NCBI GenBank assembly: GCA_023621995.1
Contig: JAMOAB010000175.1
Span: 1-64,000, forward strand
Length of the DNA: 64,000 bases
DNA from: Bacillota bacterium
GTDB taxonomy: Bacteria > Bacillota > Clostridia > Caldicoprobacterales > Xylanivirgaceae
Reading direction: 5' to 3'
In this document: positions 1-64,000 of the stretch, piece by piece
How positions within the stretch are numbered: the stretch's first letter is position 1
Layout of the letters: the number at the start of each line of letters is the position of its first letter
Program-made: the position numbers and the translations under genes
Notes under the pieces: model-generated
Databases searched by the model: none
Told to the model about the DNA's origin: nothing
Seen by the model: the letters and a program-made list of their open reading frames with translations, nothing else

Positions 1-135
1 GGCCTCGCCTACCCTCAAGCCAGTATACAATATAGTCTTAAATGCTAGCCTTATATGCTCATCTTTCTCCTCTAGTATTGATAATATAATGTGCTTTTCT
101 TCGTCATTTAAAGGGTTGGGATGGCTACCCCATGG
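1..135 (-). pseudogene. Tyrosine recombinase fragment (runs off left edge)
   Basis: The minus strand encodes a stretch with the signature YTGLRVGEA, the first catalytic-arginine motif of phage-type tyrosine recombinases, preceded by a typical PNPLNDEEK lead-in to the catalytic domain. The frame is closed upstream by a TAG at 136-138 and no start codon or N-terminal core-binding domain is present, so at least the N-terminal half is missing. The remainder lies beyond position 1. It is probably an older integrase copy of the decayed element at this end; if the frame continues off-window the catalytic domain itself could be intact. Confidence 0.7.
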
Positions 136-360
136 CTAGACCCCATTTGCCAGACCACCTGCTACTGGCGGATTAGGGAAAATTATTTTATATTGCCCCC
201 ATTTGAGCCGGAGTATTGAGTTACCTAGGGTACTACCCGAGGGACGAATAACGAAGGCGGACCCAAGGGGCAGCCCGAATATATGCGCTACCCTAGTACC
301 GACCCAGGGGCAGCATTCAAGAGGGCTGCATAAGAGCCATGTGAGCATGGCTACATTTTA
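121..360. other. GC-rich patch with no recognised gene
   Basis: By hand count these 240 bases are about 52% G+C, while the flanking DNA is clearly A/T-rich. The open frames here are short, have no ribosome site and resemble nothing I know. Repeated CTACCC and GGGGCAG words and a small hairpin (GCCATG...CATGGC, near 336-351) give it a different texture from its neighbours. It abuts the truncated recombinase, so it may be a foreign insertion that broke that gene. Confidence 0.4.
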
Positions 361-361
361 G

Positions 362-478
362 AGGGCCAACAGAGACGGACTATTATTTTCTTATAAGCTA
401 GACCTTGACAGTTTAGTGACTTTTGCTAACTGGAATGAAGAAAGAGCCGGCGCAGAGCAACCTAGATACTTAGATTAA
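362..478 (+). pseudogene. 3' stump of an unknown gene, copy A
   Basis: An open frame without a start codon ends in a coding-looking stretch containing DSLVTFANWNEERAGA and stops at TAA 476-478. A second frame at 580-675 ends in the related DSLVVSANWSMEEVGA. The shared pattern DSLVxxANWxxExxGA with protein-level similarity suggests two copies of the same C-terminus. I do not recognise the family. It may be a remnant of the integrated element. Confidence 0.45.
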
Positions 479-490
479 TACACGCAACTA

Positions 491-522
491 GGTGGACAGT
501 GTAACAAAGCACACTGTCCACC
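491..522. repeat. Perfect hairpin between the two gene stumps
   Basis: GGTGGACAGTGT and ACACTGTCCACC form a perfect 12-bp stem around an 8-base loop. No T-run follows on either side, so it is not a typical terminator. It lies between the related 3' stumps and could be a recombinase or regulator site. Confidence 0.6.
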
Positions 523-579
523 ATTAGATAAAGACAGGGTGTCTAAGATATTATGTAGTTTATGGAGCGATATAGATAA

Positions 580-675
580 ATACTGATACTAGCATGTCAC
601 GCAGTACTCAGTGACAGTTTAGTGGTTTCTGCTAACTGGAGCATGGAAGAGGTCGGAGCGGATAATATTATCTAA
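580..675 (+). pseudogene. 3' stump of an unknown gene, copy B
   Basis: This open frame has no convincing start and ends with DSLVVSANWSMEEVGA plus four residues before TAA at 673-675. It matches the C-terminus of copy A at 362-478, about 200 bases upstream; the DNA of the two copies is also clearly related over about 45 bases. Function unknown. The following 200 bases hold only a short unsupported frame (about 710-829). Confidence 0.45.
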
Positions 676-901
676 TAGTTTTTTGAGATTCAAATATAAT
701 GACGGTAGATCAAAGATAAGCTCAGTGCATACTGTTATCGTTACATAGATATGGATGATATGACAGCGCATACTATGTTACTAGAAAGTTTATATAAGTA
801 TGGAAACGGTTATTATAATAGGATATAATGATATATACAAATACGTTATAGACTCTGTGACGTACTTGTAGAATTATGTGTAACAGTAAGGAGGCTATAT
901 T

Positions 902-1165
902 TTGAGGAAAAGATTTGTAAGGTTATCTTTGATTATTATGATAATTATGATTCTTGTTGGTCTTATATTAATCCTTTTTTCTAATACAATAGGTCGAATA
1001 ATTGGGACTGATTATGTTCAAGAAGGAAATTTGGTAACAACTACTGAAAACCCAGTAGTTGTTGAAGCTAATACATGTAATTTGAGAATAGTTGGTTCTA
1101 TATTATCCTTAATTGGAGGGTTTGGGATGCTAATGAGCGGATTTGCTTTATACAAAGAATTATAA
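902..1165 (+). CDS. Small two-helix membrane protein, unknown function
   Basis: This 87-residue protein has two predicted membrane helices, at about residues 8-28 and 62-82, joined by an acidic extracytoplasmic or cytoplasmic loop. The start is TTG, placed by an AAGGAGG site 7 bases upstream. A strong terminator follows at 1237-1284, so it is a monocistronic unit. It lies in the decayed mobile element and I do not recognise its family; small membrane proteins of this kind are common as element cargo. Confidence 0.6.
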   Translation: MRKRFVRLSLIIMIIMILVGLILILFSNTIGRIIGTDYVQEGNLVTTTENPVVVEANTCNLRIVGSILSLIGGFGMLMSGFALYKEL

Positions 1166-1236
1166 TTTTAAAGTGGATTTTTTTACTGCATAATACTTAT
1201 ATAACACGACGATAAACGCGAATTGGAATAAAAGTT

Positions 1237-1284
1237 AAAGGCTAAACAATTTGTCAAGTTTTAAGACAATATGTTTAGCCCTTT
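1237..1284 (+). terminator. Rho-independent terminator after the small membrane gene
   Basis: AAAGGCTAAACA pairs with TGTTTAGCCCTTT and an inner TTGTC/GACAA extends the stem around a 9-base loop. CTATTT follows. It closes the 902-1165 transcript. Confidence 0.75.
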
Positions 1285-1491
1285 CTATTTCCCCTATCTA
1301 TCATCCTACGAGAGCATACACTGTTTTCTACAGGGCCACTTGAAGAGGAGGCCAATCAATTTGCTGCAGAGCTACTTATAGACTGTAGGGATATTGACAT
1401 CTGCATGTTTAAGGGATGGAATAATGAGCAAATCGGCAGATATTTCAGAGTTTCTGAGGAGTTAGTGGAGTATAAACTGAGGACAGAATAA
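1279..1491 (+). pseudogene. ImmA/IrrE-type metallopeptidase, C-terminal stump
   Basis: The frame ending at TAA 1489-1491 contains EEEANQFAAELLI followed by a helix-turn-like tail, the hallmark C-terminal segment of ImmA/IrrE (DUF955) peptidases that relieve phage and ICE repression. The HExxH zinc motif that should lie upstream is absent, and the frame runs into the preceding terminator region, so the catalytic half has been deleted. Its position beside an integrase fits the usual ImmA/repressor/integrase block of an integrative element. Confidence 0.65.
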
Positions 1492-1541
1492 AAAGTTTTA
1501 CCTTTATGGGGGAATGTATATTCTTAAAGGAGGAGGTTGCC

Positions 1542-2619
1542 TTGAGGGGTCATATAAGAAGGTATAGGGGTAGATGGGCGGGGGGGTGTGGAGTTAGAGA
1601 GAGACCCTATAACTGGTAAGAGAAGGCAGAAATGGGTCTATGCCGATACTAAAAAGGAATGTGAGGTCAAAGTTGCAGAACTCATATATAAGATTGAAAA
1701 GCATTGGATTAAGATTCATTCTCCTAATATAACGCAAAGCACTATAGATGATTATAATGGGGTAACCGAGAACCATCTAATCCCGGAGCTTGGAAGCATA
1801 CCACTTGCTAGGCTTAATCCTTTGCATTTACAGGAATTCTATGCGAAAAAGCAGGAAAAGTATTCTGGTAGGACAGTGCAGAAGATACATAGAATACTCA
1901 GGAAAGCCTTAGATGGAGCTGTTAAAACCCAGCTCATAAAACAGAATCCCGCCGATCTTGTAGATACACCAAAGGCTAAAAAATATAAACCAAAGGTATA
2001 TGATGAAGAACAATTTTTTAAACTCTTAGCGGCCGCCGAAGGGACAGAGCATAAGATTCCCATACTATTAGCCGGAGGCTTGGGAATGCGTAGAGGCGAG
2101 ATATTTGGACTTAGATGGGATAATATTAGTTTTAAATATAAGAGGATAGTAGTAGAGCAACAACTTATTCCTACAAGCCAAGGGTTAGTTTTTAGTACGC
2201 CTAAAACTGATAGTGGTGCAAGAGCTATAGAAATACCCGAATATATAATTGAATCTTTGAAACAAGAGGCAAAAGAACAAAAGAAGAATAAACTACTCTT
2301 TGGACCTGAATATGAGGATTATAATTTAGTCTGTTGTAAGCCAAATGGCACTCCTATTAATCCAAGCACCTATAGCCATGACTTTGCAGATTTTTTAAAA
2401 GAAAATGGATTGGAGCATATTCGCTTTCATGATCTGAGGCACTTCAATGCAACTGTTATGCTTAAACATGGTGTAGGTATTAAGGTGGCGTCTAGGAGAT
2501 TAGGCCATTCTACTACAGCTATAACTCAGGACATATATCAGCATGTGTTAACCGAAATGGATCATGAGGCGGCAAAGAAAATAAATGATGGATTATTCGG
2601 AGGATTAGACCTTAGATAA
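1542..2619 (+). pseudogene. Tyrosine integrase with a frameshift near its start
   Basis: The catalytic domain is complete: first Arg in GMRRGEIFGL, HxxR in FHDLRHFNA, then LGHSTTAITQDIYQHV with the His and nucleophile Tyr. The best ribosome site (AAAGGAGGAGG) leads into a TTG at 1542, whose frame encodes the expected basic arm start MRGHIRRYRGRWAGG. That frame joins the main frame only if one G is removed from the G7 run at 1580-1586; the main frame otherwise begins at a GTG at 1588 without a ribosome site. It is either a slippage mutation or a base-call error. The gene ends 84 bases from the 3' end of tRNA-Leu, the usual position for an integrase of a tRNA-targeting element. Confidence 0.8.
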
Positions 2620-2663
2620 GGTCAATGTTTGTATAATGTTTGTACAGAGGGTAAAATAGGCAC

Positions 2664-2697
2664 TAAAAAGGGGTTTGAATAAATCGTTCAAACCCTT
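2664..2697 (-). terminator. Terminator of the tRNA-Leu cluster
   Basis: Read on the minus strand, GGGTTTGAA and TTCAAACCCC pair around a 7-base loop and are followed by TTTTTAG. It lies just downstream of the CCA end of tRNA-Leu(TAA). Confidence 0.75.
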
Positions 2698-2702
2698 GAT
2701 AT

Positions 2703-2793
2703 TGGTGCCGGAGACCGGAATCGAACCGGTACGGTTTTATTAAAAACCGCAGGATTTTAAGTCCTGTGCGTCTGCCTGTTCCGCCACTCCGGC
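2703..2793 (-). tRNA. tRNA-Leu (TAA)
   Basis: Full cloverleaf with long variable arm; the loop CTTAAAA gives anticodon TAA. CCA is encoded. It is the last gene of a five-tRNA minus-strand cluster and its 3' end faces the broken integrase, so it is the likely attachment site. Confidence 0.95.
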
Positions 2794-2800
2794 GCAATAA

Positions 2801-2875
<75 letters not shown>

Positions 2876-2879
2876 TTAT

Positions 2880-2954
2880 TGGAGCGGAAGACGGGATTCG
2901 AACCCGCGACATTCGCCTTGGCAAGGCGACGCTCTACCACTGAGCCACTCCCGC
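2880..2954 (-). tRNA. tRNA-Gly (GCC), first copy
   Basis: Acceptor GCGGGAG, anticodon GCC, encoded CCA. The 75 bases are identical to the tRNA-Gly at 30128-30202. Confidence 0.95.
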
Positions 2955-2962
2955 ATATATAT

Positions 2963-3038
2963 TGGTGCCTCGAGGCGGAATCGAACCACCGACACGAGGA
3001 TTTTCAATCCACTGCTCTACCGACTGAGCTATCGAGGC
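2963..3038 (-). tRNA. tRNA-Phe (GAA)
   Basis: Normal 76-base gene with acceptor GCCTCGA, anticodon GAA and encoded CCA. The anticodon stem has a U-U mismatch at its second pair. It is the intact relative of the anticodon-arm-less gene at 55949-56007. Confidence 0.95.
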
Positions 3039-3044
3039 ACGTAA

Positions 3045-3120
3045 TGGTGGGCACAATAGGGCTCGAACCTATGACCCCCTGCTTGTAAGGCAGGTGCTCT
3101 CCCAGCTGAGCTATGCGCCC
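3045..3120 (-). tRNA. tRNA-Val (TAC)
   Basis: Acceptor GGGCGCA, anticodon TAC, encoded CCA. It is the first gene of the cluster, downstream of the promoter at 3157-3185. Confidence 0.95.
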
Positions 3121-3156
3121 ACTCATTTGCCGTTGACTGGGTCAACAACAAATAAA

Positions 3157-3185
3157 AGTATACAATAAAAACGAAAATAAGTCAA
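3157..3185 (-). promoter_or_regulatory. Promoter of the Val-Phe-Gly-Cys-Leu tRNA cluster
   Basis: On the minus strand TTGACT and TATACT are separated by exactly 17 bases, close to the housekeeping consensus, 36 bases before tRNA-Val. A GTTGAC/GTCAAC inverted repeat at 3132-3146 lies between the -10 box and the first tRNA. Confidence 0.75.
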
Positions 3186-3281
3186 TAAAGTTTAATTGTC
3201 TTTAACAGGATTTATATGCCATATACTAATCTATACTTAATTTTACTCAAGTTATACCCTTTACATACAAATTGTCTCTAT

Positions 3282-3923
3282 TTATCTTCTTTTTTTAAGT
3301 TCAGTAAATACGTCATCCAATTCTATTCCTTGATTGACCAACAATACTATCAAATGATAGATAAGATCACTTACTTCGTATATTACTTCATCATTAGAAT
3401 TATTTTTAGCACCGATCACTACCTCTGTTGCTTCTTCCCCAATTTTTTTTAGTATTTTATCTATACCTTTATCAAAGAGATAGTTTGTATAAGAACCTTC
3501 TATCGGATTTTCTCTGCGATCTTCTACAACTCTATACAGTTCATATAAAACTGATGCATCAGCCTCAATAGAAGTGTCACAATCTTTTTCTATGTTAATC
3601 TCAAAAGCATCTAGTTTTCTAAAAAAGCAAGATTTTTTACCTGTATGGCAGGCTACTCCTTTTTGTTCTACTCTAACTAGTAGTGCATCTTTATCGCAGT
3701 CATAATATATCTCTTGAACTCTTTGGGTATTCCCTGACGTCTCACCTTTCATCCAAAGCATATCCCTACTCCGGCTCCAATAATGGACAAAGCCCGTTTC
3801 AAATGTCCTCTTTAAAGACTCTTCATTTATATATGCTAGCATTAACACATCTCCAGTGGAAAAATCTTGTACTATTGCAGGTATTAAACCCTTTTCATCA
3901 AATTTTAATTGCACATCGTCCAT
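3282..3923 (-). CDS. hisIE: Bifunctional phosphoribosyl-AMP cyclohydrolase / phosphoribosyl-ATP pyrophosphatase
   Basis: This 213-residue fusion performs two early steps of histidine synthesis: pyrophosphate removal from PR-ATP (C-terminal HisE) and ring opening of PR-AMP (N-terminal HisI). The HisI domain shows the [19 protein letters not shown] block and zinc cysteines in YYDCD and [11 protein letters not shown]; the HisE domain has [15 protein letters not shown]. It is the last gene of the his operon, 17 bases after hisF. No terminator is obvious before the convergently unrelated tRNA promoter. Both activities appear intact. Confidence 0.96.
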
Positions 3924-3940
3924 TTATCAGCATCTCCTTT

Positions 3941-4699
3941 TTAATATACAGGTATATTTCTATCATCTAGATATTCTTTAAGCCTTTTAATATCAATCTC
4001 TCTATAGTGGAAGAGTGAGGCAGCAAGAACAGCATCAGCGCCGGCATCTACTATCACATCATAAAAGTCTTCATAGCGCCCTGCCCCCCCAGATGCTATT
4101 ATAGGAATAGAAACTACGCTTTTTACTGCCTTTATAAGCTCAATATCATATCCTGCCTTTGTGCCATCTCTATCCATACTCGTAAGCAACAGCTCTCCAG
4201 CTCCTAGACGTTCCATTTTTTGTGCCCATATAAGCACATCGATACCTGTATTCTTTCTACCTCCAGCTGTATATACATCCCAACCTGTTTTATTATTCTT
4301 TATCTTCGCATCAATTGCAACTACTATCTGCTCTCTACTGAATTTAGATGATATCTCATCTATAAGTCCAGGATTAACTATGGCTCCAGAGTTTATGGAA
4401 ACCTTATCCGCTCCCGCAGTAAGTACTTTTTCTACATCCTCTGTACTTCCTATACCTCCTCCAACAATAAGGGGTATATCTATCTTTTTAGCCATTTGTC
4501 CTATGAGATCAAGTAAAATGTCCCTATTGTCCAAAGTGGCAGCAACATCTAACAGCACTATTTCATCAGCGCCGGCATCTCTATAATACATAGCTGCCTT
4601 CATTGGGTCACCTACATCTTTTATGTTTTTAAAGTTGACACCTTTAACCAATCGTCCATCTTTGATATCCAGACAAGGTATTACCCTCTTTATGTTCAC
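3941..4699 (-). CDS. hisF: Imidazole glycerol phosphate synthase, cyclase subunit
   Basis: A 252-residue (beta/alpha)8 barrel that makes IGP and AICAR from PRFAR and ammonia. Start MNIKRVIPCLDIKDGR is canonical, and the catalytic aspartates (D11 and the Asp of LLTSMDRDG) are present. The residues that gate ammonia entry from the partner glutaminase in the family (R5, E46, K99 and E169 here) are all conserved. The partner hisH, normally just upstream of hisA, is not in this operon. The start overlaps the last base of hisA, so the two are translationally coupled. Confidence 0.97.
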   Translation of the reverse strand: MNIKRVIPCLDIKDGRLVKGVNFKNIKDVGDPMKAAMYYRDAGADEIVLLDVAATLDNRDILLDLIGQMAKKIDIPLIVGGGIGSTEDVEKVLTAGADKVSINSGAIVNPGLIDEISSKFSREQIVVAIDAKIKNNKTGWDVYTAGGRKNTGIDVLIWAQKMERLGAGELLLTSMDRDGTKAGYDIELIKAVKSVVSIPIIASGGAGRYEDFYDVIVDAGADAVLAASLFHYREIDIKRLKEYLDDRNIPVY

Positions 4700-5427
4700 T
4701 ATAACACTTCCTTTACAGCCTGTATCGCTTTTTTGAATTCAATTTTCCCGTCATATAATGCCCTTCCTATTATAGCCCCTTCAGCACCTATTTTTGCTAT
4801 AGATCTTATATCATCTATAGTCGTTACACCTCCTGATACTATAACATCGAGTCCCGTTTTATCTATAATTTCCCTAGAAAACTCTATATTGGGTCCCTCT
4901 AGCATTCCATCTTTAGATATATCCGTATAGATTATAGTGTCTATGCCTGTATCAGCTATCTTACTACAGAGATCTACTGCTTTTATACAACTCTTTTCAG
5001 TCCATCCCTCTATTGCAACTAATTCATCTTTTGCATCTATACTAACTACTATCCGACTCGGATATCTTCTAGCAACTTTATATAATGTCTTACTATCCTT
5101 AATTGCCAATGTCCCTAATATAACCCTGTCTATCCCTATATCATCTAGTAGATAAGATATCTTATCTATATCTCTTATACCACCGCCTACTTGTATAGGA
5201 ATGGTAAGATTGCGTCTCATCTCCTCTACTATAGCCAGATTTCCCCTATCTTGACCGTATATGGCACTATCTAAATCCACAATATGAATATACTCGGCTC
5301 CTTCTTTTTCCCACTTTATCCCTACTTCTAAAGGATCATTGCTGTAAATCGTCTTATCATTTGGTCTGCCCTGTCTTAGCATTACACATTTCCCATTTTT
5401 TATATCTATAGCAGGATATATTACCAT
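4699..5427 (-). CDS. hisA: ProFAR isomerase
   Basis: A 242-residue half-barrel-repeat protein of the HisA/HisF family that isomerises ProFAR to PRFAR. It starts MVIYPAIDIKNGKCV, with the first catalytic Asp in AIDIKNGK, and carries IQVGGGIRD and VIVSGGVTTIDD phosphate-binding loops. The gene follows hisB by 14 bases, where hisH would usually sit, and overlaps hisF by one base. Confidence 0.97.
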   Translation of the reverse strand: MVIYPAIDIKNGKCVMLRQGRPNDKTIYSNDPLEVGIKWEKEGAEYIHIVDLDSAIYGQDRGNLAIVEEMRRNLTIPIQVGGGIRDIDKISYLLDDIGIDRVILGTLAIKDSKTLYKVARRYPSRIVVSIDAKDELVAIEGWTEKSCIKAVDLCSKIADTGIDTIIYTDISKDGMLEGPNIEFSREIIDKTGLDVIVSGGVTTIDDIRSIAKIGAEGAIIGRALYDGKIEFKKAIQAVKEVL

Positions 5428-5441
5428 AATTAAAGACCTCC

Positions 5442-6029
5442 CTAGTCCAATATACCTTTTGTAGAAGGTATTTCACCGGTTCCATCGCAGTTCACTGCCT
5501 GGCTAAGGGCCCTTCCAAAGGCTTTAAATGTACATTCCATAATATGATGGCCGTTATGTCCATATAGAAGATTTATATGTAGTGCAATCCTACAGTGATT
5601 TATAAACCCCCTAAAAAACTCCTGGAATGATTGACTATCCATATGACCAAGATTATGCGGTAAACTCCTTATATTATAGTGAAGATAAGGTCTTCCGCTT
5701 ATATCCACATTCACCATAACCAAACTCTCATCCATAGGCAATATAATAGTACCATATCTACTTATACCTGTCCTATCACTTAAAGCTTGGTCAAAGGCTT
5801 TGCCTAAAGCAATCCCTATATCCTCCGTTGTATGATGGGCATCTATAAATGTATCACCTTTGCATTTTATATCTAAATCAAACTGGCCATGACTCGCAAA
5901 TAATATGAGCATATGATCCAAAAACCCAATACCTGTATCTATATTGGCAATACCCTTACCATCAAGATTTAGATCAACAGTAATATCTGTCTCCTCAGTA
6001 GTTCTTTTAATGCTACCTTTTCTCATCAT
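5442..6029 (-). CDS. hisB: Imidazoleglycerol-phosphate dehydratase
   Basis: A 195-residue monofunctional HisB (no phosphatase domain) that dehydrates IGP to imidazole acetol phosphate. The two metal-binding histidine motifs, DAHHTTEDIGIALG and GHNGHHIMECTFKAFGRAL, are intact. The start sits in GGAGGGGTCGATGATG; either of the two ATGs could be used. It overlaps the end of hisC by 17 bases. Confidence 0.96.
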   Translation of the reverse strand: MMRKGSIKRTTEETDITVDLNLDGKGIANIDTGIGFLDHMLILFASHGQFDLDIKCKGDTFIDAHHTTEDIGIALGKAFDQALSDRTGISRYGTIILPMDESLVMVNVDISGRPYLHYNIRSLPHNLGHMDSQSFQEFFRGFINHCRIALHINLLYGHNGHHIMECTFKAFGRALSQAVNCDGTGEIPSTKGILD

Positions 6030-7092
6030 CGACCCCTCCTTCGAATATGGATATAAGTGCCTCTAAAAATTTAGTGTTTTCGTGTTTTGCTCCTATGCTT
6101 ACACGTATACAGTTTGAAAGAATATCATCTTGTGAAAAATTTCTGACCAATATCCCTTTTTCAACAAGTCTCTCATACACATACATTGAGTCATCTAATC
6201 TTATAAGTAGAAAATTGGCTTTAGAGGGTATTACATCCAATGTATCGAAAGCTTTCAACTCTCTATACATTCTATCTCGTTCAGACACAATGTAACTTAC
6301 TCTATCCTCTACCTCATCCAAATTGTTCAAAAGTTCCAGTGCTGCCAGTTGAGAAAACGTATTTATATTGTATGGAGACTTTATCATATATATATCATCT
6401 ATTAGAGCTTTATTGGCAACTAGATAACCAACTCTCAGTCCAGCCAGTCCAAATGCCTTTGAAAATGTTCTGAGGATAATTGCATTTTCATATTTTAGTA
6501 TGGAATCCATCATTGTCTCTCCATAAAATTCGAAATAGGCCTCATCAATTACTACTATTCCATCAAAGTTTTTAATAATATATTCTATATCTGCCTTATC
6601 CATTACAGTACCAGTTGGGTTATTTGGATTGCATATGAATACTACTTTGGCATCATATCTATCTCCGGCTTCAAGAAAATCATCTATATCATATCTGTAA
6701 GCATCTTTAAGCTTTACCTCTTTGGGTATGCCTCCACCTATCTTGGTATATATACTGTACATGCTAAAGGATGGCGACGGGCAGAGTACATATTCTCCTT
6801 TATCTACAAATGCATCTATTATCATCTTAATAAGCTCATCAGAACCTGAAGCCACCAATACATTCTCTGACCTCACCCCACAATAGTCTGCAATAGCTTC
6901 TCTAAGAATTGTGGCATCAGGATCTGGATATCGATTGAATATACCTCCGTTATATATATGCTCAATTAATCGTTCTTTTGTACTACTTGGTAAGTCAAAT
7001 GGACTTTCATTGCTATTTAATACTATGTCATAATCTATATTGTTGACCTTATAAGGCACTAGACATTTAAGATCATCCCGAAGGTAATTCAT
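6013..7092 (-). CDS. hisC: Histidinol-phosphate aminotransferase
   Basis: A 359-residue fold-type I PLP enzyme. The cofactor lysine is in RTFSKAFGLAGLRVGY, and the NPNNPTG loop that holds the cofactor is present (VFICNPNNPTGTV). I place the start at the ATG of [12 protein letters not shown], 10 bases after AGAGG; a TTG 9 bases upstream is an alternative. The gene overlaps hisD and hisB, so it is coupled to both. Confidence 0.95.
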   Translation of the reverse strand: MNYLRDDLKCLVPYKVNNIDYDIVLNSNESPFDLPSSTKERLIEHIYNGGIFNRYPDPDATILREAIADYCGVRSENVLVASGSDELIKMIIDAFVDKGEYVLCPSPSFSMYSIYTKIGGGIPKEVKLKDAYRYDIDDFLEAGDRYDAKVVFICNPNNPTGTVMDKADIEYIIKNFDGIVVIDEAYFEFYGETMMDSILKYENAIILRTFSKAFGLAGLRVGYLVANKALIDDIYMIKSPYNINTFSQLAALELLNNLDEVEDRVSYIVSERDRMYRELKAFDTLDVIPSKANFLLIRLDDSMYVYERLVEKGILVRNFSQDDILSNCIRVSIGAKHENTKFLEALISIFEGGVDDEKR

Positions 7093-8389
7093 TTTTATCA
7101 AACCTCTTCTCTACTGATCGTGCATGGGCTTCAAAACCCTCTGCTCTTGCAAAACAAGCAATATCTCTATATGTCTTTAATAGTGCATCTTTGGTATACT
7201 TTATTATACTGCTCTTTTTTAGAAAATCATCTACCCCTAAAGGAGAATAGAATTTAGCAGTACCGCTAGTTGGAAGTACGTGATTGGGACCTGCCATATA
7301 GTCACCTACAGGTTCTGGAGAATAGTGCCCTATAAATATGGCACCGGCATTTTTAATTAAGCTTAGGTGCTCAACTGCGTGCTCAGTCATTATTTCTAGG
7401 TGTTCTGGAGCGATACCATTTGCAACTTCTATAGCTCTATCTATGTCATCCACTATTATTATACATCCATATTTAGATAGAGACTCTTCTATAGTTGCCT
7501 TAGTTAATATATCCCTTGTCTGATACTTAATTTCTTCTCTTACGTCATCTGCAAGCTCATGGGAGTCGGTCACGAGAATAGAGCTTGCCATGGGATCATG
7601 TTCAGCTTGAGATAGAAGGTCAGCAGCCACAAATACAGGATTTGCTGAACCATCAGCAACTATGAGAATTTCACTTGGCCCTGCTATCATATCTATGTCC
7701 ACAAACCCAAACACTTCTTTTTTTGCAAGGGTTACATATATATTGCCAGGACCTACTATCTTATCAACTTTTACCACAGTTTTAGTTCCATAGGCCAATG
7801 CAGCAATTGCCTGGGCACCGCCTATTTTATATATCCTATCTACGCCAGACAAATGAGCTGCAACCAATATAGCAGGGTTTACCTTTCCATTGCTTCCTGG
7901 AGGAGTTACCATGATAATCTCATCAACTTTGGCAACCTTTGCAGGTATTACATTCATAAGCACCGATGATGGATAGCTAGCTCGCCCACCTGGTACATAT
8001 ACTCCAATCTTGCCAATGGGAGTTATGCGCTGCCCTAGTATAACTCCATCTTCTTCAAATGTTATCCAACTCTTTTGTAATTGCCTTTCATGATATAACC
8101 GTATATTTTTTGCAGATAATTTCATTGCCTCTAAAAGGTTAGAAGATACTGAGTCATACGCCTCTTCTATCTCCTCTTTTGAAACTATTATCTCCTCTAT
8201 ATTGGAATAGTTGGTACCTTCCAGTTTATTTGTATAGTAAAGGAGTGCCTTGTCTCCCTTATTTTTTATATCCCAAAGTATGCTATTTACCACATCTCGC
8301 TCTTCATTAAATTCAAGCTGTGAAGGACGATTTAATTCTTGTACTATATTTTTAGGCATTTTGCCCCTTCCATCTAATATCCTAATCAT
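7073..8389 (-). CDS. hisD: Histidinol dehydrogenase
   Basis: A 438-residue zinc enzyme catalysing the last two oxidations to histidine. Visible family motifs are [39 protein letters not shown] with the Gln/His zinc ligands, and the EHLEIM glutamate/histidine. The start [10 protein letters not shown] follows AGGAGGAAAAAG directly; an in-frame upstream codon lies inside hisG and has no better ribosome site. It overlaps the hisG stop by 8 bases. Confidence 0.96.
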
Positions 8390-9026
8390 CTTTTTCCTCC
8401 TCTTCCAAGATACGCTCAAGACTTTCTATCATATATTTCATTTCATCCTTCTTAGTCTTTAGGCTCACCTGATTTACCACTAGCCTTGCAGTTATAGGGC
8501 ATATCTCTTCCAAGACAACAAGTCCATTTTCTTTAAGTGTTCTTCCACTTTCTACTATATCAACTATCACATCAGATAGGCCTATGATAGGACCCAACTC
8601 CACCGAACCATTTAGTTTTATTATCTCTACAATTTCGCCTTTTTCAGAAAAATAGCTATGGGCAATATTAGGATATTTTGTTGCTACCCTAGTACTAGAA
8701 TTTGTTATGAGATCTTTCTTTTTATCTTCAAAACCGGCAACAACTATTTTACATTGAGCAAATTTTAAATCCAAGAGTTCATATACTGCCCTTCCCTCCT
8801 CCAAGAGTGTATCTTTGCCAACAACACCTACATCGGCAGCACCATATTCTACATATGTCGGTACGTCACTAGGTTTTACCATTATAAACCTATATCCTCC
8901 ATCATCTGACATAAATATAAGTTTTCTTGAAGCTTTACTATACTCTTGGCAGCTAATACCTGCCTTCTGAAACAATTCTAAACCCCCTTTGGCCAAACGT
9001 CCTTTAGCAAGAGCTATAGTAATCAA
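8382..9026 (-). CDS. hisG: ATP phosphoribosyltransferase, short form
   Basis: A 214-residue short-form HisG that starts the pathway by joining ATP and PRPP. It has [11 protein letters not shown] at the start and the PRPP loop [15 protein letters not shown], but lacks the C-terminal feedback domain of long forms. Short HisG needs HisZ as partner, and hisZ is immediately upstream, overlapping by four bases. The start codon is TTG in the overlap TTGA. Confidence 0.96.
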
Positions 9027-10228
9027 ATTATCATCTCCTCCACATTACCATCCTTTATGTTCACAATTTTATTTATAGATTTTGATTTGGCATATTCTTT
9101 TATATCCTTTAAATCTGCATCCAATAAGAACTGTTCAACACTCTTTCCTTTATTTCGAAGCTTTTGTATATATGCATAGCCCTCTTTTCTACTGTCTTCA
9201 TCAAATACAACTAATATATCTATATTAGGCTTTGCTAATAGCTTACTCTGTCTCTCTAATGCAATTAAAAGCCTTTTTATCCCCAAAGCAAAACCGGTAG
9301 AGGGTATATCATAGCCAAACTCACTTACTAAGTTATCATATCTACCTCCACCACATATGGGATAGCCAATATCATGGGTTATTCCTCTAAATATTATACC
9401 TGTATAGTAGTTAATGCTGTGCACCATGCCTAGGTCAAAAGTTATATGGTTAGAAAGCCCATAATCTTCAAGTATTTCATATACAGCATATAGATTGTCT
9501 ATAGCCCTTTCACTTTGAGGATTATTAGCTATATTCCTCGCTTCTTCGAGCATATTTATATCTCCATACAATAGTGGTAATTTCATAAATGGTCTCTTTA
9601 ATTCTTCTGCTACATTAAGCCCATTTAAAAAAAACTCTAACGCTAACATATTTTTATTATCTATAAGTTTAGTTAGCTTATCTGACTGCTCTTCATTAAG
9701 CCCACATTCTTTTATCAAACCTTTATAAAATTCTACTTGCCCTATGTCAATTTGAAAGCCAGACAGACCTAGAGACTTTATGGTTTCGATAGCTATGGCA
9801 ATTACCTCTGCATCTGCCTCTGCTCCTTTAACACCCATCAGCTCTATTCCTGCTTGAGCAATCTCCCGCTGCTTACCTGACTGAAACTCCTCATAGCGAT
9901 ATACATTTCCTATATAAGAAAGGCGTATAGGTAGCATCTCATCCTTCAACTTTGTAGCAACAATTCTTGCAATTGGCATTGTAAAATCTGGCCGCAAGAC
10001 CAATATTCGATTCCCTGGCTCGCAAAATTTAAACATTTTCTCCTGCTCTATGGATAGTTTGCCTTCATAAAATACATCAAAATATTCTAAAGAAGGAGGC
10101 CCAACTTCCAGATAACCCCAACTGCTGAAGATATCTCTTGCAACTGCCTCTATATTTAACTTATTATAATGTTCATCAGGTAAAAAATCTTGAACACCCA
10201 GTGGAATATGCGTTTTCCAATAACTCAT
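9023..10228 (-). CDS. hisZ: ATP phosphoribosyltransferase regulatory subunit
   Basis: A 401-residue histidyl-tRNA-synthetase paralogue that serves as the regulatory and activating subunit for short HisG. It keeps the class II core ([45 protein letters not shown]) but the tRNA-binding C-terminus is shortened compared with HisS. It is the first gene of the his operon and follows a consensus promoter with about a 50-base leader. The adjacency to hisG argues for HisZ rather than HisS. Confidence 0.93.
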
Positions 10229-10287
10229 ACTATAACTTCCTTTCTACTTTAACTAGGTAGAGTGGTAACGCGATAAATAATAAATAT

Positions 10288-10316
10288 ATTATACATAGCT
10301 TTTATATATATGTCAA
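10288..10316 (-). promoter_or_regulatory. his operon promoter
   Basis: Minus-strand TTGACA and TATAAT, both perfect, are spaced 17 bases apart, with the -10 box 60 bases before hisZ. The short leader has no recognisable T-box or terminator hairpin. Confidence 0.88.
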
Positions 10317-10402
10317 CAGGATATTAAGTGACATAATAGGATTTTTTTACAGCTCCATCTTTGTCAATTGCCAATTATAGTTTTATCTGGTAATATGACA
10401 TA

Positions 10403-10431
10403 TTGACCCTGCACAGAAAAGAATATACAAT
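10403..10431 (+). promoter_or_regulatory. hisJ promoter
   Basis: TTGACC and TACAAT with a 17-base spacer lie 36 bases before the hisJ start, divergent from the his operon promoter. Confidence 0.65.
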
Positions 10432-10467
10432 ACAATTCGGATGATTAAAAAAAAGGAGTGTTTATAA

Positions 10468-11268
10468 TTGTTTGATTATCATATTCATTCACAATATTCA
10501 GTAGACGGCAAGATGACAATGGATGAAGCATGCAAACAAGCAATTGCATTAGGTCTAGATGAGATCGTATTTACTGACCATATAGATGTAGATTGGCCAG
10601 ATCATACATTTCATCTTGATATGGATAACATTGAAAAATATATTAATGAGATTGAAGCCATGCAACAAAAATATAATGGTATCTTAAGTATTAAAAAGGG
10701 GATGGAGCTGGGACTACAACCTTCTTTGTTAGATGAATTTGATAAAATACTTGATACCTTTCCTATAGATTTTGTAATAGCGTCTGTACATGTGGTAGAT
10801 GGTATGGATCCATATTTAAAGAACTATTATCTCGACAAGACCAAAGAAGAAAGTTACGTCAGATATTATGAAGAAATACTCATGCTAATAAAAGCTTTTG
10901 ACAATTTCGATGTAATAGGTCATTTAGATTATGTAAAACGATATTCGCCCTTGGAATGGGAAGAGGAAGAGCACCTCTACGGTTTAGATATTATAGAGGA
11001 GATATTTAAAATTCTTATAGAAAGAGAAAAGGGCATTGAAGTCAATACATCAGGATATCGTCACATATCTGATGCGCCCATGCCCAACATAGAGATTATA
11101 AAGAAATTTGCTCAATTGGGAGGGGAGATAATTACTATAGGTTCCGATGCCCATAGTACTGATGGATTGGCTTTTTCATTCGATAGAGCAATTGACGAGC
11201 TTAAAGAAGCAGGTATAACACAACTTACAAAATTCAATCAAAGAAAACCAGAAATGGTAAGTATATAG
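10468..11268 (+). CDS. hisJ: Histidinol-phosphatase, PHP type
   Basis: A 266-residue PHP-domain phosphoesterase that dephosphorylates histidinol phosphate, the step not covered by the operon on the other strand. Metal-binding motifs are visible: FDYHIHSQYSVDG near the start, FTDHID, and GSDAHS near the C-terminus, with VIGHLDYVKR between them. The start is TTG after AAAAAGGAGTG. Divergent orientation from hisZGDCBAF-IE suggests shared or parallel control. Related PHP phosphatases act on other substrates, but context favours HisJ. Confidence 0.88.
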   Translation: MFDYHIHSQYSVDGKMTMDEACKQAIALGLDEIVFTDHIDVDWPDHTFHLDMDNIEKYINEIEAMQQKYNGILSIKKGMELGLQPSLLDEFDKILDTFPIDFVIASVHVVDGMDPYLKNYYLDKTKEESYVRYYEEILMLIKAFDNFDVIGHLDYVKRYSPLEWEEEEHLYGLDIIEEIFKILIEREKGIEVNTSGYRHISDAPMPNIEIIKKFAQLGGEIITIGSDAHSTDGLAFSFDRAIDELKEAGITQLTKFNQRKPEMVSI

Positions 11269-11287
11269 TTATATATACTTACCATTT
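11252..11287. repeat. 16-bp inverted repeat spanning two convergent gene ends
   Basis: AAATGGTAAGTATATA and its exact complement flank GTTA. The arms encode the last codons of hisJ (plus) and cobC (minus). It probably acts as a shared transcription end, though T-runs are weak. Confidence 0.65.
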
Positions 11288-11871
11288 AAAAGTGTGAGGA
11301 CGGCAAAGTCATCTATCCATTCTATTCTAGATACTGTTCCCGTGTCTATTCTAAAACGCCAGTACTGTTTTTTTGAAAGTTTTAAGAGGTGTAATAATAT
11401 GCTCCTTAGACAGCCATGATGAGAAACGATGGCTATTCTCCCATCACTATGTTTGGTAAGTAGCTCATTTAAACATTTCACCACCCTGCTGTACATGCTA
11501 GCTCCACTCTCTCCGTTTGGTACTCTTACTTCCCACCAATCTTCACACCATAGTTCCCAATCCCTCTTATAGTATTGTGCTATATGAGAATAGTGTTGAT
11601 CCTCCCAAAGGCCAAAATCCATTTCCTGTAGATCTTCGCACAATATTATGGGTGTATTTATATGATATTGTCCTATATGTTGGGCAGTATCATATGCCCT
11701 TTTGAGTGGACTAGAATATATGGCGTCTATATGTACATCTTTTAAGACCTTTCCTATAGTTTCTGCTTCCCTGCGTCCCTGCTCATTTAATGGATAGTCA
11801 GTCCTACCATAAAAGAGGTTCTTTTTGTTTCCATCTGTGTATCCGTGTCGTATAAGCAGTATCTCTAACAT
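11269..11871 (-). CDS. cobC: Histidine phosphatase family protein, probably alpha-ribazole phosphatase
   Basis: A 200-residue branch-2-like phosphoglycerate-mutase-fold phosphatase. The catalytic RHG is in LLIRHGYTDGN and the second His in IVSHHGCLRS. It directly follows cobS and cobU, so it most likely removes phosphate from alpha-ribazole phosphate or adenosylcobalamin phosphate in nucleotide-loop assembly. The family has many substrates, so the assignment rests on context. It is convergent with hisJ and shares a palindromic end. Confidence 0.8.
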   Translation of the reverse strand: MLEILLIRHGYTDGNKKNLFYGRTDYPLNEQGRREAETIGKVLKDVHIDAIYSSPLKRAYDTAQHIGQYHINTPIILCEDLQEMDFGLWEDQHYSHIAQYYKRDWELWCEDWWEVRVPNGESGASMYSRVVKCLNELLTKHSDGRIAIVSHHGCLRSILLHLLKLSKKQYWRFRIDTGTVSRIEWIDDFAVLTLLNGKYI

Positions 11872-12648
11872 CTATATCACCTGGGTCATACCATATGTTA
11901 CTATTACAAATAACATTTCACATATCTCGTTTATGGCCCCCAAACTATCTCCTGTGACTCCACCTAACTTTTTTTGCATATACATATTAAATATAACGGC
12001 AGCCAAGACCCCAATTGATATATTAATTAAGGAAACTATACCTAACATGGGGATGGTAATAAGTGAACCTATAGCTATACCACCTATCCATATGGGGGTA
12101 TCTACATTTTCTAGAAACATCTTCCCAAGTCCCCCTTCTTTACGTGCAGCCTTGGCAAAATTACAGCAGGTCAAGATACCAATCTTACCCATTATAGGCA
12201 TGGTAATTACTAAATATGCGCCTAATTTGCCTGTATACACGGTAAATAACTCATTTAAGATAAGAACTTTTATAAGTATATTAAAAGCTATTGCAGTAGC
12301 CCCACTTGCTCCTATTCTGCTGTCTCTCATAACTTGCAGCATTTCTTCCCTATTTTTATTAGACATTATTCCATCAAAGGTATCGGCAAGTCCATCTAGA
12401 TGAAAACCTCCAGTGATTATAAGTTGTATAGCTACTACTAGAATAGCCGAAATAAGGGATAGATTAACTGCATATCCGATAATGTAGCCAACAGACATTA
12501 ATAGTCCTACTAGTGCACCTATTAAAGCAAGGAAAAGACAGCCGCCCCTTAGGTCATCACTGTTAATTTCTATGTATATAGGTATTGGTATTCTAGTAAA
12601 AAACTGTATCATTAGTATAATACGTCTTAACAATATCAATGTATTCAC
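11872..12648 (-). CDS. cobS: Adenosylcobinamide-GDP ribazoletransferase (cobalamin synthase)
   Basis: A 258-residue integral membrane protein with about six to seven hydrophobic helices that joins adenosylcobinamide-GDP with alpha-ribazole. The acidic motif GGFHLDGLADTFDG, which is the family signature for substrate and metal binding, is intact, followed by RIGASGATA. It lies between cobU and cobC, next to the cobC start. Confidence 0.95.
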   Translation of the reverse strand: MNTLILLRRIILMIQFFTRIPIPIYIEINSDDLRGGCLFLALIGALVGLLMSVGYIIGYAVNLSLISAILVVAIQLIITGGFHLDGLADTFDGIMSNKNREEMLQVMRDSRIGASGATAIAFNILIKVLILNELFTVYTGKLGAYLVITMPIMGKIGILTCCNFAKAARKEGGLGKMFLENVDTPIWIGGIAIGSLITIPMLGIVSLINISIGVLAAVIFNMYMQKKLGGVTGDSLGAINEICEMLFVIVTYGMTQVI

Positions 12649-12670
12649 GCTCTCTAAAATTTTTTCTAAT

Positions 12671-13228
12671 CTATCGTAGCTTTACAGGTAACCCTGATAC
12701 TAAAAAATATGCCTCATCTGACTGTTTAGCTACTAGTTGATTTATTCTACCAGCAATATCTCTAAATATCCTTCCCAAAGGATATGGTGGCACAAGCCCC
12801 ATTCCCAATTCATTAGATACAATGAATGCTGTAAGATGGGAAGACTCTATGGCCCCAATAAGTTCAACTACTTGAGATACTATATAACCCTCAAGCTCGT
12901 CTATTTGCCTAGCCTTCATATTGTCCCAGCTTAAATCCTGCTCAAGCATCAAATTAGATACCATAATAGTAAGACAATCTATTATAATGGCCTCCATATC
13001 CTTATCTATCATTTGAATTGCTCCACCCATATCCTTATAAATTTCTATGGTTTGCCATTCTCTAGGTCGAGCAGATCTGTGTTTCTGTATCCTATCTTCC
13101 ATCTCTCCATCTATAGGTAGTGCTGTTGCAATATATACTACATTGGGATGAAATTGGAATGCCTTTTGCTGGGCAAAAGAGCTTTTACCACTCCTTGCCC
13201 CTCCTGTTATATACACTATTTTACCCAT
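12671..13228 (-). CDS. cobU: Adenosylcobinamide kinase / guanylyltransferase
   Basis: A 185-residue P-loop protein that phosphorylates adenosylcobinamide and then transfers GMP. The Walker A loop is GGARSGKSSFA and the guanylylated His region is IQKHRSARPREWQ; NELGMGLVPPYPLGR is also typical. The start MGKIVYITGG is placed by GGGAGG seven bases upstream; the longer reading adds 17 residues without a ribosome site. cobT is not in the window. Confidence 0.94.
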   Translation of the reverse strand: MGKIVYITGGARSGKSSFAQQKAFQFHPNVVYIATALPIDGEMEDRIQKHRSARPREWQTIEIYKDMGGAIQMIDKDMEAIIIDCLTIMVSNLMLEQDLSWDNMKARQIDELEGYIVSQVVELIGAIESSHLTAFIVSNELGMGLVPPYPLGRIFRDIAGRINQLVAKQSDEAYFLVSGLPVKLR

Positions 13229-13286
13229 ATTCTTGCCTCCCATATTGTTACGTAACATATAGTTAATATATTTCTCCATTTAACTG

Positions 13287-14459
13287 CTAATAATCTTCAT
13301 ATATCATAGTTGTTGATTCTGTAAATACTGCTTTTAGCATATCCACAAATCTAGTATCACTATATATTATATTACCTTCCCTAACAGCAATGTCAACCGT
13401 TAAATAGCCCCAAAAAAGCTGGGTGAGCGTATTTATATCTAATTTGATATGGGGGTTTTTATCATATATAGGGGTTATTTTAAGAGTGCCACTCTTGTTT
13501 TCGATCAGGTAGGTACCATCATTATATGTATAGAATTTATCGTCCACTTTCATTTTGAATTTGATATCCTGGGTAGTAGGCAATGAGATGGATGCTAAGG
13601 CCTTCTGAATATCCACTATACGCCCCATTACATATGGTTGTCTATGCATGGTATTACGAGAATCCAACATATCTAAATATGTAATATCATCTAACGGTGC
13701 CATCCACTTAATATCAGACTCTTTTCTGTACATTGATACAAAGCAAAGTAGTGCATATTTTATACTAGTATGGGTATATTGGAGCTCCCGTATGTTTATT
13801 TTATCATCTCCATATGTAAATAATATGTATCCTACATCATCTCCATACTGTAGAATATAACCATCTCCTCCATAAATTCTAAGGTCATCAAATACTCTCT
13901 TCCAATCAGCTTTTGATCTGACTATATAGCCATTATAATTGGACATAAATTGTGTATAGCATAGGTCTAGTAATTGTAAATCATCTTCTAGTCGTACTTT
14001 CCTTATATGTCCAACCAGCTGTCTATCCATGTCTAGTAAAATATTATCTAGCTCGATGTTATACTCGATATAATCATAGCAGATCTCCCATCCATACCTT
14101 CTATAGAAATTATAATTGAAGGGAAGAAGAATTGATATGAATTCTCCCTTTTCCCTTAAACTATCTAATGCCTTATGTAGAAGATTCCTGGCATGCCCTC
14201 TCCCCCTATATTCTGGCCATGTAGATACTCCCACTATATAAGATATTGGATGGACCTTGCCATGTAGATATATATTATAGGGGAGGAGCTGTAGAGCAGA
14301 TTCTATCTTGTTCTGATTATTGTATACCGCTAAAGTGTTAGTATGTGAGTATCTATTTAAAAAGAACCAATTGGTAAACTCTGGTCCATCATCAAAACAA
14401 TAATTCCAAAGCTCCTTAACCTGATCTAGATGATCCATATCTACTTGCTTGATGTACAT
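13287..14459 (-). CDS. Eis-like GNAT acetyltransferase
   Basis: A 390-residue protein with an N-terminal GNAT fold carrying the acetyl-CoA loop SYIVGVSTWPEYRGRGHARNLL, a second GNAT-like domain, and a C-terminal sterol-carrier-like domain, the Eis architecture. Known Eis proteins acetylate amines such as aminoglycosides or peptides, but the substrate here cannot be inferred. It overlaps the stop of the upstream DUF2156 gene, so the pair is co-transcribed and leads into the cob genes. Confidence 0.8.
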   Translation of the reverse strand: MYIKQVDMDHLDQVKELWNYCFDDGPEFTNWFFLNRYSHTNTLAVYNNQNKIESALQLLPYNIYLHGKVHPISYIVGVSTWPEYRGRGHARNLLHKALDSLREKGEFISILLPFNYNFYRRYGWEICYDYIEYNIELDNILLDMDRQLVGHIRKVRLEDDLQLLDLCYTQFMSNYNGYIVRSKADWKRVFDDLRIYGGDGYILQYGDDVGYILFTYGDDKINIRELQYTHTSIKYALLCFVSMYRKESDIKWMAPLDDITYLDMLDSRNTMHRQPYVMGRIVDIQKALASISLPTTQDIKFKMKVDDKFYTYNDGTYLIENKSGTLKITPIYDKNPHIKLDINTLTQLFWGYLTVDIAVREGNIIYSDTRFVDMLKAVFTESTTMIYEDY

Positions 14460-15373
14460 TATCTATATTTCATCCTTTCTGTCTTTAAAAGTCCGGTATA
14501 TTTAGTTATCATCTTAACTGGGTTATAAGATCGCTTTGCCTTCCTAAGCCCTGGAATGCCCATATCCTCTTCTCTATTTATATATTCTACATGACTAAAG
14601 GCATTTTTCGTAAATTGCTGATTTATCATAGCATATATACCATCATATGCTATATTTCCCTTTTCAAAATGTATAACTGCCATATTGGAGTTTAACAACT
14701 CTCCAATGGCAAATGCCTGTATAATTCCATCTATGCGAAGGGCACCTCCCTGCAATTTTAGAGCTGAAAAGTTATTTAACGCCTCTATTATAGCAGCCTT
14801 CTCTTCTTCTAAACCCTTTTTTCTACCCCTTGCATTAAACCATTCAAGTTCTGCCTTTATACATTCTTCAATATTGTGGTCACCGATTTCTTCGTAGATA
14901 TAATCATATTTTTTTAGAAACTTATTTATGTGGTTACGTTTCTTATGAAATTTTTTGCCCTTAAGATGTATGAGATCATTACTTAGATACACATAGTCGT
15001 AGTTATTAGGATCAGGTTTATAGTGCAGTAGATCAGGTAAAAATCTATCTATAGACTCTTTAATGGGTTCAGTTATAGATTTCACTATGACTGGACATCC
15101 ACGTCTTTCAAAATCTCCTATGATTTTTAAAAAGACCTTAGCAAAATTTTCATCTTCCATATCGCCAATGGGAGGAAAGAGAATGGGATATCTATTTCTG
15201 TATCGGCCTATCATGCATAGATAGTCATCAACTACTGCAAAATTTAGACTATAGTGATGTCTCCACACATATAAATTTGTAAAGGTAAACTCAGAATTTT
15301 CAAATTCTCTGAGTGAAAAGTAATCATCAAATATAGGTTTATCTTCGAGTGTAATATCTCTGTAGGGAATCAT
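14459..15373 (-). CDS. DUF2156 (LPG-synthase C-terminal-like) protein
   Basis: A 304-residue protein of the DUF2156 family, a double GNAT-like fold related to the aminoacyl-tRNA-dependent lysyltransferase domain of MprF. Typical blocks are FTFTNLYVWRHHY, KKFHKKRNHINKF and REEDMGIPGLRKAKRSYNP. It lacks the MprF flippase helices and is cytoplasmic. I start it at MIPYRDITLED (AAGGAG upstream); the longer open frame would add a hydrophobic stretch with no ribosome site. Function in this organism is unknown; it is separated from cphA by a terminator. Confidence 0.82.
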   Translation of the reverse strand: MIPYRDITLEDKPIFDDYFSLREFENSEFTFTNLYVWRHHYSLNFAVVDDYLCMIGRYRNRYPILFPPIGDMEDENFAKVFLKIIGDFERRGCPVIVKSITEPIKESIDRFLPDLLHYKPDPNNYDYVYLSNDLIHLKGKKFHKKRNHINKFLKKYDYIYEEIGDHNIEECIKAELEWFNARGRKKGLEEEKAAIIEALNNFSALKLQGGALRIDGIIQAFAIGELLNSNMAVIHFEKGNIAYDGIYAMINQQFTKNAFSHVEYINREEDMGIPGLRKAKRSYNPVKMITKYTGLLKTERMKYR

Positions 15374-15511
15374 GTTATCTAAAACTCCTTTTGTTTTTAT
15401 ATAATATATGGTAATCAAAATCAATGCTAAAAAAGTGATAAAATCATTTATAAAATTAGCCATATTCATAGAACTCAATCAATTATATAAACATAAAAAG
15501 TACTCATGAAA

Positions 15512-15544
15512 CAAAAAAGCGCTGATGGAATATATTCCATCAGC
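15512..15544 (-). terminator. Terminator after cyanophycin synthetase
   Basis: A perfect 24-base palindrome (arms GCTGATGGAATA and TATTCCATCAGC) is followed on the minus strand by GCTTTTTTG. It lies immediately downstream of the cphA stop. Confidence 0.9.
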
Positions 15545-15549
15545 CCTCT

Positions 15550-18216
15550 CTATTTGGGTGGTGTAAAGACGTCATCAGAACTTAACTTTGTCTTGTGGGT
15601 AAAGGTAAATTCGTTTAGTATTGTAGCTTCTGCATTTTTTATGACTTGAAGTATTGGACCTAATTTCTCGTAGAATATAACTATCAAATCTCCAGCCTTA
15701 GCATTGGCTATCGCATATTTTAGAGCCTCTACTTCATTATTTATTATTTTTATCTTTTCTCTACTAATTCCTGACAACAAAGCTCCCTTCTCCAATAATT
15801 TGGCGACTTCCCCCCTTTTTTTACCTCTTAAATCCATATCTTCCTTTATTATAAGATTATGAAATGTCTGTCCGGCTATCTTACCAATTTCCTCTATTAC
15901 TGTATCAGCCCTATCACCTGGTACACCTATTATACCTATAGTCCTTGAAGCTCCCATCTTCTCTATTGCCTTTGATACATTCAAGTATCCAGCAATATTA
16001 TGACCATAATCTATCACAATTCTAAAATCCCTTATATTAAATATGTTAAACCTTCCAGGATTCTGTATATGATCACTATAGAAGGAATAGACTGCCTTTT
16101 CGATTATATCCATGGGTACTCCCAATGCATATGCAGTACTCACAGCAGCTAAAGTGTTTTCTATATTGTATACTAATTTCCCTCCAAAGGTTGCAGGTAT
16201 TTGATATATATATATACCTTGTATAAAGTGGTTCCCTGCACTAATTGTTATCATATCATCTTTTACATATACTCCAATTCCTCCATCTGCAATGTGTTTT
16301 CGTATAATAATGTTATTTTCATGGGTTGAGAAATATATTATTTTTGATTTTATATTAGGTACTGCCTTGGTAACTATAGGATCGTCTGCATTCAATATAG
16401 CATATCCACTATCTTTAACCGCCTCTACTACCAATGACTTTACATGTAAAAGATCGTCTAATGTACAGATACCGTCTAACCCTAGATGATCATTCGATAT
16501 ATTCGTTATTATCCCTACATCACTCAGGTCATATCCAAGACCTGAACGAATGATACCTCCCCTTGCGGTTTCTAATACTGCCACATCAATATTTTTATTA
16601 GAAAGCACAGTCTGTGCACTTATAGGTCCAGTAGTATCACCCTGCATTACAAGATTGTCATCTATATATATGCCCTCTGTAGTTGTCATACCCACACGAT
16701 AACCATAGACCTTAAATATATGACCTATAATACGTGCTGTTGTTGTTTTACCGTTTGTTCCCGTAACTGAGATTATTGGGATAGAATGGGGAGTGCCCTT
16801 TGGATATAGCATATCTACAATAGCACTTCCTACATCCCTTGCCCTACCCTTAGAAGGATAGAGATGCATCCTAAGTCCAGGTGCAGCATTAACCTCTATT
16901 ATGCCACCTGTATCCTTTGTTATAGGTATTGATATATCCTTGCAGGTTATATCAATACCTGCTATGTCTAAACCTATGGTGGAAGTTGCCCTTATGGCAA
17001 GATCGATATTTGCAGGGTGTATTTTATCTGTACAATCTATTGCAATGCCACCAGTGCTTAAATTGCTACCTGGTTTTAGTAGTACCTTCACATTCTCCTT
17101 TGGTATGCTATCTATGGTATAACCTTGTTTCTTAAGCATATCTATGGTGATGTCGTCTATTTTTATTTTAGTAAGGGGCTTCTCATGATATTCCCCCCTA
17201 CTTGGTTCACTATTTATAAGTGATATAAGTTCTCCTATAGTGTTTTTCCCATTTCCAATTACATGAGCTGGTAATCTCTGTGCTACTGCAACCACCTTAT
17301 TGTTTACTACTAAAACCCTATAGTCTTTTCCATCTATAAATTCTTCAACTATTATATTGTCATCAAACTGCTTTGCATATTCGAATGCCATTTTAATATC
17401 GTTGGAATCCCTTAAGCATGTAGAAACTCCTTTGCCCTGATTCCCACTTTGGGGCTTTATAACCACAGGTGTTCCTATATCCTCTATTATATCTAAAGCA
17501 GCATCTAAGTTAGTACATATGCCTCCTTTAGGAACTGGAATACCTACGTCGTAAAGGAGCTCCTTGGTAAGAAATTTATCACAGGCAATATCTACTGCAA
17601 CACAACTTGTATTGTCTGTAATTGTAGCTTCTATTCTTTTGCTGTATTTTCCATAGCCCAATTGAAGTATACTACCACTTCCTATTTGAATTACGGGTAT
17701 TCCTCGATTTAAAGCAGCTTCCACTATAGCTCGAGTACTAGGCCCTAAACTCCTTTCCCTTGAATTCTTTTCTATTGTTGCAAGTGCCCTAGCCATATCG
17801 ATATTCTTATTATCAATTATAGCCTTTACAAGGTATACTGCAAGTTTGCCTGCCTCTATGCCAGATACCTCATCTATAAAACCGTATATTACCATGTATA
17901 CCGCTCCACCTATATGTCTGGCTCGGCCAAAACTTATATCGTATCCTAAACAGTTTAATATCTCTATCGTGCAGTGTTCTATAACATGGGCCAAGTATGT
18001 TCCTTCATTTAACCTCTGTACAAATCCGCCTGGCTCCCCTATAGAACAGCTATGTTTCATAAGTCCAGGCAAATACTCTAGTAGACGTTTATTAAAGCCA
18101 TCAATCTTATTAGTAGGTATATCGATATAGTCTTTAAGATCTATTGTCATCTTTATTACTTTATTATGACTATATATATTACGACCCCTATAGGTTTTGA
18201 TTTCGCATATCTCCAA
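15550..18216 (-). CDS. cphA: Cyanophycin synthetase
   Basis: This 888-residue enzyme builds cyanophycin, a polymer of aspartate with arginine side chains, from ATP and the two amino acids. An N-terminal primer-binding region precedes an ATP-grasp domain at about 220-480 (VVIKPQSGNQGKGVS, GIIEVNAAPGLRMHLYP), followed by a Mur-ligase-type domain with P-loop VTGTNGKTTTARI and ISNDHLGLDG. The length matches the usual 870-900. It is 5 bases downstream of cphB, so synthesis and degradation genes form one operon ending at a strong terminator. Confidence 0.97.
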   Translation of the reverse strand: MEICEIKTYRGRNIYSHNKVIKMTIDLKDYIDIPTNKIDGFNKRLLEYLPGLMKHSCSIGEPGGFVQRLNEGTYLAHVIEHCTIEILNCLGYDISFGRARHIGGAVYMVIYGFIDEVSGIEAGKLAVYLVKAIIDNKNIDMARALATIEKNSRERSLGPSTRAIVEAALNRGIPVIQIGSGSILQLGYGKYSKRIEATITDNTSCVAVDIACDKFLTKELLYDVGIPVPKGGICTNLDAALDIIEDIGTPVVIKPQSGNQGKGVSTCLRDSNDIKMAFEYAKQFDDNIIVEEFIDGKDYRVLVVNNKVVAVAQRLPAHVIGNGKNTIGELISLINSEPSRGEYHEKPLTKIKIDDITIDMLKKQGYTIDSIPKENVKVLLKPGSNLSTGGIAIDCTDKIHPANIDLAIRATSTIGLDIAGIDITCKDISIPITKDTGGIIEVNAAPGLRMHLYPSKGRARDVGSAIVDMLYPKGTPHSIPIISVTGTNGKTTTARIIGHIFKVYGYRVGMTTTEGIYIDDNLVMQGDTTGPISAQTVLSNKNIDVAVLETARGGIIRSGLGYDLSDVGIITNISNDHLGLDGICTLDDLLHVKSLVVEAVKDSGYAILNADDPIVTKAVPNIKSKIIYFSTHENNIIIRKHIADGGIGVYVKDDMITISAGNHFIQGIYIYQIPATFGGKLVYNIENTLAAVSTAYALGVPMDIIEKAVYSFYSDHIQNPGRFNIFNIRDFRIVIDYGHNIAGYLNVSKAIEKMGASRTIGIIGVPGDRADTVIEEIGKIAGQTFHNLIIKEDMDLRGKKRGEVAKLLEKGALLSGISREKIKIINNEVEALKYAIANAKAGDLIVIFYEKLGPILQVIKNAEATILNEFTFTHKTKLSSDDVFTPPK

Positions 18217-18221
18217 GTGTA

Positions 18222-19031
18222 TTACCTCCTGATCACAGGTTTTCTACTAGCCAAATCATATTGGAATCCCGCTGGTAGAACATGCATTGTAACATCCGTA
18301 ATGCCTAACACTTGATCCGGTTCTAATTCCGAAACATTGGTCATACTACAATTTCTACCATCTAGTATGGTCACCCCATTAGAGCCTATTACTTCAAATA
18401 TGGCATCAGGCATTACTACGATTCCCGTATCTTCATCTATTCCAATACCAAGCATATAGGGATTTTGTGCAATGGCAAGAAGTAGTCTTCCAATTCTGCC
18501 CCTTTGGGCAAAATGTTGATCTATTATTACTCCCTTCAATAGACCCAAACCTGGTGCCATCTTCAGAGTACATTTTTTGGGAGAATCGTCATCATTTCCT
18601 GATGTAATCATAGTTTCACTCATAACAGAGGCACCAGCGCTAGTTCCGCATATAATGGTACCTTCCTCGTATCTTCGTCGGAGCATATTCTCTACTTCTG
18701 TACCACCCATAAGAGATGTTATTCGCAATTGATCTCCTCCAGTAAAAAAAATACAAGATGCCTCCTTAAATATCCTTATATTATCTAGATTATTGGCATC
18801 CGCCCTTGCCTCTATATGAACTGTGTTGACCTGGGCTATGCCCATGCCATTAAAAATTTTTGCATATTTAGCCCCGTGTTCTTTAGGCTTCTGGGTTGCC
18901 ACTGTCACTACAGCTACACTTGCCCTGTCTCCACCTGAAAGTTCTATTACCTTTTGCAGAACCTTACATCTACCCGATTTATCCTCTGCGCCACCTATTA
19001 TTACTAACCTACCTCTAACCTTTTCTTCCAT
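18222..19031 (-). CDS. cphB: Cyanophycinase
   Basis: A 269-residue serine exopeptidase of the peptidase S51 family that cuts cyanophycin to beta-Asp-Arg. The nucleophile Ser is in GTSAGASVM; FFTGGDQLRI and the DQHFAQRGRIGRLL block are typical. The start MEEKVRGRLVIIGG is set by AAGGAGG five bases upstream; a 12-codon extension exists without support. No signal peptide is visible, so the enzyme is the cytoplasmic form. It is first in a two-gene operon with cphA. Confidence 0.95.
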   Translation of the reverse strand: MEEKVRGRLVIIGGAEDKSGRCKVLQKVIELSGGDRASVAVVTVATQKPKEHGAKYAKIFNGMGIAQVNTVHIEARADANNLDNIRIFKEASCIFFTGGDQLRITSLMGGTEVENMLRRRYEEGTIICGTSAGASVMSETMITSGNDDDSPKKCTLKMAPGLGLLKGVIIDQHFAQRGRIGRLLLAIAQNPYMLGIGIDEDTGIVVMPDAIFEVIGSNGVTILDGRNCSMTNVSELEPDQVLGITDVTMHVLPAGFQYDLASRKPVIRR

Positions 19032-19091
19032 CACAACCTCCTTAATGGCATATATATATTTTTTCAAAATTTAAAATGTTTATACCAAAAT

Positions 19092-19128
19092 AATAAATAG
19101 ACCTCCGTATCTCGAAGGTCTATTTATT
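19092..19128 (-). terminator. Hairpin at the end of the 19120-19659 gene
   Basis: Arms AATAAATAGACCT and AGGTCTATTTATT form a 13-bp stem that overlaps the last codons of the gene; the minus strand continues with an A/T-rich ATTTTGG. Probable terminator. Confidence 0.65.
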
Positions 19129-19659
19129 ATAGCCTATCTTTGATTTTTCAGTTTTCATCTCATCTGCCTTCTCTATGGCATCAAGTACTTGTCTATGTTT
19201 CCTCAGCCCATCAATATAACTGAACCCAGTCACAATGGGTAAAAGCATATTTACAATCAAAGCAGGATGGGGCATAGAATCTTTTAAAGAATTAAAAATC
19301 TGTATATATGGTACAAGCCAAATCCTTAAAGCAAAATCGAACCAATTTATTTTATTAGCACCTGGAATATATAAAAGTGCTCCTATATACAGAATAATAC
19401 CTGGAATAGTACATAATAATCCAGCAATGAATCCTTTGCTAGACTTGTACTTACCTCTTTTTGAATCTTCCAATCCGTTACTGCTCATATCTGCATATAC
19501 TACAAGCCAAAAAACTCCTATGAATAGAATCCCTATAAACCATTGGTATATCTGGTTATCTTGCAATATGCCAAACAGAGGTAACATTAGAACAAATTCA
19601 ACAACAGACATTATTGCATGGGTTCCCAATAATTTAAGGAATAGCTTCAAGATCGTCAT
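19120..19659 (-). CDS. Four-helix membrane protein, unknown function
   Basis: A 179-residue protein with about four hydrophobic helices (about residues 12-30, 38-55, 80-102 and 125-145) and a charged cytoplasmic tail. The start follows AAAGGAGCAATATTAA. It is a single-gene unit between cphB and degU with its own hairpin end. I do not recognise the family. Confidence 0.75.
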   Translation of the reverse strand: MTILKLFLKLLGTHAIMSVVEFVLMLPLFGILQDNQIYQWFIGILFIGVFWLVVYADMSSNGLEDSKRGKYKSSKGFIAGLLCTIPGIILYIGALLYIPGANKINWFDFALRIWLVPYIQIFNSLKDSMPHPALIVNMLLPIVTGFSYIDGLRKHRQVLDAIEKADEMKTEKSKIGYNK

Positions 19660-19787
19660 TTAATATTGCTCCTTTCATATCTACTAGTACTATCTTACAA
19701 CATATACAGCTAAAACACCAGTAATAGCTTGTCTTTCCAATAATATTTTATAGTTTGCAACAATATATCTATAAATTTAAAGTGTTA

Positions 19788-20438
19788 TTATTTGAGATGG
19801 TTTTTGAACACATATATTGCAGCTTGTGTTCTATCGGCAACATTTAATTTTTTAAATATACTAGACACATGATTCTTAACCGTTTTTTCACTTATAAAGA
19901 GCTCATCAGCAATTTCCTTATTGTTCATACCATCGGCAATGAGCAATAAGACTTCAGTTTCTCTGGGAGTAAGATCTGTCTTTTCGAAACGTTTTGTAAC
20001 TTCCATATATGAGCAACTGTCAACTGCATATAACATATCACTTGCCATGTTTGGTTGTATGTATGTTTTCCCCCTGTAGACATTCCTTATAGCTTCTATG
20101 AGATTGTCAGCTTCTGCGTCCTTCATTACATATCCATTGGCTCCAATGTTTACTGCTTCACGAAGATACTCCCTATCCTCATGTATAGTTAAAACTATTA
20201 CATTGGAAGGACATCCCTTACACCTAAGCTCCTTTATAGCAGATAAGCCATTTTGTATAGGCATATTTATGTCCATTAAAATAACATCTGGTTTTAACTT
20301 TACTGCCTTTTCTACCGCATCCCTACCATTTGAAGCCTGGGCAATTACTTCTATGTCTCTTTCAAGTTCCAATATTTGCGTCAATCCCTTCCTAATAAGA
20401 GAATGATCATCAGCAATCATGACTTTTATCTTTTCCAT
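19788..20438 (-). CDS. degU: NarL/DegU-type response regulator
   Basis: A 216-residue two-domain regulator. The receiver has the DD pair (MIADDHSLIR), the phospho-acceptor Asp in DVILMDINMP, Thr in VLTIHED and the conserved Lys in YVMKDAEAD. The LuxR-type HTH LTPRETEVLLLIADGMNNKEIADEL is followed by FISEKTVKNHV. It follows the DegS-like kinase by one base. The name reflects similarity to DegU; its targets cannot be read from here. Confidence 0.88.
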   Translation of the reverse strand: MEKIKVMIADDHSLIRKGLTQILELERDIEVIAQASNGRDAVEKAVKLKPDVILMDINMPIQNGLSAIKELRCKGCPSNVIVLTIHEDREYLREAVNIGANGYVMKDAEADNLIEAIRNVYRGKTYIQPNMASDMLYAVDSCSYMEVTKRFEKTDLTPRETEVLLLIADGMNNKEIADELFISEKTVKNHVSSIFKKLNVADRTQAAIYVFKNHLK

Positions 20439-20439
20439 T

Positions 20440-21624
20440 CTACTCCTCCTCTACCTTATCTTCATCAATATATAGGGGAATTTCAAATTTTACATCGGTG
20501 CCTTCCCCTTGCTTTGATCTTATATTCACTCTACCTTTGAGTAGCTCTGCTCTCTGCCTCATACTATATATCCCAAAGCCACTCTCTTCTTTCAATGTCC
20601 CTTTAGCACTTTCTACTTCATCCATATCAAAGCCCACACCATTGTCAGAGATTGTTCCAACCAAATTATCATCTTTTATATTGAGCTCTATAGTACATTG
20701 ATGTGCTTTTGAATGTTTTTTTATATTATTAAGTGCTTCTTGAATTATTCGAAATACTGCAACCTCAATTACAGAATCTAATTCCATGTCCTTGTCTCGT
20801 GCAATCAATTGAACATCTATTCCAGTATCTCTCTGAAATTTGGCAATATATTGTTCTAAGGTAGGTATTAGACCTAGATCGTCTAGAGACATGGGTCGCA
20901 AGTCAAATATTATCCCCCGTATCTCCTTTAGACTTTCCCTTGCCAACCCTTTTAACTCTCTTATCTCCCTTTTCGTCCTCTCTTCATCTATATCAAAGAG
21001 TTTTTCACATATTTCACATTTAATAACAATATTTGTAAGTGATTGAGCAGGACCGTCATGTATATCACGAGATATACGCTGCCTTTCCTCTTCTTGAGCC
21101 ATTATTACTTTTACACCAAGGAGTTCTTTTTTTTGCAGTTCCTCAAGGGTATCTCCTATATTAAATAGAGCTCCTGTCAAATAGTTCATAGCCACTGTTA
21201 CATGACTGGCTAGATATTCAGATCTCTCTACAATTTCTCTCATCTTTCTTATCTGTTGTTCTAGGTCTGTCCGTTGCAATATAAGCTGTCTCTCCTGCTC
21301 CCTTTTTAAAGCGAGCTTAATTTGAAGATCTTTAGTTCTCTCATATGCATGCTTAATATCCTCTTCGCTATATATATTAAAGCCCTTACTTACAATCATG
21401 AGATGTCTTCGGCTTTCCTTTTCCATTTCTTCTAAAATTTCAGTTTCTTCTATAGTAGTCTGAACTTTATCATGAATAAGCTTAAGCTTCTCTTCCAAAT
21501 CTTTATATTCCATTTGGGCTTGTTCAAAAATTTCGAATATTTGGGTTTTACCCTTTTCTAGGGATTCTATAGATTCTTTTACTATCGCATTCAATTCAGA
21601 AACATCTAATATTTCATCAGACAT
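20440..21624 (-). CDS. degS: DegS-like sensor histidine kinase
   Basis: A 394-residue soluble kinase. An N-terminal coiled-coil DegS-type sensor region (about 1-170) lacks membrane helices, so the signal is cytoplasmic. The phospho-His is in RISRDIHDGPAQSL (HisKA_3 class), and the ATPase domain shows EALNNIKKHSKAH (N-box) and ISDNGVGFD. The partner regulator is directly downstream. Two TGTCGAA words in the upstream spacer resemble Spo0A boxes. Confidence 0.9.
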   Translation of the reverse strand: MSDEILDVSELNAIVKESIESLEKGKTQIFEIFEQAQMEYKDLEEKLKLIHDKVQTTIEETEILEEMEKESRRHLMIVSKGFNIYSEEDIKHAYERTKDLQIKLALKREQERQLILQRTDLEQQIRKMREIVERSEYLASHVTVAMNYLTGALFNIGDTLEELQKKELLGVKVIMAQEEERQRISRDIHDGPAQSLTNIVIKCEICEKLFDIDEERTKREIRELKGLARESLKEIRGIIFDLRPMSLDDLGLIPTLEQYIAKFQRDTGIDVQLIARDKDMELDSVIEVAVFRIIQEALNNIKKHSKAHQCTIELNIKDDNLVGTISDNGVGFDMDEVESAKGTLKEESGFGIYSMRQRAELLKGRVNIRSKQGEGTDVKFEIPLYIDEDKVEEE

Positions 21625-21676
21625 AGTCTATCCTTTCTCCTGCCATCTTTATATGCATAAAATTATAATTAACATA

Positions 21677-21683
21677 TTCGACA
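21677..21683 (-). promoter_or_regulatory. Putative Spo0A box upstream of degS
   Basis: The minus strand reads TGTCGAA, the 0A-box core. A second copy lies 52 bases away on the plus strand, and the arms extend to a 10-base inverted repeat TATTCGACAT/ATGTCGAATA. Confidence 0.4.
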
Positions 21684-21728
21684 TCAAATATGTTATTTCC
21701 TCTTTTTTTTCTAAAACATGCCATTGTA

Positions 21729-21735
21729 TGTCGAA
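21729..21735 (+). promoter_or_regulatory. Second putative Spo0A box upstream of degS
   Basis: TGTCGAA on the plus strand, in opposite orientation to the copy at 21677-21683, in the 125-base gap between alr and degS. Confidence 0.35.
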
Positions 21736-21749
21736 TAATAGTAAAGTTG

Positions 21750-22871
21750 TTATTTTTTAATATATACCTTCTCTACCCTATTTGATATCCCAGTTAAAAT
21801 TTCGTAAGAGATGGTATTACATAGTCCTGCAATATGATCGGCTGTAAGAATATTATCACCTTGCTTACCTATCAGTACGACCTCATCTCCTTTTGCCACA
21901 TCTTTTATATGGGTTACATCGACCATAGTTTGATCCATACATATACGCCCAAGTATGGGGGCCTTTTCCCCTTTGATAAGCACGTACCCCCTGTTGCTAA
22001 GTAGCCTATTATAACCATCTCCATAACCAACAGGAATGGTAGCAATCTTCATTGGTCTATCTGAAATAAACGTTCTCCCATAGCTTATAGACGTTCCTCC
22101 TTCTACTTCCTTTATATACATAACCTTAGTGGTCCATTTGAGTATGGGATAGAGGTTTATCTTGTTTGTATCTATTTTATTAGACGGATAATAGCCATAC
22201 ATTGCAATACCACCACGAACCATATTAAAATAGGTGCTAGGATACTCAATAATGGCAGCACTATTGGCTGCATGTTTCCATTTAAAGTTTACTCCATAAT
22301 TTTCGCATATATTAATCATGTCTTTGAACTTTTTTAACTGGGCACATGTAAAAGCCTTATCCCCCTCATCAGATGAAGAAAAGTGGGTAAATATACCTTG
22401 ACAATCTACATATTGCAAATTTTTTAGTAACTCTAGAAAAGATATCAATTGTTCTTCTTTCCTTATACCAATACGTCCCATTCCAGTGTCTAGCTTTATA
22501 TGAACAGATATACGTTTGTTGTGTTTTTTTCCTAAACTATTTAATAGATAGATATCTTCTTCAGAAAAAACTGTCTGTACTAGATTATATTCTACCACTA
22601 GGTCGCCTTCGCATTTGTCTATAGGTCCTAAAACTAAAATAGGTGCTTTAATTCCTGCTCTTCGAAGTTCTACACCTTCTTCTGGTATGGCAACAGCTAG
22701 CCACTTAGCCCCTGATCGTATAGCTTGTCTACTTACCTCAACGGCACCATGTCCATATGCATTCGCCTTCACTACTGCCATATAATCTACATTAGGCCCT
22801 ATAAGCTTTTTAATTTCTTTTATATTTCTATCTAATTTAGTAAGGTCTATATATATTTTAGTTGGTCGCAT
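21750..22871 (-). CDS. alr: Alanine racemase
   Basis: A 373-residue PLP enzyme that supplies D-alanine for peptidoglycan. The cofactor Lys is in AVVKANAYGHGAVEVS and the catalytic Tyr in SISYGRTFIS; HIKLDTGMGRIGI is also typical. The start MRPTKIYIDL is set by AGGAGTG; an upstream GTG overlaps that site. It stands alone between a terminator and the degS promoter region. Confidence 0.96.
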   Translation of the reverse strand: MRPTKIYIDLTKLDRNIKEIKKLIGPNVDYMAVVKANAYGHGAVEVSRQAIRSGAKWLAVAIPEEGVELRRAGIKAPILVLGPIDKCEGDLVVEYNLVQTVFSEEDIYLLNSLGKKHNKRISVHIKLDTGMGRIGIRKEEQLISFLELLKNLQYVDCQGIFTHFSSSDEGDKAFTCAQLKKFKDMINICENYGVNFKWKHAANSAAIIEYPSTYFNMVRGGIAMYGYYPSNKIDTNKINLYPILKWTTKVMYIKEVEGGTSISYGRTFISDRPMKIATIPVGYGDGYNRLLSNRGYVLIKGEKAPILGRICMDQTMVDVTHIKDVAKGDEVVLIGKQGDNILTADHIAGLCNTISYEILTGISNRVEKVYIKK

Positions 22872-22943
22872 AACTATCACTCCTAGTTCATAATTTTAAT
22901 CCTATTCTATTATAACTCTTTTTCTCCGATTTTTTTATAAAAA

Positions 22944-22965
22944 AACCAGTCTATTAAGACTGGTT
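22944..22965 (-). terminator. Terminator after the ACT-domain gene
   Basis: Minus-strand AACCAGTCT and AGACTGGTT pair around a 4-base loop, followed by TTTTTTATA. It ends the paaK/ior operon. Confidence 0.9.
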
Positions 22966-22971
22966 AATATG

Positions 22972-23406
22972 TTATTGCAAACTATAGATCTCGTCTTGAC
23001 ATACTATTTTTACTCCCGATTGTTTTAATACCTCCAAAGCTCTCTCTGTCTCTTCTACCCTAAATAGTATTAATGCATTCTCCGTAGGTCTTCTTACAAA
23101 TGAGTATAAATATTCGATACTAATATCGTTATCCCTAAGTATCATTAGAATCTCATTTAATCCTCCTGGTCTATCTGCCACTTCAATGGCAATAACCTGT
23201 GTAGTACTTACTGTGTATCCTGCTTCTTTGAGCTTTTCTGTAGCAAGCTCCGGTTTATCTGCAATCATACGTAGAATGCCAAAATTCGTAGTATCTGCAA
23301 TGGAGATGGCGCATATGTCTATATTGTTTTTAGCTAAAACATCCGTTACTCCAGCCAGTCTGCCCTTTTTATTTTCCACAAATACAGAGACCTGTTGTAC
23401 TAGCAT
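22972..23406 (-). CDS. Tandem ACT-domain protein
   Basis: A 144-residue protein made of two ACT domains (about 1-65 and 68-140), each of which is an amino-acid-binding regulatory fold, with no attached enzyme. The same pairing of a stand-alone ACT protein with PaaK and IorAB is common in anaerobes. It may sense an aromatic amino acid. The start is ATG after AAGGGAGTG, nine bases inside the longest open frame. It is the last gene of the operon. Confidence 0.85.
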   Translation of the reverse strand: MLVQQVSVFVENKKGRLAGVTDVLAKNNIDICAISIADTTNFGILRMIADKPELATEKLKEAGYTVSTTQVIAIEVADRPGGLNEILMILRDNDISIEYLYSFVRRPTENALILFRVEETERALEVLKQSGVKIVCQDEIYSLQ

Positions 23407-23419
23407 AAAAAACACTCCC

Positions 23420-24718
23420 TTATAATATTCTCTTGTCGATTACCCTTTTAGCCTTCCCTTCACTTCGCTCTATTGTTCTAGGTTCCACTAATCTAACCTT
23501 TACACTTAAACCTAATGTACCTTGTATTTCCCGGGTTATTTTTCTATTTAGATCTTCTAACTTCCGCACCTCATCAGAAAATAATTCTTCAGATACTTCT
23601 ACCCACACTTCTAAACAGTCTAAATTGTTTACCCTATCTACTATGAGCTGATAATGGGGCTTTGTATCACCAATTTCCATTAATATACTCTCTATTTGAG
23701 ATGGAAATACGTTTACACCCCTAATTATTAGCATGTCATCTGTTCTTCCTAGTATCTTGTTCATCCTTACATGGGTTCTGCCACAATCACATAGGCTATA
23801 ATTTAAAGATGTAATATCCCGAGTTCTATAGCGAATAACAGGTAACCCTTCTTTATTGATAGTGGTCAGCACTAGCTCCCCAACTTCACCCTCACCTAAC
23901 ACTTCACATGTATCCGGATCTATTATCTCTGCTATAAAGAAATCTTCAGCTATATGAAGTCCTGCTTTACATTGGCACTCACTTGCCACGCCAGGACCTA
24001 TTACTTCACTTAATCCGTATATATCTATTGCAGATATATTGAGCTTATTTTCTAGCTCCTGCCTAAGGGCTTCACTCCATGGTTCGGCACCAAATATTCC
24101 ATACTTAAGTTTTAACTCATCTCGCCTTATGTTCATTTCATCGATAGTTTCGGCTAGATGAAGTGCATAGGAAGGAGTGCACGCAAGTACTGTAGTTCCA
24201 AAATCCCGCATGAGCATAGCTTGTCTTTTAGTGTTCCCCCCTGATATGGGAATAACCGATGCACCTACCCTTTCAGCACCATAGTGAACTCCCAACCCTC
24301 CAGTAAAGAGGCCATATCCATACGCAACCTGTATAACTGATTCTTTTGTAGTACCACCAGATGTAAGGGTCCTTGCCATAAGTTCAGACCAATTTATTAT
24401 ATCTTGCCTTGTATATCCTACTACAGTAGGCCTGCCAGTTGTACCAGAAGAAGCATGTATCCTCACTATTTCACTCAACGGAACAGCAAAGAGCCCATAG
24501 GGATAATTCTCCCTTAGATCTCTCTTGGTAGTAAATGGGAGTAGATGGAGGTCTTCTATTCCTCCTATATCCTCTGGTACTAACCCTCGTTGCTGCATAA
24601 GATTCCTATAATATGGTACATTATGATAAACTTGATTTATTGTATCGACTAGACGTCTAGATTGAAGCTCCCTAAGCTCCTCCCTATTCATACATTCGAA
24701 AGATTGATTCCAATACAT
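23420..24718 (-). CDS. paaK: Phenylacetate-CoA ligase family protein (copy 1)
   Basis: A 432-residue AMP-forming ligase that activates aryl acetates with CoA. The nucleotide loop is [16 protein letters not shown], with later motifs [11 protein letters not shown] and YRTRDI and a cysteine pair CDCGRTH. It lies downstream of iorAB, so arylacetate or arylpyruvate-derived acids are probable substrates. A clear paralogue is at 27082-28383. Confidence 0.92.
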
Positions 24719-24754
24719 ATAAACGACCCACCTTTGTATTAATAATAACTAAAA

Positions 24755-25327
24755 TTACTGGTTATATCCTTCCATAAATGCCCTTTTATTTATTTCTATA
24801 GTGCTTGAAGGAACATTTTCTTCCACTGCTTTTAACCATACTTCTATCGGTATGTCTAATTGATTCGCCAGGACACCTAATAATACTGTATTTAGAACTC
24901 TATCGTTGCCCAGGCCTTTAGCTATACTTAAAGCATCTATCACAATACATTTAGAGCTTCCCTCTCTAATTCTATCTAATACATCATGGGGATATTGAGC
25001 AATACCTAATATTACAGGTAATGGATCAATCTTTTGATCATTTACTATTATCACCCCAGTATCAGATAGATAATGTAACCATCGGAGAGCTTCTAATTTT
25101 TCAAAGGCTATTATTATATCTGCCTTGCCTACCTCAATCAATGGAGAAAATATTTTGTCTCCAAATTTTACATGGGTGACAACACTGCCTCCTCGCTGTG
25201 CCATCCCATGAACTTCAGATAGCTTTACATCGTATCCAAGCTCCATAGCTAGACTTCCAATTATTCTACTTGTGAGCAGAGTTCCCTGACCGCCTACTCC
25301 TACTATTAGTATATTCGTAGTTCCCAT
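24755..25327 (-). CDS. iorB: Indolepyruvate ferredoxin oxidoreductase, beta subunit
   Basis: A 190-residue gamma-type subunit of the 2-oxoacid:ferredoxin oxidoreductase family (signature ILIVGVGGQGTLLTSRI and EVHGMAQRGGSVVTHV). With IorA it oxidatively decarboxylates arylpyruvates to aryl-acetyl-CoA in amino-acid fermentation. The start MGTTNILIVG lies one base after the iorA stop; the longer reading runs back through iorA and is unlikely. Confidence 0.94.
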   Translation of the reverse strand: MGTTNILIVGVGGQGTLLTSRIIGSLAMELGYDVKLSEVHGMAQRGGSVVTHVKFGDKIFSPLIEVGKADIIIAFEKLEALRWLHYLSDTGVIIVNDQKIDPLPVILGIAQYPHDVLDRIREGSSKCIVIDALSIAKGLGNDRVLNTVLLGVLANQLDIPIEVWLKAVEENVPSSTIEINKRAFMEGYNQ

Positions 25328-25328
25328 T

Positions 25329-27056
25329 TTAATCAACCAACCTTTCAATTGCATTAAATCTACATACATTTGCACACAATCCACATCCATTACATAAAGT
25401 ATCATCTATACTTATCTTTTTGTCATTCCTAACTATAGCAGGACAGGCTATACCTAGACACATATTACAGTGTCTACATTTATCTTGATTGACTACAAAT
25501 GGTTTTTTGCGCTCCTTAGTAAGAAGAGCACATGGACGACTAAATATAATGACCGATGGTTCTTCTCTTTGTACTTCTTCTTTTAATACTTCCTCCGTAC
25601 GTTCTATGTCGTAGGGGTCTACCACTTCTATATGTTCGACACCTATTGCATGTATTAGTTCCACCAAGTTGAGCACCGGCGCCGGCTCTCCTTTTATAGT
25701 TTTGCCAGTAGCAGGATGATCCTGGTGTCCTGTCATTCCAGTGGTAGAGTTATCTAATATTGCCACAGTTGACATACCTTTGTTGTAAATAATATCTATA
25801 AGGCCTGTTATGCCCGAATGGATAAATGTAGAATCACCTATTACTCCAATCCATTTTTTAGCCTCATCCCTTCCCCTGGCTTTTTCCATGCCATGGACCA
25901 TCCCAACACTTGCTCCCATGCATATGCATGTATCTATACCTTCTAGTGGAGGCAAAGCACCAAGGGTATAGCAACCTATGTCTCCAGCTGCATGCAATTT
26001 TAACTTTTTTATCACAGAGTATACACCTCTGTGTGGACAGCCAGGACATAAAACTGGAGGTCTTCCAGGGATGTCAGCTTTTGGGCGTAACTCTAAATCT
26101 TTATTTGTTATACTAGAATATATTATATTGCCACTTAGCTCCCCTTGTATCGAAAACATGCCTCCGCTATGAATATCTAAGCCCATCCCTTTTACATGTT
26201 CTTCTATAAATGGTTCTAACTCTTCAATCACATATAATCTATCTACCTTAGCTGCAAACTCCCTTATAAGTTCATCGGGAAAGGGGTATACCATTCCTAA
26301 CTTTAATATGGAAGCAGTGTGGAAGACTTCTTTGACATATTGGTAAGCTATGCCACTTGTTATGATACCAATGGCTTTATCGTTTAGTTCTATCTTATTT
26401 ATTGAAATAGTATTTGAGTCTCTCCCTAATCGCTTCATCCTCTCTTCTACTGCAACATGACGAGCCTTTGCCATTGCAGGCATCATTACATATTTGGACA
26501 CGTCTTTTTCATATTCCTTTAGCTTCTGCCTTTCAGGTTCACAGAGTTCTACTATGCTCTGTGAGTGGGACACTCGCGTAGTCATCCTTAATATAACTGG
26601 AGTATCATATTTTTCACTAATATCAAATGCTAGCACAACAAAATCCTTCGCTTCTTGACTATCTGCCGGCTCTAATACAGGTATATTAGCAGCCATACCA
26701 TAATAACGCGTATTTTGTTCATTTTGTGAACTATGCATACCTGGGTCATCTGCCACAACAATTACAAGTCCTGCATTCACACCGGTATAAGCTACTGTAA
26801 ATAGAGGATCAGCTGCAACATTTAGTCCAACATGTTTCATCGAAACAATAGCACGGGCACCACTTATTGCAGAGCCTATAGCCACCTCGAGTGCAACCTT
26901 TTCATTTGGCGACCATTCTGCATATATCTCATCATAACTTGCTATGCATTCTGTTATTTCAGTACTGGGAGTACCAGGATATGCAGTCGCAACCTTTACA
27001 CCTGCCTCATATGCACCTCTGGCCACCGCCTCGTTTCCTAATAATAGTTTTTTCAA
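25329..27056 (-). CDS. iorA: Indolepyruvate ferredoxin oxidoreductase, alpha subunit
   Basis: A 575-residue TPP enzyme. An N-terminal pyrimidine-binding domain (AYPGTPSTEITE) is followed by a TPP domain with GDIGCYTLG and VIGDSTFIHSG, and a C-terminal ferredoxin domain with two CxxCxxCxxxCP-type clusters (CRHCNMCLGIACP and CNGCGLCANVCR). The first cluster has a one-residue insertion before its last Cys. The start is TTG after GGAGGGAG. The gene is coupled to iorB. Confidence 0.95.
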   Translation of the reverse strand: MKKLLLGNEAVARGAYEAGVKVATAYPGTPSTEITECIASYDEIYAEWSPNEKVALEVAIGSAISGARAIVSMKHVGLNVAADPLFTVAYTGVNAGLVIVVADDPGMHSSQNEQNTRYYGMAANIPVLEPADSQEAKDFVVLAFDISEKYDTPVILRMTTRVSHSQSIVELCEPERQKLKEYEKDVSKYVMMPAMAKARHVAVEERMKRLGRDSNTISINKIELNDKAIGIITSGIAYQYVKEVFHTASILKLGMVYPFPDELIREFAAKVDRLYVIEELEPFIEEHVKGMGLDIHSGGMFSIQGELSGNIIYSSITNKDLELRPKADIPGRPPVLCPGCPHRGVYSVIKKLKLHAAGDIGCYTLGALPPLEGIDTCICMGASVGMVHGMEKARGRDEAKKWIGVIGDSTFIHSGITGLIDIIYNKGMSTVAILDNSTTGMTGHQDHPATGKTIKGEPAPVLNLVELIHAIGVEHIEVVDPYDIERTEEVLKEEVQREEPSVIIFSRPCALLTKERKKPFVVNQDKCRHCNMCLGIACPAIVRNDKKISIDDTLCNGCGLCANVCRFNAIERLVD

Positions 27057-27081
27057 TATTCTCCCTCCGATTGTCCATTCG

Positions 27082-28383
27082 TTATTTTTTAGCTCGCATA
27101 TCTATTACTCTCTTGGCTTTACCTTCAAAGCGCTTCAAGGTTTGAGGTTCAACCAAGTTGACTTTTGCATCAATCTGTAAGACTGTCTTAAGTTCACAGC
27201 GTATCTTGTTTTTTAAATTCTCCAGATCACTAAACCTCTCAAGCAACGCTGCATCAGATACCTCTATATTAATTTCCAACACATCGAGATAATTCTCCCG
27301 CTTTATTATTATTTCATAGTGTGGTCCTACTTCTTTTATCCCCATCAATACGCTTTCTATTTGAGAAGGAAAAACATTTACACCCTTTATAATCAGCATA
27401 TCATCAGTTCGCCCTTGTACTTTAGACATTCTAACCAGAGTACGTCCACACGGACAGGGCTCATAGTTTAAAGATGTTATATCCCTAGTTCTATATCTGA
27501 GTATAGGTAACCCTTCCTTAGTTATTGTAGTGAGGACTAGTTCACCCTCTACACCTGGAGGCAAAGTTTCACCCGTCTTAGGATCTATTATCTCTGGAAT
27601 GAAATGGTCTTCTGCTATATGCATACCACATCGCATATGACAATCTCCTGATATACCTGGACCCATCACCTCACTGAGCCCATAATTTTCAGTTGCAAGT
27701 ATTCCCCATTTTTTCTCCAATTGGGCCAACATCTCCTCTGTAGATCCTTCAGAGCCAAAGAGCCCTATCCTAAGATTTAACTTGCTAGGATCTATTCCTA
27801 ATTGTTCTGCAACCTCCGCCATGTACATAGCATAAGACGGAGTGCTGACCAATACAGTAGAACCAAAATCCTTCATAAGCATTATCTGGCGCTCCGTATT
27901 CCCTGTAGATATTGGTACAACTGTTGCTCCTAATCGTTCTAATCCGTAGTGGAGACCAAAAGCACCAGTAAAAAGTCCATAGCCAAAGGATATCTGAGCT
28001 ATATCTTCTTTCCTAACTCCTGTTTCAACTACCATCCTAGCCACTAACTCAGACCATATCTTAAGATCACCCTTTGTATATCCCACCACAGTAGGTTTTC
28101 CAGTAGTTCCTGATGAAGCGTGGAGCCTAACAATTTTTTCTATGGGAACTGCAAGAAGTCCATAGGGATAATTAGTTCTCAGATCGTCTTTAACTGTAAA
28201 TGGAATCTCTTTCAAGTCTTTTAGTGATTTTATATGTTCTGGCTTTAAGCCCATGGAATCAAACCGTCTTCTGTAAAAGGGAACCGTTTCATACACCCTA
28301 CTTACTGTGTTTTGTAGTCGTATAAGTTGAAGCTCTTCTAGTCCTTTTCTTGACATACATTCTATTTCTTTTGCCCAAAACAT
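27082..28383 (-). CDS. paaK: Phenylacetate-CoA ligase family protein (copy 2)
   Basis: A 433-residue paralogue of the ligase at 23420, with the same loop [27 protein letters not shown] and CPCGRTL. It is the first gene of the operon, ahead of iorAB, so two ligases flank the oxidoreductase. They may differ in aryl substrate (for example phenyl versus indole side chains). Confidence 0.92.
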
Positions 28384-28532
28384 ACTTAAGCATCCTTTCT
28401 ATTTTTTGGTTATCTATTCATAAAATTAAATAAATATTAGATTATAAATAAATATAGATAGATAACACATATTTGGCAGCTATGGATAATAAATGATATT
28501 AGCTACAGAAAGGATATGCTATACTACCATCC

Positions 28533-28583
28533 TTCCGTACTACCTTAATGATAAGAAAACCATTCCATACTACCTCAATGATA
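28533..28583. repeat. Two direct repeats, 30-base period, upstream of the paaK/ior operon
   Basis: TTCCGTACTACCTTAATGATA at 28533-28553 and a copy with two changes at 28563-28583. They lie about 150-200 bases upstream of the first paaK start on the minus strand; possibly operator sites. Only two copies exist, so it is not a CRISPR. Confidence 0.55.
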
Positions 28584-28613
28584 TGATTATAAATCATTTT
28601 GTAAAAAAAATAA

Positions 28614-28643
28614 ACCCCTTATGTAAAAATATACATAAAGGGT
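28614..28643 (-). terminator. Terminator after the DUF1540 gene
   Basis: Minus-strand ACCCTTTATGTA pairs with TACATAAGGGGT with one mismatch, followed by TTATTTTTTTTAC. Confidence 0.8.
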
Positions 28644-28672
28644 CTATATATATATCATATTAATTTAATACA

Positions 28673-28846
28673 TCATTGCCTTACGAATGTTGCACAATCA
28701 GTTTCTTCAGTAGAACTTGCATCTCTTGGTTGTATTTCTATCCTCTGCGCACTACATAGATCTCCTTGCATATAATAATGGCAACTATTTACTACACATT
28801 TCACCCCAGGCAAAGGAGAATTGGTCTTATCAACTCTACCTTTCAT
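28673..28846 (-). CDS. DUF1540 domain protein
   Basis: A 57-residue protein with four cysteines. The pattern VKCVVNSCHYYMQGDLCSA followed by ETDCATF is the DUF1540 signature of small clostridial proteins, presumed metal-binding. The start follows AGAGGTGATTTG. It is a single-gene unit with its own terminator. The role of the family is not established. Confidence 0.85.
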   Translation of the reverse strand: MKGRVDKTNSPLPGVKCVVNSCHYYMQGDLCSAQRIEIQPRDASSTEETDCATFVRQ

Positions 28847-28928
28847 CAAATCACCTCTTTAAAATTGATTTTAACTCTTTTTTATTATTTGTATCAATCT
28901 TTTTTATATACTAGTAAAATTCATATAT

Positions 28929-29219
28929 TCACTTCTTAGTTTTTTGTGCCATTGGATCTGAAACTATTTCATATCCTCCCATAGCAGCCATAGTAACTAA
29001 CACTGAATTTATAATCGTAAGTACAATATCTTTTATTCCAGAACCGGATCTCGCAAACAATATAGTTAAAATAAATGCAACTGTAAAGGCATAGATACGG
29101 ACTGCTGCATCGCCAAATTGTTTTTTAAATATAGATTTTGTAAATTGAACTAGAAGGGCTGTAGCAATTACAAGACCTGAGAATGTGGCTAAACTCTCTG
29201 GAGTCATGAATTCATTCAT
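28929..29219 (-). CDS. Holin-like small membrane protein
   Basis: A 96-residue protein with about three hydrophobic segments (about 10-28, 42-58 and 64-82) and a charged tail (MAQKTKK). Size and layout resemble phage-type holins, but no lysis enzyme or phage gene is nearby and similar orphan proteins occur widely in Clostridia. Function is uncertain. Confidence 0.65.
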   Translation of the reverse strand: MNEFMTPESLATFSGLVIATALLVQFTKSIFKKQFGDAAVRIYAFTVAFILTILFARSGSGIKDIVLTIINSVLVTMAAMGGYEIVSDPMAQKTKK

Positions 29220-29426
29220 CCCAAATACTCCTTTCCCTTTTGCTTTTATACTATCATATGTACATACTATGTATTTATATGACCAAATCTATCTATTTAA
29301 TCGGGATATGGCGTATTTTGAGATTATATAATACATCATTGCTTTATATGAAGAAATTCTTTGAAAGGTTCAAACAACCACTAGTTGATTTAGCCAACGG
29401 CTATTTTGTCACTATTATACACAAAA

Positions 29427-29452
29427 AATAACACCCGAAAAGGATGTTATTT
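29427..29452 (-). terminator. Minus-strand terminator
   Basis: AATAACATCC and GGGTGTTATT pair around a short loop and are followed by TTTTTGTG on the minus strand. It ends whatever is transcribed from 29450-29600. Confidence 0.7.
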
Positions 29453-29551
29453 CCCCGATTTTGCATGACTACTATCTATTAAATCTTGTTTTAGTCCAGG
29501 TTGTTTTGCAGCAAATACACGAATGTTAATCGCAAATAGAAAAATAAACAT
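29447..29551 (-). CDS. Possible small secreted peptide
   Basis: The frame ending at 29447 encodes MFIFLFAINIRVFAA, a signal-peptide-like core, then a short polar tail of about 19 residues, right before a terminator. The ATG at 29551 has no ribosome site. The frame stays open upstream to about 29590 with a basic lead (RKVVAVISC) next to AGGAGAG, but has no standard start codon there. It may be a decayed gene or one starting at a rare codon. Confidence 0.3.
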   Translation of the reverse strand: MFIFLFAINIRVFAAKQPGLKQDLIDSSHAKSGK

Positions 29552-29679
29552 GCAAGAAATTACTGCAACTACTTTCCTTTTCGTTTTTTGTCTCTCCTAA
29601 TAGACAGTCTTAAATTGAACGAAATGTTATTTAGTATAATATATCATGGAAAAGTTTCTGTCAATACATAATAGCCCTT

Positions 29680-29805
29680 GAGTTTCCGCAAGCAGATAAC
29701 CTTTATATACAAAAATTGATTGGGCATGCTGATTATTCCACTACCGCCAATATCTACACTCACCTAGACATTGAAAAGTTAAGAAAAGCTATAGAAATGA
29801 TGTAA
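29680..29805 (+). pseudogene. Tyrosine recombinase C-terminal stump
   Basis: The frame reads LIGHADYSTTANIYTHLD, i.e. the last catalytic His and the nucleophile Tyr of an integrase, followed by the usual short helix and TAA. The Arg and HxxR parts are missing and there is no start. It ends 123 bases before the 3' end of tRNA-Lys(CTT), so a second tRNA-associated element was probably lost here. The remaining bases 29220-29680 hold no other supported gene. Confidence 0.75.
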
Positions 29806-29890
29806 AAGGATCTAGTTTTTGATGACTCTTGGTGGCTACCACCAAAAATTTAGCCCATTCAGACGATTTTTAAAAATCTTTTTAATACTA

Positions 29891-29923
29891 AAAAAGGCTA
29901 GAAACATTGTTTCCTAGCCTTTT
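29891..29923 (-). terminator. Terminator of the nine-tRNA cluster
   Basis: AAAAGGCTAG and CTAGCCTTTT form a 10-bp stem; the minus strand continues TTTTTAGTA. It lies just after the CCA end of tRNA-Lys(CTT). Confidence 0.85.
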
Positions 29924-29927
29924 ACTT

Positions 29928-30003
29928 TGGTGGGCCATCAGGGATTCGAACCCGGGACGCCCTGATTAAGAGTCAGGTGCTCTGCCAACTGAGCTAATGG
30001 CCC
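29928..30003 (-). tRNA. tRNA-Lys (CTT)
   Basis: Acceptor GGGCCAT, loop CTCTTAA gives CTT, encoded CCA. Last gene of a nine-tRNA minus-strand cluster. Confidence 0.95.
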
Positions 30004-30022
30004 AAAGTATTATATTGTTTTG

Positions 30023-30100
30023 TGGTGCGCCCAGAAGGATTTGAACCTTCGACCTCCAGATTCGAAGTCTGTCACTCTATCCAGCTGAGCTATGGGCGCC
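30023..30100 (-). tRNA. tRNA-Arg (TCG)
   Basis: Acceptor GGCGCCC, loop CTTCGAA gives TCG, encoded CCA. Confidence 0.94.
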
Positions 30101-30127
30101 TGTTTGGAACCCTATTAGGTAATAAAA

Positions 30128-30202
30128 TGGAGCGGAAGACGGGATTCGAACCCGCGACATTCGCCTTGGCAAGGCGACGCTCTACCACTGAGCCACTCCC
30201 GC
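30128..30202 (-). tRNA. tRNA-Gly (GCC), second copy
   Basis: Identical over its length to the tRNA-Gly at 2880-2954; anticodon GCC, encoded CCA. Confidence 0.95.
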
Positions 30203-30226
30203 GCATTTTATATAAATTTAAAAGTT

Positions 30227-30311
30227 TGGTGCGGGCGAAGAGAATCGAACTCCCACGCCTTGCGGCACTAGATCCTAAGTCTAGCGCGTCTGCCAGTTCC
30301 GCCACGCCCGC
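30227..30311 (-). tRNA. tRNA-Leu (TAG)
   Basis: Long variable arm, loop CTTAGGA gives TAG, encoded CCA. Confidence 0.95.
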
Positions 30312-30316
30312 ACTAT

Positions 30317-30392
30317 TGGTGACCCATCGGCGATTCGAACGCCGGACTCCTTGATTAAAAGTCAAGTGCTCTACCGACTGAGCTAATGGGTC
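30317..30392 (-). tRNA. tRNA-Lys (TTT)
   Basis: Acceptor GACCCAT, loop CTTTTAA gives TTT, encoded CCA. Confidence 0.95.
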
Positions 30393-30414
30393 ACGATATA
30401 ATATATTGTGATTA

Positions 30415-30490
30415 TGGCTGGGGCGGCAGGACTCGAACCTACGAATGCGGGAGTCAAAGTCCCGTGCCTTACCTCCTTGGCTACGCCCCA
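30415..30490 (-). tRNA. tRNA-Gln (TTG)
   Basis: Acceptor TGGGGCG, loop CTTTGAC gives TTG, encoded CCA. Confidence 0.95.
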
Positions 30491-30496
30491 ACACAA

Positions 30497-30574
30497 TGGG
30501 GTGGGTAATGGGATTCGAACCCACGACCTCCAGAGCCACAATCTGGCGCTCTAACCAACTGAACTATACCCACC
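30497..30574 (-). tRNA. tRNA-His (GTG)
   Basis: Loop TTGTGGC gives GTG. The extra 5' G (G-1) opposite C73, the His identity element, is encoded. CCA present. Confidence 0.95.
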
Positions 30575-30593
30575 ACGTCTAATCACACTCAGG

Positions 30594-30670
<77 letters not shown>

Positions 30671-30674
30671 ATAA

Positions 30675-30748
30675 TGGAGCGGGTGATGGGAATCGAACCC
30701 ACACAACCAGCTTGGAAGGCTGGTATTCTACCATTGAATTACACCCGC
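30675..30748 (-). tRNA. tRNA-Gly (TCC)
   Basis: Acceptor GCGGGTG, loop CTTCCAA gives TCC, encoded CCA. First gene of the cluster. Confidence 0.95.
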
Positions 30749-30773
30749 ACATTTTTAACGCCGACAATGATGA

Positions 30774-30802
30774 ATTATACAACAAAAACTTTCATTTGTC
30801 AA
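30774..30802 (-). promoter_or_regulatory. Promoter of the nine-tRNA cluster
   Basis: Perfect TTGACA and TATAAT with a 17-base spacer on the minus strand, 26 bases before tRNA-Gly(TCC). Confidence 0.88.
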
Positions 30803-30986
30803 CAAGTTTTTTTATTTTTTGTTGACTGTTTTTTGCTTCCTTGTTGTTTCCTCAACGTCAAGCATAGAATAGTATAGCCTAATATGAGCTATCGGTCAAC
30901 CGAACAAACAGACGTTTATAGACGGTTATGAGGCTATATTGTCCATTATCCTTAGGAAATATAAGGTTTATTTATGTTTAGTACGT

Positions 30987-31460
30987 TTAGAAGTTTTTTA
31001 TACTGGGAACTATACTATTGTCTGTTACTTGTAAAATTGCATATGTGGATCTGTTGCCATTTCTAGGGAGACCAGCACTGCCTGGATTAATAAAAAGTAT
31101 TCCATATTTCTCAAATATGGTTGGTACATGCGTATGGCCAAAGAGAACAACATTGACTTTCATATCTCTCCCCTTCATTATAATACCCTCATATCCATAT
31201 TTCACATTATAGAGATGTCCATGGGTTACAAATATCTTTTTGGAACCAATATTATAAACCTCATAATATGGGCTATTACAGCTATAATCACAATTTCCCC
31301 TTACATATATCACAGGAATCTTCTTTGTGTTTTGTATATACATGGCATCTCTCGTATAATCTCCTAGATGAAATAGAAGATCAATATCTCCCATAGATTT
31401 TAAAGCCCGTTTAAGTGATAACTGGCGTCCATGGGTATCACTTAATACTCCTATTCTCAT
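30987..31460 (-). CDS. YfcE/MJ0936-type metallophosphoesterase
   Basis: A 157-residue calcineurin-like phosphodiesterase with the metal-site motifs GVLSDTHGR, LFHLGDYTRD, YVRGNCD and LFGHTHVP intact. Proteins of this family hydrolyse bis-p-nitrophenyl phosphate; the cell substrate is unknown. The start MRIGVLSDTHG follows GGAGGAG. It overlaps the end of rdgB by 23 bases, a pairing common in Clostridia. Confidence 0.9.
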   Translation of the reverse strand: MRIGVLSDTHGRQLSLKRALKSMGDIDLLFHLGDYTRDAMYIQNTKKIPVIYVRGNCDYSCNSPYYEVYNIGSKKIFVTHGHLYNVKYGYEGIIMKGRDMKVNVVLFGHTHVPTIFEKYGILFINPGSAGLPRNGNRSTYAILQVTDNSIVPSIKNF

Positions 31461-32076
31461 AAGCTCCTCCACTGTCATGCATATTGTAAGTTTTTTCAAG
31501 AATACTTCTTAGCTGTCTCAGTGCCTTTCCTCTATGACTTATCTTGTTTTTTTCTTCTGGGGCCAGCTCGGCAAAAGTTGTCCCATCGTCATCTATTACA
31601 AATATAGAATCATATCCAAATCCATTGCTACCTCTAGGAGAAAAGCCTATACTTCCTTCACAAGCCCCCTCTGCCTTCAATATTCGTCCATCAGGATATG
31701 CCATTACAATGGAACATTTGAAAGCAGCTCCCCTGTCTTCTTTTGGTACTCCTTCAAGAAGTCTTAGCAGCTTAATACGATTCTCTTCATCAGTAGCATT
31801 TTCACCTGCAAATCGAGCTGAATATACCCCAGGTTGTCCATTCAGATAGTATACCTCTAGCCCAGTATCATCGGCAATAACTATCTTACCCGTATGTTTC
31901 ATAGTCTCAATAGCTTTCTTTAATGCATTACCTTCAAAGGTAGTCCGATCTTCTACTATATCTATATGGTATCCCCCTTCTTCTATAGATATTATATCGA
32001 AGGGCATACCATATAATATCTCCCTTATCTCCTTTAATTTCCCCATATTATGGGTTGCAACTATTACTTCTTTCAT
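31438..32076 (-). CDS. rdgB: XTP/dITP diphosphatase
   Basis: A 212-residue HAM1-family pyrophosphatase that clears non-canonical purine nucleotides. Start MKEVIVATHNMGKLKEI is canonical; DDTGLEVYYLNGQPGVYSAR, FGYDSIFV and KNKISHRGKAL are present. The start is chosen after GGTAGGTG; a GTG 24 bases upstream has no ribosome site. Confidence 0.94.
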   Translation of the reverse strand: MKEVIVATHNMGKLKEIREILYGMPFDIISIEEGGYHIDIVEDRTTFEGNALKKAIETMKHTGKIVIADDTGLEVYYLNGQPGVYSARFAGENATDEENRIKLLRLLEGVPKEDRGAAFKCSIVMAYPDGRILKAEGACEGSIGFSPRGSNGFGYDSIFVIDDDGTTFAELAPEEKNKISHRGKALRQLRSILEKTYNMHDSGGAYENRSIK

Positions 32077-32151
32077 ATTTGGATCACACCTACCTTCCAC
32101 TTACTTTACTATTATAACAGAAAAAGATTAGAATTTCATTATAGGAATATT

Positions 32152-32194
32152 AGAGCCTGCAGACAATCAAGTTAAGATGAAAGCTACAGGCTCT
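32152..32194. repeat. Inverted repeat downstream of the GerMN gene
   Basis: AGAGCCTG and CAGGCTCT, extended by AG/CT, enclose about 27 bases. There is no T-run, so a terminator role is uncertain. Confidence 0.4.
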
Positions 32195-32255
32195 TCTCAT
32201 TTACATCTTATATTTGAAAGCTTCAGCCCTCACATCTCTATTACTCTTTAATATA

Positions 32256-33254
32256 TTAATACTGATTAATAAAAGTAGATATTGTCAACCCTTCAGGATT
32301 ATATTCTTTCCCATCTATTAGAATATTTACCCGCTCTATACCAGGGAATTGCTTTGCTGTCATATAGATAGATCTGAGCACTATTTCTTCGTTGTTGCTA
32401 TAATTAGTGAGATTCTCAAATTCATTACTTAGATTGATATTCGCCGTATCACCCTCTACTTGCACTCCCAATAATCTTGTGCCAAGTGGTATGTCAAGTT
32501 CCAATCCACTATCTGGTTTAGGTCCCTTTATTAACTCTTCAATGGCATTCTCTATGGTGGGAGAACTGTACGAGCTAATCCTAGTTATGGGTACCAAATA
32601 GTTATAATGACTGCTGGTTCTATTATGATAGAAAACAGTTATCTTTCCTCCATCTATTTTATTGCTACTCCCCAGCTCTAAATTTATGTTCTGTGGCTCT
32701 AATGGTTTACTCACATCAGTACCATGCTTGAGCTTGTTTATTACCTTTCCATCAAATAGAAACTGTACACTGTCGATAGCAGGAAATTCACAGAGTGTCA
32801 TTACTACTCCATGCACCATGTTATTTTCTTCCACCGCATTGGATAGATTCATAGCTTCTTTGCTCAGATCTAATTTTGCCAACCCATCTTTTATAGATAA
32901 TCCTATTATTTTGGTAGATGCTGGCAATACAGGTCTAAGTCCCATGGCCATAAAATCCATTTGCTGTTCACTTGTATCCATCATCTTGTTCAGTGCTGCC
33001 TTTGCTATTCCCTCCTCCCATGGTATCTTTCTTACAACGGGTACAAGATACCCATTGTCATCCTGATAATACAGTAAAGTCTCTCTAAATTCAGAATCTG
33101 ACTCCTTTTCTTTTGATTGAGCATACAGATCTGGTGCCATGGTACCCATTTCCTTATCTAAATCGTTTTTCTTTTTAAGTGAGCCACAGCTTGTCATTAT
33201 AAGTATAACCATTAATAATAATGAAGTGTATAAAATATGTTTTTTAGATATCAT
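32256..33254 (-). CDS. Lipoprotein with two GerMN domains
   Basis: A 332-residue secreted protein. The N-terminus has a lysine-rich start, a hydrophobic core and the lipobox IMTSC, so Cys is lipidated. Two GerMN domains follow (about 70-190 and 205-325), each with a VEFLFDGK/VNILIDGKE-type strand (here VQFLFDGKV and VNILIDGKE). GerM of Bacillus acts in spore germination and sporulation; here it may act on the cell envelope. The start follows GGGGGGAG closely. Confidence 0.88.
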   Translation of the reverse strand: MISKKHILYTSLLLMVILIMTSCGSLKKKNDLDKEMGTMAPDLYAQSKEKESDSEFRETLLYYQDDNGYLVPVVRKIPWEEGIAKAALNKMMDTSEQQMDFMAMGLRPVLPASTKIIGLSIKDGLAKLDLSKEAMNLSNAVEENNMVHGVVMTLCEFPAIDSVQFLFDGKVINKLKHGTDVSKPLEPQNINLELGSSNKIDGGKITVFYHNRTSSHYNYLVPITRISSYSSPTIENAIEELIKGPKPDSGLELDIPLGTRLLGVQVEGDTANINLSNEFENLTNYSNNEEIVLRSIYMTAKQFPGIERVNILIDGKEYNPEGLTISTFINQY

Positions 33255-33379
33255 AAACTCCCCCCTCACCTGCTTCTGATAATATTTATATTAAAGTTTG
33301 TTCAATAGTATGATATGTCAATGATTATTTTATAAAGTTTTACTTTGTAGTATAATAGAGAGAGATAGGAGGTGTATAT

Positions 33380-35140
33380 ATGGCATTTGACGGTATAATG
33401 CTATCCAGCGTAGTAAAAGAATTACAATCTAAAATTGTAGGAGGAAGAATTAATAAAATATATCAACCAGAGAGAGATGAAATCCACATATATATAAGGG
33501 CAAACAGGCAGGATTATATCTTATATCTATCGTCTAGCCCGAATTTTCCACGAATACATCTTACGCAATATACAAAGCCAAACCCTCAAACACCGCCAAT
33601 GTTTTGTATGGTGTTACGTAAGCATCTGACAAATGCTAAAATAGTAGGAATAGAACAACCTAAATTCGACAGAATTTGTCACATAAAGGTTGAAAGTATA
33701 GACGAATTAGGTGATATATCCATAAAGACGTTGGCTATTGAAATAATGGGTAGACATAGTAATATAATATTGTTTGATACCCAGCGAAATATAATAGACA
33801 GTATCAAGCGCATACCTGATACTGTGAGTAGCGTAAGACAAGTTTTACCCGGCGAAACTTATACTCTTCCGCCAGGTAAAGAAAAACAAAATCCCCTACT
33901 AGAAGAGGGAACTACACTGAGAAATATCCTCATGGGAGTAAGACCAGAACAGTTTTCCAGGGCAATATTTGATAATTATATGGGAATATCAAAGATCTCT
34001 GCTAAAGAAATTGTATATAGGGCATTGAAAGATGGCAATGGTGAAATAGATTTTAGAGAGCAGATAGATAGGTTGTGTGTATCATTTATAAATTTTTTTG
34101 ATAATGTGAAAGAATCATCCTTCTGTCCCACCATATTAAAAGATGAAAGAGGACAGTATATGGATATACTTCCCTTTACCTATATACAATATGCACCACA
34201 GCTACAAGAGAGCTATGATAGCCCATCCCAAGCCATAGATATATTTTATTTTGAAAGGGATAAGGCAGATAGAATAAGGCAACATTCTTCTGACCTATAT
34301 AAACTATTAAAAAGACAATTAGAACACAATGAGAATAAATTAGGGATACAGAGAGACGAATTAAATAGATCTAAAAATGCTGATCAATACAGACTATGGG
34401 GAGAACTCATAACTGCAAATATATATCAAATACCCAAAGGAGCTTCTGAGGTAGCCCTTCTAAATTATTATGATCCAAAAGGAACCTCTATAATAATACC
34501 TCTAGATCCCAATAAGACACCTGCGCAAAACGCAGATCGATATTTTAAAAAATATACTAAGCTTCAAAATGCATACAGGCAACTCTCAAAGCAAGTAGCA
34601 GATACGGTAGATGAAATAAAGTATATAGAAAGCCAAATTGAAAATCTAAATAACTGTACTGAAGTGCTTGAGCTTGAAGAAATCCGAGAAGAGCTCATAC
34701 AAGAGGGATATATAAAAAAATCCCATAAAAAAAGTAGAAAAAAGAAAAGAAAAAATGAATACTCTAAGCCCTATCACTATATATCTAGTGATGGATATGA
34801 TATATATGTGGGCAAAAACAATAGACAAAATGACTATCTTACATTACGAATGGCGAATAATGACGACGTATGGATGCATGTCAAGACAATACCCGGCTCC
34901 CACGTAGTGATAAAGGCCCAAGGAACGAAAATACCTAATACCACTCTAGAGGAAGGAGCTATGCTGGCCGCCTATTATAGTAAGGGTAGACATTCTAGCA
35001 ATGTGGCAGTAGATTATTGCTTTAAAAAATATGTGAGAAAACCATCGGGAGCAAGACCAGGTATGGTAATATATGACAACTATAGTACTGTGTACGTAAC
35101 CCCAAAAGAAGAGCTAATAAAGACTTTAAAATTGGCCTAA
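33380..35140 (+). CDS. rqcH: Rqc2 homologue, ribosome quality control
   Basis: A 586-residue NFACT-family protein that binds obstructed 50S-peptidyl-tRNA complexes and, with charged tRNA-Ala, adds C-terminal alanine tails. The NFACT-N domain (1-260) has the DR pair in KFDRICHIKV, a central coiled coil (about 300-440) follows, and the NFACT-R domain carries NDDVWMHVKTIPGSHVVIK. The start follows GGAGGT, with a TATAAT about 30 bases upstream. It is one of few plus-strand genes here. Confidence 0.93.
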   Translation: MAFDGIMLSSVVKELQSKIVGGRINKIYQPERDEIHIYIRANRQDYILYLSSSPNFPRIHLTQYTKPNPQTPPMFCMVLRKHLTNAKIVGIEQPKFDRICHIKVESIDELGDISIKTLAIEIMGRHSNIILFDTQRNIIDSIKRIPDTVSSVRQVLPGETYTLPPGKEKQNPLLEEGTTLRNILMGVRPEQFSRAIFDNYMGISKISAKEIVYRALKDGNGEIDFREQIDRLCVSFINFFDNVKESSFCPTILKDERGQYMDILPFTYIQYAPQLQESYDSPSQAIDIFYFERDKADRIRQHSSDLYKLLKRQLEHNENKLGIQRDELNRSKNADQYRLWGELITANIYQIPKGASEVALLNYYDPKGTSIIIPLDPNKTPAQNADRYFKKYTKLQNAYRQLSKQVADTVDEIKYIESQIENLNNCTEVLELEEIREELIQEGYIKKSHKKSRKKKRKNEYSKPYHYISSDGYDIYVGKNNRQNDYLTLRMANNDDVWMHVKTIPGSHVVIKAQGTKIPNTTLEEGAMLAAYYSKGRHSSNVAVDYCFKKYVRKPSGARPGMVIYDNYSTVYVTPKEELIKTLKLA

Positions 35141-35144
35141 TAAG

Positions 35145-35195
35145 ACAAATTTGATATGAGCTGGCTAAACGTGGCCTGACTCATATCAAATTTGT
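35145..35195. terminator. Bidirectional terminator between rqcH and the short recombinase
   Basis: Arms ACAAATTTGATATGAG and CTCATATCAAATTTGT form a perfect 16-bp stem with a 19-base loop, between convergent gene ends. TTTTCC follows on the plus strand. Confidence 0.85.
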
Positions 35196-35199
35196 TTTC

Positions 35200-35769
35200 C
35201 TAAAACTGGACTAAGCTATATAACTCATCTTTGGCAGCTTGGTCTATACCAATATATCTCAAGGTTATATTTTGACTCGAATGATTAAATACATCCATTA
35301 TTAGTCCTATATTGTATCTTGATGCCTTATAGGTCCAATATCCCCACGTCTTTCTTAGAGAATGGGTACCAAAGTTTTCTATTCCAACTGCTTCTGCACC
35401 AGCTTTAAGTACTCTATATGCCTGTGTAATGCTTATATGTTCCCTTTCAGTATGTTTTCTACTTTTAAATAGACAATCATCATAGTTTAAATTATTATCA
35501 TCTACATAGGATTTTAATGCCCTTCTAAGTTCATTATTTAGCTTTATCTTCTTCTCTTTCTGTGTCTTCTGTTCTTTTAAAACAAAGTAATCTTTAAAAT
35601 TTTTCTTCTCGGTGAAAATATCTGATACCCTAACATCAACGACATCAGAAATTCTTAGTCCAGTATTGAGTTGAAATTTTGCAAGTAACCAATCCCTCTC
35701 ATTTTTACCCTTCAAATAGATTAAAAGATCTTCTATCTTCCTTTTATCTTTTATAGGCTCAACAGTCAT
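35200..35769 (-). CDS. Short tyrosine recombinase (catalytic domain only)
   Basis: A 189-residue tyrosine recombinase with no N-terminal core-binding domain. Catalytic residues are all visible: R39 (NTGLRISDVV), a beta-hairpin Lys region (KTQKEKKIKL), H136xxR139 (THSLRKTW), H163 (FNHSS) and Y172 (LRYIGI). Similar short proteins are scattered in Firmicutes chromosomes and plasmids with unknown targets. The start is set by AGGGGG before ATGACTGTTGAG; the longer frame adds 38 unsupported residues. It has its own promoter and follows the RHH-coiled-coil gene. Confidence 0.88.
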   Translation of the reverse strand: MTVEPIKDKRKIEDLLIYLKGKNERDWLLAKFQLNTGLRISDVVDVRVSDIFTEKKNFKDYFVLKEQKTQKEKKIKLNNELRRALKSYVDDNNLNYDDCLFKSRKHTEREHISITQAYRVLKAGAEAVGIENFGTHSLRKTWGYWTYKASRYNIGLIMDVFNHSSQNITLRYIGIDQAAKDELYSLVQF

Positions 35770-35819
35770 AGCTAGTCCCCCTGTTCTTAAGCTATATGTG
35801 CTAAATGTGTTGTTACTAT

Positions 35820-35847
35820 AGTATAACATATAAAACATTACATTCAA
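35820..35847 (-). promoter_or_regulatory. Promoter of the short recombinase
   Basis: Minus-strand TTGAAT and TATACT are 16 bases apart. A TGTAAT half-site, also found in the palindrome at 35935-35948, overlaps the -35 region. Confidence 0.55.
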
Positions 35848-35922
35848 GGCCCAAATAGTTAGAGGAATCAAAAAGGGAGACATAATCTACTATACATGGG
35901 GTATATGCCCCCATATTCTCAA

Positions 35923-35948
35923 TGTAATCTTTTATGTAATATATTACA
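35923..35948. promoter_or_regulatory. TGTAAT palindrome between the RHH protein and recombinase genes
   Basis: TGTAATATATTACA (35935-35948) is a perfect 14-base palindrome; another TGTAAT lies at 35923-35928. It could be an operator or the recombinase binding site. Confidence 0.5.
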
Positions 35949-35949
35949 T

Positions 35950-36858
35950 TCAAACTCCTTTTTTGCCTTTCGTTGCATCTTCGTCTCTATCCTTCAATAT
36001 TCGCATAGATAATTGGCTGTACATATCCATAAGCTTTTCTATACGCTCTTCATAAAGTGATTTAATCTCCTCTTCCCTATCTTGCCATCGCTTTAGTTCC
36101 TCTGCGAATTTCCCTTTGATCGACTCTAATTGGCTAATATATTCCTTTTCTTGATTTAAAGCTGCTTTATCTTGCTCAACACGGAAATTTATCTTTAAAT
36201 CCTCTATTTTCTCCAAATAACTCTCTTCTAATTCCTGTAGCTTTTTTTCTAGTTCTGCAATCCTTGCATTCCTATTATCTAGCTCTACTTTAAGATCTTT
36301 AACCTCTTTCTTCATTACAGTGTTTTCTGTCGTCAAACGCCGGCTTTCTTTTTCCACTTCATTATATTCTTGTATTTTATCGTTTAAATTAGATATATTA
36401 GCCTTATATTGATCATTTAAAGCCTTTAAATTCTCATTATTGTCAGTTAACTGTTTAACCGTTTCATTTAATTCATTTATCGTATTTACCTTTTCGTTGT
36501 ATAGTTCAACTAATTTATCGTATTTAGTCTTATTGTCCTTTAATTTGTCATCTAGCTCATTTATTATCTGATCTTTTTTCTTGATTTGTCTATCCATATC
36601 TCGTCTTTGCGTCTCATACAGATTTTCCATTCTATAGCCCATATTTAGATATATATCATTTATCCGCTGCGTTAAGCTCTGCAACTCCCTTATATCTTGG
36701 GCTATCTCCGGCGTCCTGTCTTTTGCAATCTCTAATACATATAAATTTATCATCTGTTGCATAAAATCTTTCCCTTGTAGTCCACTCTCTTGCATAAGTC
36801 TATTTATCTGTTCTTTGAGCTCTTCAGGCACTTTGACGCCCCATGTTACATCCGCCAT
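35950..36858 (-). CDS. Ribbon-helix-helix / long coiled-coil protein
   Basis: A 302-residue protein with an N-terminal segment resembling a ribbon-helix-helix DNA-binding fold (TWGVKVPEELKEQINRLM, about 5-42) and an almost continuous heptad-rich coiled coil from about 60 to 290 with many E/K/L/N residues. The layout is like plasmid KfrA-type proteins but the sequence is not one I can name. The start MADVTWGV follows AAAGGGGG. Repeated GGTTAAC sites immediately upstream suggest autoregulation. Role in chromosome organisation or in recombinase control is inference. Confidence 0.7.
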   Translation of the reverse strand: MADVTWGVKVPEELKEQINRLMQESGLQGKDFMQQMINLYVLEIAKDRTPEIAQDIRELQSLTQRINDIYLNMGYRMENLYETQRRDMDRQIKKKDQIINELDDKLKDNKTKYDKLVELYNEKVNTINELNETVKQLTDNNENLKALNDQYKANISNLNDKIQEYNEVEKESRRLTTENTVMKKEVKDLKVELDNRNARIAELEKKLQELEESYLEKIEDLKINFRVEQDKAALNQEKEYISQLESIKGKFAEELKRWQDREEEIKSLYEERIEKLMDMYSQLSMRILKDRDEDATKGKKGV

Positions 36859-36894
36859 ATGTGAAACCCCCTTTATACTCACTTGGTTAACTAA

Positions 36895-36943
36895 ATATTG
36901 CCTATATATCGACGGTTAACCAGTTAACCGCAATAAGGTTAAT
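36895..36943. promoter_or_regulatory. GGTTAAC operator array upstream of the RHH-coiled-coil gene
   Basis: GGTTAAC occurs at 36895 and 36914 (19 apart), the latter within the perfect inverted repeat CGGTTAACCAGTTAACCG (36913-36930), and GGTTAAT at 36937. The cluster covers the promoter region of the minus-strand gene. Confidence 0.6.
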
Positions 36944-37011
36944 ATTTAATATAGTATATTATAGGATATGAAAAGTCAAGAAACGGCATGAAATAAATGT
37001 TATTATTCCTT

Positions 37012-37584
37012 TTAATTCCTACTACCCATCTTTACAAGGGGAATATTCTCTTTGCATAGGGGACATTCATGTGCTTCATAGGAAGTGACATCCATGGTCA
37101 ATGCAGCCTTAAACGGGGCACCAAAATCCACCTTGCCACTACTTCTGTCAACAAGACATGCGACGCCTAATATATTACAATTCAAATCTTTCACAAGTTT
37201 TATAATCTCTCTAACCGAGCCACCAGTTGTCACAACATCTTCTACAATCAATACATTCGATCCCTCAGGCAGATTAAAACCTCTACGAAAGGTCATCTTT
37301 CCCTCTTCTCGTTCTGTAAATAGTGATTTTACACCTAGTTGGCGAGCCATTTCATATGATAGTATTATCCCTCCTATGGCAGGCCCAACCACATAATCTA
37401 TATTCTTATCTCTAAATTGTAACGAAAGTAATTTTATTATCTCTTCTGTATACTCGGGATATTGGGTAATCTTTGCACATTGAACATATCTATCACTATG
37501 CCGTCCAGATGTGAGTAAAAAATGTCCCTCCATAAGGACTTTCGTCTCTTTAAAAATAGCTAGCACTCTTTTATTATCTATCAT
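37012..37584 (-). CDS. pyrE: Orotate phosphoribosyltransferase
   Basis: A 190-residue type I phosphoribosyltransferase making OMP from orotate and PRPP. The PRPP loop is [17 protein letters not shown]. The start is ATG at 37584, nine bases after AGGAGG; the longer frame is a read-back through pyrD. A C-terminal CPLCKEN motif is present as in many Gram-positive PyrE proteins. It is the last gene of the pyr operon. Confidence 0.94.
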
Positions 37585-37610
37585 TATCGAATTCCTCCTA
37601 TAGTTATAAT

Positions 37611-38525
37611 CTATATTCTTAAAGCACCAATCAAATCTCTTATATCTTCGATTTTGTTCTCTATCATGTAATCTTTCAGTTCGTCTAAAATATCTACACA
37701 CGCAGTAGGATCTACAAGATTTGCTGTACCTACTCCTATTCCAGTAGCACCAGCGAGTAAGAACTCTACTGCATCCGTTCCATCCATTATACCGCCCATA
37801 CCTACTATGGGAACATCCACAACTTGGGCTACTTCCCATACCATTCTTAAGGCAATAGGTTTTATGGCAGGTCCAGATAGGCCACCTGTTATGTTTGCGA
37901 GTATGGGACGCCGTTTTTTTATATCTATAGCCATGCCAAGCAGAGTATTTATAAGTGATAGGCCATCGCAGCCAGCTTCTACCGCAGCTTTGGCAGTTTC
38001 CCTTATATCCGATGTGTTGGGTGTCAATTTTACAATAAGAGGTTTTTTAGTATTTGCTTTAACTGCCTTGGTGACCTCATATACAGTATCAGGGTGTGCA
38101 CCAAATGCAAGGCCCCCCTCTTTTACATTTGGACAAGATATGTTAAGTTCTATTAAGTCTATAGGATGTGAATCTAATATTCGAGCAAGACTACAATACT
38201 CGTCTATCGTATTCCCGTTTATATTTACTATAATAGCTGTATCATATTTACGTAGTTCAGGAAGTTCAGCATCTAAAAAATAATTTATACCTGGATTTTG
38301 CAACCCTACACTATTTAGAATGCCCGATGGTGTTTCAGCAATCCTAGGCGGTGGATTCCCAAGTCTAGGTTCTAATGTAATACCTGTAACAGTTATAGCT
38401 CCTATACGACTGATATCCATATAACTTGTAAATGCTTCCCCAAATCCAAATGTACCAGAAGCTGCTATTATAGGATTTTTGAGCTTAACACCACATATAT
38501 CAACAGCTAAATTGGACATTTTCAT
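37611..38525 (-). CDS. pyrD: Dihydroorotate dehydrogenase, class 1B catalytic subunit
   Basis: A 304-residue FMN barrel that oxidises dihydroorotate to orotate. The catalytic Cys is in [13 protein letters not shown], and [11 protein letters not shown] and [14 protein letters not shown] are typical. It pairs with PyrK so that NAD+ is the electron acceptor. It overlaps the end of pyrK by 26 bases. Confidence 0.95.
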
Positions 38526-39300
38526 CTAATATCACCTCGTCACTTAAAAATACTGGGCCATCAGTACATACCTTTTTATATTCAAACCCATCTTTCATCT
38601 TCACTTTGCAAGAACAGACCATACAGGCTCCTATACCACATCCCATTCTTTCTTCTAAAGATATCTGGCAGGCGATATTGCGTTCATTGGCAATTGATTG
38701 GATCTGCTTTAGCATGGGAGTGGGACCACATGCCATTATGAGCTGCGGCCTTACCATATCAACTTCCCTTTCGAAGACCTTAGTTATAACACCCTTCTCA
38801 CCTTTGCTTCCATCATCTGTTGTGAGGTAGAGGTTATCTGACTCTTTTTCAAAATCATCCAGCTGATATATGGAATTCCCATCCCTATATCCTAAAAAGG
38901 CTGTATATGACCTATCCTTCCAGTAATCTAATATATATCTAAGGGGTGCAATGCCACATCCCCCTCCGACAATGGCAACAGTCTCTACATAGCTTGAAAT
39001 GCTAAATCCATTACCTAGGGGACCTAATATATCTAAATGATCTCCACTTTCTAAACTAGATAATAGTTCTGTCCCCTTTCCCACTACCTGGTAGGCAATA
39101 TACACTACACCCTTATCTAGATCTACATTATTTATACTTATAGGACGTCTTAAAAGTAGGGAGTCATCATAAGGCAATTTTATATGTATAAATTGCCCAG
39201 GTCTTGCCCTATCTGCAATACTACTCTCAATTGCCATTAGATACATATTATCTGCAATACTATGGTTAGATATGATTTTGCACATGCGAGAGTTTTTCAT
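38500..39300 (-). CDS. pyrK: Dihydroorotate dehydrogenase electron-transfer subunit
   Basis: A 266-residue FAD and [2Fe-2S] protein that shuttles electrons from PyrD to NAD+. FAD motif LLLRRPISIN, NAD loop VGGGCGIAPLRYI, and the iron-sulfur cysteines in MGCGIGACMVCSCKV plus the later VCTDGPVF are all present. The start overlaps the carB stop by one base. Confidence 0.95.
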   Translation of the reverse strand: MKNSRMCKIISNHSIADNMYLMAIESSIADRARPGQFIHIKLPYDDSLLLRRPISINNVDLDKGVVYIAYQVVGKGTELLSSLESGDHLDILGPLGNGFSISSYVETVAIVGGGCGIAPLRYILDYWKDRSYTAFLGYRDGNSIYQLDDFEKESDNLYLTTDDGSKGEKGVITKVFEREVDMVRPQLIMACGPTPMLKQIQSIANERNIACQISLEERMGCGIGACMVCSCKVKMKDGFEYKKVCTDGPVFLSDEVILDENVQFSC

Positions 39301-42300
39301 TATACTTCCTCCAATTCAATTAATTCATCAACCTTTTTCCCTTCTCTATCTACATACTTTAGGGAATTTAAAAAGGCCTTAGCTGTGTCTAGAGAAGTAA
39401 AGCAGGGAATCGAATATTCAACAGCCTGTCTTCGTATCTGAAATCCATCTCTCTGGGGTATTCTGCCTTTAGTAGGCGTGTTGATTATAATATCAATTCT
39501 ACCTTCTCTTATATAGTTTCCTATATTGGGATACTCTTCCCTAAGCTTGTATATTGTACTGGCTGCCACATAGTTGGAGCGCAATACATGTGCCGTACCT
39601 TCTGTTGCAAGTATTTCATAGCCTAATTTTTCAAACTCGGAGGCTATGGATATCACCTCTTGTTTATCATGGTTTGCAACTGTTATAAGCACTGTGCCTT
39701 GTCTTTTAAATTTATAGCCTGCAGATATAAGACCTTTATATAGGGCGGTTGGAAGATCTCTACCTAAGCCCAATACTTCACCTGTAGATTTCATCTCAGG
39801 TCCTAAACTTACTTCTACTTGAGGCAGCTTTTCAAATGAAAATACTGGCACTTTCACAGCCACTATATTCCTTGCCGGTACTAACCCCGTTCCATATCCC
39901 ATATCCGAGAGTCTCTCACCTAGCATGGCTTTAGTAGCTAGTCTCACCATAGGGATGCCAGTAACTTTACTTAGGTATGGAACTGTCCTGCTAGATCTTG
40001 GGTTTACCTCTATTACATATAGTTCGTTGTCATAATATACAAATTGGATATTTATAAGTCCCTTTATATTCAGGGAGATTGCAAGCTGCTTTGTATATTC
40101 TACAATCTTTTCTATTACAGTAGATGATAGGGTTTGAGATGGATATACCGATATGGAATCGCCTGAATGAATCCCTGCCCTCTCTATATGCTCCATTATT
40201 CCTGGTATAAGAACATCTTCACCATCACAGATAGCATCTACTTCAATCTCTTTACCTAACATATATTTATCTATCAACACTGGATGCTCCTGCTTTATAC
40301 GAGTTATTATGTCCATATACTCTATAAGATCGTTACTATTGTATGCAATCTTCATACCTTGTCCACCTAATACATATGAAGGTCTTATAAGCACAGGATA
40401 TCCCAAATCTTCAGCACCCTCTACTGCCTCCTCTGTAGTAAATACTGTTATACCTTTAGGCCTTAAAATATCCAGTTGATTCAATAACCGGTCGAATTCT
40501 TCCCTATCTTCTGCCTCGTTTATGTGTGGGAGCTGGGTACCTAGTATTCTATAGCCTGCATTAGATATTGTCTCTGCCAATTTTATTGCTGTCTGTCCAC
40601 CAAATTGGACGATTACACCATACGGCTTCTCTCTGTCCAATACATTTAGCACATCTTCTTCGGTGAGGGGTTCAAAATATAGTCTATCTGCCGTATCAAA
40701 ATCAGTGCTCACCGTCTCAGGGTTATTGTTGATCATTATAGTTTCATAATCAAAGTCTCTTAAAGCCCATACTCCATGTACAGAACAATAATCAAATTCT
40801 ATGCCTTGACCTATCCTTATCGGACCTGAACCTATCACAACCACTTTTTTCTTTTTACTTGTCTTATTGCTGTCCTCTCCAATATAAGTAGAATAATAAT
40901 AGGGTGAAGACGGTTTATACTCACCAGCACATGTTTCAACTTTTTTGTATACAGGTTCTATGTCCCACATCTTTCGCATATGCCTTATCTCTTCAGTACT
41001 GCCACCTATCAATTTTCCAATTGTCCTATCGGTGAAGCCCATACATTTGGATTTTTTCAATATGTCCATATTTAGTGTATCTAGTGTGTAGCCCCTGAGC
41101 TTCTCTTCTGCTTTTACTATATTGTGAATAGCATTTAGAAAGAATCTATCTATTTTAGTTGACTCAAATATTAAATCTGACGACAATCCTCTCCGCATAC
41201 ATTCGGCAACTACAAATATACGCTCATCTGTCTTTGCTCTCAATAGCCCTACAAGTTTTTCATCATCTAATTCCTTCAAATGTGAAAGTTCTAATGTATC
41301 TATATTAAGTTCAAGGGATCTAACTGCCTTTAATAGGCCTTCTTCCACTGATGAAGCAATTGCCATAACTTCTCCCGTTGCCTTCATCTTAGTACCTAGC
41401 CTCTTATCAGCTTTTATGAATTTGTCAAAAGGCCATTTGGGGATTTTTACCACGATATAGTCTATAACTGGCTCAATAGAGGCATACTTATTGCCTCCCA
41501 TATCATTGGGAATCTCATCCAGAGCATAGCCTATTGCAATCTTTGCACTTATCTTGGCTATGGGATAACCTGTAGCCTTAGAAGCAAGAGCACTAGACCT
41601 ACTTACTCGTGGGTTAACTTCAATTACATAATACTCTAAATTCGAAGGGTGAAGAGCATATTGGACATTACAGCCTCCTTCTATACCTAATTCTTCAATT
41701 ATACTTAAAGCCGATCTCTTTAGCATATTATATTCTTTCTCTGATAATGTCTGAACCGGTGCCACAACTATACTGTCGCCTGTGTGCACACCAACCGGAT
41801 CGATATTTTCCATACTACACACCGCAATAGAGTTTCCATTTTTATCCCTAATTACTTCGAATTCTATCTCCTTCCAGCCGGCTACTGATCTCTCTACCAG
41901 TACTTGTCCTACCCTGCTTATCCTAATTCCATCATAGACGATTTCCCTTAACTCATCTAAGTTATTAGCTATTCCACCTCCAGTACCTCCTAGTGTGTAT
42001 GCAGGCCTTATTACCACAGGATACCCTACCTGATTAGCAAAAATAACTGCTTCATCTATAGTATGGGCAACTATACTCTCTATAATAGGTTCTCCTATTT
42101 TTATCATTGTGTCTTTAAAAGCTTCCCTATCTTCTGCCCTATATATTGTATCAACCGAAGTTCCTAGTAATTTTACACCGGTTTTTTCTAAAAAACCAGT
42201 TTGAGCCAGCTCCATTGCCAAATTTAGTGCCGTCTGCCCTCCTAGGGTAGGTAAAATACTATCTGGCCTCTCCTTCAATATTATGTTTTTTATACTCTCA

Positions 42301-42512
42301 ACCGTAAGGGGTTCTAGGTATACATGATCTGCCATATTTACATCTGTCATTATGGTAGCTGGATTGTTATTGACAAGCACTACTTCAAGACCTTCTGCCT
42401 TCAAAGCCTTACAACCTTGGGTCCCTGAATAGTCAAACTCTGCTGCTTGCCCTATAATTATCGGCCCGGAACCTATTACAAGCACTTTTTTTATATTCAT
42501 CTTTCTGCCCAT
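39300..42512 (-). CDS. carB: Carbamoyl phosphate synthase large subunit
   Basis: A 1070-residue enzyme with two ATP-grasp halves that makes carbamoyl phosphate from bicarbonate, ammonia and two ATP, with a C-terminal MGS-like regulatory domain (GTAHVLRSNY). Both halves start with the family loop VIGSGPIxIGQ. The start MGRKMNIKKVLVIG follows AAGGAGAG. The glutaminase subunit carA is not in this operon; pyrF ends only 14 bases upstream. Confidence 0.96.
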   Translation of the reverse strand: MGRKMNIKKVLVIGSGPIIIGQAAEFDYSGTQGCKALKAEGLEVVLVNNNPATIMTDVNMADHVYLEPLTVESIKNIILKERPDSILPTLGGQTALNLAMELAQTGFLEKTGVKLLGTSVDTIYRAEDREAFKDTMIKIGEPIIESIVAHTIDEAVIFANQVGYPVVIRPAYTLGGTGGGIANNLDELREIVYDGIRISRVGQVLVERSVAGWKEIEFEVIRDKNGNSIAVCSMENIDPVGVHTGDSIVVAPVQTLSEKEYNMLKRSALSIIEELGIEGGCNVQYALHPSNLEYYVIEVNPRVSRSSALASKATGYPIAKISAKIAIGYALDEIPNDMGGNKYASIEPVIDYIVVKIPKWPFDKFIKADKRLGTKMKATGEVMAIASSVEEGLLKAVRSLELNIDTLELSHLKELDDEKLVGLLRAKTDERIFVVAECMRRGLSSDLIFESTKIDRFFLNAIHNIVKAEEKLRGYTLDTLNMDILKKSKCMGFTDRTIGKLIGGSTEEIRHMRKMWDIEPVYKKVETCAGEYKPSSPYYYSTYIGEDSNKTSKKKKVVVIGSGPIRIGQGIEFDYCSVHGVWALRDFDYETIMINNNPETVSTDFDTADRLYFEPLTEEDVLNVLDREKPYGVIVQFGGQTAIKLAETISNAGYRILGTQLPHINEAEDREEFDRLLNQLDILRPKGITVFTTEEAVEGAEDLGYPVLIRPSYVLGGQGMKIAYNSNDLIEYMDIITRIKQEHPVLIDKYMLGKEIEVDAICDGEDVLIPGIMEHIERAGIHSGDSISVYPSQTLSSTVIEKIVEYTKQLAISLNIKGLINIQFVYYDNELYVIEVNPRSSRTVPYLSKVTGIPMVRLATKAMLGERLSDMGYGTGLVPARNIVAVKVPVFSFEKLPQVEVSLGPEMKSTGEVLGLGRDLPTALYKGLISAGYKFKRQGTVLITVANHDKQEVISIASEFEKLGYEILATEGTAHVLRSNYVAASTIYKLREEYPNIGNYIREGRIDIIINTPTKGRIPQRDGFQIRRQAVEYSIPCFTSLDTAKAFLNSLKYVDREGKKVDELIELEEV

Positions 42513-42526
42513 ATAATCTCTCCTTA

Positions 42527-43471
42527 TCACCAATATCTCTTACCGTGTCTATTCAACGTCCCATTTATATCATCTCTCATGGCCAACACTTCTGCTAGTG
42601 CAGCTTCAGCAAATTGATTTGGATTAAACTGTTTTCTCCATCTTTCCTGCTTATATGCACATATTATGCTTCGGGAGGCGTTTATTATGCTGCCCAACCC
42701 TTTCTCATCAAAGCAGCCACATATATCATCTGCATTGCCACCTTGAGCACCATATCCTGGTACTAAAAAGTATGTATGCGGCATATTCTTTCTCAGTAAC
42801 TCTGCTTCACGTGGATGGGTCGCTCCTACCACTGCACCTATAGAGCTATAACCTTGGTCACCTATAAGTTCCTCTCCCCATAATGATACTTTGTCTGCAA
42901 CAATTTCATATAGCTTCTCCTCTCCCACATACAGATCTTGGAAATCAGAGGAAGAAGGATTTGAAGTTTTTACAAGTATAAATATACCCTTGTCATATTG
43001 TCTACATTCATCTATGAATGGTTGTATACCATCTATACCTAGATATGGATTCACTGTTACAAAGTCTAAGTCAAACGCCTTTTTTCTTGCATATATAAGA
43101 TCAGTCTCACCAAGATAAGCACTTGCGTAGGCTTTGGCAGTAGAACCAATGTCATTTCTTTTTATATCACCAATCACGATTAAATCTTTTTTCTTTGCAT
43201 ATGCACAAGTCTCAGTAAATACCTCTATCCCAGGAATTCCATACATTTCGTAATAAGCGATCTGTACCTTTATACCTGGAACGTATTCATATACCGTATC
43301 TATTATTTTTTTGTTAAACTCTAAAATTGCCTGTGCTGCACCCTCAAAACTAGCATATTTACTGCCATGCTTCTTTATTAAGTCTTCTGGAATATATTCT
43401 AACCTAGTATCTAACCCTACAACCGTTGGATTTTTCTTTTCAATTATTTCTTTTATAAGTTTATCTATCAA
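42527..43471 (-). CDS. pyrF: Orotidine-5'-phosphate decarboxylase
   Basis: A 314-residue long-form (type 2) OMP decarboxylase. The catalytic Lys-Asp array is in GDIKRNDIGSTAKAYA, with LDTRLEYIP and FLVPGYGAQGG. The best start is TTG at 43471, nine bases after GGGAGGG and overlapping the pyrC stop; the longer frame adds 22 residues that read through pyrC. It lies in the position where carA might have been expected. Confidence 0.92.
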   Translation of the reverse strand: MIDKLIKEIIEKKNPTVVGLDTRLEYIPEDLIKKHGSKYASFEGAAQAILEFNKKIIDTVYEYVPGIKVQIAYYEMYGIPGIEVFTETCAYAKKKDLIVIGDIKRNDIGSTAKAYASAYLGETDLIYARKKAFDLDFVTVNPYLGIDGIQPFIDECRQYDKGIFILVKTSNPSSSDFQDLYVGEEKLYEIVADKVSLWGEELIGDQGYSSIGAVVGATHPREAELLRKNMPHTYFLVPGYGAQGGNADDICGCFDEKGLGSIINASRSIICAYKQERWRKQFNPNQFAEAALAEVLAMRDDINGTLNRHGKRYW

Positions 43472-44789
43472 GTAGATCGACCCTCCCATCAATTGATCCT
43501 TCATATATCTTGCTATGGGCATATACAATGCTACCATCTACTATTGTGTATAATATTTTGCCTTTAACCTTTTTACCATGGAATGGATTGTTTTTCCCTT
43601 TTGAATAAAACTTCCTTGTATCTATAATATATTCACTATTCAAATCGACAATAGTTATATCTGCAGCACTTCCCTCTCCTAGTTTTCCTCCCTCTATGCC
43701 TAGGATATTGGCAGGTGTACTGCTCATCTTCTGTACTAGGCCCGACAAGCTTAATATTCCTTTCTCTACGAGATTTGTATAGCCAAGCGAGAACGCCGTC
43801 TCAAGCCCTGATATTCCAAAGGCTGCAATATTATATTCTATATTTTTTTCATCCCTATGGTGAGGTGCATGATCAGTAGCAATAGCATCTATCGTTCCAT
43901 CTCGTAGACCTTCTTTTATTGCCTCCACATCATCTGCTGTCCTAAGAGGTGGATTAACTTTAGTATTTGCATCGTAGCCATCCACCCATTCATCAGTAGC
44001 TGAAAAATAGTGGGGAGCTGTCTCACAGGTTATAGGTATACCCTCCCGTTTTGCCTGACGAATGAGCTCCACACCCCCCATAGTACTCACATGGGCAATA
44101 TGAATAGAAGCACCATAATGTTTTGCCATTATTATATCTCGGGCTATACCTATCTCTTCCGCTGCCCGGTTTATACCTTTAAGTCCTAATATGGTGGACA
44201 TGTAACCTTCGTTCATCACGCCATCATTTACCAGGTTTAAATCTTCGCAATGGTTTATTATTGGCATATTAAACATCTTAGAGTATTGAATGGCAAGTTT
44301 TAGTACATTAGAGTCTTCAACCGGTCTGCCATCGTCTGATAAGGCAACAGCACCTGCTTTATAGAGCTCCCCAATCTCTGTTATTGTCTTTCCTTTCATT
44401 CCCTTAGTTACAGTAGCTATAGGGTATACCTTTACAACTCCATTTTCCTTTGCCCTTGTCTTTATAAAATTTACCATGCCACCATTATCTATTGGCGGAT
44501 TGGTATTTGCCATACAAGCTATACTAGTAAATCCCCCTGCTGCTGCACTCCTAGTGCCTGATGCTATATCCTCCTTGTATTCATGGCCCGGCTCCCTAAG
44601 ATGACAGTGCATATCTATAAGGCCAGGTAAAACATAGAGACCTGCCGCATCTATAACCACGCTATTTGGGAAATTTATATCTAAACTTCTACCAATCTTC
44701 ATCACTTTGTTTTTTTCTATTAGAATATCTCCCCTATATGGTTCATTAGAAATACCATCAATTATATTGCCACCTTTAATACATATCAT
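43461..44789 (-). CDS. pyrC: Dihydroorotase
   Basis: A 442-residue class I dihydroorotase. The zinc motif DMHCHLREPGHEYKED, IINHCED, HIAHVST and DAIATDHAPHH show the full metal site. It follows pyrB with a 14-base overlap. Confidence 0.96.
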   Translation of the reverse strand: MICIKGGNIIDGISNEPYRGDILIEKNKVMKIGRSLDINFPNSVVIDAAGLYVLPGLIDMHCHLREPGHEYKEDIASGTRSAAAGGFTSIACMANTNPPIDNGGMVNFIKTRAKENGVVKVYPIATVTKGMKGKTITEIGELYKAGAVALSDDGRPVEDSNVLKLAIQYSKMFNMPIINHCEDLNLVNDGVMNEGYMSTILGLKGINRAAEEIGIARDIIMAKHYGASIHIAHVSTMGGVELIRQAKREGIPITCETAPHYFSATDEWVDGYDANTKVNPPLRTADDVEAIKEGLRDGTIDAIATDHAPHHRDEKNIEYNIAAFGISGLETAFSLGYTNLVEKGILSLSGLVQKMSSTPANILGIEGGKLGEGSAADITIVDLNSEYIIDTRKFYSKGKNNPFHGKKVKGKILYTIVDGSIVYAHSKIYEGSIDGRVDLLDR

Positions 44790-45717
44790 GCTCTATAACC
44801 CTCCTTCTAGTAAGCAGATATAGAAGTGCCATACGAATTGCAACTCCATTTGTCACCTGCTCATTTATTGTAGATGCTGTATAATCTATGACATCAGATG
44901 TCATCTCTATACCCCGATTTACCGGTCCTGGATGCATTATTATTACATTAGGACTGGCAAGTTCTATCTTTTTTTTATCTATACCAAATAAATCAGCATA
45001 TTCTCTTATAGAAGGTATGAGTCCTTCATGTTGCCTCTCCTTCTGAATTCTAAGCCCCATCACAACATCTGCTCCTTCAACTGCTTCCTCTACATTACTA
45101 CAGATCTTTACTCCCATTTTCTCTATTTCAACAGGCATAAGAGTAGATGGGCCTGCTAAAGTTATCTCAGCTCCCATTTTTTGAAGCCCCCATATATTAC
45201 TCCTTGCAACTCGGCTATGCATTATATCTCCGACTATAGTAACCTTCACATTCTCTAATCTTCCTAGCTTTTCCCTTATGGTATACATATCAAGGAGAGC
45301 TTGGGTAGGATGTTCATTCATTCCATCTCCGGCATTTATAACCGAAGCATCTACATTCTTCGCCAATAAATGGGAAGCTCCTGACATAGGATGCCTTATC
45401 ACTATCACATCGGCTCCCATACTCTCTATCGTTCGACCTGTGTCAATAAGTGTCTCACCCTTTGCAACACTACTAGATGAAGCAGATACATTTGCGGCAC
45501 TTGCACCCATATATTTACTAGCCAGTTCAAATGATAACCTTGTCCTAGTACTGTTTTCATAAAAAAGTGTAACTATAGATTTACCTTGAAGATGGGGGGT
45601 TCGTTTATTGTTTTGAGTTAGTATGTGTTTCATGAGCTCTGCTGTATTGAGTATTTCATCAATCTCTTCTATTGATAGTTCCCTAAGTCCGAGTACATCT
45701 TTATTTTTAAGTGCCAT
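44776..45717 (-). CDS. pyrB: Aspartate carbamoyltransferase catalytic subunit
   Basis: A 313-residue ATCase catalytic chain with the carbamoyl-phosphate motif YENSTRTRLSFE and the aspartate-side loops HPTQALLD and MHPGPVNRG. No regulatory chain pyrI is present. It is preceded by the pyrR-pyrB attenuator. Confidence 0.96.
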   Translation of the reverse strand: MALKNKDVLGLRELSIEEIDEILNTAELMKHILTQNNKRTPHLQGKSIVTLFYENSTRTRLSFELASKYMGASAANVSASSSSVAKGETLIDTGRTIESMGADVIVIRHPMSGASHLLAKNVDASVINAGDGMNEHPTQALLDMYTIREKLGRLENVKVTIVGDIMHSRVARSNIWGLQKMGAEITLAGPSTLMPVEIEKMGVKICSNVEEAVEGADVVMGLRIQKERQHEGLIPSIREYADLFGIDKKKIELASPNVIIMHPGPVNRGIEMTSDVIDYTASTINEQVTNGVAIRMALLYLLTRRRVIEHDMY

Positions 45718-45755
45718 ATTTTAACCACCTTCCCTCTATTTTCCCATAAATAAAA

Positions 45756-45837
45756 CCCTGATAGTCAAAGACTATCAGGGCGCACTATAATCATCAATAA
45801 AACGCCCTTGACAGCCTCACTGGACTATATTAAAGGG
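45756..45837 (-). promoter_or_regulatory. PyrR attenuator before pyrB
   Basis: On the minus strand the PyrR binding loop core AGTCCAGTGAGGCT (about 45813-45826) sits in a CCCTTT...AAGGG stem, overlapping the end of pyrR. A terminator follows at 45756-45780: CCCTGATAGTC pairs with GACTATCAGGG, then TTTTATTT. Confidence 0.88.
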
Positions 45838-46387
45838 AGTTTAATCTCTCCGATATGGTAACTTTATCAATGGCATCTATTTCTATTACATGTACATCTA
45901 CTATCTCGCTCCTGGAGGTAGGAAGGTTTTTCCCTACAAAATCTGCTCTTATAGGCAATTCTCTATGTCCCCTGTCTATAAGTACAGCAAATTGTATGGC
46001 CTTTGGTCTGCCTACATCTATAATTGCATCCATAGCAGCTCTGGCCGTCCTTCCAGTATATAATACATCATCTACCATAACAATTGTTTTATTGTTCACA
46101 TCAAATGGAATATGAGTACTATGTATTATGGGATGCTCTGCCAATACTGAAAGGTCATCTCTATACAAAGTTATATCTAGGATACCTACAGGGACATCCA
46201 CTCCTTCAAATTCTCTTATCTTATCAGATAGCCTTTTGGCTAAAGGTACTCCCCTTCTCTGTATGCCGATCAAAGCCACATCTTGGGTTCCTTTATTTTT
46301 TTCTATGATCTCATGGGCAATTCGAGAAAGAACCCTGTTCATAGTTGCCCCATCCATTATTGCTGCCTTCTCTATAATCTCTGCCAT
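45830..46387 (-). CDS. pyrR: Pyrimidine operon attenuation protein / uracil phosphoribosyltransferase
   Basis: A 185-residue PRTase-fold RNA-binding regulator. With UMP bound it stabilises the anti-antiterminator and stops transcription. The PRPP loop [18 protein letters not shown] and [12 protein letters not shown] are canonical. It is flanked on both sides by attenuators that it should control, i.e. a self-regulated operon head. Confidence 0.96.
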
Positions 46388-46420
46388 AGATTATCACTTC
46401 CTATCTCTTATAATGATATA

Positions 46421-46541
46421 AAAAAAGCGACTTACTAGCCCAGTAAGACGCTTTTAGGTATAGTTATGCCATAATTGCAATGACAATATATATGCGTTAT
46501 CATATCTATACCTTTCCAGTCTCACAGGACTGACTTAAAGG
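46421..46541 (-). promoter_or_regulatory. PyrR attenuator before pyrR
   Basis: Minus-strand PyrR loop GTCCTGTGAGACTGG lies within an ACCTTTAAGTC...AAAGGT stem (46510-46541). It is followed by a terminator AAGCG.CTTACT/AGTAAG.CGCTT with TTTTT at 46421-46457. Confidence 0.85.
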
Positions 46542-46600
46542 TAATATTTGCATCCTAAATCATAATAGCATATAAACAACATAAAGTAAAGGGAGTTTAC

Positions 46601-47521
46601 CTATTTATTTTTCAGTATTTTGAGAAGTCTTAAAAAATAATCAGGTAGCCTTGCTTGAAAATTCATATATTCACCTGTAACAGGATGGGAAAACGCCAAT
46701 TCTTTTGCATGAAGTACCTGACCTTCTACATTGAATCTCTGTCTTTTAGGGCCATATAAAATATCTCCAACGATAGGATTACCCATATGAGACATATGCA
46801 CCCTTATCTGGTGAGTACGCCCTGTCTCAAGTTTTACTTCTACTAGGGTATAATCTTCAAATCTCTTTAGAACTTTAAAATGAGTTACAGCTCTCCTACC
46901 TGATCCAGAGCCTAAAACTGCCATACGTCTTCTATTTACTGGATGACGCCCTACCAATGTATCTATAGTCCCTCCGTCTTCTTTTATATTTCCTTCTACT
47001 ATTGTCCAATATATGCGAGTTATTTTTCTAGCCTTTAGTTGTCTAGCTAGTTCCTTATGGACCTCATTGCACTTAGCAACTATCAAAAGTCCCGATGTAT
47101 CTTTATCTAAACGATGGACAATTCCAGGTCTGATTTCACCACCTATATTGGATAATTTATCAAAATGATATAAAAGCGCGTTCACTAATGTTCCTGAATA
47201 ATTACCCGATGCAGGATGGACAACCATCCCCTTCGGTTTGTCTATTATGGCTATATAGTCATCTTCATATAATATATCAAGGGGAATAGGTTCCTCTAAT
47301 ATTTCTTCAGGCTTTGAGGAGGGAATAACCACCTCTATAACATCGTTGTATTTTACTCTATAGTTTGCCTTGATGTCTTTGTTGTTATTTACCTTCACAT
47401 ATTGAGATTTAATTAAAGTCTGAATATAAGAGCGAGTAAAGTCTTGCATCTTGTCAGTCAAAAACACATCCAACCTCATTTCCTCTTCTGCTTCTTTTAC
47501 AATCAAGTCTATTTTCTTCAT
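46601..47521 (-). CDS. rluD: RluA/RluD-family pseudouridine synthase
   Basis: A 306-residue protein with an N-terminal S4 RNA-binding domain (about 15-75) and a pseudouridine synthase core with the catalytic Asp in GIVHRLDKDTSGLLIVAK. It modifies structured RNA, probably 23S rRNA; the exact site is not certain. It sits next to lspA, as in many Firmicutes. Start at ATG after AGGTG; a GTG 18 bases upstream is possible. Confidence 0.93.
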   Translation of the reverse strand: MKKIDLIVKEAEEEMRLDVFLTDKMQDFTRSYIQTLIKSQYVKVNNNKDIKANYRVKYNDVIEVVIPSSKPEEILEEPIPLDILYEDDYIAIIDKPKGMVVHPASGNYSGTLVNALLYHFDKLSNIGGEIRPGIVHRLDKDTSGLLIVAKCNEVHKELARQLKARKITRIYWTIVEGNIKEDGGTIDTLVGRHPVNRRRMAVLGSGSGRRAVTHFKVLKRFEDYTLVEVKLETGRTHQIRVHMSHMGNPIVGDILYGPKRQRFNVEGQVLHAKELAFSHPVTGEYMNFQARLPDYFLRLLKILKNK

Positions 47522-47547
47522 GTTCTTCACCTGCTCCACTAAAGATA

Positions 47548-47997
47548 TTACTGAACAATCTTGCCATCTATAAACAATAGATAGTAGGCCAAAATTATAG
47601 TCCCTATTACAACAAAACAGTCAGCAATATTAAATACTGGGAAATCAATAAATGTAAGATGAAACATATCTACAACATATCCATTCTTAATTCTGTCTAT
47701 AAGATTGCCAATTGCTCCCCCTAATACAAAATATAGACTTATTCTGAGTATGGAAGGCATATTGTCATCAGTATATAGATAATAGAAAATCCCAATACAT
47801 ATTATTATAGTCAAGGTTATAAATAACCATCTCTGATTTTGTAATATTCCAAACGCAGCCCCTCGATTTTCCACATAAGTCAAACTAAATACGTTTTTAA
47901 TTACGGTAATTGTACTCTTTGGTTTTAAATATGTAGATGCCCAATATTTAGTGAGCTGATCCAGAACAACTATAATTAGTATTGTTATTATCGCCAA
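47548..47997 (-). CDS. lspA: Lipoprotein signal peptidase
   Basis: A 149-residue polytopic membrane aspartic protease with four helices. Catalytic aspartates are in GGAIGNLIDRI and VFNIADCFVVIG; VENRGAAFGIL is also typical. TTG start after AGGGGGAAG. Confidence 0.95.
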   Translation of the reverse strand: MAIITILIIVVLDQLTKYWASTYLKPKSTITVIKNVFSLTYVENRGAAFGILQNQRWLFITLTIIICIGIFYYLYTDDNMPSILRISLYFVLGGAIGNLIDRIKNGYVVDMFHLTFIDFPVFNIADCFVVIGTIILAYYLLFIDGKIVQ

Positions 47998-48173
47998 ATA
48001 AACTTCCCCCTTTTACTTGATACTAGTAATTATAGCATACATCCCTTTATTTTTGCTATCCCTTATCTACAACTTCAATTTATAATCTATTAAATTCTAT
48101 TATTATAAGAAATCATGTATATGATATTACCAAAGTACATTCAATAAATAAATCGTAAACAGCATGGACTTGT

Positions 48174-48207
48174 CGAGCAAAAATAAACTCCCTACAATTC
48201 AGGGAGT
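48174..48207 (-). terminator. Terminator after the TraR/DksA-like gene
   Basis: Minus-strand ACTCCCT and AGGGAGT pair around a 7-base loop and are followed by TTATTTTTG. The spacer up to lspA (about 48000-48170) shows nothing else. Confidence 0.85.
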
Positions 48208-48221
48208 AAATAAAAGAACTG

Positions 48222-48848
48222 CTAACTGTCTGGTAGTTGATCTATATATTGTCTGTTGCTTATCTCCTCTATATCTCCTCTATCTTTTATCTTTTCACTG
48301 TCGTAAAGATTGTTGTCGTACCAATCTAATGCAATATTTGGGGTTTTGTTATATTGGGCAATATCTTGCCATGTATCTTCTCCATCATATGCAACATAAT
48401 CAGTATCGTCTAGAAAAGTTCTTCTATATGGTGGATATAAAGACTGCTCTTCAATAGGACGCTCCCCATCTTTGCTGCCCTTAGTATCTATTTCATTTTG
48501 TTCCTGACATATTATACACATATTTGATGTGGGCATAACTTCTAATCTATCAAAAGGTATTTGTTGTTCACATTTTTGGCATATGCCATAATCGCCTCTA
48601 TTTATACGCTTTAGAGCCTCATCTATATCTTTAAGTTGCTTTACCTGATGTTGATTTAATGCAATGTTTTTTTCAATCTCATAAGTTTCACTTCCTATTT
48701 CAGCTGGATGATTGTCATACATAGATAGCTCTATACCATTATTATAGTTAATTTCGTTAATATCGTTAAATCGTTTAATCTTTTGTTTCAACTCTTCTCT
48801 TGTCTCAAGAAGCTTTTCCCTTAGATATTTAAGCTCACATTCTTTCAT
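48222..48848 (-). CDS. TraR/DksA-type zinc-finger protein (YteA-like)
   Basis: A 208-residue protein with an N-terminal coiled coil (about 1-90) and a four-cysteine zinc finger GICQKCEQQIP...MCIICQEQNE. YteA-like proteins are common in sporulating Firmicutes and may act on RNA polymerase as DksA does. The start is the ATG six bases after GGAGG. It is coupled with the DUF5665 gene upstream. Confidence 0.88.
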   Translation of the reverse strand: MKECELKYLREKLLETREELKQKIKRFNDINEINYNNGIELSMYDNHPAEIGSETYEIEKNIALNQHQVKQLKDIDEALKRINRGDYGICQKCEQQIPFDRLEVMPTSNMCIICQEQNEIDTKGSKDGERPIEEQSLYPPYRRTFLDDTDYVAYDGEDTWQDIAQYNKTPNIALDWYDNNLYDSEKIKDRGDIEEISNRQYIDQLPDS

Positions 48849-48863
48849 GCACATCCTCCATTC

Positions 48864-49142
48864 TCATAGATTGTCCTGTACTATTCTCACAATTTCAGTA
48901 ATAAAATTACCTATTACAGGGATATTCCGGTTAGCTAGTCTTGTAAGTAAGTATATTACAATTGCTCCTAGTATAGAAAAACCAATAGCCATACCTAATC
49001 CTCTAGCTAATCCCGATATAAAGTTGGTAACTATCATTCTTCTAGTATTATCTAGATATTCTATATAGTGTCCAAATTTCATCTTTTCAAGGGTCCTAGC
49101 TAACTCTCTTATTTTGTCAATTTCCTTATCTATTTGATCCAT
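48864..49142 (-). CDS. DUF5665 membrane protein
   Basis: A 92-residue protein with an amphipathic start (about 1-35), a glycine-rich hydrophobic segment (GLARGLGMAIGFSILGAI) and a C-terminal helix. It matches the small DUF5665 family of Clostridia. Function unknown. Confidence 0.75.
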   Translation of the reverse strand: MDQIDKEIDKIRELARTLEKMKFGHYIEYLDNTRRMIVTNFISGLARGLGMAIGFSILGAIVIYLLTRLANRNIPVIGNFITEIVRIVQDNL

Positions 49143-49203
49143 TATCTAGCTCCCCTCTGTAATAGTATTGGTTTTATAGAGAGATTAATGCATGAAAGAA
49201 AAA

Positions 49204-49232
49204 GGAGATATACAAATATTATGCATATCCCC
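49204..49232 (-). terminator. Probable terminator after divIVA
   Basis: Minus-strand GGGGATAT and ATATCTCC pair (one mismatch) around a loop, followed by TTTTTCTTTC. Confidence 0.55.
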
Positions 49233-49238
49233 CATTGC

Positions 49239-49700
49239 TTAATCATCATCTAATTTTAATTCCTTATCATCTAATAACTCCAGTTGGGTGTTCAATAATG
49301 TCTTACATTTATTCTTAAAAATTTGCATCTGTTTTTTTACATTCTCATACTCTTTTTTTATCTCAATCACTTGTCTGTTTGCATCTTCAATTATTTTATT
49401 TGCCCTATCTTCTGCTTGATCTATTATCAAGTCAGCTTTTCTTTCGCCCGTCTCTATAACTTCTTCTGCAGTCTGTTGGGCTGTTACTAAAGTCTCCTTA
49501 AGAGTATCTTCTATTGTCTTGTAGCGGCCTATTTGCCCTTCAAAAGTTTCCAGTTTTTCCTTCATGTCTTGATTTTCTTTATATAACCTTTCAAACTCTT
49601 CTATAATATCATCTAAAAACTCATCGACTTCATCTTGGCTATATCCCCTTAAAACCTTTGAAAATTCTTTATTATATATGTCCACCGGAGTAAGACCCAT
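49239..49700 (-). CDS. divIVA: DivIVA-family cell-division protein
   Basis: A 153-residue coiled-coil protein. The membrane-binding start MGLTPVDIYNKEFSKVLRGY and DEVDEFLDDIIEEFERL are the family hallmarks. It binds curved membrane at poles and septa. It ends the ylm/sepF cluster and has its own ribosome site (GGGGAGGATATTAGAAC). Confidence 0.94.
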   Translation of the reverse strand: MGLTPVDIYNKEFSKVLRGYSQDEVDEFLDDIIEEFERLYKENQDMKEKLETFEGQIGRYKTIEDTLKETLVTAQQTAEEVIETGERKADLIIDQAEDRANKIIEDANRQVIEIKKEYENVKKQMQIFKNKCKTLLNTQLELLDDKELKLDDD

Positions 49701-49716
49701 GTTCTAATATCCTCCC

Positions 49717-50478
49717 CTACACATATCTGTCTAATTCTATTACAAGCTTACCTTTTTTGGTCTTCCTTGCCATATCCCTATATCTTATTCGTCCTTTGCC
49801 ACGTATAGTTATAATATCTCCAGGTTCTATATTAAAAGCTGGTTTTGTACAAACCTTCCAATTTACCATTACATTCCCTGCTTTTATCATAGCTATACTC
49901 TTAGTGCGAGACATATTAAAGCCTACACCAGTTATGCAATCTAGTCTTAAAGATGGTATAACTGCATTTATAGACTTTATATTAGGTCCTTTTATCTCTA
50001 CTTCATCTATTTCACAACATGTAACAACAACAGAAGTAGATCCAATCTTCATAAGATTTTGAATAATAAAAGGAGCAATAGATTCTATTACAAATACATA
50101 TGCTATATCATCTTCTATTATAATATCACCTATTACTTCCCTTTTTATTCCTAAACCTAATATAGCACCTAATACATCCCTATGCGTAACTTGATAATAT
50201 CTTCCATCCCATTTCAGCACTAACACCTTTATAGGAGAGCATTCAAAGCTGTTATAATCTATAAATATTGAATAAAGACAAAATATACATCTTTCAGCTT
50301 GATCATAACCTCCTGTTTTTTTGTATGTTACGTTGTCGGTTTTTGATAAAAAGTTCTCAATAGCTCTTTGTTCTGCTAAATTATAGAAATTCGTATAAAC
50401 TGGCATTAACTGTCTATCTGCTTTTACTACATCATCATCTATAGACGCACATAGATATTCTATTTGTTTATTTTTCAT
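49717..50478 (-). CDS. ylmH: YlmH-type RNA-binding protein
   Basis: A 253-residue protein with a conserved N-terminal region and a C-terminal S4 domain (AMIKAGNVMVNWKVCTKP, about 185-250). YlmH homologues bind stalled 50S subunits carrying peptidyl-tRNA, a ribosome-rescue role that connects to RqcH in this window. Confidence 0.9.
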   Translation of the reverse strand: MKNKQIEYLCASIDDDVVKADRQLMPVYTNFYNLAEQRAIENFLSKTDNVTYKKTGGYDQAERCIFCLYSIFIDYNSFECSPIKVLVLKWDGRYYQVTHRDVLGAILGLGIKREVIGDIIIEDDIAYVFVIESIAPFIIQNLMKIGSTSVVVTCCEIDEVEIKGPNIKSINAVIPSLRLDCITGVGFNMSRTKSIAMIKAGNVMVNWKVCTKPAFNIEPGDIITIRGKGRIRYRDMARKTKKGKLVIELDRYV

Positions 50479-50501
50479 CTAATAACACCACAATCATATA
50501 T

Positions 50502-50792
50502 TTAAAACATAATCATATATCGTAATCTATCTAATAGCATAATAATAATCCTTAAGAATATATAGGCAAATAGTGGTGAAAAATCAACTGGTAAAGTAGA
50601 GGAACCAAACCCTTTAGTAAGTCCTCTAAATGGTGCTATAAAAGGCTCTACTATACGTCCTATAAAAATACGTATAGGATGGGTAGATGGCATAATCCAA
50701 GAAAGTAGGGCATTGATCACAATTAGCCAATTAAATATATTTAAAAACCAAATAATTCCTTGTATGATAGATGCTAGGATTTGATTGCCCAA
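50502..50792 (-). CDS. ylmG: YggT-family membrane protein
   Basis: A 96-residue protein with two membrane helices and the family motif SWIMPSTHPIRIFIGRIVEPFIAPFRG (in two parts). TTG start after AAGGAGG. YlmG homologues affect membrane and nucleoid organisation; precise role uncertain. Confidence 0.9.
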   Translation of the reverse strand: MGNQILASIIQGIIWFLNIFNWLIVINALLSWIMPSTHPIRIFIGRIVEPFIAPFRGLTKGFGSSTLPVDFSPLFAYIFLRIIIMLLDRLRYMIMF

Positions 50793-50804
50793 AATATTGC
50801 CTCC

Positions 50805-51284
50805 TTATTCCCCTTCTACCTCATCATCATTATCTAAGGTAAAAAAACTCTTTCCTTTCAGTTCTTCAGGTATATCACCACTAATATCTACATTACTAGG
50901 AGCGAGAACAAATATACCTCTTGATACTTTATGTATAGAACCGTCTAAAGCATAGACTGCACCACTCATGAAATCTAATACCCGTTGTGCCAATTCTACA
51001 TCTAGAGCTTCTAAGTTTACAATAATTGGCTTTCTACTTTTTAGGTTATCTATTATCGTCTGTGTATCATCGTACGAAAAAGGTTGATAGACCATAACTT
51101 TTACATATGGGTTTGAATGTATGTTCACAACTTTACCCTTCTTTGTCTTTGATTTTACATTATAATCAGGATCGTCCTCAAAAGAATAATCTTGTTCGTA
51201 TTCATCATGCATCATGTCTTCGTCTAATACATTTTCCTCCAAACCAATAAAATTTAGTATTTTGTTAAACATAGTATCAGCCAT
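50805..51284 (-). CDS. sepF: Cell division protein SepF
   Basis: A 159-residue FtsZ-binding protein. An amphipathic membrane anchor at the start (MADTMFNKILNFIGL), an acidic linker, and the C-terminal SepF fold (VMVYQPFSYDDTQTIID, IVNLEALD, RVLDFMSGAVYALDG) are present. Start set by AGGAGGAGG. Confidence 0.95.
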   Translation of the reverse strand: MADTMFNKILNFIGLEENVLDEDMMHDEYEQDYSFEDDPDYNVKSKTKKGKVVNIHSNPYVKVMVYQPFSYDDTQTIIDNLKSRKPIIVNLEALDVELAQRVLDFMSGAVYALDGSIHKVSRGIFVLAPSNVDISGDIPEELKGKSFFTLDNDDEVEGE

Positions 51285-51297
51285 TTTACCTCCTCCT

Positions 51298-51984
51298 CTA
51301 TATTCTATCTCCAAATATTGCCCTACCTAAACGTAGCATATTAGAACCTTCTTCTATTGCTATTTCAAAGTCATTGGTCATTCCCATGGACAAATACTGT
51401 ATATCTGCATTTGCATACTTTTGTTCTTTAACTTCCTCAAATAATTCTCTCAACCTTGAAAAATAAGGACGGACACTCTCCTCATTAGATGTATAGGGTG
51501 CAATTGTCATAAGTCCTTTAATTTTTATGTATTCAAACCGAGCAATTTTATCCATGAATAAAAACAAGTCTTCTTCAAATACACCTGATTTTGTAGACTC
51601 TTTAGATACGTTGACTTGTACAAGCACCGGTATTTCTCTATCTATCTTTTTGCCTCGTTTGTTCAGTTCTTCAGCTAAAGATAATCTGTCAAGAGAATGT
51701 ATGAGATCTACCTTATCTACTATATATTTTACCTTGTTTGATTGTAACGTACCTATAAAATGCCATTTAACAGGTTGCCTTATTAACTCATACTTTGTTT
51801 TTAATTCTTGTACTCTATTCTCTCCAATATTTTTTATACCTAAATTAATAGCATTCATAATAGTATTGGAATCTACATTCTTAGTTACAGCTACAATTTG
51901 AATGTCTTCTGCAGTCCTTCCACATCTATATGCTGCCTCATTTATTCTGTCCATTACATTGTTTAAATTGTCGCTTATTTTCAT
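51298..51984 (-). CDS. yggS: YggS/PLPBP pyridoxal phosphate homeostasis protein
   Basis: A 228-residue single-domain alanine-racemase-like barrel. The PLP Lys is in IVAVTKNVDSNTI and SMGMTNDFEIAIEEGSNMLR binds phosphate. Start after AGGAGGAC. Confidence 0.94.
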   Translation of the reverse strand: MKISDNLNNVMDRINEAAYRCGRTAEDIQIVAVTKNVDSNTIMNAINLGIKNIGENRVQELKTKYELIRQPVKWHFIGTLQSNKVKYIVDKVDLIHSLDRLSLAEELNKRGKKIDREIPVLVQVNVSKESTKSGVFEEDLFLFMDKIARFEYIKIKGLMTIAPYTSNEESVRPYFSRLRELFEEVKEQKYANADIQYLSMGMTNDFEIAIEEGSNMLRLGRAIFGDRI

Positions 51985-52015
51985 TTTGTATATAGTCCTC
52001 CTATTAGTCCATATA

Positions 52016-53230
52016 CTAGTTGAGCTTTATGACGTCATTCTCCTCTAGAAGGCTGGTTTTCCTATCTATAATTATGTAATCTTCTTTATCTGACTCAGCA
52101 ATTATGTCAAACCCTATAAATGTCTTATCTTCATTTTTTATCTTAAACACCCCTTTTTCGCCTTTCTTGTCAACAACAGCCTCCTTAGGTATCACTAGCC
52201 CTTCTACTGTCTTAGACAGCTTTATATTAGCATTTCTTATATTAATGAAATCTTTTATATCATCGCTAAATTCTATGACAAGTAAAAACGTATCACCTCC
52301 ATCTAGTATTTTCTTTATCTCGCCCTTTAAAACCTTATCTTCAAAGTCTAAAAAACGTACTGATATCTTCTCATGCTCTTCAAAAAAAACCTTTGGGTAG
52401 TTGATCTCACATATAATATACCATCTCGTTGGATCAATAAGTCTAAAAAAAGGACTATCAACCTCTGCTTTTTCATCTTTTTTATCTCTATCATTAGAAA
52501 ATTTCCAACTGACAAGATTCCTATACTTATCTATATCAATTCTATCAATAGCATTAAAGTTTAAAATCGTCTCCAATCCATCAATATGATAGCTTATAAG
52601 ACCAGAATCAGGGGCTATTATGTCGATCTTCCATTCTTTGAGTTGATTAACTAGTTTTTCTTCTTCCTCATAGAGTTTTTTTAAATATCCATCAGGAACA
52701 GTTTCCTTATCTATAAGTTTTTGCCTCTGTTCTAGTAGATTTCTAAGTTCCTTCTCTTTTGGTGCTAATTCTGTCACTACATTATTTTTTACCTGACTCT
52801 GTATATCATATACTAATTCGTCTAGTCTTGATTGAATATTTTTAATATCTTGGTCAGTGATATTTTTAAGGATATTTTCTTGCTGATAACTAATTATCTT
52901 TTCTTGAACATTATATAATTGATATACCATCTCTTCCTGATAATTTGCCTTAAATATGGTGGCTACCAAATCATCTTTGTTCACTCGTTCTTCTTCATTT
53001 GCATAATAGACCACTCTACCATATTCGGGAACAGTGTATACTTCCTCCTTACGTACAAGAATAGCATCTGAGTAATATTCTAGATCCATGCTGCCCGCCT
53101 CAACAGTATAGGGAATAAAGGGCTTATTACATGATCTTATAAAATAAACGAAGAGCATAGTGATTAAAAGTAGGAAAAAAACAAAACGTGGCTTCACTCT
53201 CCGTCTGCCAATCACAATACCTTTTGACAT
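52016..53230 (-). CDS. HlyD-like membrane fusion protein
   Basis: A 404-residue protein with one N-terminal helix (about 14-32), a biotinyl-lipoyl-like strand region, a long coiled coil (about 105-200), and a C-terminal beta region. This is the architecture of periplasmic-adaptor/HlyD-family proteins, found in Gram-positives too. No transporter gene is adjacent, so its partner is unknown. It is upstream of yggS-sepF-ylmGH, in the position of a clostridial conserved gene. Confidence 0.75.
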   Translation of the reverse strand: MSKGIVIGRRRVKPRFVFFLLLITMLFVYFIRSCNKPFIPYTVEAGSMDLEYYSDAILVRKEEVYTVPEYGRVVYYANEEERVNKDDLVATIFKANYQEEMVYQLYNVQEKIISYQQENILKNITDQDIKNIQSRLDELVYDIQSQVKNNVVTELAPKEKELRNLLEQRQKLIDKETVPDGYLKKLYEEEEKLVNQLKEWKIDIIAPDSGLISYHIDGLETILNFNAIDRIDIDKYRNLVSWKFSNDRDKKDEKAEVDSPFFRLIDPTRWYIICEINYPKVFFEEHEKISVRFLDFEDKVLKGEIKKILDGGDTFLLVIEFSDDIKDFINIRNANIKLSKTVEGLVIPKEAVVDKKGEKGVFKIKNEDKTFIGFDIIAESDKEDYIIIDRKTSLLEENDVIKLN

Positions 53231-53301
53231 AGATTCCTCAGCCTGCCTTTTATATATTTAAGTTCTATGAAAAATTCAAAAATCCTTCTATATCTATCTA
53301 A

Positions 53302-53715
53302 TTATTTTCTCCTAACTGATTTACTGACTTTAACTTGGCTTCCATTATAATAGAATTGTATATCATCACATAGTTCCTTAATGATCTTTAACCCTCTGCC
53401 ACCTTCCATATATGGAACACATTCCCTGCATATAATGTCTTTATAGTCAAACCCAGTACCTTCGTCTTGTATAGATATAGCTACAGTATCGCTATTTACC
53501 TCCTGAATCGAAGCAGTGAGGGATTTGGTTTCACATTTTTCATTTCCATGCATAATCCCATTTGAGATAAGCTCATTCAATATTAGACGAAACTCAAATT
53601 CTTCATCTTCTTCTAAATCATTCCACATATTTAGACAGTTCATCATCTCTGATATAAGTTTTTTAATGGTGTTTGGACTAGAGCCAAAAATCTTCTTTTC
53701 AAACAACAACTTCAC
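53302..53715 (-). CDS. Stand-alone GHKL ATPase, RsbW/SpoIIAB-like
   Basis: A 137-residue HATPase_c_2 protein with all boxes intact: N-box LNELISNGIMHG (E48, N52), G1 DEGTGF (84-89) and G2 GGRGLKII (105-112). Start GTG after GGGAGGTAGG. It lies about 100 bases downstream of the sigma gene and may be the active kinase of the switch, since the adjacent RsbW-like protein looks degenerate. Confidence 0.85.
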   Translation of the reverse strand: MKLLFEKKIFGSSPNTIKKLISEMMNCLNMWNDLEEDEEFEFRLILNELISNGIMHGNEKCETKSLTASIQEVNSDTVAISIQDEGTGFDYKDIICRECVPYMEGGRGLKIIKELCDDIQFYYNGSQVKVSKSVRRK

Positions 53716-53818
53716 AAAAGCCTACCTCCCAGATAAAAATAAGAATCATCAAAAGTAGTACTAGTTCCTCTAACTATATTTAACCTTGTAAAAGGCTGTC
53801 TAAACATAGGAAATAATG

Positions 53819-54580
53819 TTAGTCTTCCTTATACCAATAGAATCTAAATTTATCTAGGATCCTTCTCTCCATTCGTGATATATACATCTGTGATACTCCT
53901 ATCTCTTCTGCAATTTCTCTCTGACTTTTACCATTATAAAATCTTTCGTATATTACCTTCTTTTCTGTAGCATCAAATTTATCCATCATTCGTTCTATAA
54001 AATCTCTGTTTTCTATTGCAGTATAGCTTTTCTCTTCTTGACCTATTACTGATAAAAGATCAGTTTCATTGTCATCATCAATATAGAAGTCTAAAGATGC
54101 AGTGCTTACCGAATGCCTAGACTCCATAAGTTCAAGGACTTCTTCTGTGGTGATATTCATATAATCTGCAATTTCTTCAGGCTTTGGCGAACGTCCAAGT
54201 TTATTAGTTAAATATTCATTAGCTGCGTCCATCTTTTTAAGATATTCACTTTCTTTTCGTGGCAACCTAATAATCCTACTTTTGTCTCTAAAATAGTTCT
54301 TAATCTCCCCCACTATTGTAGGAGTTGCAAAACTAGAAAACTTATAGCCCTTCTCTATGTCATAACGTTCTAAAGCTTTGATAAGAGCCAATGAGGCAAC
54401 TTGGAACAAATCGTCATACTCCACTCCTCTGTTGGCAAATTTCTTAGACAAAATTTCTGCAATGTATAGATAGCGCTCTACAAGTTCATTTCTAAGTTCT
54501 ATATCCCTTGTTTTGCAATACTCGGCTAACAAAGTCTCATCATCAACACCATGATATTTTGTAGCAACACAGTCATTCAT
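53819..54580 (-). CDS. SigB/SigF-family sigma factor
   Basis: A 253-residue group 3 sigma factor. Region 2 (GVEYDDLFQVASLALIKALE, GYKFSSFATPTIVGEIKNYF) and region 4 (KSQREIAEEIGVSQMYISRM) are clear. The operon order, antagonist then anti-sigma then sigma, matches sigB/sigF loci. It does not show SigF-specific neighbours, so a general-stress type is likelier. Start ATG follows GGGGG by 11 bases; a GTG 18 bases upstream is an alternative. Confidence 0.88.
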   Translation of the reverse strand: MNDCVATKYHGVDDETLLAEYCKTRDIELRNELVERYLYIAEILSKKFANRGVEYDDLFQVASLALIKALERYDIEKGYKFSSFATPTIVGEIKNYFRDKSRIIRLPRKESEYLKKMDAANEYLTNKLGRSPKPEEIADYMNITTEEVLELMESRHSVSTASLDFYIDDDNETDLLSVIGQEEKSYTAIENRDFIERMMDKFDATEKKVIYERFYNGKSQREIAEEIGVSQMYISRMERRILDKFRFYWYKED

Positions 54581-54587
54581 CGAATAT

Positions 54588-54977
54588 TTAACCCCCACAC
54601 CTTTTATACATTGAAATACTACGTATTATATCATTTTCTGACCTTATATCTATTTCATCCATAAGAGCTTTAATGATATAAAAGCCTAACTCATTTTTAG
54701 CATTTACATCTGATTCTGCTCTATTGTCCATATCAAAGCTGTCAACCTCAATATCTACTTTTAGCGCCTCACCAGGCTGTAATGAAAATAAGATCTTTAA
54801 ACTTTCTGCACCGTATCTTTGATTCATCAACAATATACAAGCTTCAGCTACAGCCACTTTTAAATCTTCAATATCGTCTAAACAAAAGTCTGCACGACAC
54901 GCTATAGAAGAAGCTGTGAGCCTCAGCACCATAACATATTCAGGCTTTGCCGGTATTGTTAGTGTTATCTGGTCCAT
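54588..54977 (-). CDS. RsbW-like anti-sigma factor with degenerate ATP site
   Basis: A 129-residue protein that aligns with the RsbW/SpoIIAB family in its first half (IEDLKVAVAEAC), but the N-box reads EACIL (45-49) with Leu where Asn is expected, and the G1 box DxGxG is replaced by DIEVDSFD (75-82). G2 is reduced to ELGFYIIK. It is probably unable to bind ATP or phosphorylate its antagonist. It could still bind sigma. Start after AGAGGTG; gap of 7 bases to the sigma gene. Confidence 0.78.
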   Translation of the reverse strand: MDQITLTIPAKPEYVMVLRLTASSIACRADFCLDDIEDLKVAVAEACILLMNQRYGAESLKILFSLQPGEALKVDIEVDSFDMDNRAESDVNAKNELGFYIIKALMDEIDIRSENDIIRSISMYKRCGG

Positions 54978-54988
54978 TTATATCACCT

Positions 54989-55300
54989 CTACGCCTCCAA
55001 TATAAAAATCTTATCTAGACCTGTAATAGTAAATATCTTCCTTATATACGGTTTTAAATTCGTTATTTTTATCGTTCCATCATATTCTTTTACCCTCTTT
55101 AAAACACTGATAAGCACTCCTAGCCCCGTACTATCTATATATTTTAAACCCTCACAGTCAATTATAATATCTCCTTGCTTCTCTTCAATGAGGGTCCCCA
55201 GAGATTCTTTTAAATCAGGAGCATTATATATATCAATTTCACCGTTTAATTTAACTTCCCAAGTGTTAGATGAAACATTGAATTTCTGCTCTATATTCAC
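54989..55300 (-). CDS. rsbV: Anti-sigma factor antagonist, RsbV-like
   Basis: A 103-residue STAS-domain protein with the phospho-acceptor Ser in KYIDSTGLGVLISV. Start GTG eight bases after AAGGGG; the longer frame starts at a TTG with no ribosome site. It is the first gene of the sigma cassette. It must be phosphorylated by a partner kinase; the adjacent RsbW-like protein looks inactive. Confidence 0.85.
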   Translation of the reverse strand: MNIEQKFNVSSNTWEVKLNGEIDIYNAPDLKESLGTLIEEKQGDIIIDCEGLKYIDSTGLGVLISVLKRVKEYDGTIKITNLKPYIRKIFTITGLDKIFILEA

Positions 55301-55564
55301 AGTAGCATCCCCTTTCCCTAGATTATTTGACAAGCAAAGCTAAGATTTGCTTCATATATTTATAATTATACCATAATTTGTGCATCATTGGAAATAGATG
55401 AAGCGAATTTATAGATAAAAAGCTATATTTTGTTGAAAATTGTCATCATAAAAATCCAATTTATATGGTTTTTTAAATCAACTAGTATTTGGTCATATTC
55501 TTGATATAAAGCTAGATAATTAAAGCTAAATTCCTCTATCCCTCTTCAATAAAACGATTTACAC

Positions 55565-55593
55565 TTGACATATATAGATAAATATTGTATATT
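55565..55593 (+). promoter_or_regulatory. Promoter of the plus-strand tRNA cluster
   Basis: TTGACA and TATATT are 17 bases apart, 24 bases before tRNA-Pro. The rest of the 55334-55560 spacer is A/T-rich; a TATAAT-like box near 55360 may serve rsbV on the minus strand. Confidence 0.8.
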
Positions 55594-55616
55594 ATATTTC
55601 GTCGTCAGTGATGCGG

Positions 55617-55693
55617 CGGGGTGTGGCGCAGTTTGGTAGCGCACGTGCTTTGGGAGCATGGGGCCGGGGGTTCAAGTCCCTCCACCCCGACCA
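55617..55693 (+). tRNA. tRNA-Pro (TGG)
   Basis: Acceptor CGGGGTG/CACCCCG, loop TTTGGGA gives TGG, encoded CCA. Confidence 0.95.
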
Positions 55694-55704
55694 TTAAACG
55701 ATGT

Positions 55705-55779
55705 GACCCCTTGGTCAAGTGGTTAAGACATCGCCCTTTCACGGCGGTATCAGGGGTTCGAGTCCCCTAGGGGTCACCA
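55705..55779 (+). tRNA. tRNA-Glu (TTC)
   Basis: Acceptor GACCCCT, loop TTTCACG gives TTC, encoded CCA. Confidence 0.95.
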
Positions 55780-55787
55780 TTAATTTA

Positions 55788-55864
55788 GGGCCTTTAGCTC
55801 AGTTGGTTAGAGCAACCGGCTCATAACCGGTTAGTCCGGGGTTCGAGTCCCTGAAGGCCCACCA
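55788..55864 (+). tRNA. tRNA-Met (CAT), elongator type
   Basis: Acceptor GGGCCTT, loop CTCATAA gives CAT, encoded CCA. It pairs at position 1-72, so it is not the initiator. An Ile2 (lysidine) reading cannot be excluded, but elongator Met fits better. Confidence 0.9.
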
Positions 55865-55868
55865 TTTA

Positions 55869-55945
55869 GGCCCGGTAGTTCAGTTGGTTAGAACGCTAGC
55901 CTGTCACGCTAGAGGCCGAGGGTTCGAGTCCCTTCCGGGTCGCCA
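55869..55945 (+). tRNA. tRNA-Asp (GTC)
   Basis: Acceptor GGCCCGG, loop CTGTCAC gives GTC, encoded CCA. Confidence 0.95.
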
Positions 55946-55948
55946 TTA

Positions 55949-56007
55949 GCCTCGGTAGCTCAGTCGGTAGAGCAGTGTCGGTGGTTCGATTCCGCCCCGA
56001 GGCACCA
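55949..56007 (+). pseudogene. tRNA-Phe-like gene without an anticodon arm
   Basis: These 59 bases match tRNA-Phe (2963-3038) except that exactly 17 bases, the whole anticodon arm (positions 27-43), are missing; GTG flanks the deletion point. Acceptor, D arm, T arm and CCA are intact. Acceptor pair 7-66 is G-C here but A-T in the intact copy, a covariation that keeps pairing. It lies in register in the cluster between tRNA-Asp and tRNA-Tyr. It cannot decode; it may be a dead gene or a non-coding tRNA-like RNA. Confidence 0.85.
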
Positions 56008-56028
56008 TCTTAAATTAAATATTAATGT

Positions 56029-56113
56029 GGAGGAGTACCCAAGCGGTCAAAGGGGGCAGACTGTAAATCTGTTGGCTCAGCCTTCGATGGTTCGAATCCA
56101 TCCTCCTCCACCA
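56029..56113 (+). tRNA. tRNA-Tyr (GTA)
   Basis: Class II tRNA with long variable arm, loop CTGTAAA gives GTA, encoded CCA. Confidence 0.95.
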
Positions 56114-56132
56114 TTTTAATTTTCTGTGATAC

Positions 56133-56219
56133 GCGAGAGTGGTGGAATTGGCAGACGCATCAGATTCAGGTTCTGATAGTATTAATACTGTGCAGGTTCA
56201 AGTCCTGTCTCTCGCACCA
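56133..56219 (+). tRNA. tRNA-Leu (CAG)
   Basis: Acceptor GCGAGAG, long variable arm, loop TTCAGGT gives CAG, encoded CCA. Last of the cluster. Confidence 0.95.
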
Positions 56220-56230
56220 TATTATAGCCA

Positions 56231-56259
56231 AGATTTGATATTGATCAAATCTTTTTTTA
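56231..56259 (+). terminator. Terminator of the plus-strand tRNA cluster
   Basis: AGATTTGA and TCAAATCT form an 8-bp stem with TTTTTTTAT after it. Confidence 0.9.
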
Positions 56260-56299
56260 TGCCATCTTATATATATTGGATATTTAGCGTAGACAAAAC

Positions 56300-56340
56300 A
56301 ATGTGATACTCTAAGCTACCCTAGCCTAGAGTATCACATT
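56300..56340 (-). terminator. Hairpin at the end of cheR
   Basis: Perfect 14-bp arms AATGTGATACTCTA and TAGAGTATCACATT overlap the cheR stop; the minus strand continues GTTTTGT. Confidence 0.75.
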
Positions 56341-57115
56341 TTCTATAAAAGAAGGTCTCTACTGGTTCAAAATTATATCTTTGTGGCAATATTATCTGTT
56401 CTGTGCTACCCACAAAGAATATACCATCATCATGTAAACTTTCATAGAATTTCTTATATAGCTTAGTTTTAGCTTCTTCTGTAAAATATATCATTACGTT
56501 TCGGCACATAATTAAATGGCAATTTTGTGGGTACGGATCTTTTAAAAGGTCATGCTGCTTAAATTCTACACAATCTATTATTCTTCTATCAATTTTATAC
56601 CACTTATCATCTTCTACCTTAGAAAAATATTTTTCTTTTAAATCCTTAGGTAAATTTTCTAAACTCTTTTCATTGTATAGACCAATTTGGGCCCTAGTCA
56701 ATACATCTTTGTCAATATCTGTAGCTATGATTCTTACATCTTTAAGAGAAGGTTTAAATTTATTTAACATCATAGCAAGTGAATATGGTTCTTCTCCTGT
56801 AGAACAAGCTGCACTCCATATTTTTAATTTATCATGCTTTTGGATAAGCGTAGGTATTACTATCGTTTCTAATACTTCCCACTGCTTTGGATTTCTAAAA
56901 AATTCAGATACGTTTATGGTTATATAACCTACAAATTCATCTAACAATTCACTATTGAGAACTAATTCATTGTAATATTCTTCGTAACTATTAAATCCAC
57001 TTCTAGTTATAAGAGAATTTATTCTTCTTTTCATCTGTCTTTCTTTATAAGATATTAGATCTATAGTAGTAAGTTCATATATTTTTTGTGCAAAAAAATT
57101 ATAATCCCATGCCAT
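56321..57115 (-). CDS. cheR: CheR-type protein-glutamate methyltransferase
   Basis: A 264-residue SAM-dependent methyltransferase. The N-terminal all-alpha domain (MKRRINSLITRSGF) and SAM motif WSAACSTGEEPYSLAM, plus CRNVMIYF, are typical. It methylates chemoreceptor glutamates in the classical pathway. No other chemotaxis gene is adjacent. Start MAWDYNFFAQKIYEL follows AGGGAG by 10 bases. Confidence 0.9.
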   Translation of the reverse strand: MAWDYNFFAQKIYELTTIDLISYKERQMKRRINSLITRSGFNSYEEYYNELVLNSELLDEFVGYITINVSEFFRNPKQWEVLETIVIPTLIQKHDKLKIWSAACSTGEEPYSLAMMLNKFKPSLKDVRIIATDIDKDVLTRAQIGLYNEKSLENLPKDLKEKYFSKVEDDKWYKIDRRIIDCVEFKQHDLLKDPYPQNCHLIMCRNVMIYFTEEAKTKLYKKFYESLHDDGIFFVGSTEQIILPQRYNFEPVETFFYRKCDTLG

Positions 57116-57182
57116 ACATATTCTACTCCCTTTTATTATCTCTATTAGCATACATAAGTCTACCATAACTAACATAAAAAAA

Positions 57183-57211
57183 AAAGTCGCAGAATTATAT
57201 TCTACGACTTT
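57183..57211 (-). terminator. Terminator after ispH-rpsA
   Basis: Minus-strand AAAGTCGTAGAA pairs with TTCTGCGACTTT (one mismatch) and is followed by a T-run of about ten. The 57212-57300 gap holds nothing else. Confidence 0.85.
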
Positions 57212-57300
57212 AATGTAAAGGGGGTCTCAATGTATTTTGTGAGGTCTTTTATATTATGGCTAAATAAAATAAATTTATACATTGATAAAATTGAAAATTT

Positions 57301-59442
57301 TTATTCTTGATCTTCCTCATCTGATAGTTGTGGAAAGAATTCTCCCATAGACACCATCATATCACTGTCATCTAGGGTACCAAGTGTTTTAAATGTATCT
57401 TCTTCAGATTTATTTTTTTCAGATTTACCCTGTGCAGCTGCCTCTTTGATGCTGAGAGAAATTCTTCTATCATCTGAATTGACACCTAATACTTTCACTG
57501 TAACCTCTTCCCCAACCGATACATAGTCTTCTACTTTATTTACCCTCTCTTCTGATATTTGAGATATATGGACTAATCCGTCTACTCCTGGTTCTAACTC
57601 AATGAAAGCGCCGAAATCAGTTATTCTACTTACTGTTCCTGTTATGATTGAGTCTACAGGATATTTTTCTTCTACATTGTCCCAAGGATGGGGAAATAGT
57701 TGTTTATATCCTAAGGAAACCCTCTTTTTCTCCTTGTCAACTGATAATATTAATACTTCTATTTCATCCCCTACACTCAAAACGTCCTCTGGCTTTTTGA
57801 CATGGGTCCAAGCTAAATCCGATATGTGTATTAGACCATCAATACCTCCAATGTCTACAAATGCACCAAAGGTTACAATATTTTTTACAACCCCTTTTAT
57901 TTTTTGCCCCTCTTCTATAGTATTCCAAAGAGCTTCTTCTTTGGCTTTTCGCTCTTCTTCAAAAATAACCTTTTGAGAAGCAACTAATCGATTCTTACGC
58001 CTATCTATCTCAATGATTCTAAGCCTCATATCTTGTCCAACAACTGTCTCTAGGTTTTCTATATAGCGAGTTGAAATTTGAGACGCAGGAACAAAGGCTT
58101 TTAATCCTTCTACAGTTGCAAGCACGCCTCCTTTAACAGCCTCTACACATTTACCTTGTAGCTCATCTTCTGCCTTGTAAGCTTTATCTAGATTGTTCCA
58201 TGCTTCCCTTTCTTTTAATTGTCTCTGCGAAAGAATTACATTACCCTCTCCATCATTTAATTTTATCACTACAGCAGAAATCTCTTGGCCTACTTCTACT
58301 ATATCAGTAAGTTCTTTATCACCTTCCAACAATACGTCATCTTTTGCAATAATTCCATCTGATTTGTACCCAATATTTACAATAATTTCTTCTGGAGATA
58401 CAGATAATACTGTACCTGTTACTGTCTGTCCAGTCTTTATACTGACCAAAGTATCTTCAAAGTCTTCCATAGAATAATTTTCTTCTTCAGTGGTAGAATC
58501 TTTATCTACCTCTTCAGTAGGCTCTACCTCTTCAGTAGGCTCTACTTCTTCACTATTCATATCCAAAGTATCCTCTTCCTTCCTTTCTATATCAATATTA
58601 TTATTTTCTTTACCCATCTTATCCATTGTTTGTATTACCTCCTCAATAAGCCAATTAGGTGTAGACGCTCCAGCTGTTATACCAATAATATCACCGGCGT
58701 CTAACATATTTTTATTTATATCCTTTGCCGTTTCAATAGCAAAGGTATTATTACAATACATCTTACACAACTTATATAATTTTTGAGTATTGGAACTATT
58801 TTTCCCTCCAATTACAAACATTATATCCACAATACGAGCAAGCTTTTTAGCCTCTTTTTGGCGATAGTAAGTTGCATTACATATTGTATCAAAAATTTGG
58901 ATCTTCCCAACTTTATCTTTTAACAACTCTATCAATTCATTCCACTTGCTCTGCATTATAGTTGTTTGGGCTACAACACATGCCCTATCTATATCAGGTA
59001 GCTTAGCTATATCTTCTGTGCTATAGACTATATATGCTTCATTATTGCACCAGCCATTTATTCCCATGACTTCAGGATGACTTGACTCTCCGACTATTAT
59101 TATATCAAATCCCCTGTTCCAATGGGAACACACGATATTGTGTATTCTCTTTACAAATGGACAGGTAGCATCAATAAGTGTTAGGCCTTTACTCTCTATT
59201 CTTTCATATGTCTCTTTTCCTACTCCATGAGAACGAATTATAACTGTACCTTCATCAATATTATCAAGCTCTTCTTCTACTGTAACACCTCTTCTCTTTA
59301 GGTCATCTATAACCTGGGGGTTATGTATTACAGGTCCTAAAGTGTATACCTTATGTCCTGATTCTATTGCATCATAAACCCTGTCAACTGCTTTTTGGAC
59401 ACCAAAGCAAAACCCCGATTTAGGAGATATAATAATTTCCAA
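57301..59442 (-). CDS. ispH: IspH-ribosomal protein S1 fusion
   Basis: A 713-residue fusion. The N-terminal IspH (1-280) makes IPP/DMAPP from HMBPP in the MEP pathway; its Fe-S cysteines are in [20 protein letters not shown] and [13 protein letters not shown]. An acidic linker with a repeated EPTEEV unit follows, then four S1 domains (about 330-690) with typical [19 protein letters not shown] and [20 protein letters not shown] (parts). The fusion is a clostridial hallmark. TTG start after GGGAGGG, overlapping plsC. Confidence 0.95.
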
Positions 59443-59459
59443 TAGTAACCCTCCCAATG

Positions 59460-60038
59460 TCAATACATCAATTGTCTTAATATAGTTTCCATCTCATCTG
59501 ATAAGTTATGTAATTCTTCGTTGCTTATCCTCTTATCATAATAATCTTTAAACTCTACAGGCTCTCCTACCCGTACAGTGATACGCCTAAAACATTTATA
59601 TCCATCACATATTGCCACTGGAAGAACAGGTGATTTGGTTCTTAAAGCAATTGAGGCAATACCATCGGCAAAACTCTGTAACTCACCAGATTTACTTCTA
59701 GTCCCTTCAGGAAACATACCTAAAACTTGCTCTTGTCTTAATATTGCAAAAGAATGTCTAATAGCTGACATATCTGCTTTTCCCCTTTTTATAGGAAAAG
59801 CACCTAATTTTCTAATTATATATCCTACTAATGGTATTTTGAATAACTCTTCTTTTGCCATAAAATTTATCTGTCTGGGCATTAGTACCCCAAGAACCAC
59901 TGGGTCAAAGTTGGAGGTATGATTTGAATATACTATTACTCTGCCATCCTCAGGAAAATTTTCTAATCCTTCTACTCTAGGCCAAAAAAGTAAATATATA
60001 AATGGCAAAACTATAATCTTAGCAATTCTATAAAACAC
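59460..60038 (-). CDS. plsC: 1-acyl-sn-glycerol-3-phosphate acyltransferase
   Basis: A 192-residue membrane-bound acyltransferase. HX4D motif [13 protein letters not shown] and [10 protein letters not shown] are intact, with an N-terminal hydrophobic segment. GTG start after AGGAGG. Confidence 0.93.
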
Positions 60039-60049
60039 ATTACAACCTC

Positions 60050-60727
60050 CTAGACTACAGAAAGCCTATCCCTTATTATCGATTCTATTATATCAACTAC
60101 CTGGGCTATACTCTTATCGGTAGTATCTACAACTATTGCATCATGGGCTTTTTTTAGTGGGGCAAAGTCTCGAGTACTATCACATATATCTCTTTTTTCT
60201 ATTTCTTTCATAGCTTGACGTAAATCTATTTCTTCTCCCCTATTTCTGTATTCAAGCCAGCGTCTTCTTGCCCTCTCCTCTAATGATGCCGTCAAAAAAA
60301 TTTTTACATCTGCATCTGGTAATACGTATGTTCCGATATCCCTTCCATCCATTACAATAGATCTTTCCTGTCCTATTTCTCTCTGCATATCTACGAGTTT
60401 TTCCCTAACTTCAGGCAATGCTGCTATAGCGGAAGCAGCATTTGATATTTCCGTTGTTCGTATTTTGTCAGATACATCAACACCATCTAATATGATATTC
60501 TGACGGCTGTGGTTAAATGCTACTTCTAAATCTGTATTATCTAACAATTTGGATATGGACTTTTTGTCTTCAAAGTCTATATCATTTTCTAAACACTTTA
60601 GAGCAATAGCCCTATACATCGCTCCTGTATCTAAATATATTATATCTAATTTATCTGCAATCAATTTTGCAATAGTACTCTTCCCCGCACCTGCTGGTCC
60701 ATCTATTGCTATTTTAATTGGCTTCAT
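60050..60727 (-). CDS. cmk: Cytidylate kinase
   Basis: A 225-residue (d)CMP kinase. P-loop IDGPAGAGKSTIAKL, DTGAMYRA, and MDGRDIGTYVLPDADVKIF are canonical. It overlaps aroH by 14 bases. Confidence 0.95.
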   Translation of the reverse strand: MKPIKIAIDGPAGAGKSTIAKLIADKLDIIYLDTGAMYRAIALKCLENDIDFEDKKSISKLLDNTDLEVAFNHSRQNIILDGVDVSDKIRTTEISNAASAIAALPEVREKLVDMQREIGQERSIVMDGRDIGTYVLPDADVKIFLTASLEERARRRWLEYRNRGEEIDLRQAMKEIEKRDICDSTRDFAPLKKAHDAIVVDTTDKSIAQVVDIIESIIRDRLSVV

Positions 60728-61112
60728 CGTTAATTTGACAACTCCCTCTTTCCTTTTCTATAATATCGGGTCTCAATACAACCGCTCTTTCTTGATATAT
60801 ATGGAAAACATCGTGTTTTTGAGGACGTTGAACAAGCATAAGGATTCGAATACATTTATCAAGGCTACCTATTACTTCCATCTCCTGACAGCATATAAGA
60901 GGAATATCGGTAAAGCCCATTTCTCTTGCTGCCACTGCCGGATATACTGATTTAATATCACTGGTTGCTGTGAATAATATATATATTATTTGACTAGATA
61001 GTAAAACATTTTTATCTATCATCTCTTTCAAAAGTATCTTTGTCTTAGATTTTACTTCATCAATGTCGTCAAGTTCCACAGTTGTTGCTCCTCTAATTCC
61101 TTGTATAAACAT
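60714..61112 (-). CDS. aroH: Chorismate mutase, AroH type
   Basis: A 132-residue monofunctional mutase with the start FIQGIRGATTVELDD and FTATSDIKSVYPAVAAREMG; the catalytic Arg residues are present. Start after AAGGTGATGG. Confidence 0.92.
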   Translation of the reverse strand: MFIQGIRGATTVELDDIDEVKSKTKILLKEMIDKNVLLSSQIIYILFTATSDIKSVYPAVAAREMGFTDIPLICCQEMEVIGSLDKCIRILMLVQRPQKHDVFHIYQERAVVLRPDIIEKERGSCQINDEAN

Positions 61113-61124
61113 TTGCCATCACCT

Positions 61125-61538
61125 TCAAATAGCTCTATGTCCAAGACCAATGGCAACTTCATTTAAGTGTAAAAGCCCTATCCCAAAGAATAGTGCAACA
61201 CATATATGATCATTATATCTTGCAATGCCAATTTTGCCACCAATATTTAGACCTATGGCCTTGGATATCATCTGTGAAAATGCCTCATGTGCTGCTCCCG
61301 CAACTGCACCCTCTTCAGCATGGGTGTCTTTGATAACACCTTCCCTCTTTGCCGCAACTATACATCGCTCTATGATTTTAGTTGCCGAGGTTACAAATTC
61401 GCCACCATAGTCAACAGCAGCAGTATGTACACCTATTTTAAGATATTCTGCTTTCATTTGCTTTTCTTCTTCCCTACTTTGAGTCAAACTCATCTCTATA
61501 GCTATTCTTGATATATCTTTGCTCCCGAGGGCATCCAT
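61125..61538 (-). CDS. HutP-family protein
   Basis: A 137-residue protein of the HutP family (conserved HAEEGAVAGAAHEAF, with two histidines that in HutP bind metal and ligand). In Bacillus, HutP is a histidine-sensing antiterminator, but no hut genes are here; the cmk-aroH neighbourhood is common in Clostridia. Start MDALGSKDIS after GGGAGGGGGG. Confidence 0.82.
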   Translation of the reverse strand: MDALGSKDISRIAIEMSLTQSREEEKQMKAEYLKIGVHTAAVDYGGEFVTSATKIIERCIVAAKREGVIKDTHAEEGAVAGAAHEAFSQMISKAIGLNIGGKIGIARYNDHICVALFFGIGLLHLNEVAIGLGHRAI

Positions 61539-61598
61539 AATGTCCCCCCTCCCAACAAAATTTAATCTAAATACCATTATAGTCTAGTAACAGTAATA

Positions 61599-61997
61599 CT
61601 ACAAGGTTTTTTTGTTAAAAGGGGGGAACCTGTATAGGCCCTTTTCTATAATAATGGTTTTCGGCAAGGTTATACTCGGTGATTCTTTCGTATAACCTAT
61701 ATTTAAAATATGAGTCTGTGAATTTGATGTTGCATCTATTTCAATGACATCTCCTTGTCTAAGGATTATCCTTATATTGTCAGAACCAGGCTTTAAAGCC
61801 CCTTGCACATGTCCATTTTTTAAAAAAACTATATTATCTAATGGATATATTTTTGTTCTAAATTCTACTATGGTATAATTATCCACATCAGTCGTTAAAG
61901 AACTATAGGCTTGGAAATGTCTATATGTTTGCAATAGTATTATCAATGTCAATAGAAAAATGGCTGTTTTTAACAGTATTATATCTGTCTGTTTCAT
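61599..61997 (-). CDS. Membrane-anchored protein of unknown function
   Basis: A 132-residue protein with an N-terminal membrane helix (about 7-25) and a beta-rich extracytoplasmic domain (VEFRTKIYPLDNIVFLKNG and following). Size and pattern resemble small NusG-domain-II-like proteins, but the match is weak. Start after GGGGAGG. Confidence 0.7.
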   Translation of the reverse strand: MKQTDIILLKTAIFLLTLIILLQTYRHFQAYSSLTTDVDNYTIVEFRTKIYPLDNIVFLKNGHVQGALKPGSDNIRIILRQGDVIEIDATSNSQTHILNIGYTKESPSITLPKTIIIEKGLYRFPPFNKKTL

Positions 61998-62079
61998 AGA
62001 GTAGCCTCCCCTATTTCCCAATAATGTATTTCACTATGTTCATTACTATAATTCCTCTTATATATGCATTTATGCACAT

Positions 62080-62946
62080 TCATTCTCCTTCTTTACTTAC
62101 ATATACATTATAGTCATTCCATATTTTTTCTAGTTTCGAAAAATTCGCCGAAATACTTTCTTTGTGTTTTAAGCTTATAGCTACTATTAGTGCATTTATA
62201 AGGCTTAAAGGTGCCACAAGCGAGTCTACAAAAGATGCCATATCACTGCGAGCTAATAGCGTATGATCGGCATAGGCAGTAAGGGGAGATAGATACGTAT
62301 CAGTAATGGCAACAATCTCAACTTTCTTCCCTTTCGCAAATTCCATAGCTTCTATTGTACGGCTAGCATACCTAGGAAAACTTATGCCTATTAATATGTC
62401 TCCTTTTTTTATATGCATAAGCTGTTCAAATATATCATTTACTCCTGATGTAACAATACGCACATTGCTAAACATAAAACTTAGATAATATCCCATAAAT
62501 TCAGCTAGTGGTGCTGCACTTCTCATTCCTAGTACATATATATTATCTGCCGCAAAGATTCTATCTACAACCTGTTCAAAGGCATCATTATCGATCTCAT
62601 CAATGGTCATACGGATATTATTCATATCTGCCTTTAGAACACTTTTTAACACCATAGATTGATCTAAATCGGATGTCATCTCTATTCTTTGCACTGTAGT
62701 AAGTTTATTGCGCACTAGCTCCTGTAGTGCCTTTTGTAGACTAGGATAACCGTCATAATTTAAAGCATTTGCAAACCTAACTACAGTTGATTCGCTAACA
62801 CCAACTTTTTTACCCAGTTTAGAAGCTGTCATAAATGCCGCTTTATCATAGTTGTTAAGTATGTATTCTGCAATCGACTTGTGTCCTTTACTCATATCTT
62901 TATAGTGGGTATTTATCCGATATATTAAGTCCTGATTACCTTGCAT
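62080..62946 (-). CDS. MurR/RpiR-family regulator
   Basis: A 288-residue regulator with an N-terminal HTH_6 (VGVSESTVVRFANALNYDGY, about 45-66) and a C-terminal SIS sugar-phosphate domain (NIYVLGMRSAAPLAEF, ILIGISFPRY). The target sugar is unknown. Divergent from the 63082 gene. Confidence 0.9.
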   Translation of the reverse strand: MQGNQDLIYRINTHYKDMSKGHKSIAEYILNNYDKAAFMTASKLGKKVGVSESTVVRFANALNYDGYPSLQKALQELVRNKLTTVQRIEMTSDLDQSMVLKSVLKADMNNIRMTIDEIDNDAFEQVVDRIFAADNIYVLGMRSAAPLAEFMGYYLSFMFSNVRIVTSGVNDIFEQLMHIKKGDILIGISFPRYASRTIEAMEFAKGKKVEIVAITDTYLSPLTAYADHTLLARSDMASFVDSLVAPLSLINALIVAISLKHKESISANFSKLEKIWNDYNVYVSKEGE

Positions 62947-63081
62947 GGTAGCCCTCCTAAAACCAAAGCATTTGATAATATTCTACCATATATGACCTGC
63001 TTTGCAAATATGAATATAAAACTATTACATTATAATTTACCACCTGTTTACAAATAATACTTTATAAAAGGAGGATATGGT

Positions 63082-63720
63082 TTGATACAAATTGACGATG
63101 CAGGAAGTGGTAGCTTGGTCGGAGGTACATGTATAGGAGCTATTAGAATAGAGACAGGGGAATTTTACTATAGTTTTATTCCATTAAAATATTATAGAGA
63201 TCATCTTTTTCGTTCTAAACAGTATTTGGATAAGACAAATCAAATAGTTTTCAATCTATTAGATAAATTACAAGTAAATCAAAGTGAAACTATACAGATT
63301 TGTCAAGGATACATGTTTGACAAAGCTAGAGATTCCTTAAAAGAAAGAGGATATTCAATAATAAGTACGAGTATAGGAAATCCCCTCCAAGACATTATTG
63401 AAACTACGTTTCAAAATTATGCTTTAAACTTGGGGGTTCCTATACAATATGCTAAATATACGAAATACCCCTTCCATTTCCATAGAATTTTAAGATGGGT
63501 TTATGCAGATTACCAGAATAGAGCAAGACTGTGTAAAACCGGTTGGAAAAGTTGGAAAAAATATGGATATCTTAACCCAAATATCTATTATGATACTCTA
63601 GACACAGATAATTATATTTGCTTAAAATGCGGAAAAATCATAACTCAAGGTAGTAAAGTAAAAGTTTTGCAATATTTCAGTAATTGTAGAAATATAATAT
63701 ATCTCCATCATTCATGTTGA
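63082..63720 (+). CDS. Unrecognised protein, RNase H-like start and cysteine pair
   Basis: A 212-residue protein with TTG start after AAAGGAGG. Residues 1-35 (IQIDDAGSGSLVGGTC) resemble the first strand of an RNase H-fold with an Asp and Gly-rich turn. A CLKCGK pair near 178 and a C-terminal FSNCR...HHSC may form a zinc site. I know no named family. It is a single-gene unit with its own terminator, divergent from an RpiR-type regulator. Confidence 0.7.
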   Translation: MIQIDDAGSGSLVGGTCIGAIRIETGEFYYSFIPLKYYRDHLFRSKQYLDKTNQIVFNLLDKLQVNQSETIQICQGYMFDKARDSLKERGYSIISTSIGNPLQDIIETTFQNYALNLGVPIQYAKYTKYPFHFHRILRWVYADYQNRARLCKTGWKSWKKYGYLNPNIYYDTLDTDNYICLKCGKIITQGSKVKVLQYFSNCRNIIYLHHSC

Positions 63721-63733
63721 AAAACTTTATAAG

Positions 63734-63764
63734 AGGAGGTGTTGTGAAACCTCCTCCTATTTTT
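63734..63764 (+). terminator. Terminator after the 63082 gene
   Basis: AGGAGGT and ACCTCCT form a stem with CCTATTTTT after it; it also lies downstream of the minus-strand gene on its right. Confidence 0.8.
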
Positions 63765-64000
63765 ACACTGGGTGAATTTGATTTTTTCTGTCAAGCATTG
63801 TACTATCTATTTTATATTTCTCTGCCTGCCTATATTGGAAATAATTAATTGCCACTTGTGGAAACAGAGCATATGACAGTATGTCTTCATCCTGCTCTAT
63901 ATATTCCTTTATCTCTTCTTTATATTTAGCAAGGGCAGGCTCTAAAAGATCTGCAGGTCGACATTCAATTACTTCCTCATCTCCTATTATCTTTTCTTTT
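63763..64000 (-). CDS. Carboxylase subunit, oadA/pycB type, C-terminal part
   Basis: The partial frame reads DEEVIECRPADLLEPAL then YIEQDEDILSYALFPQVA and ends at TAA 63763-63765. This matches the C-terminus of the carboxyltransferase (5S-like) subunit of oxaloacetate decarboxylase or pyruvate carboxylase. The start is beyond the window. Without the catalytic part the two enzymes cannot be told apart. Confidence 0.75.
   Translation of the reverse strand, partial: KEKIIGDEEVIECRPADLLEPALAKYKEEIKEYIEQDEDILSYALFPQVAINYFQYRQAEKYKIDSTMLDRKNQIHPV

What the first reader, a model, noticed from the sequence alone, without database searches (positions are those of the whole stretch)
55949..56007. tRNA-Phe-like gene lacking exactly its anticodon arm
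The 59-base gene keeps acceptor, D and T arms and CCA, but the complete 17-base anticodon arm (27-43) is missing, cleanly. Acceptor pair 7-66 changed from A-T to G-C relative to the intact copy, so pairing has been kept. It is in a transcribed tRNA cluster with a consensus promoter and terminator. Simple slippage between flanking GTGs could explain the deletion, but it may also be a minimal tRNA-like RNA (for example a substrate for aminoacyl-tRNA-using enzymes, or a decoy).
Basis: partly seen in the sequence, partly recalled or inferred. Interest (0 to 1): 0.75.

Follow-up and report, generated by a model that had tools for sequence, protein, structure and literature searches.

The report
Broken tRNA-Phe gene, recent 17-base deletion
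One of this bacterium's two tRNA-Phe genes has lost its 17-base anticodon arm through a deletion between two short repeats, found in no relative searched; it is most likely an ordinary, freshly broken spare gene copy (or an assembly error) and not a new kind of RNA.

Summary
Window 55949-56007 is a 59-base tRNA-Phe that keeps its acceptor, D and T arms and CCA but lacks the anticodon arm. It lies in a Pro-Glu-Met-Asp-[Phe]-Tyr-Leu cluster.

The functional reading is not supported. At the same place, the same-genus genome, a same-family genome and order-level relatives have a full-length tRNA-Phe(GAA). All 59 retained bases equal the same-genus gene minus 17 bases. Those 17 bases are one copy of a GTG direct repeat plus the hairpin between the copies, so 'exactly 27-43' is one of four equivalent descriptions.

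The G7-C66 pair is ancestral; A7-U66 belongs to the other copy. No compensatory change happened in the 59-mer.

The armless Phe form was found in no other genome searched. The genome keeps one intact tRNA-Phe (2963-3038). Best reading: a recent, tolerated slippage deletion that made a pseudogene. An assembly error is the main rival, because reads were not available.

One side result is more interesting: a widespread, strongly covarying class of 58-61-base anticodon-armless tRNA-like RNAs in phages and prophages, two of them next to GOLLD or ROOL RNAs. The window gene does not belong to it.

The parts
55949..56007 (+). tRNA-Phe gene with a 17-base deletion (anticodon arm absent), CCA encoded
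55974..55978 (+). deletion junction: between 55974 and 55975, or equivalently up to 3 bases further 3'; the remaining single GTG is 55975-55977
   Evidence: four equivalent breakpoints reproduce the 59-mer from the full-length relative
55565..55593 (+). sigma-70-type promoter TTGACA-17-TATATT of the tRNA cluster
   Evidence: (11/12), also present in G001 and G003
55617..55945 (+). upstream cluster members tRNA-Pro(UGG), Glu(UUC), Met(CAU), Asp(GUC)
56029..56219 (+). downstream cluster members tRNA-Tyr(GUA), Leu(CAG)
56230..56258 (+). terminator-like hairpin AAGATTTGAT-ATTG-ATCAAATCTT followed by TTTTT
   Evidence: read directly; too AT-rich for the criteria of the scan
2963..3038 (-). the only intact tRNA-Phe(GAA) found in the genome, with A7-U66

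Best explanation
This is a tRNA-Phe(GAA) gene that suffered one recent 17-bp deletion between two GTG direct repeats (positions 27-29 and 44-46), which flank the anticodon-arm hairpin in the ancestral gene. Template slippage (or annealing of the repeats) across that hairpin removes one repeat copy plus the hairpin in a single step, so the clean loss of the anticodon arm is a product of where the repeats lie. The RNA is presumably still transcribed and end-processed as part of the seven-gene cluster, but it has no anticodon and lacks the major phenylalanine identity nucleotides. It is therefore a translationally dead pseudogene, tolerated because an intact second tRNA-Phe remains. Shown here: the deletion relative to syntenic full-length orthologues, the repeats, the absence of the form in the genomes searched, and the intact second copy. 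Inferred: the slippage mechanism, processing, non-function, and that the deletion is real in the organism and not an assembly error.
For: Syntenic full-length tRNA-Phe in the same-genus genome G001, same-family G003 and several order-level relatives with the same gene order. The 59 bases equal the G001 gene minus 17 bases with 0 mismatches, with four equivalent breakpoints created by GTG...GTG. The armless Phe form is absent from 60 relatives, from the other order genomes, and from the 391 class and 399 phylum genomes drawn, where the only other hit has a non-Phe linker. A Phe-specific pattern has 0 hits in the GTDB r220 genome collection. The intact second gene is in the same window. Zero substitutions in the retained bases against about 24% mismatches in the cluster spacers (47/62 identical) fits a deletion much younger than the split from G001. 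The conserved phenylalanine identity set is G34, A35, A36 and A73 (PMC9976931), and the first three are gone.
Against: Reads are not available, so an assembly or consensus error cannot be excluded. Zero substitutions in the retained part would also be expected if the 59-mer were under selection. Only one same-genus genome is held, so conservation within the species is untested.
Confidence: 0.75

Rival explanations
1. Assembly, sequencing or library artefact: the organism has a full-length tRNA-Phe here and the hairpin between the GTG repeats was lost in the consensus.
For: The form is seen only in this assembly. The lost stretch is a hairpin between direct repeats, the kind of place where polymerases slip. 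The genome is a 175-contig draft with 4% estimated contamination. The retained bases are all unchanged.
Against: The other 51 of 52 Rfam tRNA matches in the same genome are 71 bases or longer, so no other such collapse is seen. The junction contains no N, whereas assembly-gap cases in other genomes from the pattern search do contain N runs.
Confidence: 0.2
2. A selected minimal tRNA-like RNA (decoy, or substrate of enzymes that use only the acceptor-T half of a tRNA).
For: Acceptor, D and T arms and CCA are intact and the fold is confident. Promoter and cluster are intact. Anticodon-armless tRNA-like RNAs with strong covariation do exist in phages, so the shape can be a maintained RNA.
Against: Not conserved even within the genus. 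No compensatory change. No dedicated gene next to it; neighbours are a SigB/F-type sigma module, CheR and IspH-RpsA. The linker is 6 nt, shorter than in all 22 phage-type elements aligned (8-11 nt).
Confidence: 0.04
3. Member of the phage anticodon-armless tRNA-like class, acquired horizontally.
For: Same overall architecture.
Against: Gene order, flanks and all 59 bases match the chromosomal tRNA-Phe of relatives. No viral contig hit has this linker. The best phage-record matches are full-length tRNA-Phe genes or partial matches.
Confidence: 0.01

Closest known systems
Bacterial tRNA-Phe(GAA), cluster copy of relatives
   Same: All 59 retained bases identical to the same-genus and same-family genes; same promoter, neighbours and order
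   Different: 17 bases (one GTG plus the anticodon hairpin) deleted
tRNA pseudogenes / tRNA gene fragments of prokaryotes (PMC9897764)
   Same: A non-canonical leftover of a duplicated tRNA gene that automated tools may miss or mis-call
   Different: Most described there are fragments left by integrating elements; this one is an internal deletion with both ends and CCA intact
Phage anticodon-armless tRNA-like RNAs (pattern class found here; one in phage Danklef_1 is annotated as tRNA-OTHER, NNN)
   Same: Acceptor, D and T arms without an anticodon arm, about 58-61 nt
   Different: Phage context, usually no encoded CCA, linker usually 8-11 nt with its own sequence, found across many phages; not a deletion of a syntenic tRNA
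Mitochondrial tRNAs lacking D and/or T arms (PMC7609411)
   Same: A reduced cloverleaf
   Different: Those keep the anticodon arm and lose side arms; here it is the reverse, so decoding is impossible

Membership tests
tRNA-Phe (functional elongator tRNA) | acceptor, D and T arms with CCA | tested here: met
tRNA-Phe (functional elongator tRNA) | anticodon arm with GAA, and identity nucleotides G34, A35, A36 | tested here: not met
   arm absent; identity set from PMC9976931
tRNA pseudogene made by deletion | intact syntenic orthologue in close relatives | tested here: met
tRNA pseudogene made by deletion | functional backup copy in the genome | tested here: met
   window 2963-3038
tRNA pseudogene made by deletion | deletion bounded by direct repeats | tested here: met
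   GTG at 27 and 44 of the ancestral gene
tRNA pseudogene made by deletion | RNA not charged and not used in translation | not testable with these tools
   needs northern blot, small-RNA sequencing or aminoacylation assay
Phage anticodon-armless tRNA-like RNA class | phage or prophage context | tested here: not met
   chromosomal tRNA cluster between housekeeping genes
Phage anticodon-armless tRNA-like RNA class | usual linker of 8-11 nt between D and T arms | tested here: not met
   6 nt here (AGTGTC); 8-11 nt in all 22 elements aligned. Among hits not aligned the linker varies more: 6 nt in L100, up to 15 nt in some viral contigs
YrlA (Y RNA-like) | score at or above the Rfam cut-off | tested here: not met
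   29.8 bits against a cut-off of 69; the match spans the neighbouring tRNA-Asp

The most novel reading that the evidence does not exclude
The 59-nt RNA is a stable product used by this species as a tRNA-like decoy or non-decoding acceptor, derived in one step from a spare tRNA-Phe and resembling the anticodon-armless RNAs of phages.
Probability: 0.03. Interest if true: 0.75.

Novelty: new member of a known kind. Interest (0 to 1): 0.12.

Why it matters
As a finding in itself it matters little. It is a clear example of how a two-copy tRNA gene can be lost in one step by repeat-mediated hairpin deletion, leaving a deceptively clean 'minimal tRNA'. It warns that an intact fold, promoter and paired acceptor do not imply function when the event is recent. 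The control search matters more: anticodon-armless tRNA-like RNAs with strong acceptor-stem covariation are a recurrent feature of phages and prophages, and I found no description of them in the papers I could search.

Tried and rejected
A Phe-specific armless pattern over genome contigs gave 0 hits. The generic armless pattern gave 71 genome and 51 viral stretches: 23 of them match only because of N runs in the assembly, many of the rest (mostly Bacteroidetes) have no matching acceptor stem, and about a dozen genomes plus most viral ones are true armless elements, mostly of phage type. The other class hit, G344 = L210, has the same matched sequence as L086, with 3 of 7 acceptor pairs, so it is not an armless tRNA. 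YrlA and plastid 'matches' are below their cut-offs and are overlaps with tRNAs. Plasmid hits at 60-95% identity look like ordinary tRNA clusters and were not pursued. Literature searches for anticodon-armless bacterial tRNA genes or phage tRNA-like RNAs without an anticodon found no direct precedent in the held library.

Full report
Observation. The 59-base gene is present at 55949-56007 on the + strand, between tRNA-Asp and tRNA-Tyr of a Pro-Glu-Met-Asp-[59-mer]-Tyr-Leu cluster. Rfam scores it as a tRNA at 46.8 bits with the anticodon arm missing, and it folds almost uniquely into acceptor, D and T arms. A tRNA-shaped 59-mer with a perfect acceptor stem inside a tRNA cluster is not a chance match.

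Comparison with relatives. The window lies in a 3.08-Mb, 175-contig draft genome, G000. The same cluster was fetched from relatives. Same-genus G001, same-family G003 and order-level G022, G007, G016 and G004 have all seven genes in the same order with a full-length tRNA-Phe(GAA); G005, G027, G023 and G018 have partial or rearranged versions that also keep a full-length tRNA-Phe. A Phe-specific armless pattern is found in none of 60 relatives. A generic armless pattern is found in none of 29 other order genomes, in one other of 391 class genomes (a non-Phe sequence identical in its matched part to L086, which has 3 of 7 acceptor pairs) and in none of 398 other phylum genomes. The Phe-specific pattern has no match in the GTDB r220 contigs.

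The deletion. Removing 17 bases from the G001 or G003 cluster gene reproduces the 59-mer exactly. The cut can start at any of four positions, because GTG occurs at 27-29 and again at 44-46 of the ancestral gene. So '27-43' is one of four equivalent descriptions, and the cleanness follows from where the repeats lie. The stretch between the repeats forms a hairpin. Inference: slippage or repeat annealing across that hairpin.

The 7-66 pair. All ten syntenic relatives examined have G7-C66 in the cluster copy.

Age and function. Against G001 the 59 retained bases have no mismatch, while the six spacers of the cluster are 47/62 identical. Had the gene been unconstrained since that split, roughly 8 substitutions would be expected in 59 bases (my estimate from the spacer mismatch, half the Jukes-Cantor distance; the spacers are short, so it is rough). 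The deletion is therefore much younger than the split, or is an assembly error; or, less likely given that no relative shares it, the 59-mer is under selection. The strictly conserved phenylalanine identity nucleotides G34, A35 and A36 (PMC9976931) are gone, so charging by PheRS should be very poor, and decoding is impossible. The genome keeps one intact tRNA-Phe; most relatives checked have two. Loss of one copy leaves decoding possible.

Neighbourhood. Flanking genes are an anti-sigma antagonist, an RsbW/SpoIIAB-like anti-sigma factor, a SigB/F/G-family sigma factor, CheR and an IspH-RpsA fusion. Nothing next to the cluster suggests an aminoacyl-tRNA-using enzyme or a mobile element.

Artefact question. 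The other tRNA matches of this genome have full length, which argues against a general hairpin-collapse problem, but raw reads are needed. I give an artefact 20%.

Side result. To ask whether armless tRNAs exist elsewhere as conserved things, I scanned genomes and viral contigs with a generic pattern. After removing assembly gaps and non-tRNA matches, a coherent class remained in phages and prophages of many hosts: mostly 58-61 nt, 7 of 7 acceptor pairs in most, D and T arms, and a linker usually of 8-11 nt instead of the anticodon arm. In 22 such elements plus the window gene, 99.7% of cells pair, all seven acceptor pairs change on both sides, and the covariation score is 0.74 against 0.16 in shuffles; the D arm and T loop are fixed partly because the search pattern required them. 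One sits 4 nt after a GOLLD RNA and just before the terminase genes (L077), one overlaps the 3' end of a ROOL match (L105), and the isolate phage Danklef_1 carries one annotated 'tRNA-OTHER, NNN'. GOLLD and ROOL are known to lie near tRNA islands (PMC12286853). The window gene is not of this class: chromosomal synteny, 6-nt linker, encoded CCA.

Verdict. A real but ordinary feature: a newly broken tRNA-Phe copy, or less likely an assembly error. Interest is low for the finding itself.

Noticed in passing
L077:3818-3876, L105:5675-5733, L146:6685-6742, L162:4672-4730, L107:3554-3611, L140:1566-1623, L153:12856-12913, L212:1500-1557 and others: A widespread class of 58-61-nt anticodon-armless tRNA-like RNAs in phages and prophages: complete, strongly covarying acceptor stems, D and T arms, linker usually 8-11 nt, mostly no encoded CCA. 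They are not called by ARAGORN in the loci tested and the annotated one seen is an 'undetermined tRNA'. The contexts differ (before terminase, after the major head protein, near DNA polymerase). No description was found in the searched papers.
   Followed up: partly
L077:3426-3876 and L105:5675-6304: Two of these armless elements lie directly at the 3' end of giant phage RNAs: GOLLD, 4 nt away in a Streptococcus porci genome, and ROOL, overlapping its 3' end in a Lactobacillus. This suggests a shared transcript or a 3'-end tRNA-like tag; untested.
   Followed up: partly
L082, L085, L093, L101, L120, L126 (Larkinella and Spirosoma) and other Bacteroidetes hits: D-arm and T-arm consensus motifs with an 11-15-nt linker but no matching acceptor stem (2-5 of 7 pairs), recurrent across Bacteroidetes genomes. 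What they are was not worked out.
   Followed up: no
window 2963-3038 (-) and L008:1725-1800 (-): The full-length tRNA-Phe genes of this genus have a U28-U42 mismatch in the anticodon stem, where the same-family genome has U-G (sequences).
   Followed up: no
L067, L072, L073, L078, L081, L084 and others (23 loci): Many draft genomes, often UBA metagenome assemblies, have N-run gaps just after the start of the tRNA D arm, which can imitate truncated tRNA genes in pattern searches.
   Followed up: partly
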